DNA from: Stutzerimonas stutzeri
GTDB taxonomy: Bacteria; Pseudomonadota; Gammaproteobacteria; Pseudomonadales; Pseudomonadaceae
Assembly (NCBI RefSeq): GCF_015291885.1
Contig: NZ_CP036186.1
Coordinates: forward strand, 124,001 to 188,000
Direction: 5' to 3'
DNA: 64,000 nucleotides
The stretch's first letter is position 1. Each line of letters opens with the position of its first letter. Shown here piece by piece: positions 1 to 64,000 of the stretch. The notes under the pieces were generated by a model, which was not told the DNA's origin, ran no database searches, and saw nothing but the letters and a program-made list of their open reading frames with translations. A program made the position numbers and the translations under genes.

Positions 1-286
1 GCAGCAGGGTTGGCGCCGTGTCGCCCCAGCGTGCACCCTGATAGCTGCTGATCTGATTGCCATCGGGCACCACGGCAATACGCGGCCCAGCGAGAATCCT
101 GCTGGCGTGCGGGGTATGAATGCGCAGTGCCTGGCGCAACGTGCCCGCGGCCTGGTTCGTCTGGGCCTCGCTGGTCGGCAGCAAAAACACCCGAATCGGC
201 TCGGCCTCGGGCAGTAGCGTGCAGGCCGAAAGCGTGCCGAGCAGCGTTGCCACGGCAAAAGAGCGGATCAGCGCAAGACGGCTCAT
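1..286 (-). CDS. ABC-type transport auxiliary lipoprotein, PqiC-like (3' end outside window)
   Basis: This is the N-terminal 95 residues of an outer-membrane lipoprotein; the gene runs off the left edge. The start MSRLALIRSF is followed by a hydrophobic stretch and the lipobox LSAC, with Cys at about residue 21. It then reads into a segment rich in FLLPTSEAQ and GPRIAVVPDG, typical of the periplasmic lipoproteins that sit last in Mla/Pqi-like operons. Its ATG overlaps the stop of the MCE-domain gene by four bases, so it is the last visible gene of a four-gene operon. Family knowledge suggests it helps the MCE ring pass lipid to or from the outer membrane. The substrate cannot be told from the sequence. 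Confidence 0.85.
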   Translation of the reverse strand, partial: MSRLALIRSFAVATLLGTLSACTLLPEAEPIRVFLLPTSEAQTNQAAGTLRQALRIHTPHASRILAGPRIAVVPDGNQISSYQGARWGDTAPTLL

Positions 287-1221
287 GGGGTGAACTCCTG
301 GATTTTTTCGCGACCGAGCAGGAAGCCGCTCGGGTTGTCCTCAAGGCGCTGGGTGACGCGCCGCAGTGCACCCAGGGTACCGCGCAATTCGTTGATCGCC
401 GGGCCCAGCTCGATGAAGCCCTGCAGGCCGTTGTTCAGGGCGCCCTGATTGCTTGCCAGCAGCTCGTCCAGGCGCGAAGTGGCCCGCTCCAGGGCGGCCA
501 TCGACTCGCTGGCGCTGGTCAACACTTGACGACCTTCTCCGTCCAACAGGCCGTTGGCATTTCGCGTTAGAAGGCTGATTTCCTCCAGTGCTTTGTTGGT
601 CTGCTGGCCTAGCTGACCGAGTTGGGTGAGGGCCTGGCTAAGATCACCACGTTGCTCGGCAAGTACGCTGGTGGCCTGCTCTAGGTTGGCCAGCGTGCGG
701 CTGATGTGTCCGGCATTGTCCTCTGAGAGCATCAGGTTAGCGCTGCGCAGCAGATTGTTGATGTTGGTCATCAGGTCTTCGCCGTTCTCCAGTAGCGCGC
801 TCAGCGGCGACGGGTCCGCGACGATCAGCGGTGGCTCGCCGCGCTTGCCTTCCAGTGGCGGACTCTGCGGAGTGCCGCTGTGCAGCTGGATGATCATGCT
901 GCCGGTGATGTTGGCCAGAGCCAGGCGGGCGCGGGTGTCCTGCTTGATTGGGGTGCCGGAATAGATGCGAATGCGTGCACGCACCTTGCGCGGGTCGTCC
1001 GGTTCGAGCCATAGCGCCTCGACGTCACCGACCTTGATACCGCTGTACTCCACCGCGCTGCCGTTGGACAGACCGCTGACCGCCCGATTGAAGCTGATTT
1101 CGTAATAGTTGTACTCGCGATCCATGCTCGACTTGCCCAGCCAGAGGGCGAACAGCAAGGCGCCACCGACCGCCAGTACGGTGAACAGACCGATCAGCAC
1201 GTGATGGGCACGGGTTTCCAT
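283..1221 (-). CDS. MlaD family protein (MCE domain), periplasmic substrate-binding subunit
   Basis: The 312-residue protein has one N-terminal membrane anchor (about residues 7-29, HVLIGLFTVLAVGGALLFAL). An MCE domain follows at about residues 40-120 (ISFNRAVSGLSNGSAVEYSG, then GDVEALWLEPDDP). The rest is a long, helix-rich, Gln/Leu-rich C-terminal half that probably forms the coiled tunnel of MCE hexamers. It is longer than the short MlaD (about 180 aa), and more like the PqiB/YebT-linked or Mla-like paralogues found with a lipoprotein partner. It lies two bases from the ATPase gene and overlaps the lipoprotein gene, so the products should act together in inner to outer membrane lipid transport. 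Lipid transport is inferred from family. Confidence 0.9.
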   Translation of the reverse strand: METRAHHVLIGLFTVLAVGGALLFALWLGKSSMDREYNYYEISFNRAVSGLSNGSAVEYSGIKVGDVEALWLEPDDPRKVRARIRIYSGTPIKQDTRARLALANITGSMIIQLHSGTPQSPPLEGKRGEPPLIVADPSPLSALLENGEDLMTNINNLLRSANLMLSEDNAGHISRTLANLEQATSVLAEQRGDLSQALTQLGQLGQQTNKALEEISLLTRNANGLLDGEGRQVLTSASESMAALERATSRLDELLASNQGALNNGLQGFIELGPAINELRGTLGALRRVTQRLEDNPSGFLLGREKIQEFTP

Positions 1222-1223
1222 TT

Positions 1224-2009
1224 TCAGTTCTCCAGCAAGTCGGCGGCTTGTTGCGCCGCCCGGCCACGTGGGCCGTGGAAGTAGTCGCGGATCCAGGCGT
1301 CGTCGGTGGCTTCCACCACCTCCAGGCGATCGGCCACCAGCACGCGCTTGCGCGACAGCACCGCGACCCGGTCGCAGATGGTGTAGAGCGTATCCAGATC
1401 GTGCGTCACCAGAAATACGCTCAGGCCCAGCGCATCGCGCAGGGTCAGGATCAGCTGATCGAAGGCGGCCGCGCCGATGGGGTCGAGGCCGGCAGTGGGC
1501 TCGTCGAGGAACAGTACTTCCGGGTCGAGCGCCAGCGCGCGGGCTAGTGCGGCGCGTTTGACCATGCCGCCGGACAGCTCGTCGGGGTATTTGCAGGCGG
1601 CGTCCGCCGGCAGGCCAGCCAGCGCCAGTTTCAAGCGCGCCAGGTGCTCGGCATCCTTGCGCTCGAGGCCGGCGTGCTCGATCAGCGAGAGGGCAACGTT
1701 CTCCTGCAGATTCAGCGAGGTGAACAGCGCGCCACGCTGGAACAGCACACCGAAGCGCCGCTCCACCTGGGAACGGCGCTCGGCCGACAGCTCCAGCAAA
1801 TTCTCGCCGAATACCGTCACACTGCCGGCATTCGGCCGCCGCAGGCCGACGATGCTGCGCAGCAGCACTGATTTACCGGTCCCCGAGCCGCCGACGACGC
1901 CGAGGATCTCGCCGCGACGAATATCCAGGTCGAGGTTCTCGTGCACGGTCTGGCTGCCAAAGCGATTGACCAGTCCGCGTACCTGTATCAGCGCGTCGTT
2001 GCCCGTCAC
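1224..2009 (-). CDS. ABC transporter ATP-binding protein, MlaF-like
   Basis: The 261-residue ATPase has Walker A (GGSGTGKS, about residues 39-46), the signature LSGGM, and Walker B ending LFLDEPTAGLDP with an H-loop histidine (VTHD). I chose the GTG at 2009 because it overlaps the permease stop (GTGA), gives the family length, and starts just before the conserved LIQVRGLVNRFG strand. It should energise the MlaE-type permease encoded just upstream in transcription order. The order permease, ATPase, MCE protein, lipoprotein matches lipid ABC importers of the Mla type. No defect is visible. Confidence 0.92.
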   Translation of the reverse strand: MTGNDALIQVRGLVNRFGSQTVHENLDLDIRRGEILGVVGGSGTGKSVLLRSIVGLRRPNAGSVTVFGENLLELSAERRSQVERRFGVLFQRGALFTSLNLQENVALSLIEHAGLERKDAEHLARLKLALAGLPADAACKYPDELSGGMVKRAALARALALDPEVLFLDEPTAGLDPIGAAAFDQLILTLRDALGLSVFLVTHDLDTLYTICDRVAVLSRKRVLVADRLEVVEATDDAWIRDYFHGPRGRAAQQAADLLEN

Positions 2010-3154
2010 CAGCCCATCTCCATGAAGAACAGCGCGGCGATGGCATCCAGCAGGATCACCATGAAGATCGCCTGGACCACGCTTGAAGTGGTGTGCTCGC
2101 CAACTGATTGGGCGCTGCCGGTGACCTTGAAGCCTTCCAGGCAACCGATCACCGCGATTACAAAGGCGAACACCGGTGCTTTGGCTAGCCCAACCAGAAA
2201 ATGGCTGACGGCGATGTCGCGCGCCATGATGTTGAAGAACATCGTTGGTGAGATGTCCAGCGCCAGGACGCACACCACCAGCCCGCCAGCGATGCCGCTG
2301 AGCATGCCGACGAAGGTCAGGATCGGCAGCGTGATCAGCATCGCCAGCACTCGCGGCAGCACCAATAGCTCGATGGGGCTCAAACCTAGGGTGCGGATCG
2401 CGTCGATCTCCTCGTTCGATTTCATCGAACCGATCTGCGCAGCGAAGGCGCTGGCGCTGCGCCCGGCAAGCAGAATCGCCGCCAGCAGCACACCGAACTC
2501 GCGCAGGAAGGAAAAGCCCACCAGGTTGACGGTGTAGATGGTCGCGCCGAAGTCGGCGAGCACCGTCGCGCCAAGAAAGGCCACCACCGCGCCGACCAGA
2601 AAAGTCAGCAGCGCGACGATCGGCACCGCGTCCAGCCCGGTCTGCTCGATATGTACGGCCAGTGAGGTCAGCCGCCAGCGCCGCGGCCGCGGCAGCGTCA
2701 GCAGCAACGTCTGCAGGGTCAGGCCAATGAAGCCGAGCAGCGCGCGCTGCTGCTTCCACACCGCCGCGACCGTGCGGCCGATATGCGCCAGCACATAGCC
2801 GAATTCATAACCGCGTGGCGACTCGGCGGCATCCGGTTGGTCCAGGGCGGTGGCGACTGTGCGCAGCAGCGCCAGGCGTTCGGCTGGCAACTGCGGCGCC
2901 CAGGCTTCGATGGCGGCGATCCGCTCGGGGCCCAGCAGCTCCACCAGCAGGCCGGCGCCCGCCGTATCCAGCGCCCCGAGCCCGCTCAGCTCGATCTGGC
3001 TGCGCTCGTCGATCCGCGCCCTGAGCCGCTGCACCTCTCGGCGCAGTGCCGCGTAATGGGCGAGGGTCCAGTCACCGACGATGCGCGCCCGCAACGGCGA
3101 AGCCCCTTGATCGAGGGTCACCGAACCGGGAGACGAGGACAGGGTGGCGCTCAT
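2006..3154 (-). CDS. MlaE family ABC transporter permease with N-terminal STAS-like domain
   Basis: The 382-residue protein has two parts. Residues 1 to about 110 resemble a STAS domain (LSGLGALDTAGAGLLVELLG). The remainder is an MlaE permease with hydrophobic helices and the conserved cytoplasmic loop GSMKSNEEIDAIRTLGLSP. The frame stays open to 3223, but I prefer the ATG at 3154 (MSATLSSSPG) because it begins just before the STAS-like fold; its Shine-Dalgarno is weak. It is the first gene of the four-gene lipid-transport operon. A fused STAS domain on the permease is common in pseudomonads, where the classical Mla system uses a separate MlaB. Confidence 0.88.
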   Translation of the reverse strand: MSATLSSSPGSVTLDQGASPLRARIVGDWTLAHYAALRREVQRLRARIDERSQIELSGLGALDTAGAGLLVELLGPERIAAIEAWAPQLPAERLALLRTVATALDQPDAAESPRGYEFGYVLAHIGRTVAAVWKQQRALLGFIGLTLQTLLLTLPRPRRWRLTSLAVHIEQTGLDAVPIVALLTFLVGAVVAFLGATVLADFGATIYTVNLVGFSFLREFGVLLAAILLAGRSASAFAAQIGSMKSNEEIDAIRTLGLSPIELLVLPRVLAMLITLPILTFVGMLSGIAGGLVVCVLALDISPTMFFNIMARDIAVSHFLVGLAKAPVFAFVIAVIGCLEGFKVTGSAQSVGEHTTSSVVQAIFMVILLDAIAALFFMEMGW

Positions 3155-3322
3155 CTTCTGCAAACGGGTGCCTATGTCGGGCGATGGAGTCCTGATTGAT
3201 GCTAGCAGGGTTCCGCCTGGCAAGACAGGAGAAGGTCACCTGCGCGTCGCAGCTGGCCCACCGGCGACAGGCGACGGTGCCCAGGGCCGGGCCATGGGCG
3301 GCATTAGTAAAAGGCTGCCTCG

Positions 3323-4459
3323 TCAAAGCGCGCCGTTGCGCTCGAGCCGGTACGTGCTGATAGCCTCGTACACAGCTTTGCGCAGGCGGTTGATGCCGCC
3401 AATGGGACGATGCTCCGGCAACGCGTGCCAGGGGTTGAAGCTGAGGTTGTCGCAAGCGAGGTTCTGTTCTGGGCTGTCGAAGTCCTGCGGCGGCAGGCGG
3501 ATGTCGGCGACTGTCTCGAACGGCGCTATGGCTTCGTCCCACTCGATGCTGGTGTCCTCAATGGGCATGTAGTGCTCGGCGTTCTGCCGCTGCACCTGCA
3601 GGGCGAAGCAGGCGGGCGCGCGGTCGAGGGACAGCTGCTGGTAGAGCGCACTGCGCAGGAAGTTCGGCAGGTCGCGGTTCTGCTCGGGCAACTGGTAGGT
3701 CGGGCAGTTTTCCGGCGTCGGGATGACCCGGTACTTGATGTTGTGCGAGCCGAGCTTGTACGGCGCAACCGAGCTGTAGGTGGTGGCCACCGGGCTCTCG
3801 GGCGCGGGCGCCAGGGTCTGCAGCGCGATGAACAGATGGCGCAGCTCCCAGCTGCGCGGATCGATGCTCGGGAAGAACGCCAGCGCCTTCTTGCCCTGCG
3901 CCTGGGCGGCGAAGTTGCTGCGGTATTCGGCAACGTCACGGACGAAGAACACCGGGTGGTTGAACATCACGAAGTCCTGCTCGCCGGCGTGGCGCGGGTC
4001 ACGCGTGAGCTTTTCCCCTGGCACGTCGAGTAACTTGATTGCCATGCCGCGGGCGTCTTTGATGCGATCGAACTGCGGGTAGGCGTTGCCGTTGGATAGC
4101 CGCACCCAGGACTGCCAGGTCTTGCCCGGCTCGCTGAACACGCCCTGACGCAACGCTGGATCCAGGTCGGCGCGTACGCTGACTTCGGCGCGTACGCAGC
4201 CGTGGGCCTTTGCATGGGCGTCGCGCAGCACGCGGGTGTTCTCGCTGTGCTGTTCGACCACGGCAATGGCGTCGGCGATGATCGCCTGGGTGTCGGCCGC
4301 TTCGCTCGGCGCGATGACCTCTTCGCCGGAGACAGGGCCACGATGGGTGAGGTGAAAGTGCACGGCGGCAATCGCCCAGCCGGCCAGGCCCAGGGCGGTG
4401 ACGGCAAGCAGCAGTCGGCCCAGCAGGCGACCGATCCAGAGCCAGAGTCTTGTAAGCAT
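3323..4459 (-). CDS. catalase family protein (peroxidase-like), membrane-anchored
   Basis: The 378-residue protein starts with a hydrophobic helix (about residues 8-30, WIGRLLGRLLLAVTALGLAG), followed by a minimal catalase-like core. Core features include GCVRAEVSVRADLDPALRQG, WVRLSNGNA and DARGMAIKLLDVPGEK, which resemble the distal-side and NADPH-independent catalase-related family. It is shorter than typical catalases (about 480 aa) and probably acts in or facing the periplasm. It lies 27 bases after the large c-type cytochrome gene on the same strand. The two genes commonly occur as a pair, so a joint role in peroxide handling is likely but unproven. Heme ligation was not checked residue by residue. 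Confidence 0.85.
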   Translation of the reverse strand: MLTRLWLWIGRLLGRLLLAVTALGLAGWAIAAVHFHLTHRGPVSGEEVIAPSEAADTQAIIADAIAVVEQHSENTRVLRDAHAKAHGCVRAEVSVRADLDPALRQGVFSEPGKTWQSWVRLSNGNAYPQFDRIKDARGMAIKLLDVPGEKLTRDPRHAGEQDFVMFNHPVFFVRDVAEYRSNFAAQAQGKKALAFFPSIDPRSWELRHLFIALQTLAPAPESPVATTYSSVAPYKLGSHNIKYRVIPTPENCPTYQLPEQNRDLPNFLRSALYQQLSLDRAPACFALQVQRQNAEHYMPIEDTSIEWDEAIAPFETVADIRLPPQDFDSPEQNLACDNLSFNPWHALPEHRPIGGINRLRKAVYEAISTYRLERNGAL

Positions 4460-4486
4460 GGGGCAGATCCTTGTGCGAAGGGCAGG

Positions 4487-6358
4487 TCAGGGGCAGCTTG
4501 GGCCGGGGTTGTGGGGGCGAGCTGGCAGCTCCTCGAGGCGCGGTTCGAAGTGGGGGTCGCCGAGCACCTTGAGGTACTCGACCAGTGCCCAGCGTTCGTG
4601 TGGCGCCAGTGCCCGGCCGATCACGCCATTGCCGCGACAGCCGGCGCGGAATTCATGGCCGCGGTTGCTGTTGCCGGTGATTGCGGTATCCAGCAGAAAG
4701 CCACCGTCGAAGCGCTCGGTGCGAATGCCCAAGTGCCGCGGGTCGTACTCGCGGCTGCCCACCCAGAACTGCGTCTGCCGTTCGGCCACCGGTGACAGCA
4801 GCTGGAACAGCGTCGGCACCGAGCCGTTGTGCAGGAACGGCGGCGTCGCCCAGATGCCGTCCAGCGGACGTGCCTTATAGCCGCGCAGTTCCTGCACGCC
4901 AATCGGCAGGCCGAAGCCGTCGAACGTCGCGCGCTCGGCCTCGTCGATGCCAGCGTCACGGTAGGCTCGCTCCTCGACATAGGCGGTGATATAGGCCAGC
5001 CCCTTGGAGCTGGACAGGCTGGCGAGATCGAGCGGGCCGGATGACGCGCCATACAGCTGCACGTCCAGACGATCCAGCTCGTGCTGGGTCCAGCCCAGGC
5101 GGGTCAGGTCGAAGCGGTGGTCGGCAATATTGTCGGCTGTGGTCGGATCGGTACCGACGAAAGAGGTGGGGATCACCTTCATGTGCCACTCGGGGTCGCG
5201 TTCGGCAGCGAAACGCTTGTCGACTGGCTTCGGCCTGGCGTCGTGGCAATGCGCACAGTTTTCCTTGTACAGCGCGCGACCGAGGCTGGCCTGCTGGAGA
5301 TCGATCGCGCCCAGCACGTCTTCGGGCCAGCGAGGCGGGGCCAGCTGCATGAGCGTGGTTTCCAGCCTGTGCAGGTCGCGTACGCGAACGCCCGATGCGT
5401 AGCGCTCGGCTTCGGCGATGGGCTGGCCGTTCTCGTGCAGCAGCCGCAGCGTGGCGCCAACACCCAGCGCCTCGCCGATATTGCGCGCCATCGGTTGCAT
5501 GGCCGAGCCGTTCCACTGCACCCAGTCGAACTTCCAGATATCCCACAGATGCGGGTAGCTCACCGGCGCGTTGGCCACGCGGTAGTTCGCCGGATCGATG
5601 GCATCGCCGAACACGCTGTTGGCGATGCGACCGAACGCATCGGTACGGCCGAAGCCTTCTTCGGTGGGGTAGAGCCCGCGGTGCCAGTCGTTGTAGGCGG
5701 TGCCGAGCAGACGGTCGAGCACCTGCTTGAAGTCGTGGCGCAACTGCGCGCGGTCCTGCTCGTAACGCTCGCCCAGCACCTGCTCGGCGAAGCGACGGAA
5801 CTTGAGCGGGTTGTAATAGGTGAAGGCCATGCTCATGCCCAGCGCCTGGCCAAAGGCGCCACCGCGCAGGGTCGGCACGGTGGAGGCCAGCGAATGCATC
5901 GCCGCACCGCCGTCGATGCGGATGGCCTGACCTCTGTAGCGCAGCTCGCCGGTGTGGCAGGCCGCGCAGGTCACATCCAGATAGGCGCGACCGGTCTCAT
6001 CATCCTCGTGGCGGGCAAAGCCGACTGGCAGGTTGCCGGGGTTCAGCGCGGTGGCTTTTTGCGCGGGATCGACCAGAAAGCCGAAGCGCGCGAGGTAGTC
6101 GGGCGTGGCGAACTTTTCCCGGCTGAAGGGCAGTTCCAGCGCACGGAACCAGTCGTACTCCAGCCCCTTAACCTGAGTGCCTTGCGGCGTGTAGTAATAG
6201 GTCTGCCGCTGCGTGGCGTTCCACTGCTCCAGATAATGCAGCGCCTCAGGCGCTTCGTATTCTGGAAGGTTCGGGTAGGCCACAAAATACAGCCCGACCC
6301 CCACGGCCAGCACGGCCAACAACAAGACAGCCCTCAGGGCTCGGCGCAGTAATCGCAT
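4487..6358 (-). CDS. di-heme c-type cytochrome, peroxidase-like
   Basis: The 623-residue protein has an N-terminal signal anchor (MRLLRRALRAVLLLAVLAVG) and two clear heme c motifs, CAACH in the first third (about residue 133) and CAHCH about two thirds along. Near the C-terminus GIWATPPFLHNGSVPTL resembles the distal Met/His loop of di-heme peroxidases. Length and motifs fit the large di-heme cytochrome c peroxidase-like family that accompanies catalase-related proteins. It should be exported and matured by the cytochrome c system and act in the periplasm, transferring electrons to peroxide or another acceptor. It is first in a two-gene operon with the catalase-like gene. Confidence 0.88.
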   Translation of the reverse strand: MRLLRRALRAVLLLAVLAVGVGLYFVAYPNLPEYEAPEALHYLEQWNATQRQTYYYTPQGTQVKGLEYDWFRALELPFSREKFATPDYLARFGFLVDPAQKATALNPGNLPVGFARHEDDETGRAYLDVTCAACHTGELRYRGQAIRIDGGAAMHSLASTVPTLRGGAFGQALGMSMAFTYYNPLKFRRFAEQVLGERYEQDRAQLRHDFKQVLDRLLGTAYNDWHRGLYPTEEGFGRTDAFGRIANSVFGDAIDPANYRVANAPVSYPHLWDIWKFDWVQWNGSAMQPMARNIGEALGVGATLRLLHENGQPIAEAERYASGVRVRDLHRLETTLMQLAPPRWPEDVLGAIDLQQASLGRALYKENCAHCHDARPKPVDKRFAAERDPEWHMKVIPTSFVGTDPTTADNIADHRFDLTRLGWTQHELDRLDVQLYGASSGPLDLASLSSSKGLAYITAYVEERAYRDAGIDEAERATFDGFGLPIGVQELRGYKARPLDGIWATPPFLHNGSVPTLFQLLSPVAERQTQFWVGSREYDPRHLGIRTERFDGGFLLDTAITGNSNRGHEFRAGCRGNGVIGRALAPHERWALVEYLKVLGDPHFEPRLEELPARPHNPGPSCP

Positions 6359-6474
6359 CGGTACATCCTTGTAGCGTCATGGCGAGTGCGCGTTTATCGC
6401 AGGGTTGTGGGGTGATGGCAATAAGATGTCGTTGCTTTTGCGGTGACAGTAAGGGTGAATGCGTGCTCGGACAG

Positions 6475-6906
6475 TTATTCAATGTCAAGCAAACTTCCCT
6501 TCACGGAGGCTGAGATGCATGAGATATAAGTTAAGTAGTTAGAATTTTTCTTAACTAATATGCCGTGCTCGGGTATTTGGACATCAGCCACTCTGTTAAT
6601 TCTGGATGTAACCGTATACGAATAGGCGCCATTGGTGAACGTGACAGAGTTACTCAGTTCGCTGCCGGTCGTGTTACCTATTGATATGTCAACCTCATCC
6701 ACTAGTCTATTTAATTCAAGCTCGGGTGTGCGACCAGGATGCCCAAATTTATAGCTGATCGTATTGTTCTGTTTATATAGCTCTAGGGTTTTATCGGATT
6801 TCGATTTGCAGTAGAAAAATGGTGGTAGACGTTCCGTTGCTGCTGTAAGTGGAACAGTCAGCACCACGATAATAATATAGGTGATGGCGTGTATGAATCT
6901 AATCAT
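6475..6906 (-). CDS. hypothetical secreted protein
   Basis: I do not recognise the family. The 143-residue product starts with MIRFIHAITYIIIVVLTVPL, a good Sec signal peptide with a likely cut near TAA-TERL. The mature part is small, has two well-spaced Cys (FYCKSKSD and TYISCISAS) that could form a disulfide, and looks beta-rich. Codon use is more AT-rich than the flanking core genes, so it marks the left edge of the accessory region. It is followed by a gene split by an IS element. A role as a periplasmic immunity protein is possible given the T6SS-like relics nearby, but that is only a guess from context. Confidence 0.55.
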   Translation of the reverse strand: MIRFIHAITYIIIVVLTVPLTAATERLPPFFYCKSKSDKTLELYKQNNTISYKFGHPGRTPELELNRLVDEVDISIGNTTGSELSNSVTFTNGAYSYTVTSRINRVADVQIPEHGILVKKNSNYLTYISCISASVKGSLLDIE

Positions 6907-6942
6907 GAATAATGGGTGGGGTGCATCAGACGGTGAGAAAGT

Positions 6943-7416
6943 TTAGTTGTTCTTAATAGCTTGCAATAGCTCTGTAGCTGTCAGGCGCTTCAGTGAATGT
7001 GCTATAGGGTCCGTTTCCACATCCAGCGTTGATGCTGTAGCACCATCGGCGTCATACACCAAATAAGCGTTACCGATGGTCACTACATAAGTTTTCCCGG
7101 CTACTGACGCTATGGTTTTCGGAGTAGCAGACATTAGATCTTCGATCGAGTCGTAGCGCAGCGCAACAAGCACATTGCCTAGCTTGCCGAGGGGTGCTAC
7201 AGCGGCTTCAGCAGGCTCGGCCATAACAGATTGTAGGGACACTCTATTAGATTCTTGAATCCAGGCGTCTGTGTAACGGAAAGCTGTATCATGGTAATCG
7301 CTCGATAATATTTTTTTAAGGTTGCAAACAGCTTTTCGAATGGAGACAGCATTCTGCCCGTTGCGAATATTGCTGTATATGCAGTCGATAAGAGGGATAT
7401 TATCTTTGACTTTTAG
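6943..7416 (-). pseudogene. 3' part of unknown gene disrupted by IS5-family insertion
   Basis: The C-terminal 157 residues (from KVKDNIPL to LLQAIKNN) of a protein whose gene is cut by the IS at 7417. Removing the IS and one TTAG copy joins this frame without a shift to the fragment at 8609-8969 (junction APSFCL then KVKDN), giving a 276-residue reading frame. That shows a recent, simple insertion. The mature part includes VAGKTYVVTIGNAYLVYDADG. The family is not recognised. The apparent longer open frame that runs on to 7539 is an artefact that reads into the IS. Confidence 0.7.
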
Positions 7417-8608
7417 GGAAACTCTGAAGAAGACTTCCTGATTTGGCAAAATAGCCCGACCCCACCCGCCGAGTTCCCCGATGAAGCAGATGACCTTCGC
7501 CGACGCCGAGTATGCCGGCAAGCGCAAGCAGACCCGCAAGGAGTTGTTCCTGATCGAGATGGATCAGGTCGTGCCGTGGAAAGGGTTGATCGCCTTGATC
7601 GAGCCCCATTACCCCAAGGGTGAAGGTGGCCGTCCGGCCTACCCGCTGATGGCGATGCTGCGCGTACATCTGCTGCAGAACTGGTTTGGCTACAGCGACC
7701 CGGCCATGGAGGAGGCGCTGTACGAGACTACGATCCTTCGCCAGTTTGCCGGGCTGAATCTGGAGCGCATCCCTGACGAAACGACCATTCTCAACTTCCG
7801 GCGGTTGCTGGAGAAACATGAGCTGGCGGCTGGCATCCTGGCTGTGATCAACGGCTACCTGGGTGACCGCGGCCTGTCGCTGCGCCAAGGCACGATCGTC
7901 GACGCCACGCTGATTAGCGCGCCGAGCTCCACCAAGAACAAGGACGGCAAACGCGACCCGGAGATGCATCAGACCAAGAAGGGCAACCAGTATTACTTCG
8001 GGGCCAAGGCACACATTGGTGTCGACGATGAGTCGGGCTTGGTGCACAGCGTCGTGGTCACCGCGGCCAACGTGGCGGATGTCACGCAGGTCGACAAATT
8101 GCTGCATGGCGATGAGAACGTAGTCTGTGCCGATGCCGGTTACACCGGCGTGGAAAAGCGTCCTGAACATGAAGGCCGCCCGGTGATCTGGCAGGTTGCG
8201 GCACGGCGCAGCACCTACAAGAAGCTCGATAAGCGCAGCGCGCTGTACAAAGCCAAGCGCAAGATCGAGAAGGCCAAGGCCCAGGTGCGCGCGAAGGTCG
8301 AACATCCGTTCCGAGTGATCAAGCGCCAGTTCGACTACACCAAGGTGCGCTTCCGGGGCCTGGCGAAAAATACGGCGCAGATGGTCACGCTGTTTGCTCT
8401 GTCGAATCTGTGGATGGCCCGCCGATATTTACTGACGAATGCAGGAGAGGTGCGTCTGTAATGCAGGAAATGGCTGCTGCGAGGCGCTCGCAGCGTTTAA
8501 AACACAGCAGAAGACAGACGATCTGATCGTTTTTTGATCGTCTTCTGCTTTTGAAAAATCAGCGGAGCCTGAAGTCAGCAAAAAATGGGCGACTATTTCA
8601 GAGCATCC
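7417..8608 (+). mobile_element. IS5-family insertion sequence, copy 1 (complete)
   Basis: The element is 1192 bp. The left end GGAAACTCTGAAGAAGAC and the inverted right end (read from the minus strand) GGATGCTCTGAAATAGTC are imperfect inverted repeats sharing CTCTGAA. It is flanked by a TTAG duplication at 7413-7416 and 8609-8612, fitting the 4-bp YTAR target used by the IS5 subgroup. It contains one transposase gene. A second copy in opposite orientation lies at 9701-10891. The insertion splits an unknown minus-strand gene. Confidence 0.92.
7481..8461 (+). CDS. IS5 family transposase (copy 1)
   Basis: The 326-residue DDE transposase has the N-terminal MKQMTFADAEYAGKRKQTRK, the first catalytic Asp region (GTIVDATLI), the second (VVCADAGYTGVEKRP) and the C-terminal Glu region (KVEHPFRVIKRQF), plus the DUF772-like helical region GRPAYPLMAMLRVHLLQNWFG. 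It is full length and has no internal stop, so it could be active. It differs from the copy at 9846-10826 in a small number of residues, for example LISAPSS against LIHAPSS and FGAKAHIGVDDE against FGMKAHIGADAE, so the two insertions are not a very recent duplication of one another. Confidence 0.95.
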   Translation: MKQMTFADAEYAGKRKQTRKELFLIEMDQVVPWKGLIALIEPHYPKGEGGRPAYPLMAMLRVHLLQNWFGYSDPAMEEALYETTILRQFAGLNLERIPDETTILNFRRLLEKHELAAGILAVINGYLGDRGLSLRQGTIVDATLISAPSSTKNKDGKRDPEMHQTKKGNQYYFGAKAHIGVDDESGLVHSVVVTAANVADVTQVDKLLHGDENVVCADAGYTGVEKRPEHEGRPVIWQVAARRSTYKKLDKRSALYKAKRKIEKAKAQVRAKVEHPFRVIKRQFDYTKVRFRGLAKNTAQMVTLFALSNLWMARRYLLTNAGEVRL

Positions 8609-8969
8609 TTAGGCAAAAACTTGGCGCTTTTTCACTTGGCAATTCAACTCGATTTCGCAAAACACTTAACCTCAACATTTGCGGAGCGCTAGTCGCCTGC
8701 TTGCCCAGAAACCGCCTAACTTTCCTGATCTCTCTTTCAAAATTTTTGAGGCTACCAGCACAAAATTTCCAAAGCCGAGATGCTGATTTTTTATATCCCG
8801 ATTTGGGAACATTTGATCGCCCTGGGGGAGGAAAATCGCTTACCATCGCTCTCTGTGCCGTTACGAAATTCATTGGAAGCCACATGGACTGCAGCGAGGG
8901 GTAAATGAGAGGACAGGGTAGGGTTTGTGCTACCGCCATAAATGGCGTCCACACAACCGACAGCGCCAC
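8609..8969 (-). pseudogene. 5' part of unknown gene disrupted by IS5-family insertion
   Basis: The N-terminal part of the gene whose 3' half lies at 6943-7416. The likely start is the GTG at 8969 with GGGAG about 13 bases upstream, giving a short hydrophobic N-terminus (VALSVVWTPFMAVAQ) with a possible AVA-Q signal peptidase site. The frame runs to APSFCL at the IS edge and continues in frame past the IS once it is removed. The start is less certain than the junction, because no conserved domain anchors the N-terminus. Confidence 0.55.
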
Positions 8970-9079
8970 AGTCGTTTCACTCCCTCATGCTGCCTACCGT
9001 CCTGCTCAGGGCAAGCCCCGAGACCCCAACGCGTGACGCGACTGGCTGCAAGTACGCTTACTAAGTCGATTAACAGCCT

Positions 9080-9392
9080 TTACAACTCGGTAGAAATTCC
9101 GCAGCCCATAAGAACTTCGTGCTCTGAAAGCCCATCTGCACGCTTAGTCAATCCAGCGGCTGAAATTAGCGCGTCATGCTCAATGTTTTGCTGCTCCAAT
9201 AGCCGTATCAACAGATACGATTTCCCCGCGTGCCTCAAGCGCAAGAAGCCGGTCGGGAGCGTTGAAAGCCCAGCGATCCAGAATTCGCCAACCGCGAGAA
9301 TGATACGAGCTGGATCGCAAGACGGATTTGATAGTCGAGTCTGCCAACACGTTGGAAGCAATCTTGAGAGGCTTATCGTCCACGATCATTTT
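9080..9392 (-). pseudogene. frameshifted small gene of unknown function
   Basis: A GGAGG Shine-Dalgarno lies seven bases before an ATG at about 9389-9392 that opens MIVDDKPLKIASNVLADSTI and continues to APDRLLALEARGEIVSVD. The natural continuation is in the next frame: LLEQQNIEHDALISAAGLTK, then DGLSEHEVLMGCGISTEL and stop. One extra base near 9190-9200 (in GATACGGCTATTGGAG) explains the shift. Joined, it would encode about 103 residues. The family is not known to me, though the composition looks like a genuine protein in both halves. It is part of the decayed gene cluster between the two IS5-family copies. Confidence 0.5.
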
Positions 9393-9469
9393 CAACCTCC
9401 AGTCATGAGCAATGAAGTAGCTCCGATGTGCCGCCTCTGCCCGGTCGCGAGCAGGCAGAAATAGTTTAC

Positions 9470-9700
9470 TTAGGTACCGAACACCGCATGGAGACGTGCT
9501 TCGGTCGTAACAGCGTCATGCGGAGGCAAGGCCATGCTGAAAACGGGAATGTTTAGATCGCTAGTGAGAACGTTAAGCCTGTAGTTGCGCTTGCCGACCG
9601 GGATGATGTGCCAGGATCTGATATCAGCGAGCCGGAAGAAATGTGCCGTTCCGTTTACCGGATAAGCGAGCAGCTTGCCTGATTCCCCATCAATGCCTAG
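9470..9700 (-). pseudogene. C-terminal gene fragment truncated by IS5-family copy 2
   Basis: Reading inward from the IS edge, an open frame encodes LGIDGESGKLLAYPVNGTAH, then FFRLADIRSWHIIPVGKRNY and ends PPHDAVTTEARLHAVFGT before TAA at 9470. It has no start because the IS at 9701 removed it. It lies in a different frame from the immunity-like fragment on the other side of the IS and shows no continuity with it, so DNA between them was probably lost. The protein family is not recognised. Confidence 0.5.
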
Positions 9701-10891
9701 GGATGGTCTGAAGTAGTCAGGTATTTCTGGCTGACTCCAGCCCTTGCCGATTTCAAAACGGTGATTCGGCTAAAAAACGATCAAATCATCCCCTATTTCC
9801 GGATTTATAGCCGGCGCGAGCACCTCGCGCCGGCCATTTCCCGCATTACAGACGCACCTCTCCTGCATTCGTCAGCAAATGTCGGCGCGCCATCCACAGG
9901 TTCGACAGCGCGAACAGTGTCACCAACTGCGCGGTGTTCTTCGCCAGGCCACGGAAGCGTGTCTTCACGTAGCCGAATTGGCGCTTGATCACCCGGAACG
10001 GGTGCTCGACTTTGGCGCGCACCTGGGCCTTGGATTTCTCGATCTTGCGCTTGGCTTTGTACAGCGCACTGCGCTTACTCAGCTTCTTGTACATACTGCG
10101 GCGGGCCGCAATCTGCCAGATCACCTCCCGGCCTTCATGTTCCGGGCGTTTCTCTACGCCGGTGTAACCCGCGTCGGCGCCCACCATGTTTTCCTTTCCA
10201 TGCAGCAGTTTGTCGACCTGGGTAACGTCAGCAACGTTGGCTGCCGTCCCCACCACGCTGTGCACCAGGCCAGACTCGGCATCCGCGCCGATGTGGGCCT
10301 TCATGCCGAAGTAATACTGATTGCCCTTCTTGGTCTGGTGCATTTCCGGGTCACGCTTACCGTCCTTGTTCTTGGTCGAACTCGGCGCATGGATCAGCGT
10401 GGCATCGACGATGGTGCCCTGGCGCAGCGACAGGCCCCGATCGCCCAGGTAACCATTGATCACCGCCAGAATCCCGGCCGCCAACTCGTGCTTCTCCAGC
10501 AGGCGACGGAAATTGAGGATGGTGGTTTCGTCGGGAATACGCTCTAGGTTCAGCCCGGCAAACTGGCGCAAGATTGTGGTCTCGTACAGCGCCTCCTCCA
10601 TCGCCGGATCGCTGTAGCCGAACCAGTTCTGCATCAAATGTACGCGCAGCATCGCCATCAGCTGATACGCCGGACGACCACCTTCACCCTTGGGGTAGTG
10701 CGGCTCGATCAGGGCAATCAAACCCTTCCACGGCACCACCTGATCCATCTCGATCAGGAACAACTCTTTGCGGGTCTGCTTGCGCTTGCCGGCGTACTCG
10801 GCGTCGGCGAAGGTCATTTGCTTCATCGGGAAACTCGGGCAACGGGATCGGCGTATTTCACCAGATTCGGGAAGTCTTTTTCAGACCATCC
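9701..10891 (-). mobile_element. IS5-family insertion sequence, copy 2 (inverted relative to copy 1)
   Basis: The element is 1191 bp. Both ends begin GGATGGTCTGAA when read inward, followed by GTAGTC on the left and AAAGACTTCC on the right. The flanking tetranucleotides differ: CTAG at 9697-9700 and TTAG at 10892-10895. Unlike copy 1 it therefore has no perfect target duplication. The genes on its two sides also do not join, which suggests adjacent deletion or recombination after insertion. With copy 1 it forms an inverted pair enclosing 8609-9700. Confidence 0.9.
9846..10826 (-). CDS. IS5 family transposase (copy 2)
   Basis: This 326-residue transposase is nearly identical to the one at 7481-8461 and has the same catalytic regions (GTIVDATLI, GADAGYTGVEKRP, KVEHPFRVIKRQF). 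The reading frame is complete. The order and spacing of start codon, terminal repeats and stop match copy 1. It may supply transposition activity in trans to copy 1, because the terminal repeats are closely related. Confidence 0.95.
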   Translation of the reverse strand: MKQMTFADAEYAGKRKQTRKELFLIEMDQVVPWKGLIALIEPHYPKGEGGRPAYQLMAMLRVHLMQNWFGYSDPAMEEALYETTILRQFAGLNLERIPDETTILNFRRLLEKHELAAGILAVINGYLGDRGLSLRQGTIVDATLIHAPSSTKNKDGKRDPEMHQTKKGNQYYFGMKAHIGADAESGLVHSVVGTAANVADVTQVDKLLHGKENMVGADAGYTGVEKRPEHEGREVIWQIAARRSMYKKLSKRSALYKAKRKIEKSKAQVRAKVEHPFRVIKRQFGYVKTRFRGLAKNTAQLVTLFALSNLWMARRHLLTNAGEVRL

Positions 10892-11094
10892 TTAGCCCCC
10901 ACCTTCACTCCAAAGCCATGGCCTCCCCCTTCGGAAATACGATTGGTGTAGTCGGCATGAAACGTCGCCCATTGCATGTCCTCGGGCACATCGAAGGTCA
11001 TACGCCCAATGCATTCCTGTCGTGGCCCATCGGCTATCACCAGGCCTGTAGGAAGCATCAGGCCGAGGCTTAGGTAACGGAAAAAGCTTTTCAT
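10892..11094 (-). pseudogene. N-terminal fragment of probable T6SS immunity protein (Tli4-like), cut by IS
   Basis: The frame opens at ATG 11094 with signal-peptide-like MKSFFRYLSLGLMLPTGLVI, then ADGPRQECIGRMTFDVPEDM and GGGHGFGVKVGAK up to the IS edge. The CIGRMTFDVPE and GGGHGFG segments recall Tli4-family lipase immunity proteins of pseudomonads, as I remember them; no search was possible. Only about 68 of some 350 expected residues remain. Its start overlaps by ATGA the end of the remnant at 11091-11327, matching effector-immunity pair organisation. Confidence 0.5.
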
Positions 11095-11327
11095 GTGCGG
11101 CGGTTCTCTTCTTCACGACCGTTATCAAGCTGCGCCAGTGCACGATCACGTTCAGGTTTTCCAACGTTCTGAGCCAAAATGCTCAGGTTAATACCGGAGT
11201 CATTGTTCTCACCCCTCGTCCAGTTGACGGGCAAGGCACAGATAAAGCCCTGTACGCCAACGGGAGGAGAGAAGGTCTTGACGGCAGCCAGGGTGTCGGA
11301 GCGCCAGAAGCGCTCTTCATGAGGCAT
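11091..11327 (-). pseudogene. C-terminal remnant of probable toxin/effector gene upstream of the immunity fragment
   Basis: The open frame encodes HEERFWRSDTLAAVKTFSPP, then VGVQGFICALPVNWTRGENN and ends LAQLDNGREEENRRT before the overlapping start of the immunity-like fragment. The upstream 50 bases in the next frame read PPPGFKNSYGENL, and a single missing base around AACTTAAG would join that to KKPMPHEER, so the remnant is also frameshifted. No full domain is left. Calling it a T6SS effector tail rests on the four-base overlap with the Tli4-like start and is inference. Confidence 0.4.
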
Positions 11328-11380
11328 AGGCTTCTTAAGTTTTCGCCGTACGAATTTTTAAAGCCTGGCGGCGGCAAAAA

Positions 11381-12465
11381 CTGAGTGCAACACCTGACCT
11401 TTCCGGTACGGTGCTGCCCCTATGTCTTATACCGAACTCAGCGTTGAAGAGCGCGCCACCATTCAAATCGGTCGTACCCAAGGCTTCAGCCTGCGCAGGA
11501 TTGCCTGCTTGATCAACCGATCCCCTTCGACCATCAGCCGTGAGCTGCGCCGTAACCGAGGTGCTTGCGGTGGCTACTCGGCCCGCCTGGCCCAGCAGCA
11601 AATGCAGGCCCGCCGCCAGGTTTGTCGACCGATGCGAAAACTGTTGCCGGGTAGCGAGCGCTTCGAACTGGTGACCCATATGCTGCGTGAGCGTTTGTCT
11701 CCCGAGCAGATTGCCGGCAAGCTGCGCAGCATGAACATACCCAACCTGCGAGATGCCTACGTCTGTCGCGAGACGATCTACAACGCGATCTATGCCCTGC
11801 CAGTGGGTGAGCTGCGTAAGGAGCTGATCATCTGTCTGCGCCAAGGCAAGACGACGCGCCGGCCGCGCTCTGGTGGCGTGGATCGGCGCGGCCAGATCCC
11901 CGAGATGGTCAGTATTCATGTGCGCCCGCCGGAGATTGAAGACAGGCTGATGCCGGGGCATTGGGAAGGCGACCTCATCAAGGGTAAGGCCAACGCCTCG
12001 TCCGTCGGTACGCTGGTGGAACGCACCAGTGGCTACCTGATGTTGGTGAAGATGAACGACGCGACGGCGACTTCGGCACTGGAAGGCTTCAGCGCCGCGC
12101 TCAATAGCATGCCGCTGGAGATGCGCAAGAGCATGACTTACGACCAGGGCCGGGAGATGGCGCGACACGCCGAGATCACCCAAAGAACCGGCGTGGCGAT
12201 CTACTTCTGCGACCCGCACAGCCCCTGGCAGCGCGGCAGCAACGAAAACATCAACGGCCTGATTCGCCAGTACTTGCCCAAGGGCACAGACCTGTCGGTA
12301 CATAGCCAGGAGAAGCTGGACGCCATTGCGCTGCAACTGAACATGCGACCGCGCAAGCGCTTCGACTTCAAATGCCCCATCGAGGTGATGGGAGAGGTCA
12401 TGCAAAATTCCATGGCAATGCGGCATGATGCTCCGGCTTCAATTCAATAACCGTGTTGCACTCAG
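11381..12465 (+). mobile_element. IS30-family insertion sequence
   Basis: The element is about 1085 bp, bounded by the perfect 13-bp inverted repeats CTGAGTGCAACAC (11381-11393) and GTGTTGCACTCAG (12453-12465). It contains one IS30-type transposase. No clear target duplication is visible (AAA on the left, CTC on the right). On the left it abuts the toxin remnant; on the right it abuts an open frame that is the interrupted 5' part of the tnsB-like gene. It therefore marks the junction of two different mobile cargoes. Confidence 0.9.
11422..12450 (+). CDS. IS30 family transposase
   Basis: The 342-residue protein has an N-terminal helix-turn-helix (SLRRIACLINRSPSTISREL), then a DDE core: GHWEGDLIKG (first Asp), MTYDQGREMARH (second Asp) and WQRGSNENINGLIRQYLPKG (catalytic Glu). 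This is the signature arrangement of IS30 transposases. The length is standard and there is no internal stop. It lies wholly inside the inverted repeats. Confidence 0.96.
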   Translation: MSYTELSVEERATIQIGRTQGFSLRRIACLINRSPSTISRELRRNRGACGGYSARLAQQQMQARRQVCRPMRKLLPGSERFELVTHMLRERLSPEQIAGKLRSMNIPNLRDAYVCRETIYNAIYALPVGELRKELIICLRQGKTTRRPRSGGVDRRGQIPEMVSIHVRPPEIEDRLMPGHWEGDLIKGKANASSVGTLVERTSGYLMLVKMNDATATSALEGFSAALNSMPLEMRKSMTYDQGREMARHAEITQRTGVAIYFCDPHSPWQRGSNENINGLIRQYLPKGTDLSVHSQEKLDAIALQLNMRPRKRFDFKCPIEVMGEVMQNSMAMRHDAPASIQ

Positions 12466-13923
12466 CTCCTGCAACCGCCAGGTGTTTCCAGAGAAGGAAA
12501 GCATGCTGGTTATAACGTAAACGAAGACATGAAGGAAAAGATTCAGGCTGGTTTTATCCGGCATAACAGTATTAAGCTGACTTGGAGTCAAGTGTATACA
12601 AAAGTCCTAACGGCGACTTTTAAGTGCGAAATACGAACAAGTTCTGCAAACAGAAGGTTTGTCATTCAACCTAGTGGCGACCCTTTTCCCTCCTACAACC
12701 AGTTTTTGTATTGGGTCAGAAAGCTGAATAATCGAGATCTGTTACAGGAATCAAGGATAGGTAAGCACGCGCTCCGTAGTCGCTCGGGATCCAAGGGCAG
12801 TTTCTCGCAGAGGCTATCCAATGTTTACGAGAAAGTTGAGTTTGACGGTTATTACATCAACGAGCGTTTACAGGGCATCGTAGAAGGCGGATCTGTCGAA
12901 AGCTTCTGCGTTGTTACTGCTGTATGTGCCCTATCCGGGGCGATTTTAGGCATTGGCTTTTCTGAGCGTAAAGAAACCCAAGAAGCTTATAATATGGCGC
13001 TGTTTTCGATGGCCATCCGTAAGTCTGTTTATGGACAACTTATAGGACTTGATATCAAGGATGATGAGTGGCCGTGTATTGGCTTACCTCCGGATTTCAT
13101 AACAGACCGCGGCCCTGGGTCGTCGTTACGCCCCGAAGATAATATCAATTGGCTTACGTCACTTGAACTAACGCCAAGTTATTCCGGGCAATCAAAGGCT
13201 ACGGTTGAATCTTCCCATAGACGGAACAAAAAGATTCCTGGCCCCCCACGGTATCATCAGAGCAACTTGAACTTCATTGAGATGGTGAAACGTGAAGTCT
13301 TGCGGGCAATGCTGTCTAACGCAACATCTGACGCTTCTATGCGCATGACTAATGAAATGTTGCTTGAAGGGTTTATGCCAACACCGGCAAATATTTATAA
13401 TTTTTATAACCAGCGCGGAAGGACCAATGCCGTTGAGGTCCCATTCGAGGATATCGTGCCGCTTTTTTTGACGCCACACGCAGTCAAAGTTGACCGTGAG
13501 GCGGTCTGGTTCAGGGAGTTGCGGTACTCTTGCCGCGAATTCAGGGATTTAGGCGTTTTTGATAGAGCAGCGCGGGGCGGAAGCTTCGAGTTAAGCGCTT
13601 ATGTCATGACTATGTGTGTCCGGTATATCTGGGTCGAGCTGGATGGAACTATATATAAGCTGCGCTTTGAGGCAACTGTTCGGCAAGATGTAGATGCTTC
13701 CTACATATCACTAGACGAAGCGCTGAAGCTTGAAGACCTGAAGAAGGCAGGCAAATGGGTTTTGAGCGAGCAGAGGCCTCTTATAGCCGCAGAGTTCGAC
13801 CAGCGCTTCAGGAATGAAACAGGTAAAGAATGGCATGGCAGCGTAGCAAAGCCAGGCCGTCCTCGCAAAGATGGCGCATCGCGGCGGGATGAGGCGGACT
13901 ACGCTAGGTTTAATAAACCATGA
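12466..13923 (+). pseudogene. Tn7-like transposase TnsB-like, 5' end cut off by IS30 element
   Basis: From ATG 12529 the frame encodes 464 residues with an rve-type DDE core: Asp106 in VEFDGYYINE, Asp193 in PDFITDRGPG and Glu227 in SKATVESSHRRNK, a D-D-34-E spacing typical of TnsB/MuA. A beta-barrel-like C-terminal region (IWVELDGTIYKLRFEATVRQ) and a basic tail follow. The frame is open upstream of ATG 12529 all the way to the IS30 edge (LLQPPGVSREGKHAGYNVNE) with no start and no good Shine-Dalgarno, so I infer that the N-terminal DNA-binding part was lost when IS30 inserted. The core is intact; the end-binding domain probably is not. ATGA overlap with the next gene shows one transcript. Confidence 0.75.
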
Positions 13924-15260
13924 TAGAGATGACTGAAGAATATCTGCGGATGGCAGATCCCGCTAGGATAACTCAAAAAATCACTGTCACGCCTGAGCCT
14001 TTGGTTGGGCTCTCAGATCTGCACCCTGTGGCAGCTGCGTATCAATTGAGGAGTCAGCTCACCAAACTATATTTGCCTACAGAATTTGTAGTTGGCTTGA
14101 TTAGTGAACTGCTAGTTCATTCATCACTGCTGTTCAGTGATCGCTACTCAAATGAGAGATCTTACGCTCAACATGTCTACACTCCCTTTGAGTCAGGCGT
14201 GGTTCCTTTGTGTTTAACGGGACTCGCTGGCATAGGTAAGTCAAGGGCGTTGATCGCTATCAGGGATTACATGCCGGGTCCCGGCACCCACTTTTCTAAC
14301 CTAATGCATGGCGAAATTAAAAACCAGTCTCACTTGTATGCAAGCGCAAATGCGAAAGATAGCGCCCGACAAGTGATTGAAGATCTATGCATTTCGCTAG
14401 ACATCGAGGTGTCGAAACAGGTCAACGCAGCGAAATTGCTTTCCGTGTGTCGTAGACAGGCCAGCATTTCACGTGTAACGCACATCTTTATAGATGAAAT
14501 GCAGTTTTTTACTAAAGGTAATAGCACTGACAGTTTAGCTAAGCTTTTGCTTTCGGTGGCATCGATTGGTATCCCCACGCTATATCTATGTAACTTCAGC
14601 CTGCTACATAAATTATTTACGCGAAATAGTGAAGATAGGCACCGTCTCTTGTCGCAGCCTAAGATCATGACTCCGGATCTACCAGATAGTCGAGACTGGA
14701 GGCTTTATATACTTGCGTGTGACAGAGCTTTGGGTGGTGTCTTCAAAGGAAGTAATGAGGTATTGGTTAGGGCTATCTATGACTTCACATTTGGAATAAA
14801 GAGATTTGTAGTTGAGCTAATAACACTTTCATATTTGATAGCTCGAAGTCTTAATTCAGAGCGACTGACGCTAGATATGTTTAGACAAGCGTACTTCTCC
14901 GTTGAATATACCGCGTTCCGTCAAGATGTGATGTTGTTAAATCGTCAGGCGATAGAGAACAAGGCTTCTCGCAGAGATTTATGGTGTCCATTTGAGCTCC
15001 CGCCCGGATATAAAACAAGAGCGGCAGAGATTGCTACTGAGTCGAGGAACCGAAAATTCTCTATGGAGACTCTTAAAAGCGCCTTGAGCATGTCGGAGCG
15101 TAAGGCGCTTAATGAGCATTTTCCGTCTAAGCGTGCTCCAATTGACTCAAAGCAAACTTTGAAATCGAGGGAGGCCGTCAGTAGTGACGACGCCGGCCTA
15201 ATTGATGCGCTAAATCTCTATAGTGAAATTTTAAGCCGGCCCCGGCGCAATATTAAATAA
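13920..15260 (+). CDS. Tn7-like transposition ATPase, TnsC-like
   Basis: The 446-residue AAA+ protein has Walker A GLAGIGKS (residues 101-108) and Walker B HIFIDEMQ (188-195), followed by a sensor-like segment PTLYLCNFSLL and an arginine-rich region RNSEDRHRLLSQPK. This order is that of TnsC/TniB regulators that link target choice to the TnsB transposase. It overlaps the tnsB-like gene by ATGA. It is longer than TniB (about 300 aa) and closer to TnsC (about 550 aa). No tnsA, tniQ/tnsD or CRISPR effector gene is seen next to it, so targeting is unknown. Codons are AT-rich compared with core genes. Confidence 0.8.
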   Translation: MIEMTEEYLRMADPARITQKITVTPEPLVGLSDLHPVAAAYQLRSQLTKLYLPTEFVVGLISELLVHSSLLFSDRYSNERSYAQHVYTPFESGVVPLCLTGLAGIGKSRALIAIRDYMPGPGTHFSNLMHGEIKNQSHLYASANAKDSARQVIEDLCISLDIEVSKQVNAAKLLSVCRRQASISRVTHIFIDEMQFFTKGNSTDSLAKLLLSVASIGIPTLYLCNFSLLHKLFTRNSEDRHRLLSQPKIMTPDLPDSRDWRLYILACDRALGGVFKGSNEVLVRAIYDFTFGIKRFVVELITLSYLIARSLNSERLTLDMFRQAYFSVEYTAFRQDVMLLNRQAIENKASRRDLWCPFELPPGYKTRAAEIATESRNRKFSMETLKSALSMSERKALNEHFPSKRAPIDSKQTLKSREAVSSDDAGLIDALNLYSEILSRPRRNIK

Positions 15261-15271
15261 AGATAAACGCC

Positions 15272-15994
15272 CTAATCAGTTTTTAAGGATTTTGTGGTGC
15301 CTTCGGAAATTAATAACCCTTGCTTTGGAAGTATAAAAGGCTTAAATGTAACCTTTGTCTCGCTTGCATCCATTCTTTTGATTAAATAGAAAAGGTCATC
15401 TGACTCAGCGACGATGCATCCTACATGTGATTCTGTGTTTTTATAGCGAAGCGTTTGCTCTTGGCACTTTGTAATTTTTTTGATTGCTGACTTTCTGCCT
15501 GTGTCTGAAGGCTGTTGTAGGGCGACGTTATAGATTATAAAGGCAACTACTGCGGCTATAACAACGGCGCCGACTACAACAAATGCAGATTTAAGCTCTA
15601 AGGCTCTATCACGTAGCCGTGCGAACAGGCCGCTTGGCTGTGCAGGGGTGGGGGGAACTCTCCCAGGTTTCTCAAGTAGTGCTAAGATTAACGCTGGCAC
15701 TGCGACCAGAGCAGCTGCGAATAATACCGCAAATATCAGGGTGCTAATGCTAGCCCCTCCGTACGCAAGCAACGTCTGCGTGCTGATATTTATTCTACTC
15801 ATGGGTACTTCGAGTGTTATGTAATACTTTTCAAGATGGGCATATCCACTGAGGGTAAATATACCTATCGCTATAGCAACAACTAACGTTACCTCTATGC
15901 GAAGGAATCGGCTGAAGGACACCGTGCCTGCGTCCTTAGATGGTGCGGACTCGTTTTCGAGGCAGTCAGATTCATTAGTTTGCCGTTGTGCCAT
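15272..15994 (-). CDS. hypothetical membrane protein, three transmembrane segments
   Basis: I do not recognise this 240-residue protein. It has a polar N-terminus, then three hydrophobic segments: about 32-50 (VTLVVAIAIGIFTLSGYA), 77-105 (ASISTLIFAVLFAAALVAVP) and 135-157 (SAFVVVGAVVIAAVVAFIIY). A soluble C-terminal domain of about 80 residues follows, with two Cys (ITKCQEQ and HVGCIVAES). It is convergent with the tnsC-like gene, only 11 bases away, and shares its base composition, so it is probably cargo or a neighbouring transferred gene. A similar layout occurs in small membrane effectors and sensors, but no function can be assigned. Confidence 0.6.
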   Translation of the reverse strand: MAQRQTNESDCLENESAPSKDAGTVSFSRFLRIEVTLVVAIAIGIFTLSGYAHLEKYYITLEVPMSRINISTQTLLAYGGASISTLIFAVLFAAALVAVPALILALLEKPGRVPPTPAQPSGLFARLRDRALELKSAFVVVGAVVIAAVVAFIIYNVALQQPSDTGRKSAIKKITKCQEQTLRYKNTESHVGCIVAESDDLFYLIKRMDASETKVTFKPFILPKQGLLISEGTTKSLKTD

Positions 15995-16268
15995 GTCAGA
16001 CCCTAATTAGTTTGATATTACTGCGCACGTCTGCTCTAGGCTTGCCACGCATGGTCAGATAGCAACGTTAGCCATAGGCACGTTAATCCACCCGGATTTA
16101 AACAGGTTTTATCCCTGGGCCGACAGGGGGAACTGGGTTATGCGCCTTGTGGAACAGTTTATAACGTGCGTAGGGGAACGCTGGGGGCCGCTATCCATGC
16201 GGGCCTGTGTGACAGTTTTTATCTTCGGTGTTCAGCTCGAGAGAGATTGCGCGTGCAATGGATGGATG
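15995..16268. other. right edge of the accessory region, no gene seen
   Basis: About 270 bases between the membrane protein and the heme oxygenase terminator. Composition changes back to GC-rich around 16140. I looked for terminal repeats that would be TnsB sites and found only short, unconvincing similarities (AACGTTAGCC, GCACGTTAATCC). No tRNA and no attachment-site duplication were seen. Confidence 0.4.
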
Positions 16269-16290
16269 GAAAGGCCCTTCGGGGCCTTTC
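16269..16290 (-). terminator. intrinsic terminator-like hairpin after bphO
   Basis: A perfect 9-bp stem GAAAGGCCC / GGGCCTTTC closes a four-base loop immediately downstream of the heme oxygenase stop. The T tract is short (TTTCC on the minus strand), so termination may be partial. It separates the phytochrome locus from the accessory region. Confidence 0.7.
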
Positions 16291-16295
16291 TGCAT

Positions 16296-16850
16296 TTAGC
16301 CGTACTCGCAGTTGCGTTCCATTGCAGCGGCGTCGGCGAAAAGGCTGAAGGTGGCTTCAGCTGCCTCCAGCATCGGCTCCCAGGCACAGTCGGACGCAGC
16401 GTGCTCGAGACGAGCGAGGAAGGTTGGCCAGAGTCTGGCGACGTCCCCATGCTCGAGGTAGCGAACCGGGGCTGTCGGGTTGGTCTCACGTATTCGACGT
16501 GCGAGCACGCGCCCGCCCAAGCGCGACCCTTCCAGCACATAGGCGACCCCCCAGCAGCAGGCAATGTCGCTCAATTCCGGCACTTCCAGAGCTACAGGGG
16601 GATTGCTGCCAAGTTCGGCCAGATCGGCCAGCAAAACGTGACGGCGCACTCGCCTTGGCCAGTCGTCGAGCAGCTCGGCGATGCCCGCGTTCTCCAGCGA
16701 AATCTCAGCGGCGCTCAGAACCCTGCAGTGGGCACGCAGGAATTGGCGGTAGTCACCTGGATGCTCAAAGGCAAAACCTGAGAACGCGGTATCGACCTGC
16801 TCGTGCAGCGGCGCTGTCGCCTGCCTCAGCCGCGCGCGCAGCTCAGCCAT
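16296..16850 (-). CDS. bphO: biliverdin-producing heme oxygenase
   Basis: The 184-residue protein matches bacterial heme oxygenases in length and layout. The proximal heme-ligand region is ATAPLHEQVDTAFSGF with His16, and the distal helix region is near ACCWGVAYVLEGSRLGGRVLAR, containing the family glycine stretch. It opens heme to biliverdin, iron and CO. Here the neighbouring bacteriophytochrome gene points to biliverdin supply as chromophore rather than iron use. Its start overlaps the hybrid kinase end by eight bases, so it is the last gene of the bphP operon. I use the symbol by context. Confidence 0.9.
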   Translation of the reverse strand: MAELRARLRQATAPLHEQVDTAFSGFAFEHPGDYRQFLRAHCRVLSAAEISLENAGIAELLDDWPRRVRRHVLLADLAELGSNPPVALEVPELSDIACCWGVAYVLEGSRLGGRVLARRIRETNPTAPVRYLEHGDVARLWPTFLARLEHAASDCAWEPMLEAAEATFSLFADAAAMERNCEYG

Positions 16851-19208
16851 CAGTCAGGCTGCCTTCTCTGAGTGCCAGATGGATCTTGCTCGCCAGCTGT
16901 TCCTCACGAAACGGCTTCTGGATCACCGAGTAGCCAGCCAAGCCCAGTTCGCACAACTCGGCGTAGCCCGTCACGAAAATCACTGGCAGCTCGGGGTGAC
17001 GCACACGCGCGGCACGGGCCAACTCACCGCCGTTCATGCCTGGCATGGCGAAATCGGCCAGCAGCAGGTCGACTTCGATATCGGACGCCAGTAGTTGCAA
17101 AGCATGGGCGCCGCTTTCCGCCTCTGTCACCGCGAAGCCGAGGTCTTGCAGCATCAGCGCGGTAACCTCGCGCACGCTGTGATCGTCGTCCACCAGCAGA
17201 ATGCTGTGCTGGCTGTTGTCTTCGCGCGTACCGGAGCTCAATGCCAGGGCCGGCTCCACCTGCTGTGGTGCAGCGGTGCGCGGCAGGAACACCTTGACCG
17301 TCGTACCGATGCCCTCGCGGCTTTCGATACATGCACCGCCACCGGATTGTTTGGCGAAGCCAAAGACCTGCGCCAGGCCCAATCCCGAGCCCTTGCCGAC
17401 TTCCTTGGTGGTGAAGAAGGGTTCGAATGCCTTGCTCAGCACTTCCTCGCTCATGCCGGTTCCGGTATCGGTTACCGAAAGCACCACGTACTCGCCTGGG
17501 CTGGGATCTTCGGCGCGCAGTGCCGGTTCGCTGATCACCACGTTGCGCGTGCCCAGCGTCAGGCGTCCGCTGTCACCCATGGCGTCACGGGCATTGATTG
17601 CCAGGTTGAGAATGATCATCTCGATCTGGGTTGGGTCCACCAGCGCGTGCCAGATATTGGCCTGGGTATCGGTCTCGATGCTGACGCTACCGCCTAGGGT
17701 GCTTTTCAGCAGGCTGAGCAGGCTGACCAGGGTGTCGTTGAGGTCGATCGCTGCTGGCGTCAGCTGCTGGCGACGGGCGAAGGCGAGCAACTGGCTGGTC
17801 AGCGTCGCGCCGCGCTCGCCGGATTCGCGGATGTACTGCAAGCGCCGCAAGCTGCGCTCTGCTGGGGCGCCCTGCTCAAGGTCGCTCTGTAGAAAGCTGG
17901 CACTGGTCAGAATGACCGTCAGCAGGTTGTTGAAGTCATGGGCGACGCCAGCGGTCAGTTGGCCAACGGCTTCGAGGCGCTGCATCTGCTGCAGCGTAGC
18001 CTCGACACGTTCGCGTTCCTGGATCTGCGCGCGCAGCTCGCGGTTGGCTTCGGCCAGTTTGTCGACGGCGGCGATCTCGCTGGTGATGTCCCGCGCCGCG
18101 GAGTAGATACGTCCGTCATCGGCGACCACCGACCAGGATAGCCAGCGGTAACTGCCGTCGCGATGACGCATGCGATTGACGAAGCGGTTGGTGACCTTGC
18201 CTTGGCCGACGCGGGCATTTTCTTCAAGCGTCGCCTGCAAATCGTCGGGATGCACCAACCAGGTAAGCGGGTGCTGCATGAGCTGTTCCAGCGGCCAGTC
18301 GAAAGCATGCTCCCAGATCGGGTTGAGCGCGACCGGCATCATGTCCAGATGAGTGACCGCGAGCAGGTCGCGGGACAACTCCCAGGTGCGGTCACGTTCG
18401 CGGGTGCGCTCCTGTACCCGCTCGCCCAGGGTTTCGTTCATCTGCCTCAGGGTCTGGGTCGCCAGCTGCTGCTCGGTGATGTCCATCACCACGCCAACGA
18501 AGCGCAGGCACTGGTCGCCTTCGAAGAACGCCTGGCCGCGGGTTTCCATCCAGCGCAGGCTGCCGTCATCGAAAAGCACGCGATAGGTTGTGCAGAACTC
18601 GCCGCCGTCTTCGCCGCCGATGGCTCGGGCGATTTCCTCGCGTATCCGCTCGCGGTCTTCCGGGTGGCAGAGCCGTTCGAACAGCGGCATGTCCACCGGG
18701 TCCTGTTCCCCGACGCCGAGCATGGCGCGGCAGCGCTGGTCCCAGATCAGCGTGCCGTTCTGCGGCTCGTAATCCCACATACCCAGTCGCGCCGCGTCGA
18801 TAGCCAGGCGTGCGCGCACTTCGACCTCGCGCAAAGCCTGCTCGGCCTGCAGGCGGCGCCGCCGTTCGTTGACTTCGGCCAGTGCCCGTTCCACCGCCTT
18901 GGGTAGAAAACCGAGGTTCTGTTTGAGCACGTAGTCGACGGCGCCGGAGCGCATCATGTTGACCGCGTGCTCCTCGCCGAATACACCGGAAAGGAAGATA
19001 AAGGGGGTCTGTGGCGCCAGTCGCAACGCTTCCTGCAACGCCTGGCTACCGGAGAAGCCAGGCAGGATGAAATCCGCCAGAATCAGGTCGAAGGCGCGTC
19101 GCTGCAACGCTTCCACGACGCCGGCATGGCTGTAGACCAGTTCGGTGTTCAGGGTGTAGCCACTGCGTCGTGGGGATTGTCTTCGACCAGCAGTATCGGT
19201 TTCAGCAT
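16843..19208 (-). pseudogene. hybrid sensor histidine kinase (REC-PAS-PAS-HK-REC) with early frameshift
   Basis: ATG 19208 overlaps the bphP stop and starts a receiver domain, MLKPILLVEDNPHDA, but the frame then hits TGA after 19 codons. The receiver continues in another frame as YTLNTELVYSHAGVVEALQR and FDLILADFILPGFSG (phospho-acceptor Asp). One base is missing or extra at about 19157-19166. The rest is intact: two PAS domains, a HisKA domain ([20 protein letters not shown]), an ATPase domain with [20 protein letters not shown], and a C-terminal receiver (VDLLLADFAMPGMNGGELAR). A GTG at 19116 could give a 757-residue protein lacking the receiver's acidic pocket. It is translated between bphP and bphO and probably relays light signals. 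A base-call error is possible. Confidence 0.75.
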
Positions 19209-21478
19209 CAGTTGTCTCGGTCCAGGAGGGACGACGTATAGGTCAATTTTGGGAGTGAAAAGTAGAATGTGGCGCCCTTGTCCAGCTGGCCTTCGGCCCA
19301 GACCTGACCATCGTGGCGCTCGATGATGCGCCGCACGCTCGCCAGGCCGATCCCGGTGCCTTCGAATTCCTCCATGCGATGCAAACGCTGGAACACGCCG
19401 AACAGCTTGTTCGAGTACTGCATGTCGAAGCCGACGCCATTGTCACGCACGTAGACCACCACCTCGCCGGCGCGCTGCTCGGCGCCCACTTCGATAACGG
19501 CCACCTCGCGGGTGCGGCTGTACTTGACCGCGTTGTCGATCAGGTTGCGCAGCACCATGTGAATGAAGGCGGCATCGGCGACGACGATCGGCATCGGCAG
19601 CAAGTGCCATTCGATCTGCCGGCCTTGGCAGTCAGGTGCCAGCTCCTCGCGGATCGAGGCAACCAGCGCACCGAGGTCGACATCCGACAGGCGCAATGCC
19701 GAGCGGCCCATCTGCGAGAAGCTCAGCAGGTTATCCACGAGGGTGCCGGCGAAGCGTGCGGCGTCGGCGATGTTGTCGAGAAAGCGCATTCCGCGTTCGC
19801 TCAGCTGGCTGCTTTCCATCTCGCTGAGCAGTTCGGTGTATCCGGCGATATGTCGCAACGGTGCACGCAGGTCGTGGGACACGCTATAGGAGAAGGCCTC
19901 CAGCTCTTTGTTGCTGGCGCGCAGCTCGCCTGCCAGCTGGGCCATTTCTTCAGCTTTGCGCAGGACGATGCCAAGCACCGCGTTGCGCAGTTCCAGCGCG
20001 CCTTCGATCACCACGGTGTCCCAGGGCTGGGCGAAGCCGCGCAGAGTTTCCTGCCATTGTTCAAAGCTGTGGCGCGGGCTGAGCGCACCACTTTCACTGT
20101 CTATGCGCTTTTCCGGCTGGCCGGCCCAGTTGACGGTCTTGATCTGCTCGTGGCGGAACCAGATCAGGTAGTGCGCATGCAGGCGAGATATGGAGATGGC
20201 CATGACCCCGGCGCAGTGCTCGGCAAGCTCCGGCATGTCCGGGATATCTCGGCTGATGCAGTCGCTATGGAACACCAGCTCGTCGCGCCGCTCGCCCAGC
20301 CACTGAGCCAGCTGCAGGATCTGTTCATGGTCGGGGGTATCTCCGACGGTCTCGCACTTGTCCGCAGAAATGATCGCCGCGCCATCGGCACCGGCGAAGC
20401 CGAGGACGACTTCGGGAAGGTGGCGAAAGCCCTCGACCACGCTGTCGCGATCGGCCATGGCCGAAAGCAGATGCACGATCTGATGGCGCAGCTCTAGCTT
20501 TCGCTGCGCGAGGGTCTCGCTTTCCCGTGCCTCGATCTGCAGCGAGAGGATGCGGCCGAGCAGCTCGCAGGCGGTCCGGGTCTGGTAGCTGACCGGATGC
20601 GGTTCGGCGTTATGACAGGAGATCAGCCCCCAGAGCCGGTCACGTATGACGATGGAAATCGACATCGACGCCAGCGTGCCCATGTTGCGCATGTACTGCA
20701 GGTGCACTGGAGACACGCTGCGCAACGCGGCGAAGCTCAGATCCAGGGGTGCACCGGAACTCGGATTGAGCACCGGCAGCAATGGGGACGGCTGGTAGTT
20801 GGCGTCCTGGATCACCCGGATCAGATTCTCGCGGTACAGACGCCGTGCCTGTTGCGGGATGTCGGCTGCCGGAAAGCACAGACCCAGATAGCTCGGATAG
20901 CCGGGATCCGCCACTTCGGCCAATACCACGCCGTTATCTTCAGTATCGAAGCGGTAGGCTTTGACCCGGCCAAACCCGGTGATGCGTTTGACTTCCCGAA
21001 CTGCCAGCTGACAGAGCGCCTCGAGCTCGCGGGTTTCCTGAAGCTGTGCGACGAAGGTACGCATCAGTGGGTACAACGTGTCGTAGGCCTGCCCCGAGTT
21101 CGCTGCGCGCTCGAATTCGAGGATCAGCTGACCGCGATGGCGATGCCCCAGCAAGGCGAAGGTGTGCTCAGGTGCGCCCTGCAGTTGAATGCTCACATCG
21201 CTCAAGTGAAAGGGGTTCTGGTCACCTTCAGTCAGGGACGCCAGGCCTGCTTCGATACGCGTTGTGGGCAGCAGGGTAGACAGGGGGCGATCGAGCAGCG
21301 ACTGTGCTTCGATTCCGAGCCAGTGCCGGACATTTTCGCTGGCCTGCTGCACGCGCAGCTCCGGCTCGCTGACCACCAGCAGGAAACCGTGGGGCTGGAT
21401 GCTACCGGGGATATGGATTGGCTCGTCGGCGCATCGGTCGATGGCCTGGAGCAATTCCTGGGCTTCGGTAGTGGTCAT
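19208..21478 (-). CDS. bphP: bacteriophytochrome histidine kinase
   Basis: The 756-residue red/far-red photoreceptor carries the PAS-GAF-PHY core and a kinase. The biliverdin-binding Cys is in DRCADEPIHIPGSIQPHG (Cys16, before the PAS fold), and the GAF signature PAADIPQQARRLYREN is intact. The kinase module has VSHDLRAPLRHIAGYTELL (phospho-His) and ATPase boxes VLRNLIDNAVKYSR and DNGVGFDMQYSNKLFGVFQR. It is first in a three-gene operon ending with heme oxygenase, which makes the chromophore. The usual partner response regulator is fused to the next kinase in this operon, and that gene carries a frameshift, so signal output may be altered. Confidence 0.95.
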   Translation of the reverse strand: MTTTEAQELLQAIDRCADEPIHIPGSIQPHGFLLVVSEPELRVQQASENVRHWLGIEAQSLLDRPLSTLLPTTRIEAGLASLTEGDQNPFHLSDVSIQLQGAPEHTFALLGHRHRGQLILEFERAANSGQAYDTLYPLMRTFVAQLQETRELEALCQLAVREVKRITGFGRVKAYRFDTEDNGVVLAEVADPGYPSYLGLCFPAADIPQQARRLYRENLIRVIQDANYQPSPLLPVLNPSSGAPLDLSFAALRSVSPVHLQYMRNMGTLASMSISIVIRDRLWGLISCHNAEPHPVSYQTRTACELLGRILSLQIEARESETLAQRKLELRHQIVHLLSAMADRDSVVEGFRHLPEVVLGFAGADGAAIISADKCETVGDTPDHEQILQLAQWLGERRDELVFHSDCISRDIPDMPELAEHCAGVMAISISRLHAHYLIWFRHEQIKTVNWAGQPEKRIDSESGALSPRHSFEQWQETLRGFAQPWDTVVIEGALELRNAVLGIVLRKAEEMAQLAGELRASNKELEAFSYSVSHDLRAPLRHIAGYTELLSEMESSQLSERGMRFLDNIADAARFAGTLVDNLLSFSQMGRSALRLSDVDLGALVASIREELAPDCQGRQIEWHLLPMPIVVADAAFIHMVLRNLIDNAVKYSRTREVAVIEVGAEQRAGEVVVYVRDNGVGFDMQYSNKLFGVFQRLHRMEEFEGTGIGLASVRRIIERHDGQVWAEGQLDKGATFYFSLPKLTYTSSLLDRDN

Positions 21479-21703
21479 TGTGTGTCCTTGTTCAGGTCCG
21501 AGCGGACCGGAGGTGACTGGCAGGCACCAATGCGGGTTGCTACCAAATGTCTGCGATTGCGCAGGTTTTGTCGGGCGTGCGCCGTGGATGTCTTAACCGA
21601 CTGTTTCGCTTGGCCATGCACTTTAACGCGACAGAACTGGCTCGCCAATCCAGCGGGCTGTATAAACGGGGCCTTGCCTGGGGGCATACGACAGGAGGTG
21701 AGT

Positions 21704-22111
21704 GTGGAAGAAGTCATTGAACAGCTGCGTGAACTCAACGAGCCGGTGCCGGTGCCGCTGGAGCTGCCGGGCGACGATCTGCTGGTGGAGATCGAAGAGC
21801 AGCTGTTGATCAATCTGCCGTTCGGCTTGCGTGAGTTCTTGCTTGAGGTCAGCGACGTGGTTTATGGGCGTCTGGAGCCTGTCACCGCCACCGATCCGCA
21901 GTCGCACACCTACCTGCCGGAAGTTGCCGCCAATGCCTGGGATGCCGGCGTGCCGCGCGATCTGATCCCGATCTGCCAGGACGGCCGCAATTACTACGTC
22001 GTCGATCTGGACGGGGAGGTCACGCTGTGGGACGGCGACGAGTGCGAACTGACTGAGGAGACCTGGGAGTCGGTCTGGCACTGGGCCCGCGACGTCTGGC
22101 TGGAGAGCTGA
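21704..22111 (+). CDS. SMI1/KNR4 family protein
   Basis: This 135-residue acidic protein has the SMI1/KNR4 fold features: ELPGDDLLVEIEEQLLINLP, then LREFLLEVSDVVYGRLEPVT, and near the end PICQDGRNYYVVDLDGEVTL and TWESVWHWARDVWLES. The GTG at 21704 is preceded by a strong AGGAGGTGA, which decides the start even though the frame is open far upstream. Many family members are immunity proteins against contact-dependent toxins, but stand-alone chromosomal versions like this one in pseudomonads have no known toxin partner. It is divergent from bphP. Confidence 0.8.
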   Translation: MEEVIEQLRELNEPVPVPLELPGDDLLVEIEEQLLINLPFGLREFLLEVSDVVYGRLEPVTATDPQSHTYLPEVAANAWDAGVPRDLIPICQDGRNYYVVDLDGEVTLWDGDECELTEETWESVWHWARDVWLES

Positions 22112-22193
22112 AGCGGATGTACGACGGTATTGAAATGGCCGCGCCGCGACGGCCTTCTACGCTGTGCGCCCGCGCGCGACGCTCCGTTATTCC

Positions 22194-22571
22194 ATGCTGA
22201 CTCTGGGCAATCTCTTCCTGTTCATGCTGCTGGCTGCCGCGGGCGCTTGGCTCTGGCATTCCCATGGCATTCGCGAGCGCGCCTTGTTGGCGGTGCGGCG
22301 ACACTGCAAGAAGCTGGATGTCGAACTCCTCGATGGCAACGTCGCCTTTCGAAAATTGACGCTGCAACCCGACGCCCGTGGCCGCCGCAGACTGGCGCGC
22401 CTGTATGGCTTCGAATTCACCGTTACCGGTGAGCAGCGTCACCCCGGCACCATCGTCATGTACGGCGCTCAGGTCGGCCGTATCGAGCTCGCGGCGCATC
22501 CCTTCGAGCCTGCCGACGAGCCGGGGGGCCAGGTGATCCAGCTGGACGACTGGCGTCGGCCGCGCGACTGA
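22194..22571 (+). CDS. DUF3301 domain-containing protein
   Basis: The 125-residue protein has one N-terminal membrane helix (MLTLGNLFLFMLLAAAGAWL) and a cytoplasmic domain. The conserved family segments are HCKKLDVELLDGNVAFRKLT and RRLARLYGFEFTVTGEQRHP. I prefer ATG 22194 over the earlier in-frame start at 22164, because the residues before it are not membrane-like. Its function is unknown across gammaproteobacteria. It converges with the CobW gene, leaving only three bases between the stops. Confidence 0.8.
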   Translation: MLTLGNLFLFMLLAAAGAWLWHSHGIRERALLAVRRHCKKLDVELLDGNVAFRKLTLQPDARGRRRLARLYGFEFTVTGEQRHPGTIVMYGAQVGRIELAAHPFEPADEPGGQVIQLDDWRRPRD

Positions 22572-22574
22572 GGG

Positions 22575-23543
22575 TCAATCTTCGATAAGACAGCCCTGCA
22601 TGTCCTGATCCAGCTCGGTCTGCGGCTGAGCGGTGCTGAAGATCAGCTCCAGCCGTGAATCGCGTCGCCACTCGCTGGGCTTGAAGGCGATCGGCTCACC
22701 ATCCAGCGCATTGGCCGACTGCCAGCCCGCACCGCCATTGACGACCAGTTTGGCGCGGCGCCACGGCCATTGAGCCAAGCGTTGCTCTAGTTTTTCGAGA
22801 TCGAAGCGCTGGCTCGGGTGCCAGCGCCAGCCGATGCTCCAGTTCTCCGATGTCGCCTGCACCTGGCAGATTGGCTTGCGCGGGTCGAGCCATACCTGCG
22901 GCAGGCTGGCCGGCCCCGAGGGCAGGGCGGTCGCACGCGGTTGCTCGCTGGCCCGTGAGTCGACGCCGGGCAGGCGGTCGAGGGGCAACTGCCCTTGGGT
23001 TGTCCAAAACAGCGGCTGGCGCGGTAGCTGCGTGGCAACATCAGCTCGGGCGCAATCATCGAGTGTTTCGCTCTTGTTCATCAGCAATAGTCCGGCCGCT
23101 GCCAGCGCCTGTCGCTGGCTATCGGGTAGTGGCTGGCTGCGGCTCAGCGCTTCGGCATCCAGCACCAGCACGATAGGCTGGACAGCCAGCACCGTCTGCC
23201 ACGGCGGTTGGCGGAGCTGGCGCAGCAATTCGGCTGGGTGGCCCAGGCCGGACGGCTCGATCAGCAACCGATCCGGCTTTGCCTGCCGCAGCAGTCGCGC
23301 CAGGCCAATCTGAAATGGCACCCCGTTGACGCAGCACAGGCAGCCGCCTGGAATCTCCGCCAGGCTGATACCGTCTGCTTCGGTCGTCAGCAGCGCGGCG
23401 TCCAGGCCGATCTGGCCGAACTCGTTGATCAGCACGGCCCAGCGCTCACTGGCGGGCTTCTGATCGAGCAGATGGCGAATCAGGCTGGTTTTGCCGGCGC
23501 CGAGCGGGCCGCCGATGACATGGGTTGGGATATGTTCGAGCAT
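22575..23543 (-). CDS. CobW/COG0523 family GTP-binding metal chaperone
   Basis: The product is about 322 residues from ATG 23543 (MLEHIPTHVIGG). It has the P-loop GGPLGAGKTS, the metal-binding CXCC motif in IPGGCLCCVNGVPFQ, a Walker B-like LLIEPSGLGHPAEL and a G4-like segment LLLMNKSE (NKxD-type). These define the CobW/COG0523 GTPases that load or deliver metals, often zinc, to client proteins. No cobalamin genes lie nearby, so a cobalt role is unlikely. An earlier in-frame ATG at 23561 would add six residues. No zinc-regulated site was noticed upstream. Confidence 0.85.
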   Translation of the reverse strand: MLEHIPTHVIGGPLGAGKTSLIRHLLDQKPASERWAVLINEFGQIGLDAALLTTEADGISLAEIPGGCLCCVNGVPFQIGLARLLRQAKPDRLLIEPSGLGHPAELLRQLRQPPWQTVLAVQPIVLVLDAEALSRSQPLPDSQRQALAAAGLLLMNKSETLDDCARADVATQLPRQPLFWTTQGQLPLDRLPGVDSRASEQPRATALPSGPASLPQVWLDPRKPICQVQATSENWSIGWRWHPSQRFDLEKLEQRLAQWPWRRAKLVVNGGAGWQSANALDGEPIAFKPSEWRRDSRLELIFSTAQPQTELDQDMQGCLIED

Positions 23544-23633
23544 GGCGGCTATGGTGCGCATTTTGCGATGCGGCTGGAAGGGGCGAACCCTGCCCCGTGC
23601 TAAAGTCGCCGCGATTCGAAGAGGGGTGAAATC

Positions 23634-23996
23634 GTGCGGTTACCGTTCTTGCTGTCTGTTCTGTGGGGCGCGTCTGTTGCCAACGACGCCCTGGCCGAGG
23701 CGTGTGTCATTCACAGTCATGATGATCGAGTGGAGGTAACGCTTTGCCAGGCGAATATCAACATCCCGGCGGAGCTGTTCCGCAGTGGCTTCTGTAAGCC
23801 ACAGCTGAAGGATCATGAGGTCGAAGTAAAGTTCGTCGAGCAATGTCCGGACGGCGCTTTCGGTATTTGCCGTAATGCTCACGTATCCAACATGCCTTAC
23901 CGCCAAGACATTCACTACTACGGCATCGCCAGCGACGCGCGCTTTCTCCAGCCCGCCTGCGAGCAAAACAGCCAAGGCGTCTGGGAGGGGGAGTAG
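23634..23996 (+). CDS. hypothetical secreted Cys-rich protein
   Basis: The 120-residue protein begins at GTG 23634 after a GAGGGG ribosome site and has a Sec signal, MRLPFLLSVLWGASVANDAL, cut near AEA-CVIH. The mature part holds six Cys (CVIH, TLCQ, FCKP, EQCP, ICRN, PACEQ), enough for three disulfides, suggesting a small periplasmic protein. I do not recognise the family. It is divergent from the CobW gene. Confidence 0.65.
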   Translation: MRLPFLLSVLWGASVANDALAEACVIHSHDDRVEVTLCQANINIPAELFRSGFCKPQLKDHEVEVKFVEQCPDGAFGICRNAHVSNMPYRQDIHYYGIASDARFLQPACEQNSQGVWEGE

Positions 23997-24052
23997 CGCA
24001 GCCCAGCAGGCATAGTGGTTTCACGTGGAACTTCGAATTCGTCGACCTGCCT

Positions 24053-24583
24053 TTAGCTCGCTGGCTTTAGTGTCCCGCAGTCCTCGCCAACCCATTTTGC
24101 ATGCGACTCGATCCGCGACGTCCCGGTCTCGGCCCCCTGGCGGTATTCGCTCTCGACGGTGCTGATAAATTCCTTCTCGCTGAGAAAGCGCGTTTCGCCC
24201 TGGCCTTTGGCATCGGGGCATTCGAAGCGGAATTTCCACAGCTTGTCATTGCGCTCGGTAATTTCCTGGGTGCAGGTCGGATCGTCCTGAAACGGTAGCT
24301 CGCCTGCTTCGACCTGGGCTTTGCTCAAGCAAATCTGCACGCCTCTGCCACCAAGCTTTACGCCCTGGGCAGCCAACATTTCCTCCATCATCCGCCGTTG
24401 TTCAGTCGGCAGGTTCTGCATCTGCGCCAGCATCTCGTCCATGCCCGGCATCTTCTGCCCATCGACCTGGATATCGCCGCTGCTGAACTCCCAAAGGCCG
24501 GGCAGGATCTGTTGCGCATGGGCCGGCAAAAGCGGCAACGAAATGAAGACGAAAACGGCCAGCGGCGGCAGCAGGTTAGTCAT
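24053..24583 (-). CDS. DUF3617 domain-containing periplasmic protein
   Basis: The 176-residue protein has a signal peptide (MTNLLPPLAVFVFISLPLLP, cut after AHA). A DUF3617 domain follows, starting ILPGLWEFSSGDIQVDGQKM and including GRGVQICLSKAQVEAGELPF with conserved Cys, then DPTCTQEITERNDKLWKFRF and paired Cys near FECPDAKG and GEDCGTL. Family members are widespread in proteobacteria and have no established function. It is a stand-alone gene on the minus strand. Confidence 0.82.
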   Translation of the reverse strand: MTNLLPPLAVFVFISLPLLPAHAQQILPGLWEFSSGDIQVDGQKMPGMDEMLAQMQNLPTEQRRMMEEMLAAQGVKLGGRGVQICLSKAQVEAGELPFQDDPTCTQEITERNDKLWKFRFECPDAKGQGETRFLSEKEFISTVESEYRQGAETGTSRIESHAKWVGEDCGTLKPAS

Positions 24584-24697
24584 GGTCGGGGCTCCTGGAT
24601 CGAGTGTTCCTTTAGCCTAGCTGAGAACAACGGAATGCGAATCGCCGCGCTGTTTCACTGAGCACAACGATTGCCCATGGATTTATGTTGTTGAGAA

Positions 24698-24713
24698 GCG
24701 TTAGCATTAACGC
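24698..24713. promoter_or_regulatory. palindrome GCGTTAGCATTAACGC upstream of the ECF sigma gene, possible Fur site
   Basis: The 16-base inverted repeat has arms GCGTTA and TAACGC around GCAT. It lies about 24 bases before the sigma factor start. Iron-starvation sigma genes are typically Fur-repressed and Fur sites are AT-rich palindromes, so position fits. The G/C content of the arms fits the Fur consensus only in part, and another regulator cannot be excluded. Confidence 0.4.
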
Positions 24714-24736
24714 TGGCAGCGCTCATGGGAGTCCGC

Positions 24737-25252
24737 ATGGCAACTGAAGGTTTGGTTCGACAGCAGATGCTGCATCGGCTCTATGCCGACCACCACGGCT
24801 GGCTAAACGGTTGGCTGCGGCGCCAGCTGGGTTGCAATCAGCGGGCTGCCGACCTCGCGCAGGATACTTTTGTGCGGGTGATGACCAAGGATGCGGACAT
24901 GGGTGCGATCCGCGAGCCCAGAGCGTATTTGCACACCATCGCCAAGGGCCTGTTGATCAGCCACTGGCGCCGCCGACAGATCGAGCAGGCCTATCTCGAC
25001 GCACTCGCCCTGCAACCCGAACCCGTTGCGCCGTCTCCGGAATCGCAGGCGTTGATCGTCGAAACCTTGTTGCAGGTCGATGCGATGCTGGCGCAGCTGC
25101 CGGCGAAGGCGCGCAGCGCTTTTCTCATGTCGCAGTTGCAGGGCATGACCTATTCGGCCATCGCCGTCGAACTCGGGGTGTCCGAGCGGATGGTGAAGAA
25201 GTACATGGCCCAGGCGATGTTGCATTGCCTGTTGCTGGTGGCGGAGGACTGA
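24737..25252 (+). CDS. ECF sigma-70 factor, FecI-like (iron starvation)
   Basis: The 171-residue sigma factor has region 2 (ADHHGWLNGWLRRQLGCNQR, then AADLAQDTFVRVMTKD) and region 4 (AQLPAKARSAFLMSQLQGMT, then YSAIAVELGVSERMVKKYMA). The ATG at 24737 has GGGAG five bases upstream; an ATG at 24725 is also in frame. The next genes are fecR-like and a TonB receptor, the standard cell-surface signalling set. The sigma factor should direct transcription of the receptor when its ferric siderophore binds. The stop overlaps the fecR start (TGATG). Confidence 0.92.
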   Translation: MATEGLVRQQMLHRLYADHHGWLNGWLRRQLGCNQRAADLAQDTFVRVMTKDADMGAIREPRAYLHTIAKGLLISHWRRRQIEQAYLDALALQPEPVAPSPESQALIVETLLQVDAMLAQLPAKARSAFLMSQLQGMTYSAIAVELGVSERMVKKYMAQAMLHCLLLVAED

Positions 25253-26215
25253 TGGGCATCGATTACCGCGTGCTGCAGGAAGCGGCGAAATGGTTTGCCG
25301 TTTTGCAGTCCGGCTCGGCCAGCCCCGGCGAGCGTCAGGCCTGGAACGCATGGCTGGAACAGCCGGAACATGCCCAGGCGTGGGCCAAGGTCGAGCGCAT
25401 CAGTGGCCAGTTCCAGCCGCTGGTGACCGACGCGGCAGGGCGTACCGCCGGAGCAATGCTGCACAGCCGTCAGCCGAATCGACGCCAGGCGCTAAAGGTG
25501 CTGTCCGTGCTCTGTGGTGGCGCTGTGCTTAGTCTGGCGGGCGGCTCGTTGCCGTGGCGGCAGTGGGCAGCTGATGAGCGGACGGCCGTTGGTGAGGTTC
25601 GCGATCTGCGTTTGGCCGATGGCTCACAGCTGTGGCTCAACACGGATACAGCAGTTGATATCGCCTTCGATGCGAGCGCGCGATCGCTGGCGCTCTACCG
25701 CGGTGAGCTACTGATCGATGCCCCGGCCAGCCGACGTGCGCGACCGCTGCTGCTGACCAGTCGCGAAGGGCGCGTTCGCAGCGAACAGGCAGCGCGATTC
25801 TCACTGCGCCAGGAAGATGGCAGGACGCGTCTGAGCGTATTCACGGGTGTGGTGGATATCCAGCTCGACGGCTTTGCCACACACCAGTGTGAGCGCAGGG
25901 CAGCAGACCGAATTTGGCCGTCGCCATGTCGCACCACTGTCGGCTGCACGCACTGAGCATCAGGCCTGGGCGACAGGCGTGTTGCTGGCTGACAACCAGC
26001 GCCTGGAAGACTTCCTTACCGAGCTGTCGCGCTATCGGCACGGCTACCTCGGCTGCGATCCGCGTATCGCCGATCTGCGCGTCGTAGGCGCTTTTCCCCT
26101 TGCGGATACCGAGCGCGTACTCGACGCATTGGCCGCCACGTTGCCGGTGCGCATCGAGCGCCGCATGGCCTGGTGGGTCAGTCTTGAGCCCGCAACAGAG
26201 CGCGTAGATACATGA
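25252..26215 (+). pseudogene. FecR family anti-sigma regulator, frameshifted
   Basis: The N-terminal cytoplasmic part (YRVLQEAAKWFAVLQSGSAS) and the FecR domain (AVGEVRDLRLADGSQLWLNT, then YRGELLIDA) are in one frame up to GVVDIQLDGFATHQ, which then runs to a stop at 25956. The conserved continuation TSVSAGQQTEFGRRHVAPLS, then the C-terminal secretin/TonB-interacting part (VLLADNQRLEDFLTELSRYR) lies in another frame and ends at 26215. One base is lost or gained between about 25865 and 25890. FecR carries the receptor's signal across the inner membrane to the sigma factor. Truncation just before its C-terminal sensing part could make the sigma factor constitutive or unresponsive. A sequencing error is an alternative. 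Confidence 0.8.
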
Positions 26216-26314
26216 CTCAATGCGGACACGAATAAAAAATATTCGCATCCGCAGTTCCCTTTCTTCGATCTGGTTGGGCATAGGGCTAAATCCGTCACTC
26301 GAACAGGAACACCC

Positions 26315-28771
26315 ATGCGCTCGACCGCCTTGCCGTTCATTCCCAACCGCTCTCGTGCCCTGGCGCTCGGCATTCGTGCCGCCTTGCTGTGCCTGCCGCT
26401 GGCCAGCGTCGTGCCCGGCGTTGCCTTGGCCCAATCTGCGACCCAGCAGGCAGTGCGCAGCTACGACATTCCCGCCGGCTCGTTATCGAGTGCATTGAGC
26501 CGCTTTGCCGGTGAGGCAGGCGTGCTGCTGTCGGTTGATGGCAGCTTGCTGCAGGGCCTGCAATCGAACGGGTTGCAGGGGCAGTATGGCGTCGACGAAG
26601 GCTTCTCGACCTTGCTGCAGGGTAGTGGTCTGCAGGCCGTGCGTGACAGCCAGGGCAACTACTCGCTGGCGCGTGCCACCGCCCAGAACGATGCCGTCGA
26701 GCTGCAGCCGATGACCGTGGAAGGCTTTGCCCTGGGCAACGCACTGGGTTCGATGGAAGGCTACAACGCGACCCACAGCAGTGTGGCTACCAAGACCAGT
26801 ATGCCGTTGGTGGAGACCTCGCAGACCGTCTCGGTGGTGACTCGCCAGCAGATGGATGATCAAGGATCGCAGACCGTTTCGCAGGCTATGCGCTATACCC
26901 CCGGGGTTATGGTCAACCCATACGGTGCTACCCACCGCTATGACTATCTGGCCATGCGCGGTTTCAACGACGGGTCGGTCGACAACATCTTCCTGGATGG
27001 TCTGAAGATGATGGGGGACAGTGGCACATACAGCAGCATGCAGATTGACCCGTATTTTCTCGAGCGTATCGACGTTCTAAAGGGGCCATCGTCGGTTCTG
27101 TACGGCCGCAGCCTGCCCGGCGGGCTTGCTGCACTTACCAGCAAGCAGCCGACTAAAGAACAGTATCGACAGATCCAGGCGACCGTTGGGAATAATAATC
27201 AACGAGGAGCGGGTTTCGACTTTAGCGGGCCGTTAGATGATGAAGGCCGCCTCGGCTATCGCTTGATCGGCTTGGTCGATCAGGCCGACACACAGTTCGA
27301 TCACGTTGAGGAAAAGCGCTACGCGCTAGCTCCGACATTGAGCATCGAATTCAGTCCAGATACTTCGCTGATGCTGCAGGCTTATCTGCAGCATGATCCG
27401 GAGAGCGGATACCACGGGAGTTTGCCTGCTGAAGGCACCCTGTATCGGCGAAACGGTCGCTATCTTTCCGACAGCTTCTTCGAAGGTGAACCGGATGCCG
27501 AGAAGTTTGAACGTACCCAGCAGATGCTGGGATATCAATTCCAGCATCGCTTCAACGATGTGTGGTCGTTTCGGCAGAACTTCCGCTATATGGATTCAAC
27601 CGTCGAAAGCGAGCAGGTCTATAGCGCCGGTTGGGTTGGAGACACGTCGCAATTGGCACGTGCCTACACCGGGGCCGATGAAACCATTCACTCCTGGATC
27701 ATTGATAACATGCTGCAGGCCGAGTTTTACACTGGGGCCGCGCAGCATACCGTTGTTGCGGGTCTGGATTATCAGCGGCGCAAGGCCCGAGTCGACTACC
27801 GCGGCGGTAACGTAGCCAACCTTGACGCATTTTCTCCCGTGTACGGCGCGGTAGTGACCCCCACCTGGGTCGATGAATCGACTCGCCGCCTGGAGCAGAC
27901 GGGCCTCTACCTTCAGGATCTAGTGGAGATCGACCGCTGGCGTTTGTCGCTGGGCCTGCGTCAAGACTGGGTCGAGAGCACTGTGGAGAATCATACATAT
28001 GGTGGCAAGACCAAAGATGATCCATCGCAATTCACCGGGCGGGCGGGCCTGTTGTACCTGTTCGACAATGGTGTCGCTCCGTACCTGAGCTATTCGGAGT
28101 CGTTTAACCCCAACGCCTTCGCCGATGAAGCAGGCAATCCGCTCGCGCCTACCGAGGGCAAACAGTGGGAGTTGGGCATCAAGTACCAGCCCAACGGCTC
28201 AGATAATCTATATACCGCGTCGCTTTTTCATATCGAGCAAGAAAACCTCGCCACCAAGCAGGCTGACGAGAACTTCTATCGACCAGTTGGGGCAGTGCGA
28301 TCCCAAGGCCTGGAGTTGGAGGCGCGTCTACAGCTGAGCGATAGTCTGCGTATGCTCGGTAGCTACACTTTCACTGATATCGAGTATTCGAAATCCGTGT
28401 TCAGTACCGTGGTGGATGGTCTGGATAATAAGGGCAACACGCCCACGCAATCAGCGCGGCATATGGCATCTATCTGGGCCGACTATCGCTTCCTTGGCGG
28501 AGCCTTGGATGGAATGAGTACAGGGGCCGGCGTCAGGTATGTGGGTAAGGGGTGGGCGGATGCGGAGAACACGGTTCGAGTTCCGTCCTACACCCTTTTT
28601 GATGCGTCAGTTGGCTATGACTTGGCCAAGGTCGGTTTGCATGGTTTGGATGTGCGATTGAATGCAAACAATCTGACTAACGAACGGTACGTGGCATCTT
28701 GCGGCAGCCTTTCGTACTGCTATCTCGGCGAAGAGCGAAACGTTACCGCCACGCTCAGCTACGAGTTCTGA
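26315..28771 (+). CDS. TonB-dependent siderophore receptor with signalling domain
   Basis: The 818-residue outer-membrane receptor has a signal peptide (cut after VALA) and an N-terminal STN signalling domain at about residues 45-120 (YDIPAGSLSSALSRFAGEAG, then QGQYGVDEGFSTLLQGSGLQ). The plug domain contains LAMRGFNDGSVDNIFLDGLK and ERIDVLKGPSSVLYGRSLPG, and a 22-strand barrel ends in a terminal aromatic (ATLSYEF). The Cys pair near the C-terminus (VASCGSLSYCYLGEERNV) and the plug recall hydroxamate receptors of the ferrichrome/ferrioxamine type; the ligand is a guess. The STN domain fits the adjacent sigma/FecR pair. A Shine-Dalgarno AGGA lies eight bases before the ATG. Confidence 0.92.
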   Translation: MRSTALPFIPNRSRALALGIRAALLCLPLASVVPGVALAQSATQQAVRSYDIPAGSLSSALSRFAGEAGVLLSVDGSLLQGLQSNGLQGQYGVDEGFSTLLQGSGLQAVRDSQGNYSLARATAQNDAVELQPMTVEGFALGNALGSMEGYNATHSSVATKTSMPLVETSQTVSVVTRQQMDDQGSQTVSQAMRYTPGVMVNPYGATHRYDYLAMRGFNDGSVDNIFLDGLKMMGDSGTYSSMQIDPYFLERIDVLKGPSSVLYGRSLPGGLAALTSKQPTKEQYRQIQATVGNNNQRGAGFDFSGPLDDEGRLGYRLIGLVDQADTQFDHVEEKRYALAPTLSIEFSPDTSLMLQAYLQHDPESGYHGSLPAEGTLYRRNGRYLSDSFFEGEPDAEKFERTQQMLGYQFQHRFNDVWSFRQNFRYMDSTVESEQVYSAGWVGDTSQLARAYTGADETIHSWIIDNMLQAEFYTGAAQHTVVAGLDYQRRKARVDYRGGNVANLDAFSPVYGAVVTPTWVDESTRRLEQTGLYLQDLVEIDRWRLSLGLRQDWVESTVENHTYGGKTKDDPSQFTGRAGLLYLFDNGVAPYLSYSESFNPNAFADEAGNPLAPTEGKQWELGIKYQPNGSDNLYTASLFHIEQENLATKQADENFYRPVGAVRSQGLELEARLQLSDSLRMLGSYTFTDIEYSKSVFSTVVDGLDNKGNTPTQSARHMASIWADYRFLGGALDGMSTGAGVRYVGKGWADAENTVRVPSYTLFDASVGYDLAKVGLHGLDVRLNANNLTNERYVASCGSLSYCYLGEERNVTATLSYEF

Positions 28772-28781
28772 TCGACAAACC

Positions 28782-28812
28782 AGCCGCCGGCCCCACAGGG
28801 TCGGCGGCTTTG
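28782..28812 (+). terminator. GC-rich hairpin after the TonB receptor gene
   Basis: A stem with AGCCGCCG paired to CGGCGGCT and an inner GGG/CCC pairing is followed by TTTGT. It lies 10 bases after the receptor stop and before the PepSY gene. The T tract is poor, so it may act as an attenuator that reduces rather than stops read-through. Confidence 0.55.
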
Positions 28813-28839
28813 TGCTTTCTGAAATACGGACGACCGACG

Positions 28840-30021
28840 ATGCGTTCCATTCTTGTGCTTGTGCACCGCTATATCGGCCTGGCCACCGCGGTATTCCTGT
28901 TCCTCGCCGGCATCACCGGCAGCATCCTGGCCTTCCACCACGAGCTGGACGAATGGCTCAACCCAGAGTTCTACCACACCACCAGCGAGGGCCCGGTGCT
29001 GGCGCCTGGGACGTTGGTCGATCGTCTTGAACAAGCCAACCCGCGCATGCAGGTCTGGTACATGGAGTTCCCTAGCGAGCCGGGCCATGCCGCGCTGATG
29101 GCGCTGGTGCCCCGCAACGATCCGGCCACCGGCAAACCCTATGACGAGCGGCCCGTGGTCCAGTACATCGATGCGGTGACCGCCGAGCCGGTTGGCACGC
29201 GTTACTGGGGCGAGTGCTGCTTCTCGCGCAAGAACTTCGTGCCGTTCATTCTCGAGTTTCACTACAACCTCTCGCTACCAGGCAACTGGGGCCTGTGGCT
29301 GATGGGCATCGTGGCGATTGCCTGGGTGATCGACTGCTTCGTCTCGCTGGTGCTGACCTTCCCCCGCGGGCGGCCGTTCTTTTCCAAGTGGTGGACGGCC
29401 TGGAAGATCAAGCGCCAACGAATGAACCACGATGTGCATCGGGCCGGGGGCCTGTGGCTGTGGCTACTGCTCACGCCGGTGGCGGTCAGCAGCGTGGCGA
29501 TGAATCTGCCGGAGCAGGTGTTCAAGCCTGTGGTTTCACTGTTCTCAGCGGTTGAGCCAAGCGTCTATGAAGCCCGCGGGCGGATGCCGGCAGAGGAGCT
29601 GGGGACCACCGCCTATGACTTCCACCAGGCCTATGACTACGCCATGCAGCACGCCGCCGATCTGGGCCTGACCGAAGCGATCACCGAGCTGTACTACAGC
29701 TTCGAATACAACTTCTACGGCGCCGGCTTCGGCGAGCACGACAGCAACCAGGGCAACGCCTGGCTCTTCTTTCACGGTACTGATGGGCGTCTGCTGGGGC
29801 AGGAGATTCCCGGTCAGGGCACGCTGGGACAGCAGTTCCACCTGCTGCAACCGGCGATCCATGGCGGCCGCATCCTCGGCTTGCCGGGTCGTATTCTGAT
29901 CGCCGTGCTGGGCGTGGCGATTGCTGTGCTGTCGGTGACCGGCGTAGTGATCTGGTGGCGCAAGCTGTCGGCGCGGCGCCAGACAGCTGCCAGGCGCGGT
30001 GCGGTGGCGGAAGTGGGCTGA
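28840..30021 (+). CDS. PepSY-associated transmembrane protein (siderophore-linked)
   Basis: The 393-residue inner-membrane protein has four main helices: about 7-30 (VHRYIGLATAVFLFLAGITG), 150-170 (LWLMGIVAIAWVIDCFVSLV), 200-220 and 345-370 (IAVLGVAIAVLSVTGVVIWW). A large periplasmic segment lies between. Conserved histidines flank the helices (VHRYIG, FHHELDEW, DVHRAGG, HLLQPAIHGGR), as in PepSY-TM proteins that may move electrons for ferric siderophore reduction. I chose ATG 28840 because the frame upstream of it reads antiparallel to the receptor end. Position directly after the receptor supports a role in iron release, which is inference. Confidence 0.82.
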   Translation: MRSILVLVHRYIGLATAVFLFLAGITGSILAFHHELDEWLNPEFYHTTSEGPVLAPGTLVDRLEQANPRMQVWYMEFPSEPGHAALMALVPRNDPATGKPYDERPVVQYIDAVTAEPVGTRYWGECCFSRKNFVPFILEFHYNLSLPGNWGLWLMGIVAIAWVIDCFVSLVLTFPRGRPFFSKWWTAWKIKRQRMNHDVHRAGGLWLWLLLTPVAVSSVAMNLPEQVFKPVVSLFSAVEPSVYEARGRMPAEELGTTAYDFHQAYDYAMQHAADLGLTEAITELYYSFEYNFYGAGFGEHDSNQGNAWLFFHGTDGRLLGQEIPGQGTLGQQFHLLQPAIHGGRILGLPGRILIAVLGVAIAVLSVTGVVIWWRKLSARRQTAARRGAVAEVG

Positions 30022-30257
30022 GGTTTGCGGTGGTACTAGCAGGCCTGCATTCGCCGCGAGGGCGCGCCTCCCACTCGTTAGGTGCGGGCCCTCTGGGTGT
30101 GGTGATTGCGATGCTGAGGGTCTCCACTCGGCTCAGTGTGCACGATTCGTTGTTCGTGGGAGGCCCGCCCCCCGGGGCGAAGCTGTTGCTGCTGGTGCCT
30201 ATCGGTTGCCGCGGAACTGCATCCGGCGTCGATGGAGAGCCGTACCGCTGAAGGCAC
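30022..30257. repeat. intergenic repeat-like DNA (GGGAGGC.. / ..CGCGAGGGCGCGCCTCCC)
   Basis: About 235 bases between the PepSY and SCO genes without a supported gene. They contain oppositely oriented copies of a short motif around GCGCGCCTCCCAC and GTGGGAGGC, also seen at 41973-42426 and 56740-56840. It looks like a degenerate short interspersed repeat common in this genome. Confidence 0.5.
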
Positions 30258-30893
30258 CTAGGGTGCCCGATTGATCACCTCTGGCAACTGTTCGGCCAGC
30301 TTCTGCACCCGCAACGGCGAGCGGATAAAGCCGCGCTGGCGGCCGTCCGGGCCGATCAGGACCAGGTTGCCGCTGTGGTCGACGGTGTAGTTTTCCTTGC
30401 TGGTATCCCCCGGAATGAATGGAATGCCGACGCCGTTGGCCAGGGTCTGGATATCGTCCAGCGGGCCGGTCAGGCCGTGGAAGCCGGCGTTGAAGTAGCC
30501 GAGGTATTCCTTGAGCTGGGCCGGTGTGTCGCGATCCGGGTCGACGCTGACGAGGATGATGCGCAGCTGGTCGCGCACGGCGTCCGGCAGCATGCCATTG
30601 AGCTGGCGCAGCTCGGCCAGGGTGGTGGGGCAGATGTCCGGGCAGAAGGTGTAGCCGAAGAACAGCAGCGTCCACTGCCCGTCCAGTTCGTTCAGTTTTA
30701 CCGCTTCGCCGTCCTGATTGATCAGGCTCAGCGCCGGTACCGTGCGGCTCTGCGGCAGCAGGACGATGCCGGCATCCAGCAGCTGCGTGGGGTCGAGCTG
30801 ACGCTGGCTGTTGAGCACCTTTGAAACCGTCAGCCCGACGACCAGCGCGATCAGCGCAACGAGGATGAAGACGGTTTTCTGGATGCGGGTCAT
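30258..30893 (-). CDS. SCO family copper chaperone for cytochrome oxidase
   Basis: The 211-residue protein has an N-terminal anchor (VFILVALIALVVGLTVSKVL) and a thioredoxin-like fold with the copper-binding CPDICPTTL motif. The conserved downstream histidine is probably in the TVDHSGNLVLIGPDGR segment. It delivers copper to the CuA centre of subunit II. It is the last gene of the oxidase assembly group, 21 bases after the heme O synthase gene. It is called senC or sco in relatives. Confidence 0.92.
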   Translation of the reverse strand: MTRIQKTVFILVALIALVVGLTVSKVLNSQRQLDPTQLLDAGIVLLPQSRTVPALSLINQDGEAVKLNELDGQWTLLFFGYTFCPDICPTTLAELRQLNGMLPDAVRDQLRIILVSVDPDRDTPAQLKEYLGYFNAGFHGLTGPLDDIQTLANGVGIPFIPGDTSKENYTVDHSGNLVLIGPDGRQRGFIRSPLRVQKLAEQLPEVINRAP

Positions 30894-30914
30894 GGATGTC
30901 CTTAGTGCAGCTGC

Positions 30915-31814
30915 TTAGAAATCGAGCAGCAGATAATGATCAACCAGCAGCGCGATGAACAGCGCGAACAGGTACCAGATGCTGAATTTGAACGTCTTGA
31001 TTGCCGCATGTGGCCGGCTGTCGCGGTACAGCGCGATAGCCCAGTAGAGGAAGCGCGCACCCAGCAACGCCGCGGCGGCGAGGTACAGCGGCCCGCTCAT
31101 GTGAATGGCGAACGGCATGAAGCTGACCGCCAGCAGCATTACCGTGTACAGCAGGATGTGCACCTTGGTGTAGTGCACTCCGTGGGTCACCGGCAGCATC
31201 GGCACGTTGACCTTGGCGTACTCGTCCTTGCGATGGATGGCCAGCGCCCAGAAGTGCGGCGGCGTCCAGGCGAAGATGATGAGCACCAGCAGCAGCGGTT
31301 CTGCGGTCACCTGGCCGGTTACCGCGACCCAGCCGAGCAGCGGCGGTGCGGCGCCGGCCAGGCCGCCGATGACGATGTTCTGCGGCGTGGCGCGTTTGAG
31401 AAAGCCGGTGTAGATCACCGCATAGCCGATCAGCGAGGCTAGCGTCAGCCAGGCGGCGAGGGCATTGGTGAAGGTCAGCAGCAGGGCCAGCCCGCTGACG
31501 CCGAGAATGAAGGCAAAGGTCAGCGCGGCCGCTGGCGAGACCCGGCCTTCGGCCAGTGGTCGCTTGTGGGTGCGGGCCATCACCGAATCGATCTGCCGGT
31601 CCACCACATGGTTCACCGCCGCCGCGCCACCGGCACACAGGGCGATGCCCAGGTTGCCGAACAGCAGCACCGTCCAGGGCACGCCGGCGCGGGTGGCGAG
31701 GAACATGCCCACCAGCGAGGTGATGAGCATCAGCAGCACCACCTTCGGCTTGGTCAGCTCCAGGTAGTCGCGCCAGGTAGCCTGGGCGCCGCGTTCGCTG
31801 AGTAGAGTCGCCAT
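30915..31814 (-). CDS. cyoE: protoheme IX farnesyltransferase (heme O synthase)
   Basis: The 299-residue polytopic membrane enzyme adds a farnesyl group to heme b to make heme O. The UbiA-family motifs are [20 protein letters not shown] (NxxxDxxxD type, here NHVVDRQID) and the second, [16 protein letters not shown] (DEYxK). Nine helices are visible. The start [20 protein letters not shown] at 31814 is chosen over the longer open frame. It lies next to the heme A synthase gene, and the two act in sequence for the aa3 oxidase. Also called ctaB. Confidence 0.96.
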
Positions 31815-31831
31815 GGAGGTTCTCCTTATGG

Positions 31832-32887
31832 TCATGCGCGGGGCAGGTCGAGCCGGCCCGTCTCGTTCGAAATGGATGCGGAGTGCGCAGGGCGGTGGAC
31901 GTGCGCGGGCACGCGCAGCCGGTAATTGACCAGCACCAGCACCAGCAGCAATGCGGCGCCGCCGCCGTTGTGCGCCACTGCGACCGCTAGCGGCAGATTG
32001 AGCAGTACGTTGCTGATGCCGAGGCCGACCTGCAGCGCCAGCGCGGCGAGCAGAAGACAAGCAAGCCGCCCAAGGCCGCGTCGCCAAAGCATCGCGGCGA
32101 GCAACAACAGCACCAACGTCACGAACACTGCGCCGATCCGATGGGTGAGGTGAATCGCGGTGCGCGCCTCGCCGTATAGCAGGCCGCCCAGGTAGTTGGG
32201 GCCGATGTCGTGGTGGGTCAGGTTGAAGGCGTTGGCGAAGTCCATCTGCGGCCACCATTCGCCGTGGCAGGTGGGGAAATCCGTGCAGGCAACGGCCGCG
32301 TAGTTACTGCTGACCCAACCGCCGAGGGCAATTTGGGCTATTACCGTCAGCATGGCGAAACCGGCGAATGCACGCAGTCTGCCATCGACAACCGACAGGG
32401 GAGCAAAAGCGCCAGACAGCCTCAGGCACATCAGGAACAACAGGCTGAGGGTGGTAAAGCCGCCGAGCAGGTGGGCAGTAACCACCTGTGGCCAGAGCTG
32501 CAGGGTCACCGTCCACATGCCGAATATGGCCTGGGCAATTACCACGGCGAGCAACAGCAGCGGCAATTTCACAGGTTGGCCGGGTTCGGCGCGGCGGCGG
32601 ACGGCGTGCACCGCCATGGCGAGAATCACCAGCCCCAGCGCGCCGGCAAAGTAGCGATGGATCATCTCGTTCCAGCCCTTGACGACTTCCAGCGGTGCCT
32701 CGGGGAAACGCAGCGCGGCAATGTTCTGCTTGTGCTCGCTCATCGGCACGGCGAGAAAGCCATAGCAGCCAGGCCAGTCCGGGCAGCCGAGGCCCGCGTG
32801 GGTCAACCGCGTATAGGCACCGAGCAGCACGACCACCACCGCGAGCAGCGTGGCGATCAGGGCGAGGCGGTATCCGGGTTTGGCCAT
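31832..32887 (-). CDS. ctaA: heme A synthase, COX15/CtaA family
   Basis: The 351-residue membrane protein with eight helices oxidises heme O to heme A. Conserved histidines appear in helix-loop contexts such as [49 protein letters not shown] and [14 protein letters not shown]. The paired Cys segments LGCPDWPGC and [12 protein letters not shown] are also typical of type 1 CtaA. It sits 17 bases from cyoE. Confidence 0.95.
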
Positions 32888-32939
32888 CGGGTTCTCCTTG
32901 GGCGGCCAGGTTGGGACCTCAGCGAAGCGGCAGAGTGCG

Positions 32940-33518
32940 TCAGCCGATCTGCGAGATCTTCAGCAGGTATTTCAGGTCGTCGAGAATCGCCTTGCCGTCT
33001 GCATCGGCGTCATAGCGCAGCACCAGGTTGCCGTGCGGGTCGACGATCCACAGCTGCGGCGTTGCTGGTGCGTCGGGGTTACGTGCATACACGCTGGCGT
33101 CGAGTCCATGACGCTGCAGCTGCGGATATTCGCGACTCAGGCGCTGCTCGTAGGCCTCATCCAGGGCCGTTGAGCTGGCCAGGGCGTGGCTGGCCCGGGC
33201 TGCCTCGCGGGCCAGGCCGATATTGATCTGGCGGGCCAGGTAGACCAGTTCCTGGCATTGCGCTTCGCAGCCTTGCGGGGCGGTGACCAGCAGCTCCCAG
33301 CGTCGTTCGGACTCGCTAGCGGTCACGCCGATGGCGGCACGGTCCTGGCCATTGGCGATCAGTACGCCGTCGTAGCTGCGGGTTTGTGGCACCCAGAAAC
33401 CGAAACGATACATCGCCGAGGCCAGCAACATCGGCCCCAAAACCACGCCGATGATCAGCAGCAGTTGCAGCCGGCCGCGGCCACGTTTCGGCTCATGGCC
33501 GGCAAGGGTTGGATTCAT
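32940..33518 (-). CDS. membrane-anchored protein of the cytochrome oxidase cluster, SCO/thioredoxin-like
   Basis: The 192-residue product has one N-terminal helix (LLLIIGVVLGPMLLASAMYR). A thioredoxin-like domain follows, with CEAQCQELVYLARQINIGLA in the place of the SCO CXXXC motif and TPQLWIVDPHGNLVLRYDAD near the end. Conserved in Pseudomonas cox clusters at this position and usually called hypothetical. It may help insert copper or reduce thiols. The ATG 33518 overlaps the SURF1 gene end. Confidence 0.75.
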   Translation of the reverse strand: MNPTLAGHEPKRGRGRLQLLLIIGVVLGPMLLASAMYRFGFWVPQTRSYDGVLIANGQDRAAIGVTASESERRWELLVTAPQGCEAQCQELVYLARQINIGLAREAARASHALASSTALDEAYEQRLSREYPQLQRHGLDASVYARNPDAPATPQLWIVDPHGNLVLRYDADADGKAILDDLKYLLKISQIG

Positions 33519-34230
33519 CGTTTCCACTGTGCTTCTCCCGTGCCTGATGCACGCCGAAGTAGATGAACAGCGCCAGCAGCGCTGCCGCCAGGGCGAACCA
33601 CTGCACCGCATAACCCAGATGCTGCGATGGGCTCATGCTGGTGATCGCCCAGTCGGCGCGGTAGGCGCTTGGGCCAGGTTCGACACGCAGTTCGTGGATT
33701 ACGCCTTCGCGGCCGGCCTGCTGCCACATTGCCTGGATGTCGACATGATTGATCAGCCGCGGCCAGCCCTCGGCGGTGCGATGGCTGAAGATGAAGGGTT
33801 TGCCGGGTGGCACGTAGACCCAGGCTGCGAGCTTCAGTGGCTGCGTCGGCGTATCGAAGGCCGGTGGCACACGGCGATCCGGCCAAGGTATCCAGCCACG
33901 GTTGACCATCACCCAGCGGCCGCTGAGTTCATCCTGGAAGGGCTGCAGCAGCTCGATGCCCACCTGGCCGTCGCGGGTGCGACTGTCGAGTAGGAAGCTG
34001 TGTTCGGCGTCGAACCGGCCTTGCAGATGCACGCGGGCGAAGGCCGGGTCGGCCAATCGCTCGATCTGATCCGGCGACAGCGGCGCGGCCTGCAGACGTG
34101 CCTCCTGACGCTCCAGCAACTCGCGCTTCTGTTCGCCGCGCTCCAATTGCCAGAACCCCAGCCACACCAGCACCGGCAGCATGCTGAGGACCAGCAGGGT
34201 AGGCAGCCACCCCGGCCTGAAGCCGTTCAT
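33493..34230 (-). CDS. SURF1 family cytochrome oxidase assembly protein
   Basis: The 245-residue protein has the SURF1 architecture: an N-terminal helix with LVWLGFWQLERGEQKRELLE (LGxWQxxR motif), a periplasmic domain with VMVNRGWIPWPDRRVPPAFD (NRGW motif), and a C-terminal helix with HLGYAVQWFALAAALLALFI (GYAxxW). It helps insert heme A into subunit I. I selected ATG 34230, which places the first helix at the N-terminus; the frame upstream is non-coding. Confidence 0.92.
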   Translation of the reverse strand: MNGFRPGWLPTLLVLSMLPVLVWLGFWQLERGEQKRELLERQEARLQAAPLSPDQIERLADPAFARVHLQGRFDAEHSFLLDSRTRDGQVGIELLQPFQDELSGRWVMVNRGWIPWPDRRVPPAFDTPTQPLKLAAWVYVPPGKPFIFSHRTAEGWPRLINHVDIQAMWQQAGREGVIHELRVEPGPSAYRADWAITSMSPSQHLGYAVQWFALAAALLALFIYFGVHQAREKHSGNDESNPCRP

Positions 34231-34300
34231 GGCCGGCGCCCTGGTGTCTCGATACGGCTGGCTATACTCCACCCCCAATACCCCTGTCGTGGAATCGCTC

Positions 34301-34504
34301 ATGCTCAAGGCGGCGATCGTTCTGTTGTTAGTGGCCACGCTGGTCAGTCTGTTCAGTGGGATGTTTTTTCTGGTCAAAGACGAGGGCCGCACCTCCCGTG
34401 TCGCCACGGCCCTGTTCATCCGCGTCACCCTCAGCGCGCTGACCGTTGCGCTGATCGGCTGGGGTTTCTATACGGGGCAGCTGCGCCCCGCCTTCGGTTT
34501 CTGA
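34301..34504 (+). CDS. twin transmembrane protein, DUF2909 family
   Basis: The 67-residue protein has two transmembrane helices (MLKAAIVLLLVATLVSLFSG and LFIRVTLSALTVALIGWGFY) with a short polar link (KDEGRTSR). Members sit in Pseudomonas cox clusters on the opposite strand between SURF1 and subunit III, as here. The function is unknown. Confidence 0.85.
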   Translation: MLKAAIVLLLVATLVSLFSGMFFLVKDEGRTSRVATALFIRVTLSALTVALIGWGFYTGQLRPAFGF

Positions 34505-34511
34505 GTGCTCC

Positions 34512-35408
34512 CTAGATCACGTAGACGAAGACGAACAGCGCGATCCACACCACGTCGACGAAGTGCCAGTACCAGGCCGCCGCCTCGAAACCGAAGTGCT
34601 GCTCCGGGCTGAAGTGCCCGCGCAGGACGCGCACCAGCATCACCGTGAGGATGATCGCGCCCATGGTTACGTGAGCGCCGTGGAAGCCCGTGAGCATGAA
34701 AAACGTCGCGCCATAGATGCCCGATCCGAGCGTCAGCCCGAGCTCTGTGTAGGCATGCACGTACTCCTCGATCTGCAGGATCAGGAATGCCACGCCGAGC
34801 AGCACGGTCAGGCCCAGGCCGATCTTCAGGTGCTGGCGGTTGTTCTTGCGCAGCGCATGGTGCGCCCAGGTCAGGGTGAAGCTGGACATCACCAGCAGGA
34901 TGGTGTTGATCAGCGGCAGGCCCCAGGCGCTGATGGTGCCCTCCGGCGCCGGGTAGAGCTTCGGGTCGGGATTGTTCAGCAGCGGCCAGCTGTACTCGAA
35001 GCCGGGCCAGAGCATGTTGCTGATGCCCTTGTCGCCCTCGCCGGCGAGCCAGGGGCCGGCCCAGTAGCGGATGTAGAACAGTGCGCCGAAGAAGGCGAGG
35101 AAGAACATCACCTCCGAGAAGATGAACCAGCTCATGCCCCAGCGGAACGAGCGATCCATCTGTGCACTGTACAACCCCGCGCGGCTTTCCTTCACCACGG
35201 CGCCGAACCAGCCGAACATCATGTAGGCGATCAGCAGCGCGCCGACGAAGAAGATCAGCGGCCCGTTGGACGAATCACGGGCGGCCTTGAGGTCGTTGAA
35301 CCAGCTGCCCAGGCCATAGAAAGTGACCAGCAGGGCGATGGTGGCGATGATCGGCCATTTGCTCTGATCAGGAACGTAGTACTGCTCGTGGGTGGTCTGT
35401 TGGCTCAT
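34512..35408 (-). CDS. ctaE: cytochrome c oxidase subunit III
   Basis: The 298-residue, seven-helix subunit of the aa3 oxidase. Recognisable segments include SFRWGMSWFIFSEVMFFLAF, TLTWAHHALRKNNRQHLKIG, LTGFHGAHVTMGAIILTVML and the terminal AWYWHFVDVVWIALFVFVYV, which is the family hallmark. It stabilises the catalytic core. Its start overlaps the end of ctaG by four bases. It is also called coIII or coxC. Confidence 0.97.
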   Translation of the reverse strand: MSQQTTHEQYYVPDQSKWPIIATIALLVTFYGLGSWFNDLKAARDSSNGPLIFFVGALLIAYMMFGWFGAVVKESRAGLYSAQMDRSFRWGMSWFIFSEVMFFLAFFGALFYIRYWAGPWLAGEGDKGISNMLWPGFEYSWPLLNNPDPKLYPAPEGTISAWGLPLINTILLVMSSFTLTWAHHALRKNNRQHLKIGLGLTVLLGVAFLILQIEEYVHAYTELGLTLGSGIYGATFFMLTGFHGAHVTMGAIILTVMLVRVLRGHFSPEQHFGFEAAAWYWHFVDVVWIALFVFVYVI

Positions 35409-35980
35409 TGCAGACTCTCCTTGGCCGGGACCGGCGTGCCATTGGCAGCGACCGGCGGCTGACGGGATGTGATGTCGAACAGCGTGTAGGCGAGGGTCAG
35501 GTTGTGCACATCGGTAGGCAGGTCGCGATCAACGATGAAACGCACGGGCATTTCGATGCGTTCGCCCGGCTGCAGGACCTGCTGGGTGAAGCAGAAGCAT
35601 TCGGTCTTGTGGAAGTAGGCCGCCGCCCGCGACGGCGAGACACTGGGAATCGCCTGGGCGGTCATCGGCTTGTCGGTCGGGTTATAGGCCACGAAGCGGA
35701 TTTCCTGGCTGGCGCCCGGGTGCACGCTGACCTGATCGGCTTGCGGGCCGAATTCCCAAAGCATGCCGGCGGCATTGGTCGCAAGAAACTGCACCCGCAC
35801 CGCGCGCGCTTCATCGGCGCTCTGCACGCCGGTGTAGGCACCGGCAGTCTTGCCGTTGATGCCGAAGGCCTGGCACATGACGTCGTAAATCGGCACCAGT
35901 AGAAAGCCGAAACCGAACATGGCGACCACGACGAACAGCAGGCGGCGGACCAGGCGCCGGGTGGGTAGGGACTCGTTCAT
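35405..35980 (-). CDS. ctaG: cytochrome c oxidase assembly protein CtaG/Cox11
   Basis: The 191-residue protein has an N-terminal anchor (LLFVVVAMFGFGFLLVPIYD) with Cys in YDVMCQAFGING and the copper-binding CFCFTQQ motif in KTECFCFTQQVLQPGERIEM, typical of Cox11. It delivers copper to the CuB site of subunit I. It lies between ctaD and ctaE, the standard Pseudomonas order. Confidence 0.95.
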   Translation of the reverse strand: MNESLPTRRLVRRLLFVVVAMFGFGFLLVPIYDVMCQAFGINGKTAGAYTGVQSADEARAVRVQFLATNAAGMLWEFGPQADQVSVHPGASQEIRFVAYNPTDKPMTAQAIPSVSPSRAAAYFHKTECFCFTQQVLQPGERIEMPVRFIVDRDLPTDVHNLTLAYTLFDITSRQPPVAANGTPVPAKESLQ

Positions 35981-36044
35981 GGCAGCCTCCCCGATTGACG
36001 GCTACGGGCGGTCCGGCAACCCCCAGCCAAGCTCTGATGCCTGC

Positions 36045-37682
36045 TCACGGCGTCAGCTCCCCGCCGGTGCCTTTGCGGTGCTCGTGCACGTCGCTCATGT
36101 CTGGTGGTGTCTGGAAGGTGTGGTACGGCGCCGGCGAGGGCACGCTCCATTCCAGCCCCTCGGCACCGTCCCAGGGCTTGGCTGGCGCCGGTGCGCCACC
36201 GCGAATGCATTTGATGACGATGAACAAGAACAGCAATTGGGTGGCGCCGAACATGAAGGCGCCGACGCTGGAGACCATGTTGAAGTTGGCAAACATCATG
36301 TTGTAGTCGGGGATGCGCCGTGGCATGCCGGCCAGGCCGACGAAGTGCATCGGAAAGAACGCCAGGTTCATGCCGATGAAGCTCATCCAGAAATGCAGCT
36401 TGGCCAGGGTCTCGTCGTACATGTGCCCGGTCCACTTCGGCAGCCAGTAGTAGGCCGAGGCGAAGATGCCGAAGATCGCTCCCGGAACCAGCACGTAGTG
36501 GAAGTGCGCCACCACGAAGTAGGTGTCGTGGTACTGGAAGTCCGCGGGTGCGATGGCCAGCATCAGCCCGGAGAAGCCGCCGATGGTGAAGAGGATGACG
36601 AAGGCTACGGCGAACAGCATCGGCGCCTCGAAGGTCAGCGAGCCGCGCCACATGGTCGACACCCAGTTGAACACCTTCACCCCGGTTGGCACCGCGATGA
36701 GCATGGTCGCGTACATGAAGAACAGCTCGCCGGTCAGCGGGATGCCGACGGTGAACATGTGATGCGCCCAGACGATGAAGGAGAGGAAAGCGATGGCGCC
36801 GGTGGCATAGACCATCGAGGTGTAGCCGAACAGCGGCTTGCGACTGAACGCCGGGATGATCGAGCTGACCGCGCCGAACGCCGGCAGGATCATGATGTAC
36901 ACCTCGGGGTGGCCGAAGAACCAGAACACGTGCTGGAACAGCACCGGGTCACCGCCGCCGGCTGCGCTGAAGAAGCTGGTGCCGAAGTGGATGTCCATCA
37001 GCATCATGGTTACCACGCCTGCCAGCACCGGCATCACCGCGATCAAGAGGAAGGCGGTGATCAGCCAGGTCCAGACGAACAGCGGCATCTTCATCAGCGT
37101 CATGCCCGGCGCGCGCAGGTTGAGGATGGTGGCGATCACGTTGATCGCGCCCATGATCGAGCTGATACCCATCAGGTGTACGGCGAAGATGAAAAAGGTC
37201 ACCGACTCCGGCGCATAGGTCGTCGATAGCGGCGCATAGAAGGTCCAGCCGAAGTTAGGCCCGCCGCCCTCCATGAACAGCGTCGAGACCAGCAGGCCGA
37301 AGGCCGCCGGCAGCAGCCAGAAGCTGAAGTTGTTCATCCGCGGCAGGGCCATGTCCGGCGCGCCGATCATCAGCGGGATCATCCAGTTGGCCAGGCCGAC
37401 GAAAGCCGGCATCACTGCGCCGAACACCATGATCAGGCCGTGCATGGTGGTCATCTGGTTGAAGAATTCCGGCTGCACGATCTGCAGACCCGGCTGGAAC
37501 AGCTCGGCGCGGATCACCATCGCCATCGAGCCGCCTAGCAGGAACGCCGCGAAGCTGAACCACAGGTACATCGAGCCGATGTCCTTGTGATTGGTGGTCA
37601 GCAGCCAGCGCGAAAGCCCCTTCGCCGGCCCGTGGTGGTGGTCATGCCCGACATGACCATGGTCGTCGATCACTGCACTCAT
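36045..37682 (-). CDS. ctaD: cytochrome c oxidase subunit I (aa3 type)
   Basis: The 545-residue catalytic subunit has 12 helices. Heme a, heme a3 and CuB ligands appear in MTTMHGLIMVFGAVMPAFVG (low-spin heme His), WFFGHPEVYIMILPAFGAVS (CuB His and cross-linked Tyr), FIVWAHHMFTVGIPLTGELF (His pair), and DTYFVVAHFHYVLVPGAIFG. A His-rich N-terminus (HVGHDHHHG) may bind metal. A second ATG three bases upstream (37685) could also be used. It pumps protons while reducing oxygen. Confidence 0.97.
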   Translation of the reverse strand: MSAVIDDHGHVGHDHHHGPAKGLSRWLLTTNHKDIGSMYLWFSFAAFLLGGSMAMVIRAELFQPGLQIVQPEFFNQMTTMHGLIMVFGAVMPAFVGLANWMIPLMIGAPDMALPRMNNFSFWLLPAAFGLLVSTLFMEGGGPNFGWTFYAPLSTTYAPESVTFFIFAVHLMGISSIMGAINVIATILNLRAPGMTLMKMPLFVWTWLITAFLLIAVMPVLAGVVTMMLMDIHFGTSFFSAAGGGDPVLFQHVFWFFGHPEVYIMILPAFGAVSSIIPAFSRKPLFGYTSMVYATGAIAFLSFIVWAHHMFTVGIPLTGELFFMYATMLIAVPTGVKVFNWVSTMWRGSLTFEAPMLFAVAFVILFTIGGFSGLMLAIAPADFQYHDTYFVVAHFHYVLVPGAIFGIFASAYYWLPKWTGHMYDETLAKLHFWMSFIGMNLAFFPMHFVGLAGMPRRIPDYNMMFANFNMVSSVGAFMFGATQLLFLFIVIKCIRGGAPAPAKPWDGAEGLEWSVPSPAPYHTFQTPPDMSDVHEHRKGTGGELTP

Positions 37683-37694
37683 CACCTGATCCTC

Positions 37695-38828
37695 TTACTG
37701 GGTGGCTTCTTCGGCCTGTTTGAAGTCGAGCACGTCTTTCGGCGTGACCATGTCGTCGGTCTTGTTGCCCCAGGCGTTGCGCTCGTAGGTGATGACCGCT
37801 GCCAGATCGACTTCCGACAGCTGTTTGCCGAAGGCCGCCATGGAGGTGCCCGGCTTGCCGTTCACGACGATGTCGATGTGCGCCTCGATGTCGCCGGTGG
37901 CGATGGGCGAGCCCTTGAGTGCCGGGAACATTGGCGGAATGCCTTCGCCGCCCGCCTGGTGGCATGACGCGCAGGCGGTTTGGTAAACCTTCTGGCCGTG
38001 CTCGGAAAGCTCCGCCAGCGTCCACTCCTTGCTGGTCAGCTCTGCAACCTTGGCGGCTTGGGCTTTTTTCTCGCCAAGCCAGGTGGCGTAGTCCTCGGCG
38101 GACTTGACCTCCACCACCACCGGCATGAAACCGTGGTCCTTGCCGCACAGCTCGGTGCACTGGCCGCGGTAGATGCCGGGCTGCTCGACACGAGTCCATG
38201 ACTCGTTGATGAAGCCGGGAATGGCATCCTTCTTGACCGCCAGTTCCGGCACCCACCAGGAGTGGATGACGTCCGCGGCGGTGATCAGAAAGCGCACCTT
38301 GGCACCAACTGGAATCACCAGTGGTTCATCGACTTCCAGCAGATAGTTCTCGCCTTTGGGCGCCTGGTTGTTGATCTGCTCGCGTGGCGTAGTGAGGTTG
38401 CTGAAGAACTCCACATCCTCGCCCAGGTACTTGTAGTGCCACTTCCACTGGTAGCCAGTGATCTGCACGTCCACGTCCGATTCGCTGGAGTCGTAGATAT
38501 GGATCAGCGTGCGTGTCGCCGGAATCGCCATGCCCACCAGAATCAGCAGCGGGATGACCGTCCAGAGCACCTCGACGCGGGTGTTTTCATGGAAGTTGGC
38601 TGAATGCTGACGCTTGGAGCGGCGGTGAGCGACCATCGAATAGATCATCACGCCGAATACCAGCACGCCGATGACAACGCAGATCCAGAAGATCGTCATG
38701 TGCAGGTCGAATACCGAACGGCTGACGTCGGTAGCGCCGGCGCGCATGTTCACGTCCCAGGCCGCCTGAGCCTGGCCAAATAATGCCGATAGCCCAAGCC
38801 CCATCCAGATGCGTGGATGTCGAGACAT
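37695..38828 (-). CDS. ctaC: cytochrome c oxidase subunit II with cytochrome c domain
   Basis: The 377-residue protein has a signal peptide, two helices (about 45-65 and 90-110), and a CuA cupredoxin domain with AADVIHSWWVPELAVKKDAI and YRGQCTELCGKDHGFMPVVV. A C-terminal fused cytochrome c domain follows, with CASCHQAGGEGIPPMFPALK and distal Met in GTSMAAFG. The fused heme domain makes this a caa3-like subunit. Also called coxB. It is first in the oxidase operon, 10 bases upstream of ctaD. Confidence 0.96.
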   Translation of the reverse strand: MSRHPRIWMGLGLSALFGQAQAAWDVNMRAGATDVSRSVFDLHMTIFWICVVIGVLVFGVMIYSMVAHRRSKRQHSANFHENTRVEVLWTVIPLLILVGMAIPATRTLIHIYDSSESDVDVQITGYQWKWHYKYLGEDVEFFSNLTTPREQINNQAPKGENYLLEVDEPLVIPVGAKVRFLITAADVIHSWWVPELAVKKDAIPGFINESWTRVEQPGIYRGQCTELCGKDHGFMPVVVEVKSAEDYATWLGEKKAQAAKVAELTSKEWTLAELSEHGQKVYQTACASCHQAGGEGIPPMFPALKGSPIATGDIEAHIDIVVNGKPGTSMAAFGKQLSEVDLAAVITYERNAWGNKTDDMVTPKDVLDFKQAEEATQ

Positions 38829-39059
38829 TGCGGGTTCCCCTTATGATTCTTGTTTTCCCGCCGACCGCCATCACACCGCCGAAAATCGGCTGGCCGGGGA
38901 AACCATTCCCGTCATGCCAGCTACGTTTTCGATCAGTCCGATTCTGCCCAACGCCACCACCGAAACGCTCGGTCGTGACATGGACGCTTGCACGCGCAGT
39001 CGGAACTCATCAGGTACGCCTACGAATCGGAGTATAGACAGCGTTTCCACTCTGGCAAT

Positions 39060-39323
39060 TTAAGCGCGAGGTGTGTCTGGCTCGGGCTGTGTGGGGGTAT
39101 CGTTCTTCTTCACCCCGCGCAGGTTCATCAGCGCCAGGCAGACCTGCAGAGTGATCAGTGCCCAGGCCTCGGCGTGCCAGCCCCAGATCACCCAGAGCAG
39201 GTTGCTCAGCAGAAAACAGCAGAAGCCGACGAAGCGTCGGCCGGGTTGCAGCGAGCCGATCAGCCAGGCGGCGATCACCGTGACCACCATGGCCGGCCAT
39301 TGCAGCAGATCGATCCAGTCCAC
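39060..39323 (-). CDS. small conserved membrane protein near the oxidase cluster
   Basis: The 87-residue protein starts at GTG 39323 with GGAGG five bases upstream. It has three closely spaced hydrophobic segments (LLQWPAMVVTVIAAWLIGSL, FVGFCCFLLSNLLWVIWGWH, ALITLQVCLALMNLRGVK) and a polar tail. It looks like the small amino-acid-transporter-like or PnuC-like membrane proteins found near cox genes. No function is known. Confidence 0.7.
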   Translation of the reverse strand: MDWIDLLQWPAMVVTVIAAWLIGSLQPGRRFVGFCCFLLSNLLWVIWGWHAEAWALITLQVCLALMNLRGVKKNDTPTQPEPDTPRA

Positions 39324-39460
39324 GATGCCTCCGGTGCGGGAATACAGGGATTGGTGCGGTAGCCGTCGTAGATAGTTCCTCGACGTTTCCCTTCGCGGGT
39401 TGGTGTGACCGACCAAGCGCACGGTTACAGGTCGGGCGCAGCCAGATCGTTCTCGGCCGA

Positions 39461-39530
39461 CGGTGGGCTGAAGCCCACCCTACGGTCGGGTCGGGCGGTG
39501 CGGTTCTGTAGGGTGGGCTTTAGCCCACCG
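39461..39530. repeat. REP pair (BIME): CGGTGGGCTGAAGCCCACC and inverted copy
   Basis: Two palindromic units in opposite orientation, GGTGGGCTGAAGCCCACCC and GTAGGGTGGGCTTTAGCCCACC, separated by about 28 bases. The same units occur at 48581-48836 and 49485-49544, where they flank a RAYT transposase gene. They are the likely substrates of that enzyme. Confidence 0.85.
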
Positions 39531-39547
39531 CTATTGAGGCTTCACGC

Positions 39548-40609
39548 TTAGATCAGGCTCAGCTGCTGGCCGGGCGGCGCGAAAATGCTGCAATCCAGGC
39601 CGTAGTTCTGATCCCGTCGGTTGTAGCCCAAACGCTTGCATGCCAACTGGAAGCGCTGAGCCAGCAGCTCGGCGAACTGGCCTTCACCGCGCATGCGGCT
39701 GCCGAAGCGGCCGTCGTAATCCTTGCCACCGCGGGACTGGCGCACCAGGCTCATGACATGGGTGGCGCGCTGCGGGAAATGCTCCTGCAGCCATTCATCG
39801 AACAGCGTCGCCACCTCGTGGGGCAGGCGCAGCAGCACGTAGCCGGCCGAACGGGCGCCGGCTTCACGGGCGACTTCGAGCAGGCGCTCCAGCTCCATGT
39901 CATTGATCATCGGAATCATCGGCGCGCACATCACACTTACCGGCACGCCAGCCTCGTGCAGGGTGCGCAATACCCGCAGCCGCGCCGCCGGCGAGGCCGC
40001 GCGCGGCTCCATGATGCGCTTCAGTTCGTCGTCCAGGGTGGTCAGGCTGACCGAGACGCTGACCAGCCGCTGCTCGGCCAGCGGCACCAGCAGATCGAGA
40101 TCGCGCAGCACCAGTGAGCCTTTGGTGATGATGTGCACCGGATGTTTGAAGCGCAGCAGGATTTCCAGCGCCTGGCGTGTCAGCCGCTGCTCGCGCTCGA
40201 GTGGCTGATAGGCATCGGTGTTCACGCCCAGTGCGATCGGCTGCGGCACGTAGCCGGGTTTGCTCAACTCGGCCTCCAGGCGTTCGGCGAGGTTCGTCTT
40301 GGCGATCAGCTTGGTTTCGAAATCGATGCCGGGCGAGAGATCCCAATAGGCATGGGTCGGACGCGCAAAGCAGTAGATGCAGCCATGTTCGCAGCCCCGA
40401 TAGGGATTTACCGAGCGATCAAAGCCGACGTCCGACGACTGGTTGCGCGTCAGTACCGACTTGGCGATCTCGCGGCGTACCTCGGTGGCGCGGCTGGGCG
40501 GTACGTCCTGTTCCCAGCCGTCGTCGAAGGCCTCGATGCGCGTGGGTGCGAAGCGGTTATCAGGGTTGATTGCAGTGCCGCGGCCGCGCGGCGTGACAGG
40601 AGAGGGCAT
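39548..40609 (-). CDS. PA0069-type radical SAM protein (SPL-like), SOS-linked
   Basis: The 353-residue protein has the radical SAM cluster motif CEHGCIYC (CxxxCxxC) in NPYRGCEHGCIYCFARPTHA and SPL-family segments such as GVNTDAYQPLER and PVHIITKGSLVLRDLDLLVP. The family is often annotated PA0069 family radical SAM protein and is related to spore photoproduct lyase. A LexA-like palindrome lies 20 bases upstream, which matches regulation I recall for the P. aeruginosa homologue. A role in DNA repair is inferred. Start ATG 40609 is chosen; an open frame continues to 40741. Confidence 0.88.
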   Translation of the reverse strand: MPSPVTPRGRGTAINPDNRFAPTRIEAFDDGWEQDVPPSRATEVRREIAKSVLTRNQSSDVGFDRSVNPYRGCEHGCIYCFARPTHAYWDLSPGIDFETKLIAKTNLAERLEAELSKPGYVPQPIALGVNTDAYQPLEREQRLTRQALEILLRFKHPVHIITKGSLVLRDLDLLVPLAEQRLVSVSVSLTTLDDELKRIMEPRAASPAARLRVLRTLHEAGVPVSVMCAPMIPMINDMELERLLEVAREAGARSAGYVLLRLPHEVATLFDEWLQEHFPQRATHVMSLVRQSRGGKDYDGRFGSRMRGEGQFAELLAQRFQLACKRLGYNRRDQNYGLDCSIFAPPGQQLSLI

Positions 40610-40628
40610 GTTGTCATCGACTCGAATA

Positions 40629-40644
40629 CTGTTCGTATATACAG
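40629..40644. promoter_or_regulatory. LexA (SOS) box CTGTTCGTATATACAG
   Basis: The 16-base site CTG-N10-CAG with AT-rich centre matches the gammaproteobacterial LexA consensus closely. It lies 20 bases before the start of the radical SAM gene on the minus strand, where it would cover the promoter. It predicts induction of that gene by DNA damage. Confidence 0.85.
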
Positions 40645-40909
40645 TAAACGCCTCTTGGACTACATGCCAGCGCAGCTGATCGGTGGCAAGCGCTACCGCT
40701 CGTCGGCTGGCTCGGGAACATTTGCCCTGCGTCTCGGACAAAAGGGGGCTATTGGGTAGCGCTGCTTCGATCAGCTATGCCCGACATGGAGCCGGCCGGC
40801 AGATAACAAGGATGATCGGAGCGCTATTGGCATCCGATCCGGCAGTACCGGCATGCACGCTCCCGTGCTCTCCAGCGTTCACGTCACTGCCGTCAGTCAG
40901 GAGCAGACC

Positions 40910-41981
40910 ATGCACCCCACCGGTTCCTTCCACACCCGGGAAAACAATTTCGATTTCCTGCGGTTCTTCGCCGCTGCTCTGGTGCTATTCGCCCACAGCT
41001 AGCCGCTGGTCGGCCGTCGTGAAGACGAGCACGCTGACCGTGCTGACCGGCTATGAGAAAGGCGGCTCGATAGCCGTCGGCATCTTCTTCGTCATGAGTG
41101 GCTACCTGATCGCCTCGTCCTGGCTGGCCAGCAGCACACCGCGCAGCTTTCTGCTCAAGCGTGCGCTGCGCATCTTCCCGGCGCTAATCGTCGCGGTGCT
41201 GCTGACGGTCTTCGTCCTCGGCCCGATGGTGACGCAGCTCAGCCTCAGTCAGTATCTGGAGGCCGACGGTACCTGGACCTACCTGCAGAACATTCTGCTC
41301 GTGACGCGCTACGAGTTGCCCGGCGTGTTCACCGGTAACGTCTATCCCGAGGTGGTCAACGGCTCGCTGTGGACGCTGCCGCTGGAAGTGCTGATGTACA
41401 TCGGCGTGATGATTCTCGGCTTGACCGGCTTCTTCAAGCGCCGGTTGATCTTCCTGCCGATCGCCGTGCTCGCCATCGGGCATTTCTGGTTGCTCGGCAA
41501 ACTCGGCATCGAGTCCTACTTCATCAAGAACATCTTCAAATTGGGCCTGCTCTACTACAGCGGCTCGGCTTTGTTCCTCTACCGCGACGATATCCCGTGG
41601 CGCGGCTGGATCGCGGCGCTGCTATTCGTTGCGCTGGTGGCGACTTTCCGCACCTCGATCGGGCCGTTGGTGTACTTCATCGCGTTGCCGTATCTGGTGC
41701 TCTACCTGGCCTATGCGCCGCTGCCCTTCGTATCGCGCTTCGGCAAGTACGGCGATTTCTCCTATGGCCTGTATATCTACGCCTTCCCCTTCCAGCAGCT
41801 GACGATCTATCTGTTCGGCCCGCAAGTCGGCGTGCTTGGCCTGACGCTGATCGCCTTCGTGCCGACGCTGATCCTTGCTGCCATGTCCTGGCATCTGATC
41901 GAAGCGCCAGCGATGAAGCTCAAGCGCCTGTTCGCTTCGCCACCGCAGCCGGGACGGGCGACACCGAAGGTCGAGGGCTGA
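40910..41981 (+). pseudogene. acyltransferase 3 family protein, nonsense plus frameshift
   Basis: The ATG at 40910 opens ENNFDFLRFFAAALVLFAHS, the usual N-terminus of acyltransferase 3 membrane proteins, then meets TAG at 41000 where a Tyr codon is expected (HS-Y-PLVG). A second lesion near 41025-41035 shifts the frame: after VGRREDE the homologous text is TLTVLTGYEKGGSIAVGIFF, in another frame. From there the sequence is intact to the end (multiple membrane helices, FFVMSGYLIASSWLASSTPR and GDFSYGLYIYAFPFQQLTIY). Two independent lesions make a sequencing artefact unlikely. In function the family O-acylates sugars on polysaccharides or lipids. Confidence 0.85.
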
Positions 41982-42426
41982 AAGGCCGTATCGGCGCCGC
42001 AGCAGCCAGAAGCTCAAAAGCATCGCCCCGGGGGCGGGCCTCCCACCAAAGCAGCGTGTGCACACCACAACCTGTGGGAGGCGCGCTCTTGCGGCGAAGC
42101 GGGCCGTAGGCCTGCCCACTCCTCGAACAGCAAGCTTTTAGCCGAGGCGGCGCGCCTGCGGATCACGCTTCCCACCAAGCAAAGCAGGATGTGCACCCAA
42201 CCTGTGGCGCCCTCGGGGCGGTAGAGGGCTGAAAGGCCGTATCGGCGCCGTAGCAGCGAGAAGCTCAAAAGCATCGCCCCGGGGGCGGGCCTCCCACCAA
42301 AGCAGCGTGTGCACACCACAACCTGTGGGAGGCGCGCCCTCGCGGCGAAGCGGGCCGTAGGCCTGCCTGCTCAGTCCTCGAACAGCAAGGTCCTCTAGCC
42401 GAGGCGGCGCACCTGCAAGTCACGGT
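41973..42426. repeat. direct duplication of a 170-200 bp intergenic segment with a gene tail
   Basis: Two direct copies start at 41973 and 42224 and share GAGGGCTGAAAGGCCGTATC, then the motif GCCCCGGGGGCGGGCCTCCC, GTGTGCACACCACAACCTGT and CCTCGAACAGCAAG. The right copy includes the last ten codons and stop of the DUF1835 gene (RDLQVRRLG). The left copy has a related relic (RDPQARRLG and TAA), so the duplication carried the gene end. A 55-base spacer with a degenerate motif lies between. No gene is seen in the region. Confidence 0.8.
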
Positions 42427-43171
42427 AGCCGGCTACGGGATCGCCCTGTAATTCCAGCTGCCCAGCAACGGCCAGCTCGCGAGCGCGCCAGTAGAGAAAG
42501 AAATCGGTGGCGAAGAAACCATCGCAATGGCGCATGACTTCGGCCATTGCACGCGCCAGCGGACCGAAGTCACTGGGACAGGCAGCGACGAGCGCCGCAT
42601 CAATTTTCCGATAGTCTTCACCCTGGAAAGTCCCATCGCGCCAGCGCCGAATGTCATACGGGTCGGCGCATTGCTGATGCCAGGCCACCGCGAGCTCGCC
42701 TCGGCGCGATGCCGAAATAGCCTGCGGCTTATACAGCGCGGCCAACGCTTCAGGCGAATGCATGGACACCGCCTTGCGCCGCCGTACGCTACTGTCACCG
42801 GTACCACAGACAACTTCGTATAACGTGCAGCTTGAGCCCTGCAGCGCTGCCGCAAGCCGTGCCAGCAGTAGCTGCTCGGATGCGCTGTCGCCGTGCCAGA
42901 CGGTCACGGCCTGGACGTGGTTGGATAGCTCGGCCAGCCAGAGTGCATCAGCCGCCAGATCACTGGCGAACGCCGGGCGCGGCGTCACCTCGTCCGGCCA
43001 GACCTGCGCCCAGAACGCTGCGCGAGCAGCGCAAGGCGCATGGTCCACGTCAATCAGCGGTCCCACGGCCAGGTCATCGCGTAACACCCGCACCTGCGCA
43101 TGGTGCTCATGCTCGGCCAGCAGCGCTCGGACGCTGTCGCCAGCCAGGTCGCCGCAGGTCAGGTGCAGCAC
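42395..43171 (-). CDS. DUF1835 domain-containing protein
   Basis: The 258-residue soluble protein has the DUF1835 N-terminal signature (LHLTCGDLAGDSVRALLAEH, then DDLAVGPLIDVD). Later parts resemble DUF3658 (WRDGTFQGEDYRKIDAALVA and DFFLYWRARELAVAGQLELQ). GTG 43171 is used as the start because it begins the conserved strand and lies just after the preceding gene; a GGAG sequence is 13 bases upstream. Function unknown. Its 3' end is part of the duplicated segment. Confidence 0.8.
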   Translation of the reverse strand: MLHLTCGDLAGDSVRALLAEHEHHAQVRVLRDDLAVGPLIDVDHAPCAARAAFWAQVWPDEVTPRPAFASDLAADALWLAELSNHVQAVTVWHGDSASEQLLLARLAAALQGSSCTLYEVVCGTGDSSVRRRKAVSMHSPEALAALYKPQAISASRRGELAVAWHQQCADPYDIRRWRDGTFQGEDYRKIDAALVAACPSDFGPLARAMAEVMRHCDGFFATDFFLYWRARELAVAGQLELQGDPVAGYRDLQVRRLG

Positions 43172-43176
43172 GGCGG

Positions 43177-43455
43177 TTACTCCGGTTTTTTCAGCTTGGG
43201 GTTGGGGAAGAATTGCACCGACTGCACCTGTGGATTGGCCGGTTTGGGCTGGACCTTGTTGACCCGCGTGCCCAACTCCATCGGCACCGACTGGCCCTGA
43301 GCATTGAGGGTGTCGGCGTAGCCGCAGTCGATGCACTCGCGATGCGGCACGCCGTCGACGTCCCACATCTTGATGCAGTCCGTGCCACTGCACGCGGGGC
43401 ACACGGCCCCGGCGATGAAGCGTTTGGTGATGACAGGGGTTACTTCGTCGCTCAT
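43177..43455 (-). CDS. yheV: YheV family putative zinc-ribbon protein
   Basis: The 92-residue protein has two Cys pairs, VCPACSGTDC and ECIDCGYADT, forming a zinc ribbon, followed by a Pro/Lys-rich tail. YheV-type proteins commonly follow prlC in gammaproteobacteria, as here with a four-base overlap. Function is unknown; co-conservation with PrlC suggests a link. Confidence 0.88.
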   Translation of the reverse strand: MSDEVTPVITKRFIAGAVCPACSGTDCIKMWDVDGVPHRECIDCGYADTLNAQGQSVPMELGTRVNKVQPKPANPQVQSVQFFPNPKLKKPE

Positions 43456-45503
43456 GCCGCGGCCTCCGCTACCAGCCCAAGGTGGCGCAGCAGGGCGTCA
43501 ATGGACGGCTCGCGGCCTCGGAAATCGACGAACAGTACCATCGGCTCCTGGGACCCGCCACGCGCCAGGATGGCGTTACGGAAGGCACGACCGGTCTCGG
43601 AGTTGAAAACGCCTTCTTCCTCGAAGCGCGAGAAAGCATCGGACGACAGCACCTCGGCCCACTTGTAGCTGTAGTAACCGGCTGCGTACCCGCCGGAGAA
43701 GATGTGCGCAAAGCTGTTGGGGAAGCGGTTGTAGGCCGGCGGCCGCATAACCGAAATCTCGTCGCGAATGTGTTCGAGTACTTCCAGCACGCCGCGGCCA
43801 TCGCCGTGGGTGGCGTGCAGTTCGAAGTCGAACAGCGAGAACTCCAGTTGGCGCGCCATCACCATGCCGGACTGGAAGTTCTTCGCCGCCAGCATCATGT
43901 CCAGCTTGTCCTGCGGCAGGCGCTCGCCGGTCTGGTAGTGGCCGGAGATCAGCGCCAGGCCCTCGGGGTCCCAGCACCAGTTTTCCATGAACTGGCTCGG
44001 CAGCTCCACCGCATCCCAGGCCACGCCATTGATGCCCGAGGCACCGGCATGCTCGACCTGGGTCAGCAGGTGATGCAGGCCATGGCCGAACTCGTGGAAC
44101 AGCGTGGTGACTTCATCGTGAGTCAGCAGTGCCGGGCGCTCGCCCACCGGCGGTGTGAAGTTGCAGACCAGGTTGGCCACCGGCGTCTGCAGCGTGCCGA
44201 GGGCAGTGCGGCGCTTGTCGCGGGCGCCGTCCATCCACGCGCCGCCACGCTTGTTCGGCCGCGCATAGAGATCGAAGAAGAAACGCCCGACGTGCTGACC
44301 GTTCTCAGTTATCTCGAACAGACGCACCTCGGGATGCCAGCCGTCGAAGCCTTCCAGCTCGTGAATCTCGATGCCGTACAGGCGCTGGACAATGCTGAAC
44401 AGCCCGGACAGCACCTTGTCGATCGGGAAGTAGGCGCGCAGCTCTTCCTGGTTCAGGCTGTAGCGCTGCTGGCGTAGCTTCTCGGCGTAGTAGCCGAGGT
44501 CCCAGCTCTGCAGGTCGTTCAGGCCCTGCTCGGCGGCGAAGGCGCGCAGTTCGGCCAGGTCGCGCTCGGCGAACGGTTTGCTGCGCACGGCCAGGTCGCG
44601 CAGGAAGCTCAGCACCTGCTCGGTGGATTCGGCCATCTTGGTCGCCAGCGACAGCTCGGCGAAGTTGCCGTAACCGAGCAGGTGCGCCAGCTCGTGGCGC
44701 AGTTCGAGGATTTCCGCCATCACCGGGCCGTTGTCGAACTGTCCGGCATTCGGGCCCTGGTCCGACGCGCGGGTGCAGTAGGCGGTGTAGACCTCCTCGC
44801 GCAGGTCGCGGTTGTCGGCATAGGTCATCACTGCGTAGTAGCTGGGGAACTCGAGTGTGATCAGCCAGCCGTCGAGGCCTTTGGCCTTGGCCGCTTCAGC
44901 CATCTGCGCCTTGGCGGAATCAGTGATGCCAGCCAATACCGTTTCGTCGGTGACGTGGCGGGTCCAACCCTGGGTGGCGTCCAGCAGCTGGTTTGAGAAC
45001 TTGCTGCCCAGCTCGGCGAGCTTCATCTGGATGGCGCCGAAGCGCTGCTGCTCGACCGGCGGCAGGTCGATGCCGGACAGGCGGAAATCACGCAGCGAAT
45101 GCTCGAGGATGGTCTTCTGTGCCACCTCGTAGGTGCCTGCCTGCGGGTTATTGGCCAGCGCTTGATAGGCCTCGAACAGCGCGCGGTTCTGCCCCAGTTC
45201 GGTGTAGTAGGCCGACAGCTTGGGCAGGCAGGCCTCGTAGGCGGTACGCAGTTCCGGGCTGTTGCACACCGAGTTCAAATGGCCGACCGGGCCCCAGGCG
45301 CGGCCCAGACGGTCGTTCAGCTCATCCAGGCCGACCACCAGAGTCTGCCAATCGAGGCTCTCGGCCGGACGGCTGAGTAACTCCTGGATCGCCACGCGGT
45401 TGTCACCGAGGATGGTATCGATGGCCGGCTCGACATGCTCCGGGCGGATCTCGGAATAGGGCGGCAGGTCGAAATCGCGAAGCAGCGGATTGTTGGCGGT
45501 CAC
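43452..45503 (-). CDS. prlC: oligopeptidase A
   Basis: The 683-residue M3-family metallopeptidase has the zinc site HEFGH in TTLFHEFGHGLHHLLTQVEH and the downstream Glu ligand region. Other conserved segments are NPLLRDFDLPPYSEIRPEHV at the N-terminus and YYSYKWAEVLSSDAFSRFEE near the end. It degrades short peptides and signal peptides in the cytoplasm. GTG 45503 (coding the start of MTANNPLLRDF) is preferred over the longer frame to 45548. Confidence 0.95.
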   Translation of the reverse strand: MTANNPLLRDFDLPPYSEIRPEHVEPAIDTILGDNRVAIQELLSRPAESLDWQTLVVGLDELNDRLGRAWGPVGHLNSVCNSPELRTAYEACLPKLSAYYTELGQNRALFEAYQALANNPQAGTYEVAQKTILEHSLRDFRLSGIDLPPVEQQRFGAIQMKLAELGSKFSNQLLDATQGWTRHVTDETVLAGITDSAKAQMAEAAKAKGLDGWLITLEFPSYYAVMTYADNRDLREEVYTAYCTRASDQGPNAGQFDNGPVMAEILELRHELAHLLGYGNFAELSLATKMAESTEQVLSFLRDLAVRSKPFAERDLAELRAFAAEQGLNDLQSWDLGYYAEKLRQQRYSLNQEELRAYFPIDKVLSGLFSIVQRLYGIEIHELEGFDGWHPEVRLFEITENGQHVGRFFFDLYARPNKRGGAWMDGARDKRRTALGTLQTPVANLVCNFTPPVGERPALLTHDEVTTLFHEFGHGLHHLLTQVEHAGASGINGVAWDAVELPSQFMENWCWDPEGLALISGHYQTGERLPQDKLDMMLAAKNFQSGMVMARQLEFSLFDFELHATHGDGRGVLEVLEHIRDEISVMRPPAYNRFPNSFAHIFSGGYAAGYYSYKWAEVLSSDAFSRFEEEGVFNSETGRAFRNAILARGGSQEPMVLFVDFRGREPSIDALLRHLGLVAEAAA

Positions 45504-45596
45504 GGCATTGGCCCTTTCTGATGGATACCCCCGGCATGTTAAAGACAAATGCCTGACCGCGCAGCTTGGAATCGGACCGATAGCGCTTCCCTATAT

Positions 45597-46595
45597 CTAT
45601 GACGCAGCGGCTTCGGAAACCTGCTTTGGCTCCTCATCACGCTGCGCATAGCGCTGGGCGAGCACCGCGCAGACCATCAGCTGAATCTGGTGGAAGATCA
45701 TCAGCGGCAGGATGATCATCCCCACGGCACTGCTGGCGAAAAGCACCTGGGCCATAGGCACGCCGGTGGCCAGGCTCTTCTTCGAGCCGGCGAAGAGAAT
45801 GGTGATGCGGTCTTCGAGGTTGAAGCCCAGCCGGCTGGCAAGCCAGTGCGTCAGCCAGAGCACGAGTGCCAGCAGGGCACAGCAGACCAGCGTCAGTGCA
45901 ACCAGTCGCGACAGTGGGATGAGCTGCCACAGCCCCTCGACCACCGCGTCGCTGAAGGCGGTATAGACCACCAGCAGGATGGAACCTTGGTCGACGGATT
46001 TCAGCCAGCCCTTGTTGCGCGTCACCCAGGCGCCGATCCAGCGCCGCGCAAACTGCCCGGCGATGAAGGGCACCAGCAGTTGCAGCACGATCTTGCCGAT
46101 GGAATCCAGCGTCGATCCGGCTTCACCTTCCACACCCAGCAGCAACATCACCAGTACCGGCGTGAGGAAGATGCCGAGCAGGCTGGACGCCGCCGCACTG
46201 CAGATCGCAGCCGGGATGTTGCCACGCGCCAGCGAGGTGAAGGCGATGGCCGACTGCACAGTGGCGGGCAGGGCACAAAGGTAGAGAATGCCCAGGTAAA
46301 GCTCGTTACCCACCATGGGTGTCAGCAGCGGCTTGAGTGCCAGCCCCAGCAGCGGAAACATCACGAAGGTGCAGCCGAACACCAGCAGATGCAGGCGCCA
46401 GTGGCCGGCTCCGGTCAGGATGGCTTCGCGCGACAGCTTGGCGCCGTGCATGAAGAACAGCAGGGCGATGGCCAGCGTCGTGGCCCAGCCGAAGATCACC
46501 GCGCCCTGACCTTCGCAGGGCAGGAAAGTGGCAATGGCGATGACCGCCAGCAGGGCGAGAGTAAAGTTATCGAACAACAGGCGCAGATGGGCCAT
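45597..46595 (-). CDS. bile acid:sodium symporter family protein (SBF-like)
   Basis: The 332-residue membrane protein has about ten helices. Features include FFMHGAKLSREAILTGAGHW, LCALPATVQSAIAFTSLARG (the family ALPxTVQS motif) and AGSKKSLATGVPMAQVLFAS. These match the YfeH-like SBF-like branch, whose substrates are organic anions of unknown identity in bacteria. It is divergent from an AraC regulator 85 bases away that may control it. Confidence 0.9.
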   Translation of the reverse strand: MAHLRLLFDNFTLALLAVIAIATFLPCEGQGAVIFGWATTLAIALLFFMHGAKLSREAILTGAGHWRLHLLVFGCTFVMFPLLGLALKPLLTPMVGNELYLGILYLCALPATVQSAIAFTSLARGNIPAAICSAAASSLLGIFLTPVLVMLLLGVEGEAGSTLDSIGKIVLQLLVPFIAGQFARRWIGAWVTRNKGWLKSVDQGSILLVVYTAFSDAVVEGLWQLIPLSRLVALTLVCCALLALVLWLTHWLASRLGFNLEDRITILFAGSKKSLATGVPMAQVLFASSAVGMIILPLMIFHQIQLMVCAVLAQRYAQRDEEPKQVSEAAAS

Positions 46596-46679
46596 GGCGG
46601 GAAATCCTTGTACTTGCGGGCAACAGGCGGGGACCTTATCGTGACCAGCATCTTCCGACTAACGCCAAGCGGGCATGAA

Positions 46680-47495
46680 ATGTCGCCAACCGGACAAGAA
46701 GCTGCATTGCTTGCGCGCCTCAACGAGCTCCGGCAGCTGCCAAGGCCCGTCTATGGTCAGCTCGACTCGCCGCCCAATCTCAAGCTCGGCTACCGCCACA
46801 GTCATCCCTGGATACAGCTGTCCCACGCCGTGGAAGGTGTACTCGAGGTGCGTACCGACCGCGGGCGCTTCATCGCGCCGCCGCTGCGCGCCGTGTGGAT
46901 TCCCGCGGGAATTACCCATCAGGTGTTCTGCGCCCCGGATACCTGCATCCGCAGCCTGTACATCGACCGCAGCGTGGCTGGCGATGCACCCGAGCGCTGC
47001 CGCGTGCTGCAGGTCAGCCCGCTGCTGCGCGAACTGATCCAGCAATTCAGTACACTGCCCGAAGCCTACGCGGAGAGTGGCCCGGAAGGCCGCCTGGTGC
47101 AGGTGCTGCTGGATCAGCTTGGTAGCGCACCGGAGGTCGAACTGGTGCTGCCATTGCCGGCCGAGCCACGCCTGCGCCAGTTGTGCCGCAGGCTGCAGGC
47201 GCGTCCCGATTCACGCGAGCGACTGGTGGGCTGGAGCCAGACGCTGGGGCTTTCCGAACGCACCCTGAGCCGGCTGTTCATGCGCGAAACCGGGCTGACC
47301 TTCCGCGCCTGGCGGCAACGCCTGCGCCTGCTCAGCGCCTTGCCGGCATTGGAGCGCGGCGAGCGCGTTACTGACGTGGCGCTGGGCTGCGGTTACGAAT
47401 CACTTTCAGCTTTTATTGCGGCCTTCCGCGAACAGTTTGGCGCAACGCCGGGCGAGTTCTTCCGCTCGGGCTCGCCAGGCATGGACAATTCATAG
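46680..47495 (+). CDS. AraC family transcriptional regulator
   Basis: The 271-residue regulator has an N-terminal cupin-like sensor (LGYRHSHPWIQLSHAVEGVL, then LRAVWIPAGITHQVFCAPDT) and a C-terminal pair of helix-turn-helix motifs (QTLGLSERTLSRLFMRETGL and DVALGCGYESLSAFIAAFRE, ending FGATPGEFFR). ATG 46680 is the family-like start. It is divergent from the SBF transporter gene and is probably its regulator. Confidence 0.9.
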   Translation: MSPTGQEAALLARLNELRQLPRPVYGQLDSPPNLKLGYRHSHPWIQLSHAVEGVLEVRTDRGRFIAPPLRAVWIPAGITHQVFCAPDTCIRSLYIDRSVAGDAPERCRVLQVSPLLRELIQQFSTLPEAYAESGPEGRLVQVLLDQLGSAPEVELVLPLPAEPRLRQLCRRLQARPDSRERLVGWSQTLGLSERTLSRLFMRETGLTFRAWRQRLRLLSALPALERGERVTDVALGCGYESLSAFIAAFREQFGATPGEFFRSGSPGMDNS

Positions 47496-47541
47496 GGGCG
47501 GCCAAAGCGAACCACCATTCACCACCACGTCAGGAGACCCG

Positions 47542-48078
47542 ATGAGCATCCGTACCTACCAGAACCACACTCCAAGGCTCGGCCAGCGCGTATTCGTCGA
47601 TCCCAGCGCCGTTCTGATTGGAGATATCGAGATTGGCGAAGACAGCTCGGTCTGGCCGCTCACCGTGATCCGCGGCGACATGCACCGCATCCGCATCGGT
47701 GCGCGCAGCAGCATCCAGGATGGCAGCGTCCTGCACATTACCCACGCCGGCCCTTACAACCCCGATGGCTTTCCGCTGACCATCGGCGACGAAGTCACCG
47801 TCGGGCACAAGGTCACCCTGCACGGCTGCACCCTGGGCAGCCGTATTTTGGTCGGCATGGGCTCGATCGTGATGGATGGCGTGGTGGTCGAGGACGAGGT
47901 GATCATCGGCGCCGGCAGCCTAGTGCCGCCGGGCAAGACGTTGGAAAGCGGCTACCTCTACGTTGGCAGCCCGGTGAAGCAGGCGCGCCCGCTGACTGAC
48001 AAGGAGCGCAGCTTCTTCAGTTACACCGCCGGCAACTACGTGAAGCTCAAGGATCAGCACATCGCCGAGCGCGGCTGA
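47542..48078 (+). CDS. gamma carbonic anhydrase-like protein
   Basis: The 178-residue protein is a left-handed beta-helix of hexapeptide repeats (IGDIEIGEDSSVWPLTVIRG, DGSVLHIT, TVGHKVTLHGCTLGSRILVG, MGSIVMDGVVVEDEVIIGAG). Metal-ligand His occur in VLHITHAG and VGHKVTLHG, as in gamma-type carbonic anhydrases. It is a YrdA/PaaY-like homotrimer; whether it hydrates CO2 is not known. The ATG has AGGAG seven bases upstream. Confidence 0.9.
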   Translation: MSIRTYQNHTPRLGQRVFVDPSAVLIGDIEIGEDSSVWPLTVIRGDMHRIRIGARSSIQDGSVLHITHAGPYNPDGFPLTIGDEVTVGHKVTLHGCTLGSRILVGMGSIVMDGVVVEDEVIIGAGSLVPPGKTLESGYLYVGSPVKQARPLTDKERSFFSYTAGNYVKLKDQHIAERG

Positions 48079-48084
48079 TCCCGC

Positions 48085-48510
48085 TCACTGGGCGAACAGC
48101 TGGCCGATGTCCTTGAACGCCTTGAACTCCAGCGCGTTGCCGCAGGGGTCGAGCAGGAACATCGTGGCCTGCTCGCCGACCTGACCCTGGAAGCGCACAT
48201 AGGGCTCGATGACGAAACGCGTACTGCGCGCCTTCAGCCGTTCGGCCAGCACCTCCCAGGTCTCCCAGCCGAGCACCACGCCGAAATGCGGCACCGGCAC
48301 GTCATGGCCGTCCACCGGGTTGCTGTGTGCCGCTTCCTGATGCGCCATCTTCGGTGCTTCGTGGATCACCAGCTGATGGCCGAAGAAATCGAAATCCACC
48401 CAATGCTCGCTGCTGCGCCCCTCAGGGCAACCGAACAGCTCGCCATAGAAAGCGCGGGCTGCGGCGAGGTCGTATACGGGAATCGCGAGGTGGAAAGGCG
48501 ATAGCGTCAT
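48085..48510 (-). CDS. VOC family protein (glyoxalase fold)
   Basis: The 141-residue protein has two beta-alpha-beta-beta-beta modules: [20 protein letters not shown] with metal His, HQLVIHEAP, and then [20 protein letters not shown] and [18 protein letters not shown] with the metal Glu in EFK. Substrate unknown. ATG 48510 is the natural start ([12 protein letters not shown]). It converges with the carbonic anhydrase-like gene. Confidence 0.88.
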
Positions 48511-48580
48511 GACTTGTACTCCGGGATGAAGGACGCATCGAGTGTAGAGCGTTTCCAAAGGCGCGGCCTGGTAGCGCCAT

Positions 48581-48836
48581 CGGTGGGCTGAAGCCCACCC
48601 TACAAGGCCGCTAACCCGCGAGGCTAGGCGATCCATCGGGACCCGTAGGGTGGGCTTTAGCCCACCAGGCATACCCCGAATCCCTCATCCCAGATCGGGC
48701 GCCACAGGCCCTTGTCGCGGGGGCATACTCTATTTTGTGATGCGCCATCGGTGGGCTGAAGCCCACCCTACAAGGCCGCTGACCCGCGAGGCTCTAGGCG
48801 ATGCATCGGGACCCGTAGGGTGGGCTTTAGCCCACC
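48581..48836. repeat. two direct copies of a REP pair (BIME) upstream of the RAYT stop
   Basis: Copies at 48581-48666 and 48749-48836 each contain GGTGGGCTGAAGCCCACC, a spacer (CAAGGCCGCTAACCCGCGAG or close to it), and the inverted GTAGGGTGGGCTTTAGCCCACC. The two copies and their flanks (GCGCCATCGGTG) are nearly identical, so the whole unit was duplicated once. They sit at the 3' side of the RAYT gene. Confidence 0.9.
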
Positions 48837-48851
48837 AGCACAGCACCAGTC

Positions 48852-49388
48852 TCAGTTTCGCTCGCCAGCAAGCATGCCCCGTCGATCTGTGTGGTCGCCT
48901 CCCCAGTCCACTGGCAACAGGCCCTCGCAAACGAAATGGTGAAAGCTAGAATGCGGCCATTGCGCCACGCTGGTGCAAAAGCCGTGTTTGACGGGGTTGT
49001 AGTGCAGGTAATCGACATGCCCTTGCAGGTCCACCTCGTCGCGGATCTGGTGCTCCCAATAACGCCTTTGCCAGATGCCTTTTTCGCGCTTGCGCGACTG
49101 GCTCGGCCGTGGAGTGCTGCTTGGCAATTGGCGGGAGAATTGGCTTTTGATCAGGCTCCAGCGCCCGGCGTAATCGATGTCGCCGTCCGGCAGTGTCCAG
49201 ATCGCATGCAAGTGGTCCGGAAGCACGCAAATGGCGACGGTACGAAACGGCCGTCGCACCTGCGCCTCGCGATAAACAGCGCGCAATCGGTCGATCTCAT
49301 CGACCAGCAGGCTCGAGCGCCTATCGGCCAACGTCACGGTAAAAAACCAGGTACCACCTGCCGCCCGGCTGCGTCGATAGTTGGGCAT
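48852..49388 (-). CDS. REP-associated tyrosine transposase (RAYT)
   Basis: The 178-residue Y1 transposase has the HUH motif in VLPDHLHAIWTL (His-hydrophobic-His), and the catalytic Tyr is in GHVDYLHYNPVKHGFCTSVA. Other family text is YRRSRAAGGTWFFTVTLADR and IWQRRYWEHQIRDEVD. The ATG 49388 (MPNYRRSR) is preferred over 49418. It is flanked by REP pairs of one family on both sides, forming a REPtron-like unit. Such enzymes cut and rejoin single-stranded REP DNA. Confidence 0.93.
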   Translation of the reverse strand: MPNYRRSRAAGGTWFFTVTLADRRSSLLVDEIDRLRAVYREAQVRRPFRTVAICVLPDHLHAIWTLPDGDIDYAGRWSLIKSQFSRQLPSSTPRPSQSRKREKGIWQRRYWEHQIRDEVDLQGHVDYLHYNPVKHGFCTSVAQWPHSSFHHFVCEGLLPVDWGGDHTDRRGMLAGERN

Positions 49389-49484
49389 AAGGCCTCCTTG
49401 CCTTGTTGTAACGGTCACATACGAAACCGTACCGAATTGCGCTTACGTGGTAAGTGGCGGATTTCACCTGTTGCGAGTTTTTAG

Positions 49485-49544
49485 CGGTGGGCTGAAGCCC
49501 ACCCTACAGTGCTGCGCCGACCGTAGGGTGGGCTTTAGCCCACC
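49485..49544. repeat. REP pair on the 5' side of the RAYT gene
   Basis: The units CGGTGGGCTGAAGCCCACC and CCGTAGGGTGGGCTTTAGCCC are in opposite orientation with a 12-16 base spacer, matching the copies at 39461 and 48581. Together with the 3' copies they bracket the RAYT gene at 48852-49388. Confidence 0.88.
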
Positions 49545-49576
49545 ATTAATGCCGGTCACCGCGGGTTGGCTTGCCT

Positions 49577-51241
<1,665 letters not shown>

Positions 51242-51489
51242 CGGTCAGTCCTGTGCGAGAAGGCGGTACGCCGGCCCAGCCGGGCGCGGCGCGAAGCGAA
51301 TGAAACGCCAGTCGGCGCCATTTATCCAGAGCTTCGACCGCTTCAGCGGCGGCGGTTCCATGGATGGCTTTTTCTACCCTGCGACGTTTTACCCTAGGGC
51401 ACTCGTCGCCGCGCCGGAACCTCCTCTTCGCCACCCTTTCCACTGCTTAGCGGCCCGCGTCCGCGAGCCCCTCACCAGGAGGTTGACAC

Positions 51490-51681
51490 ATGAACGTCGA
51501 CGAACGAATTCGCCAGCGCGCGTATGAGATCTGGGAAGCAGAAGGCCACCCGGAAGGGCGGGAAGCTGAGCACTGGCAACAGGCCCGAGACGAAATGGAA
51601 CCCTCCGACAAGGAAGGCGATGCCCAGGCCGGCAGCGTAGAAAGCAGCGTGGCCATGCCCAAGTCGGACAGCACGCATTAA
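51490..51681 (+). CDS. DUF2934 domain-containing protein
   Basis: The 63-residue protein starts MNVDERIRQRAYEIWEAEGH, then PEGREAEHWQQARDEME, the DUF2934 signature. GAGG lies nine bases upstream of the ATG. Family members are small and of unknown function, and often lie near carbohydrate storage genes; here pgm is the next gene, divergently placed. Confidence 0.88.
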   Translation: MNVDERIRQRAYEIWEAEGHPEGREAEHWQQARDEMEPSDKEGDAQAGSVESSVAMPKSDSTH

Positions 51682-51866
51682 AAGTTACAGGCAGGGCGAC
51701 GAAGGCGCATGACGCGTCGTCCCGCCCGAATCTGCTGCCACGTTCTCACCCTTCCTATTCCCTTGCCGGGCGCACTGGAGCCCGCCAGTGCTCGCTGTTA
51801 GAGTGCCGCCGCTTGCCAACCACCGGCTGACAGGACGTCTGCCCAGCCGCCGCACAGGATGCTTCA

Positions 51867-53342
51867 ATGAAAAAGCTCGCACTCGCCGTTGCCGTACCTC
51901 TGGCCATTTTCGGGGCCGCCACCTTCTACACCAGCACCCAGGTCGAATCGACCGCCCGCGATGCCGTCGACCAGGCCAACCTCAAACTGCGCGAGATGGG
52001 CATCGGCGCGGGTGCCGACACCAGCATCACGCTGCTCAGCTTCGAGCGCGGCCTGCTGTCCAGCGCTGCGCGCTACCAGGTCGACATCAACGTGCCGGAT
52101 GACGAAGGCAACGACCGCCAGTACACGCTGCTGTTTAACGATCACCTCGAACATGGCCCGTTTCCCATTTCGCGCCTGGCTCGCGGCCAACTGATGCCGG
52201 TCGCCGCGCAGAGCCGCTTCGAGCTTGAACGCACACCGCTGACGCAGAAGCTGTTCGATGCCGCCGCTGGTGAGACGCCGCTGGTGGGTGACGTCACCAT
52301 TGGCTACGACGGCGGCCAGTCCGGCGACGTGCGTACGGCAGCGTTCAACATCGAGGATGAAGACGGCACAGTCCGCATCGCGGCCGGCGCGGTCAACTTC
52401 GAGGCGGATAAGGATGCCACTGCCGTACGCATGGACGGCCAGGTGCCGGAAATTGATTTCGACCTGCAACGCGACGGCAGGCCAGTGCGCACGAAACTGA
52501 GCGGCATCGGCCTGACCGCCGACAAGCATGACTATGCCAATGGCATCGGCTTTGGGCCCTCCGCACTCACCCTCGAACGTATGGAAATTCGCATTGGCGA
52601 CGATCCGGCCGTGGTCATCCAGAACGCCTCCGTCGACGAAGTGCTGAGCCGCGGCAGCCGTGGTCTTGACCAGTCCATCGCCTACCGCATCGGCGAGGTC
52701 AGCGCCAAAGGCCAGACGTTCCGCAACCTTGCCCTCGCTTTCAGCCTGCGCAACCTCGAGGAAAGCAGCCTCAACGCGCTGGTCGCGAGCTACAAGGAAA
52801 TCCTCGACAGCAGCGCCACCCCGCAGGAATCCTTCGCCGGCATGACCGACGCCCAGCAGCAGGAACTGCAGGCGCATGCCTTGGCGCTGCTCGAACACAA
52901 ACCCACCCTGGCCCTCGATGAGTTCGGCTTCGAAACCGCCCACGGCGTCGCCAGCCTGTCCGTCGTGCTCGACCTGCAGTCCCCGAGCGCAGAGGCTTTC
53001 ACTCCGGATGCGATGATCACCAGCATGCTCGCTTCGCTCAAAGCCGAAGCCGCTGTCGACAAGGGCCTGGTGCGTGACATTGCCGGGCTGGTTGCGCAGA
53101 ACGACTTGCGCGACGGTCAGCTCGACCCGGCGGCACTGCAGCAGGAAACCGAAGCCGCCACCGAGCTGTTCAGCGGCATGGCGCTGAACACCGGTTGGTC
53201 CCGCCTGAAAGGTGAGCGACTGGTCAGCTCGCTGCATTACGCCGACAACCGGGTGACCTTCAACGGCCGCGAAATGAGCGTGCAGGAGTTCGTCGGCTTC
53301 GCCTTCGGCTCGGTGCAGAACGTCGGTCTGCTCGGGCAGTAA
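51867..53342 (+). CDS. YdgA family protein (DUF945)
   Basis: The 491-residue protein has an N-terminal signal anchor (MKKLALAVAVPLAIFGAATF) and the DUF945 layout: LLSFERGLLSSAARYQVDIN, then NDHLEHGPFPISRLARGQLM and later repeats of beta-rich segments (LERMEIRIGDDPAVVIQNAS). Such proteins are periplasmic and of unclear function. No operon partner is seen. Confidence 0.85.
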   Translation: MKKLALAVAVPLAIFGAATFYTSTQVESTARDAVDQANLKLREMGIGAGADTSITLLSFERGLLSSAARYQVDINVPDDEGNDRQYTLLFNDHLEHGPFPISRLARGQLMPVAAQSRFELERTPLTQKLFDAAAGETPLVGDVTIGYDGGQSGDVRTAAFNIEDEDGTVRIAAGAVNFEADKDATAVRMDGQVPEIDFDLQRDGRPVRTKLSGIGLTADKHDYANGIGFGPSALTLERMEIRIGDDPAVVIQNASVDEVLSRGSRGLDQSIAYRIGEVSAKGQTFRNLALAFSLRNLEESSLNALVASYKEILDSSATPQESFAGMTDAQQQELQAHALALLEHKPTLALDEFGFETAHGVASLSVVLDLQSPSAEAFTPDAMITSMLASLKAEAAVDKGLVRDIAGLVAQNDLRDGQLDPAALQQETEAATELFSGMALNTGWSRLKGERLVSSLHYADNRVTFNGREMSVQEFVGFAFGSVQNVGLLGQ

Positions 53343-53385
53343 GCGCCCAGCCTGCGGATGCGTTCGCAGTGACAGAAAACTCCGC

Positions 53386-53418
53386 GGCCCTGTTCAGCAC
53401 CTTGCTGGGCAGGGCCGT
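53386..53418. terminator. strong hairpin after the DUF945 gene
   Basis: The stem CGGCCCTG/CAGGGCCG with an inner CAGCA/TGCTG stem lies 44 bases after the stop. The T tract is weak (TGTCGC). It may stop transcription or protect the 3' end. Confidence 0.5.
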
Positions 53419-53797
53419 GTCGCTTTAGGGCATTTGCGCCGTTCCGATCACCCGTCACCTCCCCGACACCTCCCTGCCCTCGCCCTGCCCCGAGCCGGCT
53501 GCGCAACCGCTGACCTGATCTCCCTGCGGCCGCAACCTGCATCTACCCGCGCCCGCACGCCTGGGCGGATCGCCCATCGCCTCACGCTATTCCGATATTC
53601 TCCTGCGCTCCGTCCGGTTGCTGGAACCATCGTCGCCCTTGCCGCCTCTGCTGAATATGACCAATGCGCAAGGCCGAGTCGGGACATAGCCGATTCCGCT
53701 CTGACGCACCGAGAGAACGCACGCCCATTCACACTATTAAACCTCTGGCAGATGGAAGCGCCCGGCCGAGGTTTCATTCAAGGGTTTCGCTAGTCCG
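53419..53797. other. 380-base region upstream of a hybrid kinase, no gene seen
   Basis: Frames here are short and have no family-like text. It should hold the promoter of the kinase gene, but I see no clear -35/-10 pair or operator. Confidence 0.4.
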
Positions 53798-55840
53798 ATG
53801 ACGCAGACGCTCAACTATCAGGCGATATTCGAAGCCGTCCCCAACCTGCATCTGATCCTCGCGCCTGATCAGGATTTCACCATCCTCGCTGCAAGCGACG
53901 CGCAACTGCGCGCCACCCACACGCGCAGGGAAGAAAGCGTGGGCCGGCCGGTATTCGACGTGTTCCGCAAGAATCCGGACGATCCAACCGAGTTCGGCAC
54001 CGGTGTACTGCGCGACTCGCTTGAGCGTGTGCTGCGCAGCCGCGCGCCGGATCGCATGGCGATCACCCGCTACGACATCCCCCGGCCCGCAGCGCTGGGC
54101 GGCGGTTTCGAGCTGCGCTACTGGCGGCCGCTGAATGTTCCGGTGCTCGATCAGCGGGGTGAGGTGCTCTACATCATCCACCAGGTCGAAGACGTGACCG
54201 AGGAGGTCCAGCGGGAGCACAGCGACAGTCTCAGCCACTTCGAGGAGCGTTTTCGCGCTGCGTTGCTCGCTTCCGGCATCGGCACCTTCACCTGGTTTCT
54301 CAGTGATGGCAGCCTCAGCCTGGACAGCTCGCTGGAGCAGATCTTCCATCTGCCACTTGGGCAGCAGGTCACCAGCGTCGATGGCTTCGTCCAGCAGGTC
54401 CATCCCGATGACCGTGCACATGTGCGCCTGGCCTTCGACCATTACGCCAAGGGCGATGACTTCACCGCGGAGTTTCGCCTGGTGAATGCCGGTGCGGAAT
54501 GCTGGCTGGCCTGCAAGGCCAAGGCCTTTCGCGATGCCAACGGCACGCTCGCCTATGTCGCCGGCGCCTGCACCGACATCAGTGCACGCAGGTATGCCGA
54601 AGACGCGCTGCGCGTCAGCGAGAACAGCCTGCGCCAGCTCAACGAGACCCTCGAGGCGCGGGTGGCCACCGAGGTCACCGAGCGCAGCCGCGCCGAAGAA
54701 GCCCTGCGCCAGGCGCAGAAGATGGAGGCCGTCGGCCAGCTCACCGGCGGTATCGCCCACGACTTCAACAACCTGCTGACCGGCATCATCGGCAGCCTCG
54801 ACCTGATGCAGCGACGCCATCAGCGCAACGAGCCGCTGGAGCTGGAGCGCTATATCGGCGCCGCCGTGACGTCCGCCCAGCGCGCCGCCGCGCTGACCCA
54901 GCGGCTGCTGGCCTTCTCGCGGCAGCAGGCGCTCGACCTCAGGGCGGTCGACGTCAACCAGCTGGTGGCCTCGCTGGAGGATCTGCTGCATCGCACTACG
55001 GGTGAAAACATCACCATCGAGACGCGCCTCAGCGGCGGGTTGCTGCCGGCCTGCATGGATGTGAATCAGCTCGAGACCGCGCTGATCAACCTCGTCATCA
55101 ATGCGCGAGATGCCATGCCCTACGGCGGCCGGATCACACTTTCGACCGCCAGCTTCACCATGGGCAAGTCACCCGATTCAAATAAAAGCGGCATGGCCGC
55201 GGGTGAGTATGTGCTGCTCAGCGTCGTCGACACCGGCACCGGCATGGCGCCGAATGTCATGGCGCGAGCCTTCGAGCCGTTCTTCACCACCAAGCCGATC
55301 GGCCAGGGCACCGGACTGGGGCTGTCGATGGTCTATGGCTACATCAAGCAGTCCAAGGGCTACATCCAGATCGAATCCGAGCCGGATATCGGCACGCGGG
55401 TGCACCTCTACCTGCCGGTGCATCAGGGCGAAGTCACCGCCCTCGCCCACGAACCCGAACGCACGCCCACAGGCGCCGGCGAAACCATCCTGGTGGTCGA
55501 GGATGAGCCGGTGGTACGCGCGCTGGTGGTCGAAGTGCTGAACGAGCTGGGCTATGAAACGCTGGAAGCCGGCGAAGCCAGCGAAGCGCTCCGTATCACC
55601 GAGAGCGGGCAGCGCATCGACCTGCTGATCTCCGACGTCGGCCTGCCCGGCATGAACGGCCGGCAACTGGCCGACATCGCCCGCCAGCAACGCCCCGGCC
55701 TGAAAGTGCTGTTCGCCACCGGCTATGCCGAGAGCTTCGCCGCCAACGATTTTCTCGGCCCGGACATGGCGGTGATCACCAAGCCCTTCGCCATCGATGT
55801 CTTCGCCACCAAGGTCGGCGAGATTCTCGGCAACGGCTGA
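53798..55840 (+). CDS. hybrid sensor histidine kinase (PAS-PAS-HK-REC)
   Basis: The 680-residue soluble kinase has two PAS domains (about 10-130: [20 protein letters not shown]; and about 150-265: [20 protein letters not shown]). A HisKA domain follows, [20 protein letters not shown], then an ATPase domain with [20 protein letters not shown] and [20 protein letters not shown], and a C-terminal receiver with Asp in [20 protein letters not shown]. No transmembrane segment is present, so it senses a cytoplasmic signal. It shares its plan with the kinase at 16843-19208, minus the N-terminal receiver. Confidence 0.93.
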
Positions 55841-55851
55841 GGCATGGCCGG

Positions 55852-56739
55852 CTACGCGCCCAGGCGCTCGCTGAGAAAGTCGATAAAGCAGGCGATACGC
55901 GAGGCCAGCGCCGTGTTGCGGTAATACACCGCGTTGATTGGCTGGCGCACGTCGACGCGCTGAGCGGCCAGCACCTCCATCAGATCGCCGCGCTGGCGAT
56001 CCCTGTCAGTCATGAAATCGGACAGGCACACCAGCCCCTCGCCGGCCAGCGCCAGCTCACGCACCGTATCACCGCTGGAGGCACGCAGCGCCGGGGTGAT
56101 CCGCCAGCTTTCACCGAGCGCGTGGCGCAGCGGCCAGTCGTTGAGCCGGTCCGGTTCGGTAAAGCCGATCAGGCTGTGATCCGCCAGGTCCTCGACCTGC
56201 AGCGGCACGCCATGCGGCTGCAGATAGGCCGGGCTCGCCAGCACCCGGCGCATGGTGTGACACAGCGGCCGCGCATGCAGGCTGGAATCCGGCAGCGGGC
56301 CGATACGGATGGCCAGATCGATGCGCCGCTCCAGCAGGTCGATGATGCGGTCGTCGCTGTGCAGCTCCAGCTCGATCAGCGGATAGCGTGCCCGAAAGTC
56401 ACCAATCAGCGGCGCGAGCACATGCAGCATGAACGGCGACGCGGTATTGACTCGCAAGCGCCCGGCCGGCGCCTGCCGCCGCAGCGCCATCTGCTCCTCG
56501 GCCTCCTCCACGCTGGCCAGAATGCGCCGCGCCTGCGCCAGGAACACCTCGCCCTCCTCGGTCAGCTCGAGGCGCCGTGTGGTGCGGCGCAAAAGCGTCA
56601 CCGCCAGCTTGTCCTCCAGCCGACTCAACGCCCGGCTGACGCCCGAAGCGGTCTGGTCCAGCTGCACGGCCGCGGCGCTGATCGAGCCGCTGTCGACCAC
56701 GCTGACAAAGGCGAGCATTTCGTCGAGGTTGGTTTTCAT
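55852..56739 (-). CDS. LysR family transcriptional regulator
   Basis: The 295-residue regulator has the N-terminal helix-turn-helix (FVSVVDSGSISAAAVQLDQT, then ASGVSRALSRLEDKLAVTLL) and a substrate-binding domain (GRLRVNTASPFMLHVLAPLI). It belongs to the large group that control neighbouring genes; the DUF421 gene lies downstream in the same direction of reading only across a repeat, so the target is unknown. Confidence 0.92.
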   Translation of the reverse strand: MKTNLDEMLAFVSVVDSGSISAAAVQLDQTASGVSRALSRLEDKLAVTLLRRTTRRLELTEEGEVFLAQARRILASVEEAEEQMALRRQAPAGRLRVNTASPFMLHVLAPLIGDFRARYPLIELELHSDDRIIDLLERRIDLAIRIGPLPDSSLHARPLCHTMRRVLASPAYLQPHGVPLQVEDLADHSLIGFTEPDRLNDWPLRHALGESWRITPALRASSGDTVRELALAGEGLVCLSDFMTDRDRQRGDLMEVLAAQRVDVRQPINAVYYRNTALASRIACFIDFLSERLGA

Positions 56740-56964
56740 TATTGAATCGCATCAAAGGTGGGTGCGCGCCCACGAAAGCAGGTGCACGCCGGACCGGTGG
56801 GAGGCGCGCCCTCGCGGCGATTGCAGGCCGCAGGCCTGCCCGAATCAGCCGCGCTGCTCTTCGGCGGATACGGTGGTGTTGCGCATGAGTCTGGCGGGGA
56901 AGCCGCAAATCATCAACCGGACGCGCACAGCCGCGCTGCCAACCGGCGACGCTGCGCGGCACGC
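56740..56964. repeat. intergenic DNA with a GTGGGAGGCGCGCCCTCGCGGCG repeat
   Basis: The motif GTGGGAGGCGCGCCCTCGCG at 56799-56818 and its flanks (GCAGGCCGCAGGCCTGCC) match copies near 30050 and 42070/42320. No gene is supported here; longer frames are antisense-like. Confidence 0.5.
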
Positions 56965-57510
56965 TCAGACGCCGCTTTCGCCTGCCTCTGGCACGTGCAC
57001 CCCGGCCAGCGTGGAACGGCTGTCGCCTGCGCCATCGGTGATCACGCTGAAACTGCCATCGGTCTCCAGCACCACCGCCTCGATGCCATCCAGCGCGGCC
57101 AGCCCCTGACTGCGCGCGGCGGCCCGCACCTCGTCCTCGGTCACCCGCGCCACGCGCATGGCATCGCCGAGAAAACGCCCGCGAAAGAACAGCAGCGCCG
57201 GCTCGCCCGTCACCGTACGCCGCACCCACGCTACCCGCACGCTGGACCAGGTGACCACATACTGCAGCCCGATCAACAAGGCGAACGCCAGCACCCCCTC
57301 GGCCAGCGACACATCGCGATTGAGCAGAATCGTCGCGAAGGTCGAACCCAGCGCCACCGTCACCACCAGATCGAACGCATTCATCTTCGACAACGTCCGC
57401 CGCCCCGACAGGCGCAACAGCAGCACCAGACTGATATAGGCCAGCACGCCCACCACCAGCGTGCGTATCAACGTCGTTCCGCTACTGAAAAACATGCCTT
57501 CCACGATCAC
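56965..57510 (-). CDS. DUF421 domain-containing membrane protein
   Basis: The 181-residue YetF-like protein has three N-terminal helices (TLIRTLVVGVLAYISLVLLL, FDLVVTVALGSTFATILLNR and GVLAFALLIGLQYVVTWSSV) and a cytoplasmic domain with GEPALLFFRGRFLGDAMRVA and VTEDEVRAAARSQGLAALDG. The segment SGRRTLSKMNAFDLVVTVAL is the family signature. It is the last core gene before the AT-rich reverse transcriptase island. Confidence 0.9.
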   Translation of the reverse strand: MIVEGMFFSSGTTLIRTLVVGVLAYISLVLLLRLSGRRTLSKMNAFDLVVTVALGSTFATILLNRDVSLAEGVLAFALLIGLQYVVTWSSVRVAWVRRTVTGEPALLFFRGRFLGDAMRVARVTEDEVRAAARSQGLAALDGIEAVVLETDGSFSVITDGAGDSRSTLAGVHVPEAGESGV

Positions 57511-57892
57511 CTCCGCAACTGAGCCATGCAGGGTGGACAGGGTAGGCGGGCGGACAGTGCAGACGGCGCGAGCGACCGCGCGTCAGGCGACAGTGTGAAA
57601 ACTGAGGATTAATCCATCGTCTGCTTTACCCATACGGAAGCAGTGGCTAATGTGCGGTTATGCATAACTTTACTCCCATTCAGGGCGTACGCCTTGAACA
57701 CCATCGATTCCAAGGAAGGTGAAATGAATGTCCTCTACCTATTCGCTCCGCACATCTACCGTCCCAGCTGGTAAGTCAATTCCTGTAGCAACAGATGACT
57801 TGCTGGGCCTCACCACTTTGGAATTGGACAATGCAGCTAGATGAATTCAGTTGCTTATGGCTAGCTATGAGTGCGATATCGGAGATTGAACC
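57511..57892. other. left flank of the reverse transcriptase island
   Basis: The first 100 bases are GC-rich like the core; from about 57600 the DNA becomes AT-rich, marking the island edge. A 16-codon frame at 57724-57774 (MNVLYLFAPHIYRPSW) has AAGGAAGG before it and could be a leader peptide. No direct repeat or integrase that would explain insertion was noticed. Confidence 0.4.
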
Positions 57893-59155
57893 ATGCTAGA
57901 TCAAAATTTTTCCCCAGCAAATCTCGAGAAATTTATCTATAGTAAATCTGATTTAATCCAACTTAAGTTGGGCAGGGACGAAGTCGAACGTAAGAAAAAG
58001 CTAACCGAACTAAGCTATCGTTTAGAAGATGAATTCTTATTCTCAGGAGTAAGGTCTAGAAAAGTTAATGGTAAGGTAGTGCACACGCCTGAAGAAGGTG
58101 GAGAAGCTTTATTGCTTCGAAAACTAAATGATAATTTAGTGCGTGTTTTCGGTATTAGGCAATGTAATCGTGCGGACACAACAAAACAAATCTATACATT
58201 GCTGCAGGAAGCAAATCCTTTTACTGTGTTTCGATTAGATGTAAAGGGTTTTTACGAGCATATCTCGTTAGAGGAAACTCTAAAGCCTTTATACAACAGC
58301 ACGGTCTTGTCTCCTACATCAAAAAAAATACTAAAATCCATTGAGAGCGATAGGCGGTTTCTTAACAGGCTTCCTCGGGGCTTAAATATTAGCGCGTCGC
58401 TCTCTGAGCTGAAAATGCGTAATTTTGATCGTGCGGTATCAGAATTAGAAGACATATATTTTTACGCAAGATATGTGGATGATATTTTTGTTTTTTCATA
58501 CAAATCAGATTTTGAGCTTGAAAGGATAACTAATCTACTTCCTAGTGGGTTGTATGCGAATTCAGAAAAAAGCTACGTAAAAAGGGTAGATTGTAGGAAT
58601 CTTCGACCATTAAATAATAATCCTTGTGCTATTACATGTAAATGTAAACCAGATCTCGCATTGAATCACGCGGTTGAATACTTGGGGTATCAGTATAATT
58701 TTTCTGATGTGCCTTACTCCACCAAAGGAAAGCCGAGAGAAGTCAGCGTAACTTTGTCTGCCCGCAAAATACAAAAAATAAAAACGCGGATTATTAAGTC
58801 ATTTCTAAGTCATATTCGCAATCCTGATTTTGAACTTCTAGAAAGCCGACTTCGGTTCTTGACAGGGAATTGTGAATTTTCAGTAAAAGGGAATGTAATG
58901 GTTCGCAGTGGACTAGCGTATAATTTTCCTTTATTAAAAGAAGATGATGAATCTTTAAAAGAACTAACTGTTTTCCAAAGAAAGATTATACATTGTAAGA
59001 ACGGCGCTATGGGTACGAAATTGGCTTCTGTTTTGTCTGCCTCGCAGCGCAAAAAACTAGGCAAACTTTCCTTTGCTTCAGGGCACAAAAATAAGATCAC
59101 CTATCGCTTTTCAGAAGATAAATTAGCAAAAATAAAAAAGTGTTGGGCGAAATGA
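57893..59155 (+). CDS. drt3a: reverse transcriptase, Drt3a-like (first RT of a DRT3 defence system)
   Basis: The 420-residue protein carries an RT domain: motif A FRLDVKGFYEHISLEE (Asp116), a motif B-like PRGLNISASLSELKM (161-175) and motif C YARYVDDIFVFSY (YVDD at 194-197), so the active site looks intact. After it comes a basic C-terminal region (TLSARKIQKIKTRIIKSFLS) that could bind nucleic acid. The gene overlaps a second, longer RT by ATGA and is followed by a structured RNA candidate, matching the two-RT DRT type 3 layout (UG3 plus UG8 RTs). In that system the first RT is thought to use an ncRNA template. No maturase or group II intron domain is seen. AT-rich codons suggest transfer. 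Confidence 0.85.
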   Translation: MLDQNFSPANLEKFIYSKSDLIQLKLGRDEVERKKKLTELSYRLEDEFLFSGVRSRKVNGKVVHTPEEGGEALLLRKLNDNLVRVFGIRQCNRADTTKQIYTLLQEANPFTVFRLDVKGFYEHISLEETLKPLYNSTVLSPTSKKILKSIESDRRFLNRLPRGLNISASLSELKMRNFDRAVSELEDIYFYARYVDDIFVFSYKSDFELERITNLLPSGLYANSEKSYVKRVDCRNLRPLNNNPCAITCKCKPDLALNHAVEYLGYQYNFSDVPYSTKGKPREVSVTLSARKIQKIKTRIIKSFLSHIRNPDFELLESRLRFLTGNCEFSVKGNVMVRSGLAYNFPLLKEDDESLKELTVFQRKIIHCKNGAMGTKLASVLSASQRKKLGKLSFASGHKNKITYRFSEDKLAKIKKCWAK

Positions 59156-61092
59156 AAAAGAAAAGAGTCAACCGTGGAGATAGTCTAAGGGCTCTTCTCA
59201 CAGAAACTACTCCCTATGAGTTGCCGCTCACCATAAACAACTCCGGATTTTATCGCCAGTTGAAGCGAGCTGACGTAGTCGCTGACCTGAATAATTTGCT
59301 CGATGTAAAGCCCGCAAAAAGAACGGTAGCTTTACACTACAAAATAACAAAAGACGAGAGATCGCTAAGGACATTGTCCTGTCCTCATCCTACGGCTCAG
59401 ATAAACATATGCGAGTTATATAATTCGTACGATGCTCTAATGCTTTTTCTATGTAACAAAAGTCGTTTTTCACTTAGATATCCAAGCAAAACTGCCAGTT
59501 ATTTTTACGATAAAAGCGGCGAAATTCAGTCTGGTCGATATCGCGAGAGAACACCTCTGGCGGAGGTGGATGATCAAATAAGTGCTGCTGAGCAAGATCA
59601 TGCTAGCTCCTATTTCGCATATAAAAAATATAATTTGCTATATAAGTTCTACGAGTCTTATGAGTATCAAGGGTTAGAGAAAAAATATTCGCACTTGCTT
59701 CGATTTGATATAAGCAAGTGTTTTGATTCTATTTATACACACACTATTGCATGGGCGGTTAAAAATAAGAGCTACGCTAAATCTAACAATGGTTTTTCAT
59801 TCGAAAACCAGTTTGATAAAGTGATAAGTAACAGTAATCATGGCGAGACTAATGGTATTATTATTGGTCCAGAAGTTTGCCGAATTTTTGCTGAGATAAT
59901 ATTGCAGCGGATTGATAGGGAGGTTGCCTATAAGTTAAAGGGTGTCGCGGGAGAAGGTTCATACTCGATACGCCGTTACGTTGATGATTACTTTGTTTTT
60001 TCGTCTCACCCCGATATCTCTAGGACGATATTTAGTATATTTAAGTCTGAGTTGGAACGGCATAAGCTCCACGTTAATGACAGCAAAACTGAAGAATTTA
60101 ATGCTCCATTTATAACTCCGATATCAGTAGCTAAAAGCGAGATTTCCTCCAGGTTAGGAAGCATTCTAGACGCATTATTTCAGCCAGTGGAGGGCTCGTC
60201 AGATATATTGCTGGTGAATCCCACCAAAGGTCCCCATGATCTGAGTCATAAGTTAATTAAGTCGATAAAAGAGATTCTTCACTCTTACCAAGTTGGTTTT
60301 CATAGTGTCGCAGGCCACGCCCTTGCTATCATTAATAAGAAGATGAATGGGCTGCTTGCAGTAAAGGTAGGCGCAGATAATGAAGGGGCCATATTCTCAA
60401 TAATTTTTGCGTTGTTAGAGTTTTCTTTCTTTGTATCTAGTATGGCTCCGCGGGTAAGAAGTATTTACTTAACTACCAAAAGCTGCGTGTTGGCGCTTAA
60501 TTTGTGCCCGGAACTGTCTTACGATAAAGATAACAACATAAGAAAGAAGATTCATGATGAATGTCTTGCTCTAATAAGCAAGATATGCAGAAATCAACAT
60601 TACGAAAAGAGTAACTCAGTAGAGTTCAGTAATCTCTTAGTTTGCATTGGTTTGATTGGTGAAAACTATCGTATAAACCAAGAAACACTTAGGGCGGTTG
60701 TAAAAGAGTATCTACCTAAAGATCCTACTGAGTCGCTTGGCTATTTTGAGTTGATCTCATTAATTTTTTATATTAGGGATGATGATCAATACGATGAGTA
60801 CCGCGCAGAACTTGGGGATTTCATTAAGCAAAAAATAACTGCCTTAGATCCGTCTATCTACTCGGAAAGCGCTCACCTATTGCTCGATTGTATTAGCTGT
60901 CCGTATCTAAGTGCTGAGTTCAAATCAGAATTGATATCGATTGCATATGAGCATAAAGATATATCAATTAGTGTTTCAGAACAGCGCAGATTGATAAGAA
61001 ACCTTGCTAAAGATGAGTGGTTCTGCGTTTGGAGCGGAGATGATAAAATTTTTGAGCTTTTAGAGAAAAAATCATTGAAAAGCCTCTACTAA
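59152..61092 (+). CDS. drt3b: reverse transcriptase, Drt3b-like (second RT of a DRT3 defence system)
   Basis: The 646-residue protein starts at ATG 59152, which overlaps the first RT's stop (ATGA). Its RT core has motif A LLRFDISKCFDSIYTHT (Asp186), a motif B-like SNHGETNGIIIGPEVCRIFA and motif C RRYVDDYFVFSS (YVDD at 276-279). After about residue 330 there is a long, helix-rich C-terminal part (about 310 residues) without a recognised fold. It is a different RT class from the first, with only short common motifs. In DRT3 the second RT makes a partner strand; my memory of that work is that it does so without a nucleic acid template. The function here is by analogy. Confidence 0.85.
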   Translation: MKKKRVNRGDSLRALLTETTPYELPLTINNSGFYRQLKRADVVADLNNLLDVKPAKRTVALHYKITKDERSLRTLSCPHPTAQINICELYNSYDALMLFLCNKSRFSLRYPSKTASYFYDKSGEIQSGRYRERTPLAEVDDQISAAEQDHASSYFAYKKYNLLYKFYESYEYQGLEKKYSHLLRFDISKCFDSIYTHTIAWAVKNKSYAKSNNGFSFENQFDKVISNSNHGETNGIIIGPEVCRIFAEIILQRIDREVAYKLKGVAGEGSYSIRRYVDDYFVFSSHPDISRTIFSIFKSELERHKLHVNDSKTEEFNAPFITPISVAKSEISSRLGSILDALFQPVEGSSDILLVNPTKGPHDLSHKLIKSIKEILHSYQVGFHSVAGHALAIINKKMNGLLAVKVGADNEGAIFSIIFALLEFSFFVSSMAPRVRSIYLTTKSCVLALNLCPELSYDKDNNIRKKIHDECLALISKICRNQHYEKSNSVEFSNLLVCIGLIGENYRINQETLRAVVKEYLPKDPTESLGYFELISLIFYIRDDDQYDEYRAELGDFIKQKITALDPSIYSESAHLLLDCISCPYLSAEFKSELISIAYEHKDISISVSEQRRLIRNLAKDEWFCVWSGDDKIFELLEKKSLKSLY

Positions 61093-61103
61093 GACTTTAC
61101 TCT
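61075..61103 (+). promoter_or_regulatory. candidate promoter for the downstream RNA
   Basis: TTGAAA (61075-61080) and TACTCT (61098-61103) are separated by exactly 17 bases, overlapping the end of the second RT gene. A start about seven bases later would fall near 61110, right before the 5' arm of the closing stem. The -10 is weak, so this is only a candidate. Confidence 0.4.
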
Positions 61104-61109
61104 CACATT

Positions 61110-61260
61110 CGTTCAAATGAGGTGTCACTTAACCACATTCTTTGTGTATAGGAATGTAGCTTTACAGTAATCATACTTTCCGCGGAAGTACGTTTGCTGG
61201 ATAAGCACACACACTAAACCTTCATTTGAGTAAAGGCCCACTATTTTAGTGGGCTTTTTT
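61110..61260 (+). ncRNA. structured RNA candidate of the DRT3 system, with ACACACAC tract
   Basis: About 150 bases with no frame, directly after the second RT. A closing stem pairs TCAAATGA (61113-61120) with TCATTTGA (61222-61229). Inside are hairpins ACATTC/GAATGT (61135-61140 and 61152-61157) and TACTTTCC/GGAAGTA (about 61173-61189). A CACACACAC tract lies at 61206-61214 in an apparently single-stranded stretch just before the 3' arm. A perfect terminator follows. As I recall, DRT3 ncRNAs carry a conserved ACACAC template copied by Drt3a to give GT-repeat DNA; this tract is a strong match. The UGUG in the loop at 61142-61147 could pair with it. Exact ends are unproven. Confidence 0.75.
61236..61260 (+). 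terminator. intrinsic terminator of the RT operon / ncRNA
   Basis: A perfect 8-bp stem GCCCACTA/TAGTGGGC with a three-base loop is followed by TTTTTTATTTT. It ends the RNA candidate six bases after its closing stem. Confidence 0.93.
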
Positions 61261-61289
61261 ATTTTCTGTGGCGGTCTTTTTTAGCGAAG

Positions 61290-61410
61290 TAACCAAAACG
61301 TAGCGCGTGGAAAAGGCTTCGCCGTTTTCCACCCTACGCATGCGAGGTGTCGGCAGAGGAGTGCGGAGTGGCGTAGGGTGGACAACGCTGCGCTTGTCCA
61401 CCGATGCGAA
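61290..61410. repeat. inverted-repeat hairpins right of the RT island
   Basis: Two related palindromic units: TGGAAAAGGCTTCGCCGTTT closing with TCCA, and GTAGGGTGGACAACGCTGCG closing with CTTGTCCACC. Both carry CCTACGC/GCGTAGGGTGG ends. They resemble a second class of genome-wide palindromic repeat and mark return to core-like composition. No gene is seen between 61260 and 61535. Confidence 0.6.
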
Positions 61411-61535
61411 TCGACGGGCAGGGCAGGTGGTTGGCGAAACGCTCGCGGGCTCCGGACGTCCAACCGGGATGCCGCGCCCGCGCGGTCGTATTTGCGAACG
61501 ACGTTCGCCCACCTCGCCACAAAGCAGACCTCCTC

Positions 61536-63371
<1,836 letters not shown>

Positions 63372-63542
63372 TACGGGCGGGCGTCGGGATGGTAGCGGGT
63401 GAGTTCGTCCAGGCTGTTGAAGCATGGTGCACTCGTGGCACTCCCCCACAGCGCAGCATGTCTGTATCAGCTATCCGGCCGTTTTCTCAGAAACCAGGGG
63501 CGAGTTTGGCGAGCCCAAATCCAGTCGAGCGCAGAGGTAACC

Positions 63543-64000
63543 ATGAATATTTTCCTGACATCCTCCTTTGCTGAAGTCGTGGACTTGTTTGTCACGTTCA
63601 CCAAAGGCGAGTGCAGCGGCAAGACGGTTACGTTGATTCCTACGGCAAGCCTTGCCGAGGAGGTCAATTCCTACCTTGTTGCGGCCAAGGACGCGCTTGT
63701 CAAAGCCGGTCTGGTGATTGATGAACTCGAAGTTTCAACCGCAACTCAGGACGAGATCGTCAGCAAGCTCGAACGTGGCGATTACATCTATGTGTCAGGC
63801 GGCAACACGTTCTTTCTGTTGCAGGAGCTGAAGCGTACAGGCGCGGACAGGTTGATCGCGGAACATGTCAGGGCCGGGAAGTGCTATATCGGCGAATCCG
63901 CCGGCTCCGCGATACTCGCCCCGAGCATTGGATATATTCAGGCGCTGGACGATGTAAGTGCCGCGCCTGATCTGGAGTCATATACCGCCCTGGGGCTGGT
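63543..64000 (+). CDS. peptidase S51-like / type 1 glutamine amidotransferase-like protein (3' end outside window)
   Basis: The first 152 residues are visible: MNIFLTSSFAEVVDLFVTFT, then KTVTLIPTASLAEEVNSYLV, GDYIYVSGGNTFFLLQELKR and CYIGESAGSAILAPSIGYIQ. The nucleophile Ser in GESAGSAIL and the SGGNTF loop are the signature of the dipeptidase E-like S51 family. The typical length is about 210-230 residues, so about a third is missing. It may be a peptidase or a related amidase; substrate unknown. Confidence 0.85.
   Translation, partial: MNIFLTSSFAEVVDLFVTFTKGECSGKTVTLIPTASLAEEVNSYLVAAKDALVKAGLVIDELEVSTATQDEIVSKLERGDYIYVSGGNTFFLLQELKRTGADRLIAEHVRAGKCYIGESAGSAILAPSIGYIQALDDVSAAPDLESYTALGL

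What the first reader, a model, noticed from the sequence alone, without database searches (positions are those of the whole stretch)
57893..61260. Two-reverse-transcriptase defence locus (DRT3 type) with an adjacent structured RNA
Two different RTs with intact YVDD sites overlap by ATGA. They are followed at once by a compact RNA candidate ending in a perfect terminator. The island is AT-rich between GC-rich core genes. This is the arrangement of DRT type 3 anti-phage systems (UG3 and UG8 RTs plus ncRNA), a class with few studied members. A Pseudomonas-type member with all three parts visible is worth testing.
Basis: partly seen in the sequence, partly recalled or inferred. Interest (0 to 1): 0.93.

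Follow-up and report, generated by a model that had tools for sequence, protein, structure and literature searches.

The report
A DRT3 two-reverse-transcriptase antiphage system
This looks like a complete new example of a recently explained bacterial antiphage system (DRT3), in which two reverse transcriptases and a small RNA are thought to make a repetitive double-stranded DNA that shuts down infected cells; it is a new member of a known kind.

Summary
An AT-rich cassette (about 57656-61280) carries drt3a (57893-59155), drt3b (59152-61092, ATGA overlap) and a terminator-ended structured RNA. Both proteins pass the curated Drt3a and Drt3b cut-offs and match the solved DRT3 complex. Drt3b keeps the residues reported to select dA and dC (E23, R244) and the priming tyrosine (Y646). 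ACACAC lies within 300 nt of the drt3b stop in 89 of 95 other loci, against 2 to 7 in control regions. Most likely product: poly(GT)/poly(AC) double-stranded DNA causing abortive infection, inferred from published E. coli systems; nothing was tested here. All 14 measured same-genus relatives carry other DNA at this site; 4 of 9 sampled gave clear defence-like hits. New member of a known kind. Side lead: in Snodgrassella the likely DRT3 RNA lies upstream of drt3a on the opposite strand, apparently stranded by an inversion.

The parts
57656..61280 (.). Variable cassette holding the DRT3 locus
   Evidence: Homology to 13 of 15 same-genus relatives stops at 57654/57655; right-flank homology starts at 61281-61299 in 12 of 15, at 61334 in 2 and at 61506 in 1
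57893..59155 (+). drt3a, RNA-templated reverse transcriptase (UG3), 420 aa
   Evidence: NF041747 335 bits (cut-off 200); PADLOC Drt3a 1.7e-122; PDB 9z6y_A 7.3e-50
59152..61092 (+). drt3b, protein-templated and protein-primed reverse transcriptase (UG8), 646 aa; E23, R73, R244, Y276-V277-D278-D279, Y646
   Evidence: NF041748 607 bits (cut-off 350); PADLOC Drt3b 1.1e-209; PDB 26cz and 9z6y_H; residues
61093..61258 (+). Candidate DRT3 noncoding RNA (5' end unknown)
   Evidence: Fold z = -5.03, 0 of 200 shuffles; position and layout as in relatives
61111..61122 (+). 5' strand of the closing stem
   Evidence: Pairs with 61220-61231, 12 bp, 1 of 2000 shuffles
61159..61206 (+). Hairpin directly 5' of the template in the predicted fold
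   Evidence: Minimum-energy structure
61206..61214 (+). CACACACAC, putative template for poly(GT)
   Evidence: 0.46% of shuffles; ACACAC near the drt3b stop in 89 of 95 other loci, 16 of 16 and 9 of 9 further ones
61220..61231 (+). 3' strand of the closing stem
61232..61258 (+). Intrinsic terminator, 12 pairs then T run

Best explanation
It is a complete DRT3 antiphage locus. Shown by sequence: a Drt3a gene, a Drt3b gene and a downstream structured RNA with an AC-repeat and a terminator. Inferred from the published E. coli systems: Drt3a copies the AC segment of the RNA over and over into poly(GT); Drt3b, primed from Tyr646 and using E23 and R244 in place of a nucleic-acid template, makes poly(AC); the strands anneal to double-stranded DNA that the host RecBCD nuclease keeps low; a phage that blocks RecBCD, or otherwise triggers the system, lets this DNA build up and the cell stops growing before new phage is released.
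For: Curated Drt3a and Drt3b models passed and solved DRT3 chains matched. Gate, stacking and priming residues E23, R73, R244, Y646 (E22, R71, R241, Y666 of the published protein) invariant in 46 aligned rows, the window's included. AC run inside a significant closing stem. ACACAC near the drt3b stop in 89 of 95 other loci against 4 of 95, 7 of 88, 2 of 95 and 2 of 87 in controls and 6.06 on average in shuffles; further loci 16 of 16 and 9 of 9. Near relatives of both solved systems are in the set and show it. Host encodes RecB and GreA.
Against: No expression, product or defence data. 6 of 95 other loci lack ACACAC at that place. No sigma-70-like promoter match upstream of drt3a, no Rfam family at its gathering score. 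Without the terminator the fold is only z = -2.6. RecC and RecD were not searched. Protein identity to the tested systems is low (Drt3a 31-32%; nearest named Drt3b proteins 40-42%).
Confidence: 0.88

Rival explanations
1. A DRT3-like locus that has lost its function or makes a different DNA repeat: the proteins and the RNA remain, but the product is not poly(GT/AC) or no longer protects.
For: The closest tested systems are distant; activity cannot be read from sequence; the template run is longer (9 nt) than the six-base core reported.
Against: Both frames and both YVDD sites are intact; the gate and priming residues are kept; the template keeps the AC alternation. In the fetched loci no other repeat was seen together with changed gates: the 6 loci with D in place of E at the gate all keep ACACAC.
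Confidence: 0.08
2. The RNA part is a chance AC run next to an ordinary terminator, and only the two proteins matter.
For: ACACAC alone appears in 18% of shuffles of this stretch; the fold without the terminator is only z = -2.6; no Rfam match at gathering score.
Against: The 9-base run appears in 0.46% of shuffles and the enclosing stem was reached in 1 of 2000. The same placing recurs in 89 of 95 other loci.
Confidence: 0.03
3. The pair belongs to another reverse-transcriptase class (retron, group II intron or another UG class).
For: Weak shared RT-domain scores to such models.
Against: Those scores are far below cut-off, while Drt3a and Drt3b models are passed along their whole length.
Confidence: 0.01

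Closest known systems
E. coli DRT3 of Wang et al. 2026 (PMC13174585); I infer it to be PDB 26cz from its 667-residue numbering. L082 here encodes a near-identical Drt3b
   Same: Gene order, gate and priming residues, RNA after drt3b with ACACAC, closing stem and following terminator
   Different: Drt3a 32% identical; template CACACACAC here, ACACAC in L082; other host; no activity data here
DRT3 complex of PDB 9z6y/9z6z (I take it, from recall, to be Deng et al. 2026, which I did not read). L085 here encodes a near-identical Drt3b
   Same: Both proteins match its chains along their length; AC template after a hairpin
   Different: Drt3a 31% identical to that of L085; shorter template (CACACAC) in L085
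Drt3b proteins of Pseudomonas fluvialis, P. donghuensis and Pseudomonas sp. 5P_5.1_Bac1
   Same: Nearest named proteins among the 120 listed, full length, called Drt3b by NCBI
   Different: Only 40-42% identical; the closer listed proteins (71, 60 and 44%) carry no source name, and their DNA was not fetched

Membership tests
DRT3 | Drt3a (UG3-type) reverse transcriptase | tested here: met
   NF041747 335 bits, cut-off 200; PADLOC 1.7e-122
DRT3 | Drt3b (UG8-type) reverse transcriptase | tested here: met
   NF041748 607 bits, cut-off 350; PADLOC 1.1e-209
DRT3 | Adjacent genes in the order drt3a, drt3b, each with an intact YVDD | tested here: met
   57893-59155 and 59152-61092, ATGA overlap
DRT3 | Structured RNA after drt3b with an ACACAC template | tested here: met
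   CACACACAC at 61206-61214 inside a 12-bp closing stem; sequence and fold only
DRT3 | Drt3b dA gate, dC switch and priming tyrosine (E22, R241, Y666 in the published numbering) | tested here: met
   E23, R244, Y646 by alignment
DRT3 | RNA expressed and bound by the proteins | not testable with these tools
   Needs RNA-seq or pull-down
DRT3 | Makes poly(GT)/poly(AC) double-stranded DNA | not testable with these tools
   Needs biochemistry
DRT3 | Protects against phage | not testable with these tools
   Needs plating
Retron (St85-type RT) | Retron RT by curated model | tested here: not met
   NF038233 37 bits (Drt3a) and 21.3 bits (Drt3b) against cut-off 235
Group II intron RT | Maturase RT by curated model | tested here: not met
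   TIGR04416 37 bits (Drt3b) against cut-off 300; no listed hit for Drt3a

The most novel reading that the evidence does not exclude
The DRT3 RNA is an independent gene that works in trans, so the protein pair and the RNA can be physically separated. The natural case is Snodgrassella, where an inversion appears to have left the RNA about 1.4-1.5 kb upstream of drt3a on the opposite strand. By this reading the window's RNA is also a separate unit, and its longer template (9 nt) sets the register or length of the product.
Probability: 0.4. Interest if true: 0.5.

Novelty: new member of a known kind. Interest (0 to 1): 0.4.

Why it matters
It adds a complete, divergent DRT3 from a Stutzerimonas-like bacterium, whereas the mechanism was worked out on E. 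coli systems. It lets one ask whether the RNA-templated and the protein-templated halves always make complementary repeats. The survey here points that way: the AC template and the E/D and R gates are kept together in most of the loci fetched, and no switch to another repeat was seen. The insertion site also collects other defence-like genes in relatives.

Tried and rejected
Rfam gave three hits up to E = 1 in 57001-62000, none at its gathering score (best 26 bits against 41; two overlap the terminator). The promoter scan of 57500-61560 found 5 sites against 8.3 in shuffles, none between 57500 and drt3a. An exact scan of viral contigs for 26 bases of the window's RNA found nothing. The phage collection gave 3 records, none covering 80% of Drt3b; the plasmid collection 8 records, all under 60% identity. 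Structure prediction was not run, because the sequences already match solved complexes. That RNA template and protein gates might switch together to another repeat was looked for in the fetched loci; no case was found. L042 stays unresolved.

Full report
Observation. A GTG at 59140 would extend the second ORF by four residues; with the ATG at 59152 the PADLOC match already runs from profile position 2. The GTG form was not scanned.

Identity of the proteins. ORF 57893-59155 scores 335 bits against NF041747 Drt3a (cut-off 200) and ORF 59152-61092 scores 607 bits against NF041748 Drt3b (cut-off 350). PADLOC gives Drt3a at 1.7e-122 and Drt3b at 1.1e-209. Both match chains of the solved complex 9z6y, and Drt3b also matches 26cz. 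Retron and group II models stay far below their cut-offs. The own genome holds one Drt3b match.

Residues. PMC13174585 (seen: abstract and outline, sections 5, 6, 7, 9, 10, 22 and 37, part 1 of the figure legends, and passages found by term) reports E22, R71, R241 and Y666 of E. coli Drt3b as dA gate, stacking residue, dC switch and DNA-priming tyrosine. By alignment with 26cz (an offset of 108 inferred from Y666) these are E23, R73, R244 and Y646 here. Each is invariant in 46 aligned rows, the window's included. In 98 loci, one of them the window's own copy, the gate is E in 87, D in 6, R in 1 and unaligned in 4; R244 is R in 97 and unaligned in 1 (L098); Y646 is Y in 93, another letter in 3 and unaligned in 2. 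The single R is L079, whose match starts only at residue 47, so its alignment there is doubtful. R73 is R in 94, T in 2, K in 1 (L098) and unaligned in 1.

The RNA. After the drt3b stop, 61093-61258 holds a 12-bp closing stem (61111-61122 with 61220-61231), inner hairpins, CACACACAC at 61206-61214 and the terminator. The long AC run appears in 0.46% of shuffles, the six-base core in 18%. The stem was reached in 1 of 2000 shuffles. The paper reports a conserved ACACAC in a loop; mutating that segment abolished defence and the poly(GT) product. A second ACACACAC lies inside drt3b at 59737 and is taken as chance.

Is the template general? Of 95 other loci with enough downstream DNA, 89 have ACACAC on the coding strand within 300 nt of the drt3b stop. 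Controls: 4 of 95 on the reverse strand, 7 of 88 upstream of drt3a, 2 of 95 at the end of drt3b, 2 of 87 starting 1 kb further on; shuffles average 6.06, at most 13. Left out of this count: the window's own copies (L001, L100), L049 (no downstream DNA), L097 (its downstream AC run repeats L091's), L099 (opposite orientation, counted), L101 and L102 (other RTs) and L103 (no match). The 95 are not all independent: L053 and L089, for instance, and L018, L083 and L098, look alike. Further loci: 16 of 16 (L099 and L105 are one place, and L104 and L114 look like L005 and L056) and 9 of 9 (several look like earlier loci). In folding, over 105 sequences that had the template (the window's included), the template is more open than its surroundings in 98, over 80% open in 43, spanned by at least four expected pairs in 98, and preceded within 30 nt by at least four hairpin pairs in only 55; no shuffle control was run for these. 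For the window the template is 70% open. L082 and L085 encode Drt3b near-identical by score to 26cz and 9z6y, so the set includes near relatives of the solved systems.

Misses. L006, L011 and L066 have only CACAC at the place, and L073, 97% identical to L066 in Drt3b, has CACACAC. L042 has no clear template. L033 and L055 are both Snodgrassella (below).

Gates and template together. The 6 loci with D at the gate (L017, L043, L056, L075, L081, L091) all keep ACACAC, which fits the paper's finding that E22D keeps partial activity. No locus with another dinucleotide template was recognised, but only AC and CA runs were searched for.

Mechanism. Published work (PMC13174585 as above; [quoted passage not shown] Deng et al. 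2026 was not read. For this window only the parts and the residues are shown; activity, trigger and defence are inferred. The host encodes RecB (874 bits, cut-off 696) and GreA (179.6 bits, cut-off 139); RecC and RecD were not searched.

Setting. The flanking ABC transporter is 97% identical over 93% of its length to a Stutzerimonas nitrititolerans protein. Of 15 same-genus relatives fetched around the site, homology to the left flank ends at 57654 or 57655 in 13; in L170 it ends at 57295, and L179 shows none near the break. Homology to the right flank starts at 61281-61299 in 12, at 61334 in 2 and at 61506 in 1. In the 14 measured (L179 left out) the gap holds 1.4 to 6.4 kb of other DNA. I scanned 10 ORFs from 9 of these 14 gaps: four relatives gave clear defence-like hits (TIR-TM in L168, NERD-UvrD in L167, SIR2 in L178, AbiP/putative AbiC in L173), two weak ones (L177, L180) and three none (L171, L172, L174). 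So the site is variable and often holds defence-like genes. A search for papers with the words Stutzerimonas, 'defense system' and hotspot together found none.

Frequency. With a profile of this Drt3b's nearest proteins (E up to 1e-60) matches were found in 7 of 398 genomes of the family and 10 of 390 of the order, the own genome counted in both, and in 12 of 398 genomes of one sister genus (the draws overlap). With the NCBI model, 2 of 58 relatives, the own genome included, pass the cut-off.

Side finding in Snodgrassella. L033 and L055 have Drt3a and Drt3b with intact YVDD (Drt3b 58% identical to each other) but no AC template within 400 nt after drt3b. About 1.4-1.5 kb upstream of drt3a, on the opposite strand and beyond tenA (an Rfam TPP riboswitch precedes it in L033; tenA named by eye), both carry a closing stem (AAGGAGGUG, or AGGGAGGUG in L033, with CAUCUCCUU), hairpins and then ACACAC. 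Of 14 genomes of the genus, 8 have this tenA: the 3 with drt3a beside it have the element, the 5 without drt3a within the fetched stretch do not. Two of the three are close relatives, so independence is limited, and whether the 5 carry DRT3 elsewhere was not tested. In the 4 of these 5 where the neighbouring block was found, tenA lies in the opposite relative orientation. This fits a normal drt3a-drt3b-RNA cassette in which the segment tenA-drt3a-drt3b was later inverted, leaving the RNA behind. That is inference. A search for papers holding both Snodgrassella and DRT3 found none.

Verdict. A new, complete, divergent member of DRT3: well supported by sequence, ordinary in kind, useful for comparison.

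Noticed in passing
L033 about 3150-3350 and L055 about 3180-3380 (minus strand); L181-L188: Snodgrassella DRT3 loci lack the RNA after drt3b; a likely RNA (closing stem, hairpins, ACACAC) lies on the opposite strand upstream of drt3a beyond tenA, in 3 of 3 genomes with drt3a and 0 of 5 without, consistent with an inversion.
   Followed up: partly
57656-61280 and the matching gaps in L166-L178 and L180: The site between the YetF-like gene and the ABC transporter is a variable locus: each of 14 measured same-genus relatives has other DNA there; 4 of 9 sampled gave clear defence-like hits (TIR, NERD-UvrD, SIR2, AbiP/AbiC).
   Followed up: partly
about 61297-61356: A short repeat at the right edge of the cassette has further copies nearby in relatives L177, L180 and, in part, L166 and L174; it could help cassette exchange by homologous recombination.
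   Followed up: no
57724-57774 (+): A 16-codon ORF with a purine-rich stretch just before it lies inside the cassette upstream of drt3a (by eye); leader peptide or chance.
   Followed up: no
7481-8461 (+) and 9846-10826 (-): Two DDE transposases of 326 aa with the same Pfam domains in opposite orientation, bounding a lower-GC stretch.
   Followed up: no
11422-15994: An rve/HTH_38 transposase followed by three low-GC ORFs (464 aa without Pfam hit, 446 aa with AAA_22, 240 aa without hit); no PADLOC hit.
   Followed up: partly
L042 (Janthinobacterium): A DRT3 pair with YLDD in Drt3b and no ACACAC within 300 nt after drt3b.
   Followed up: no
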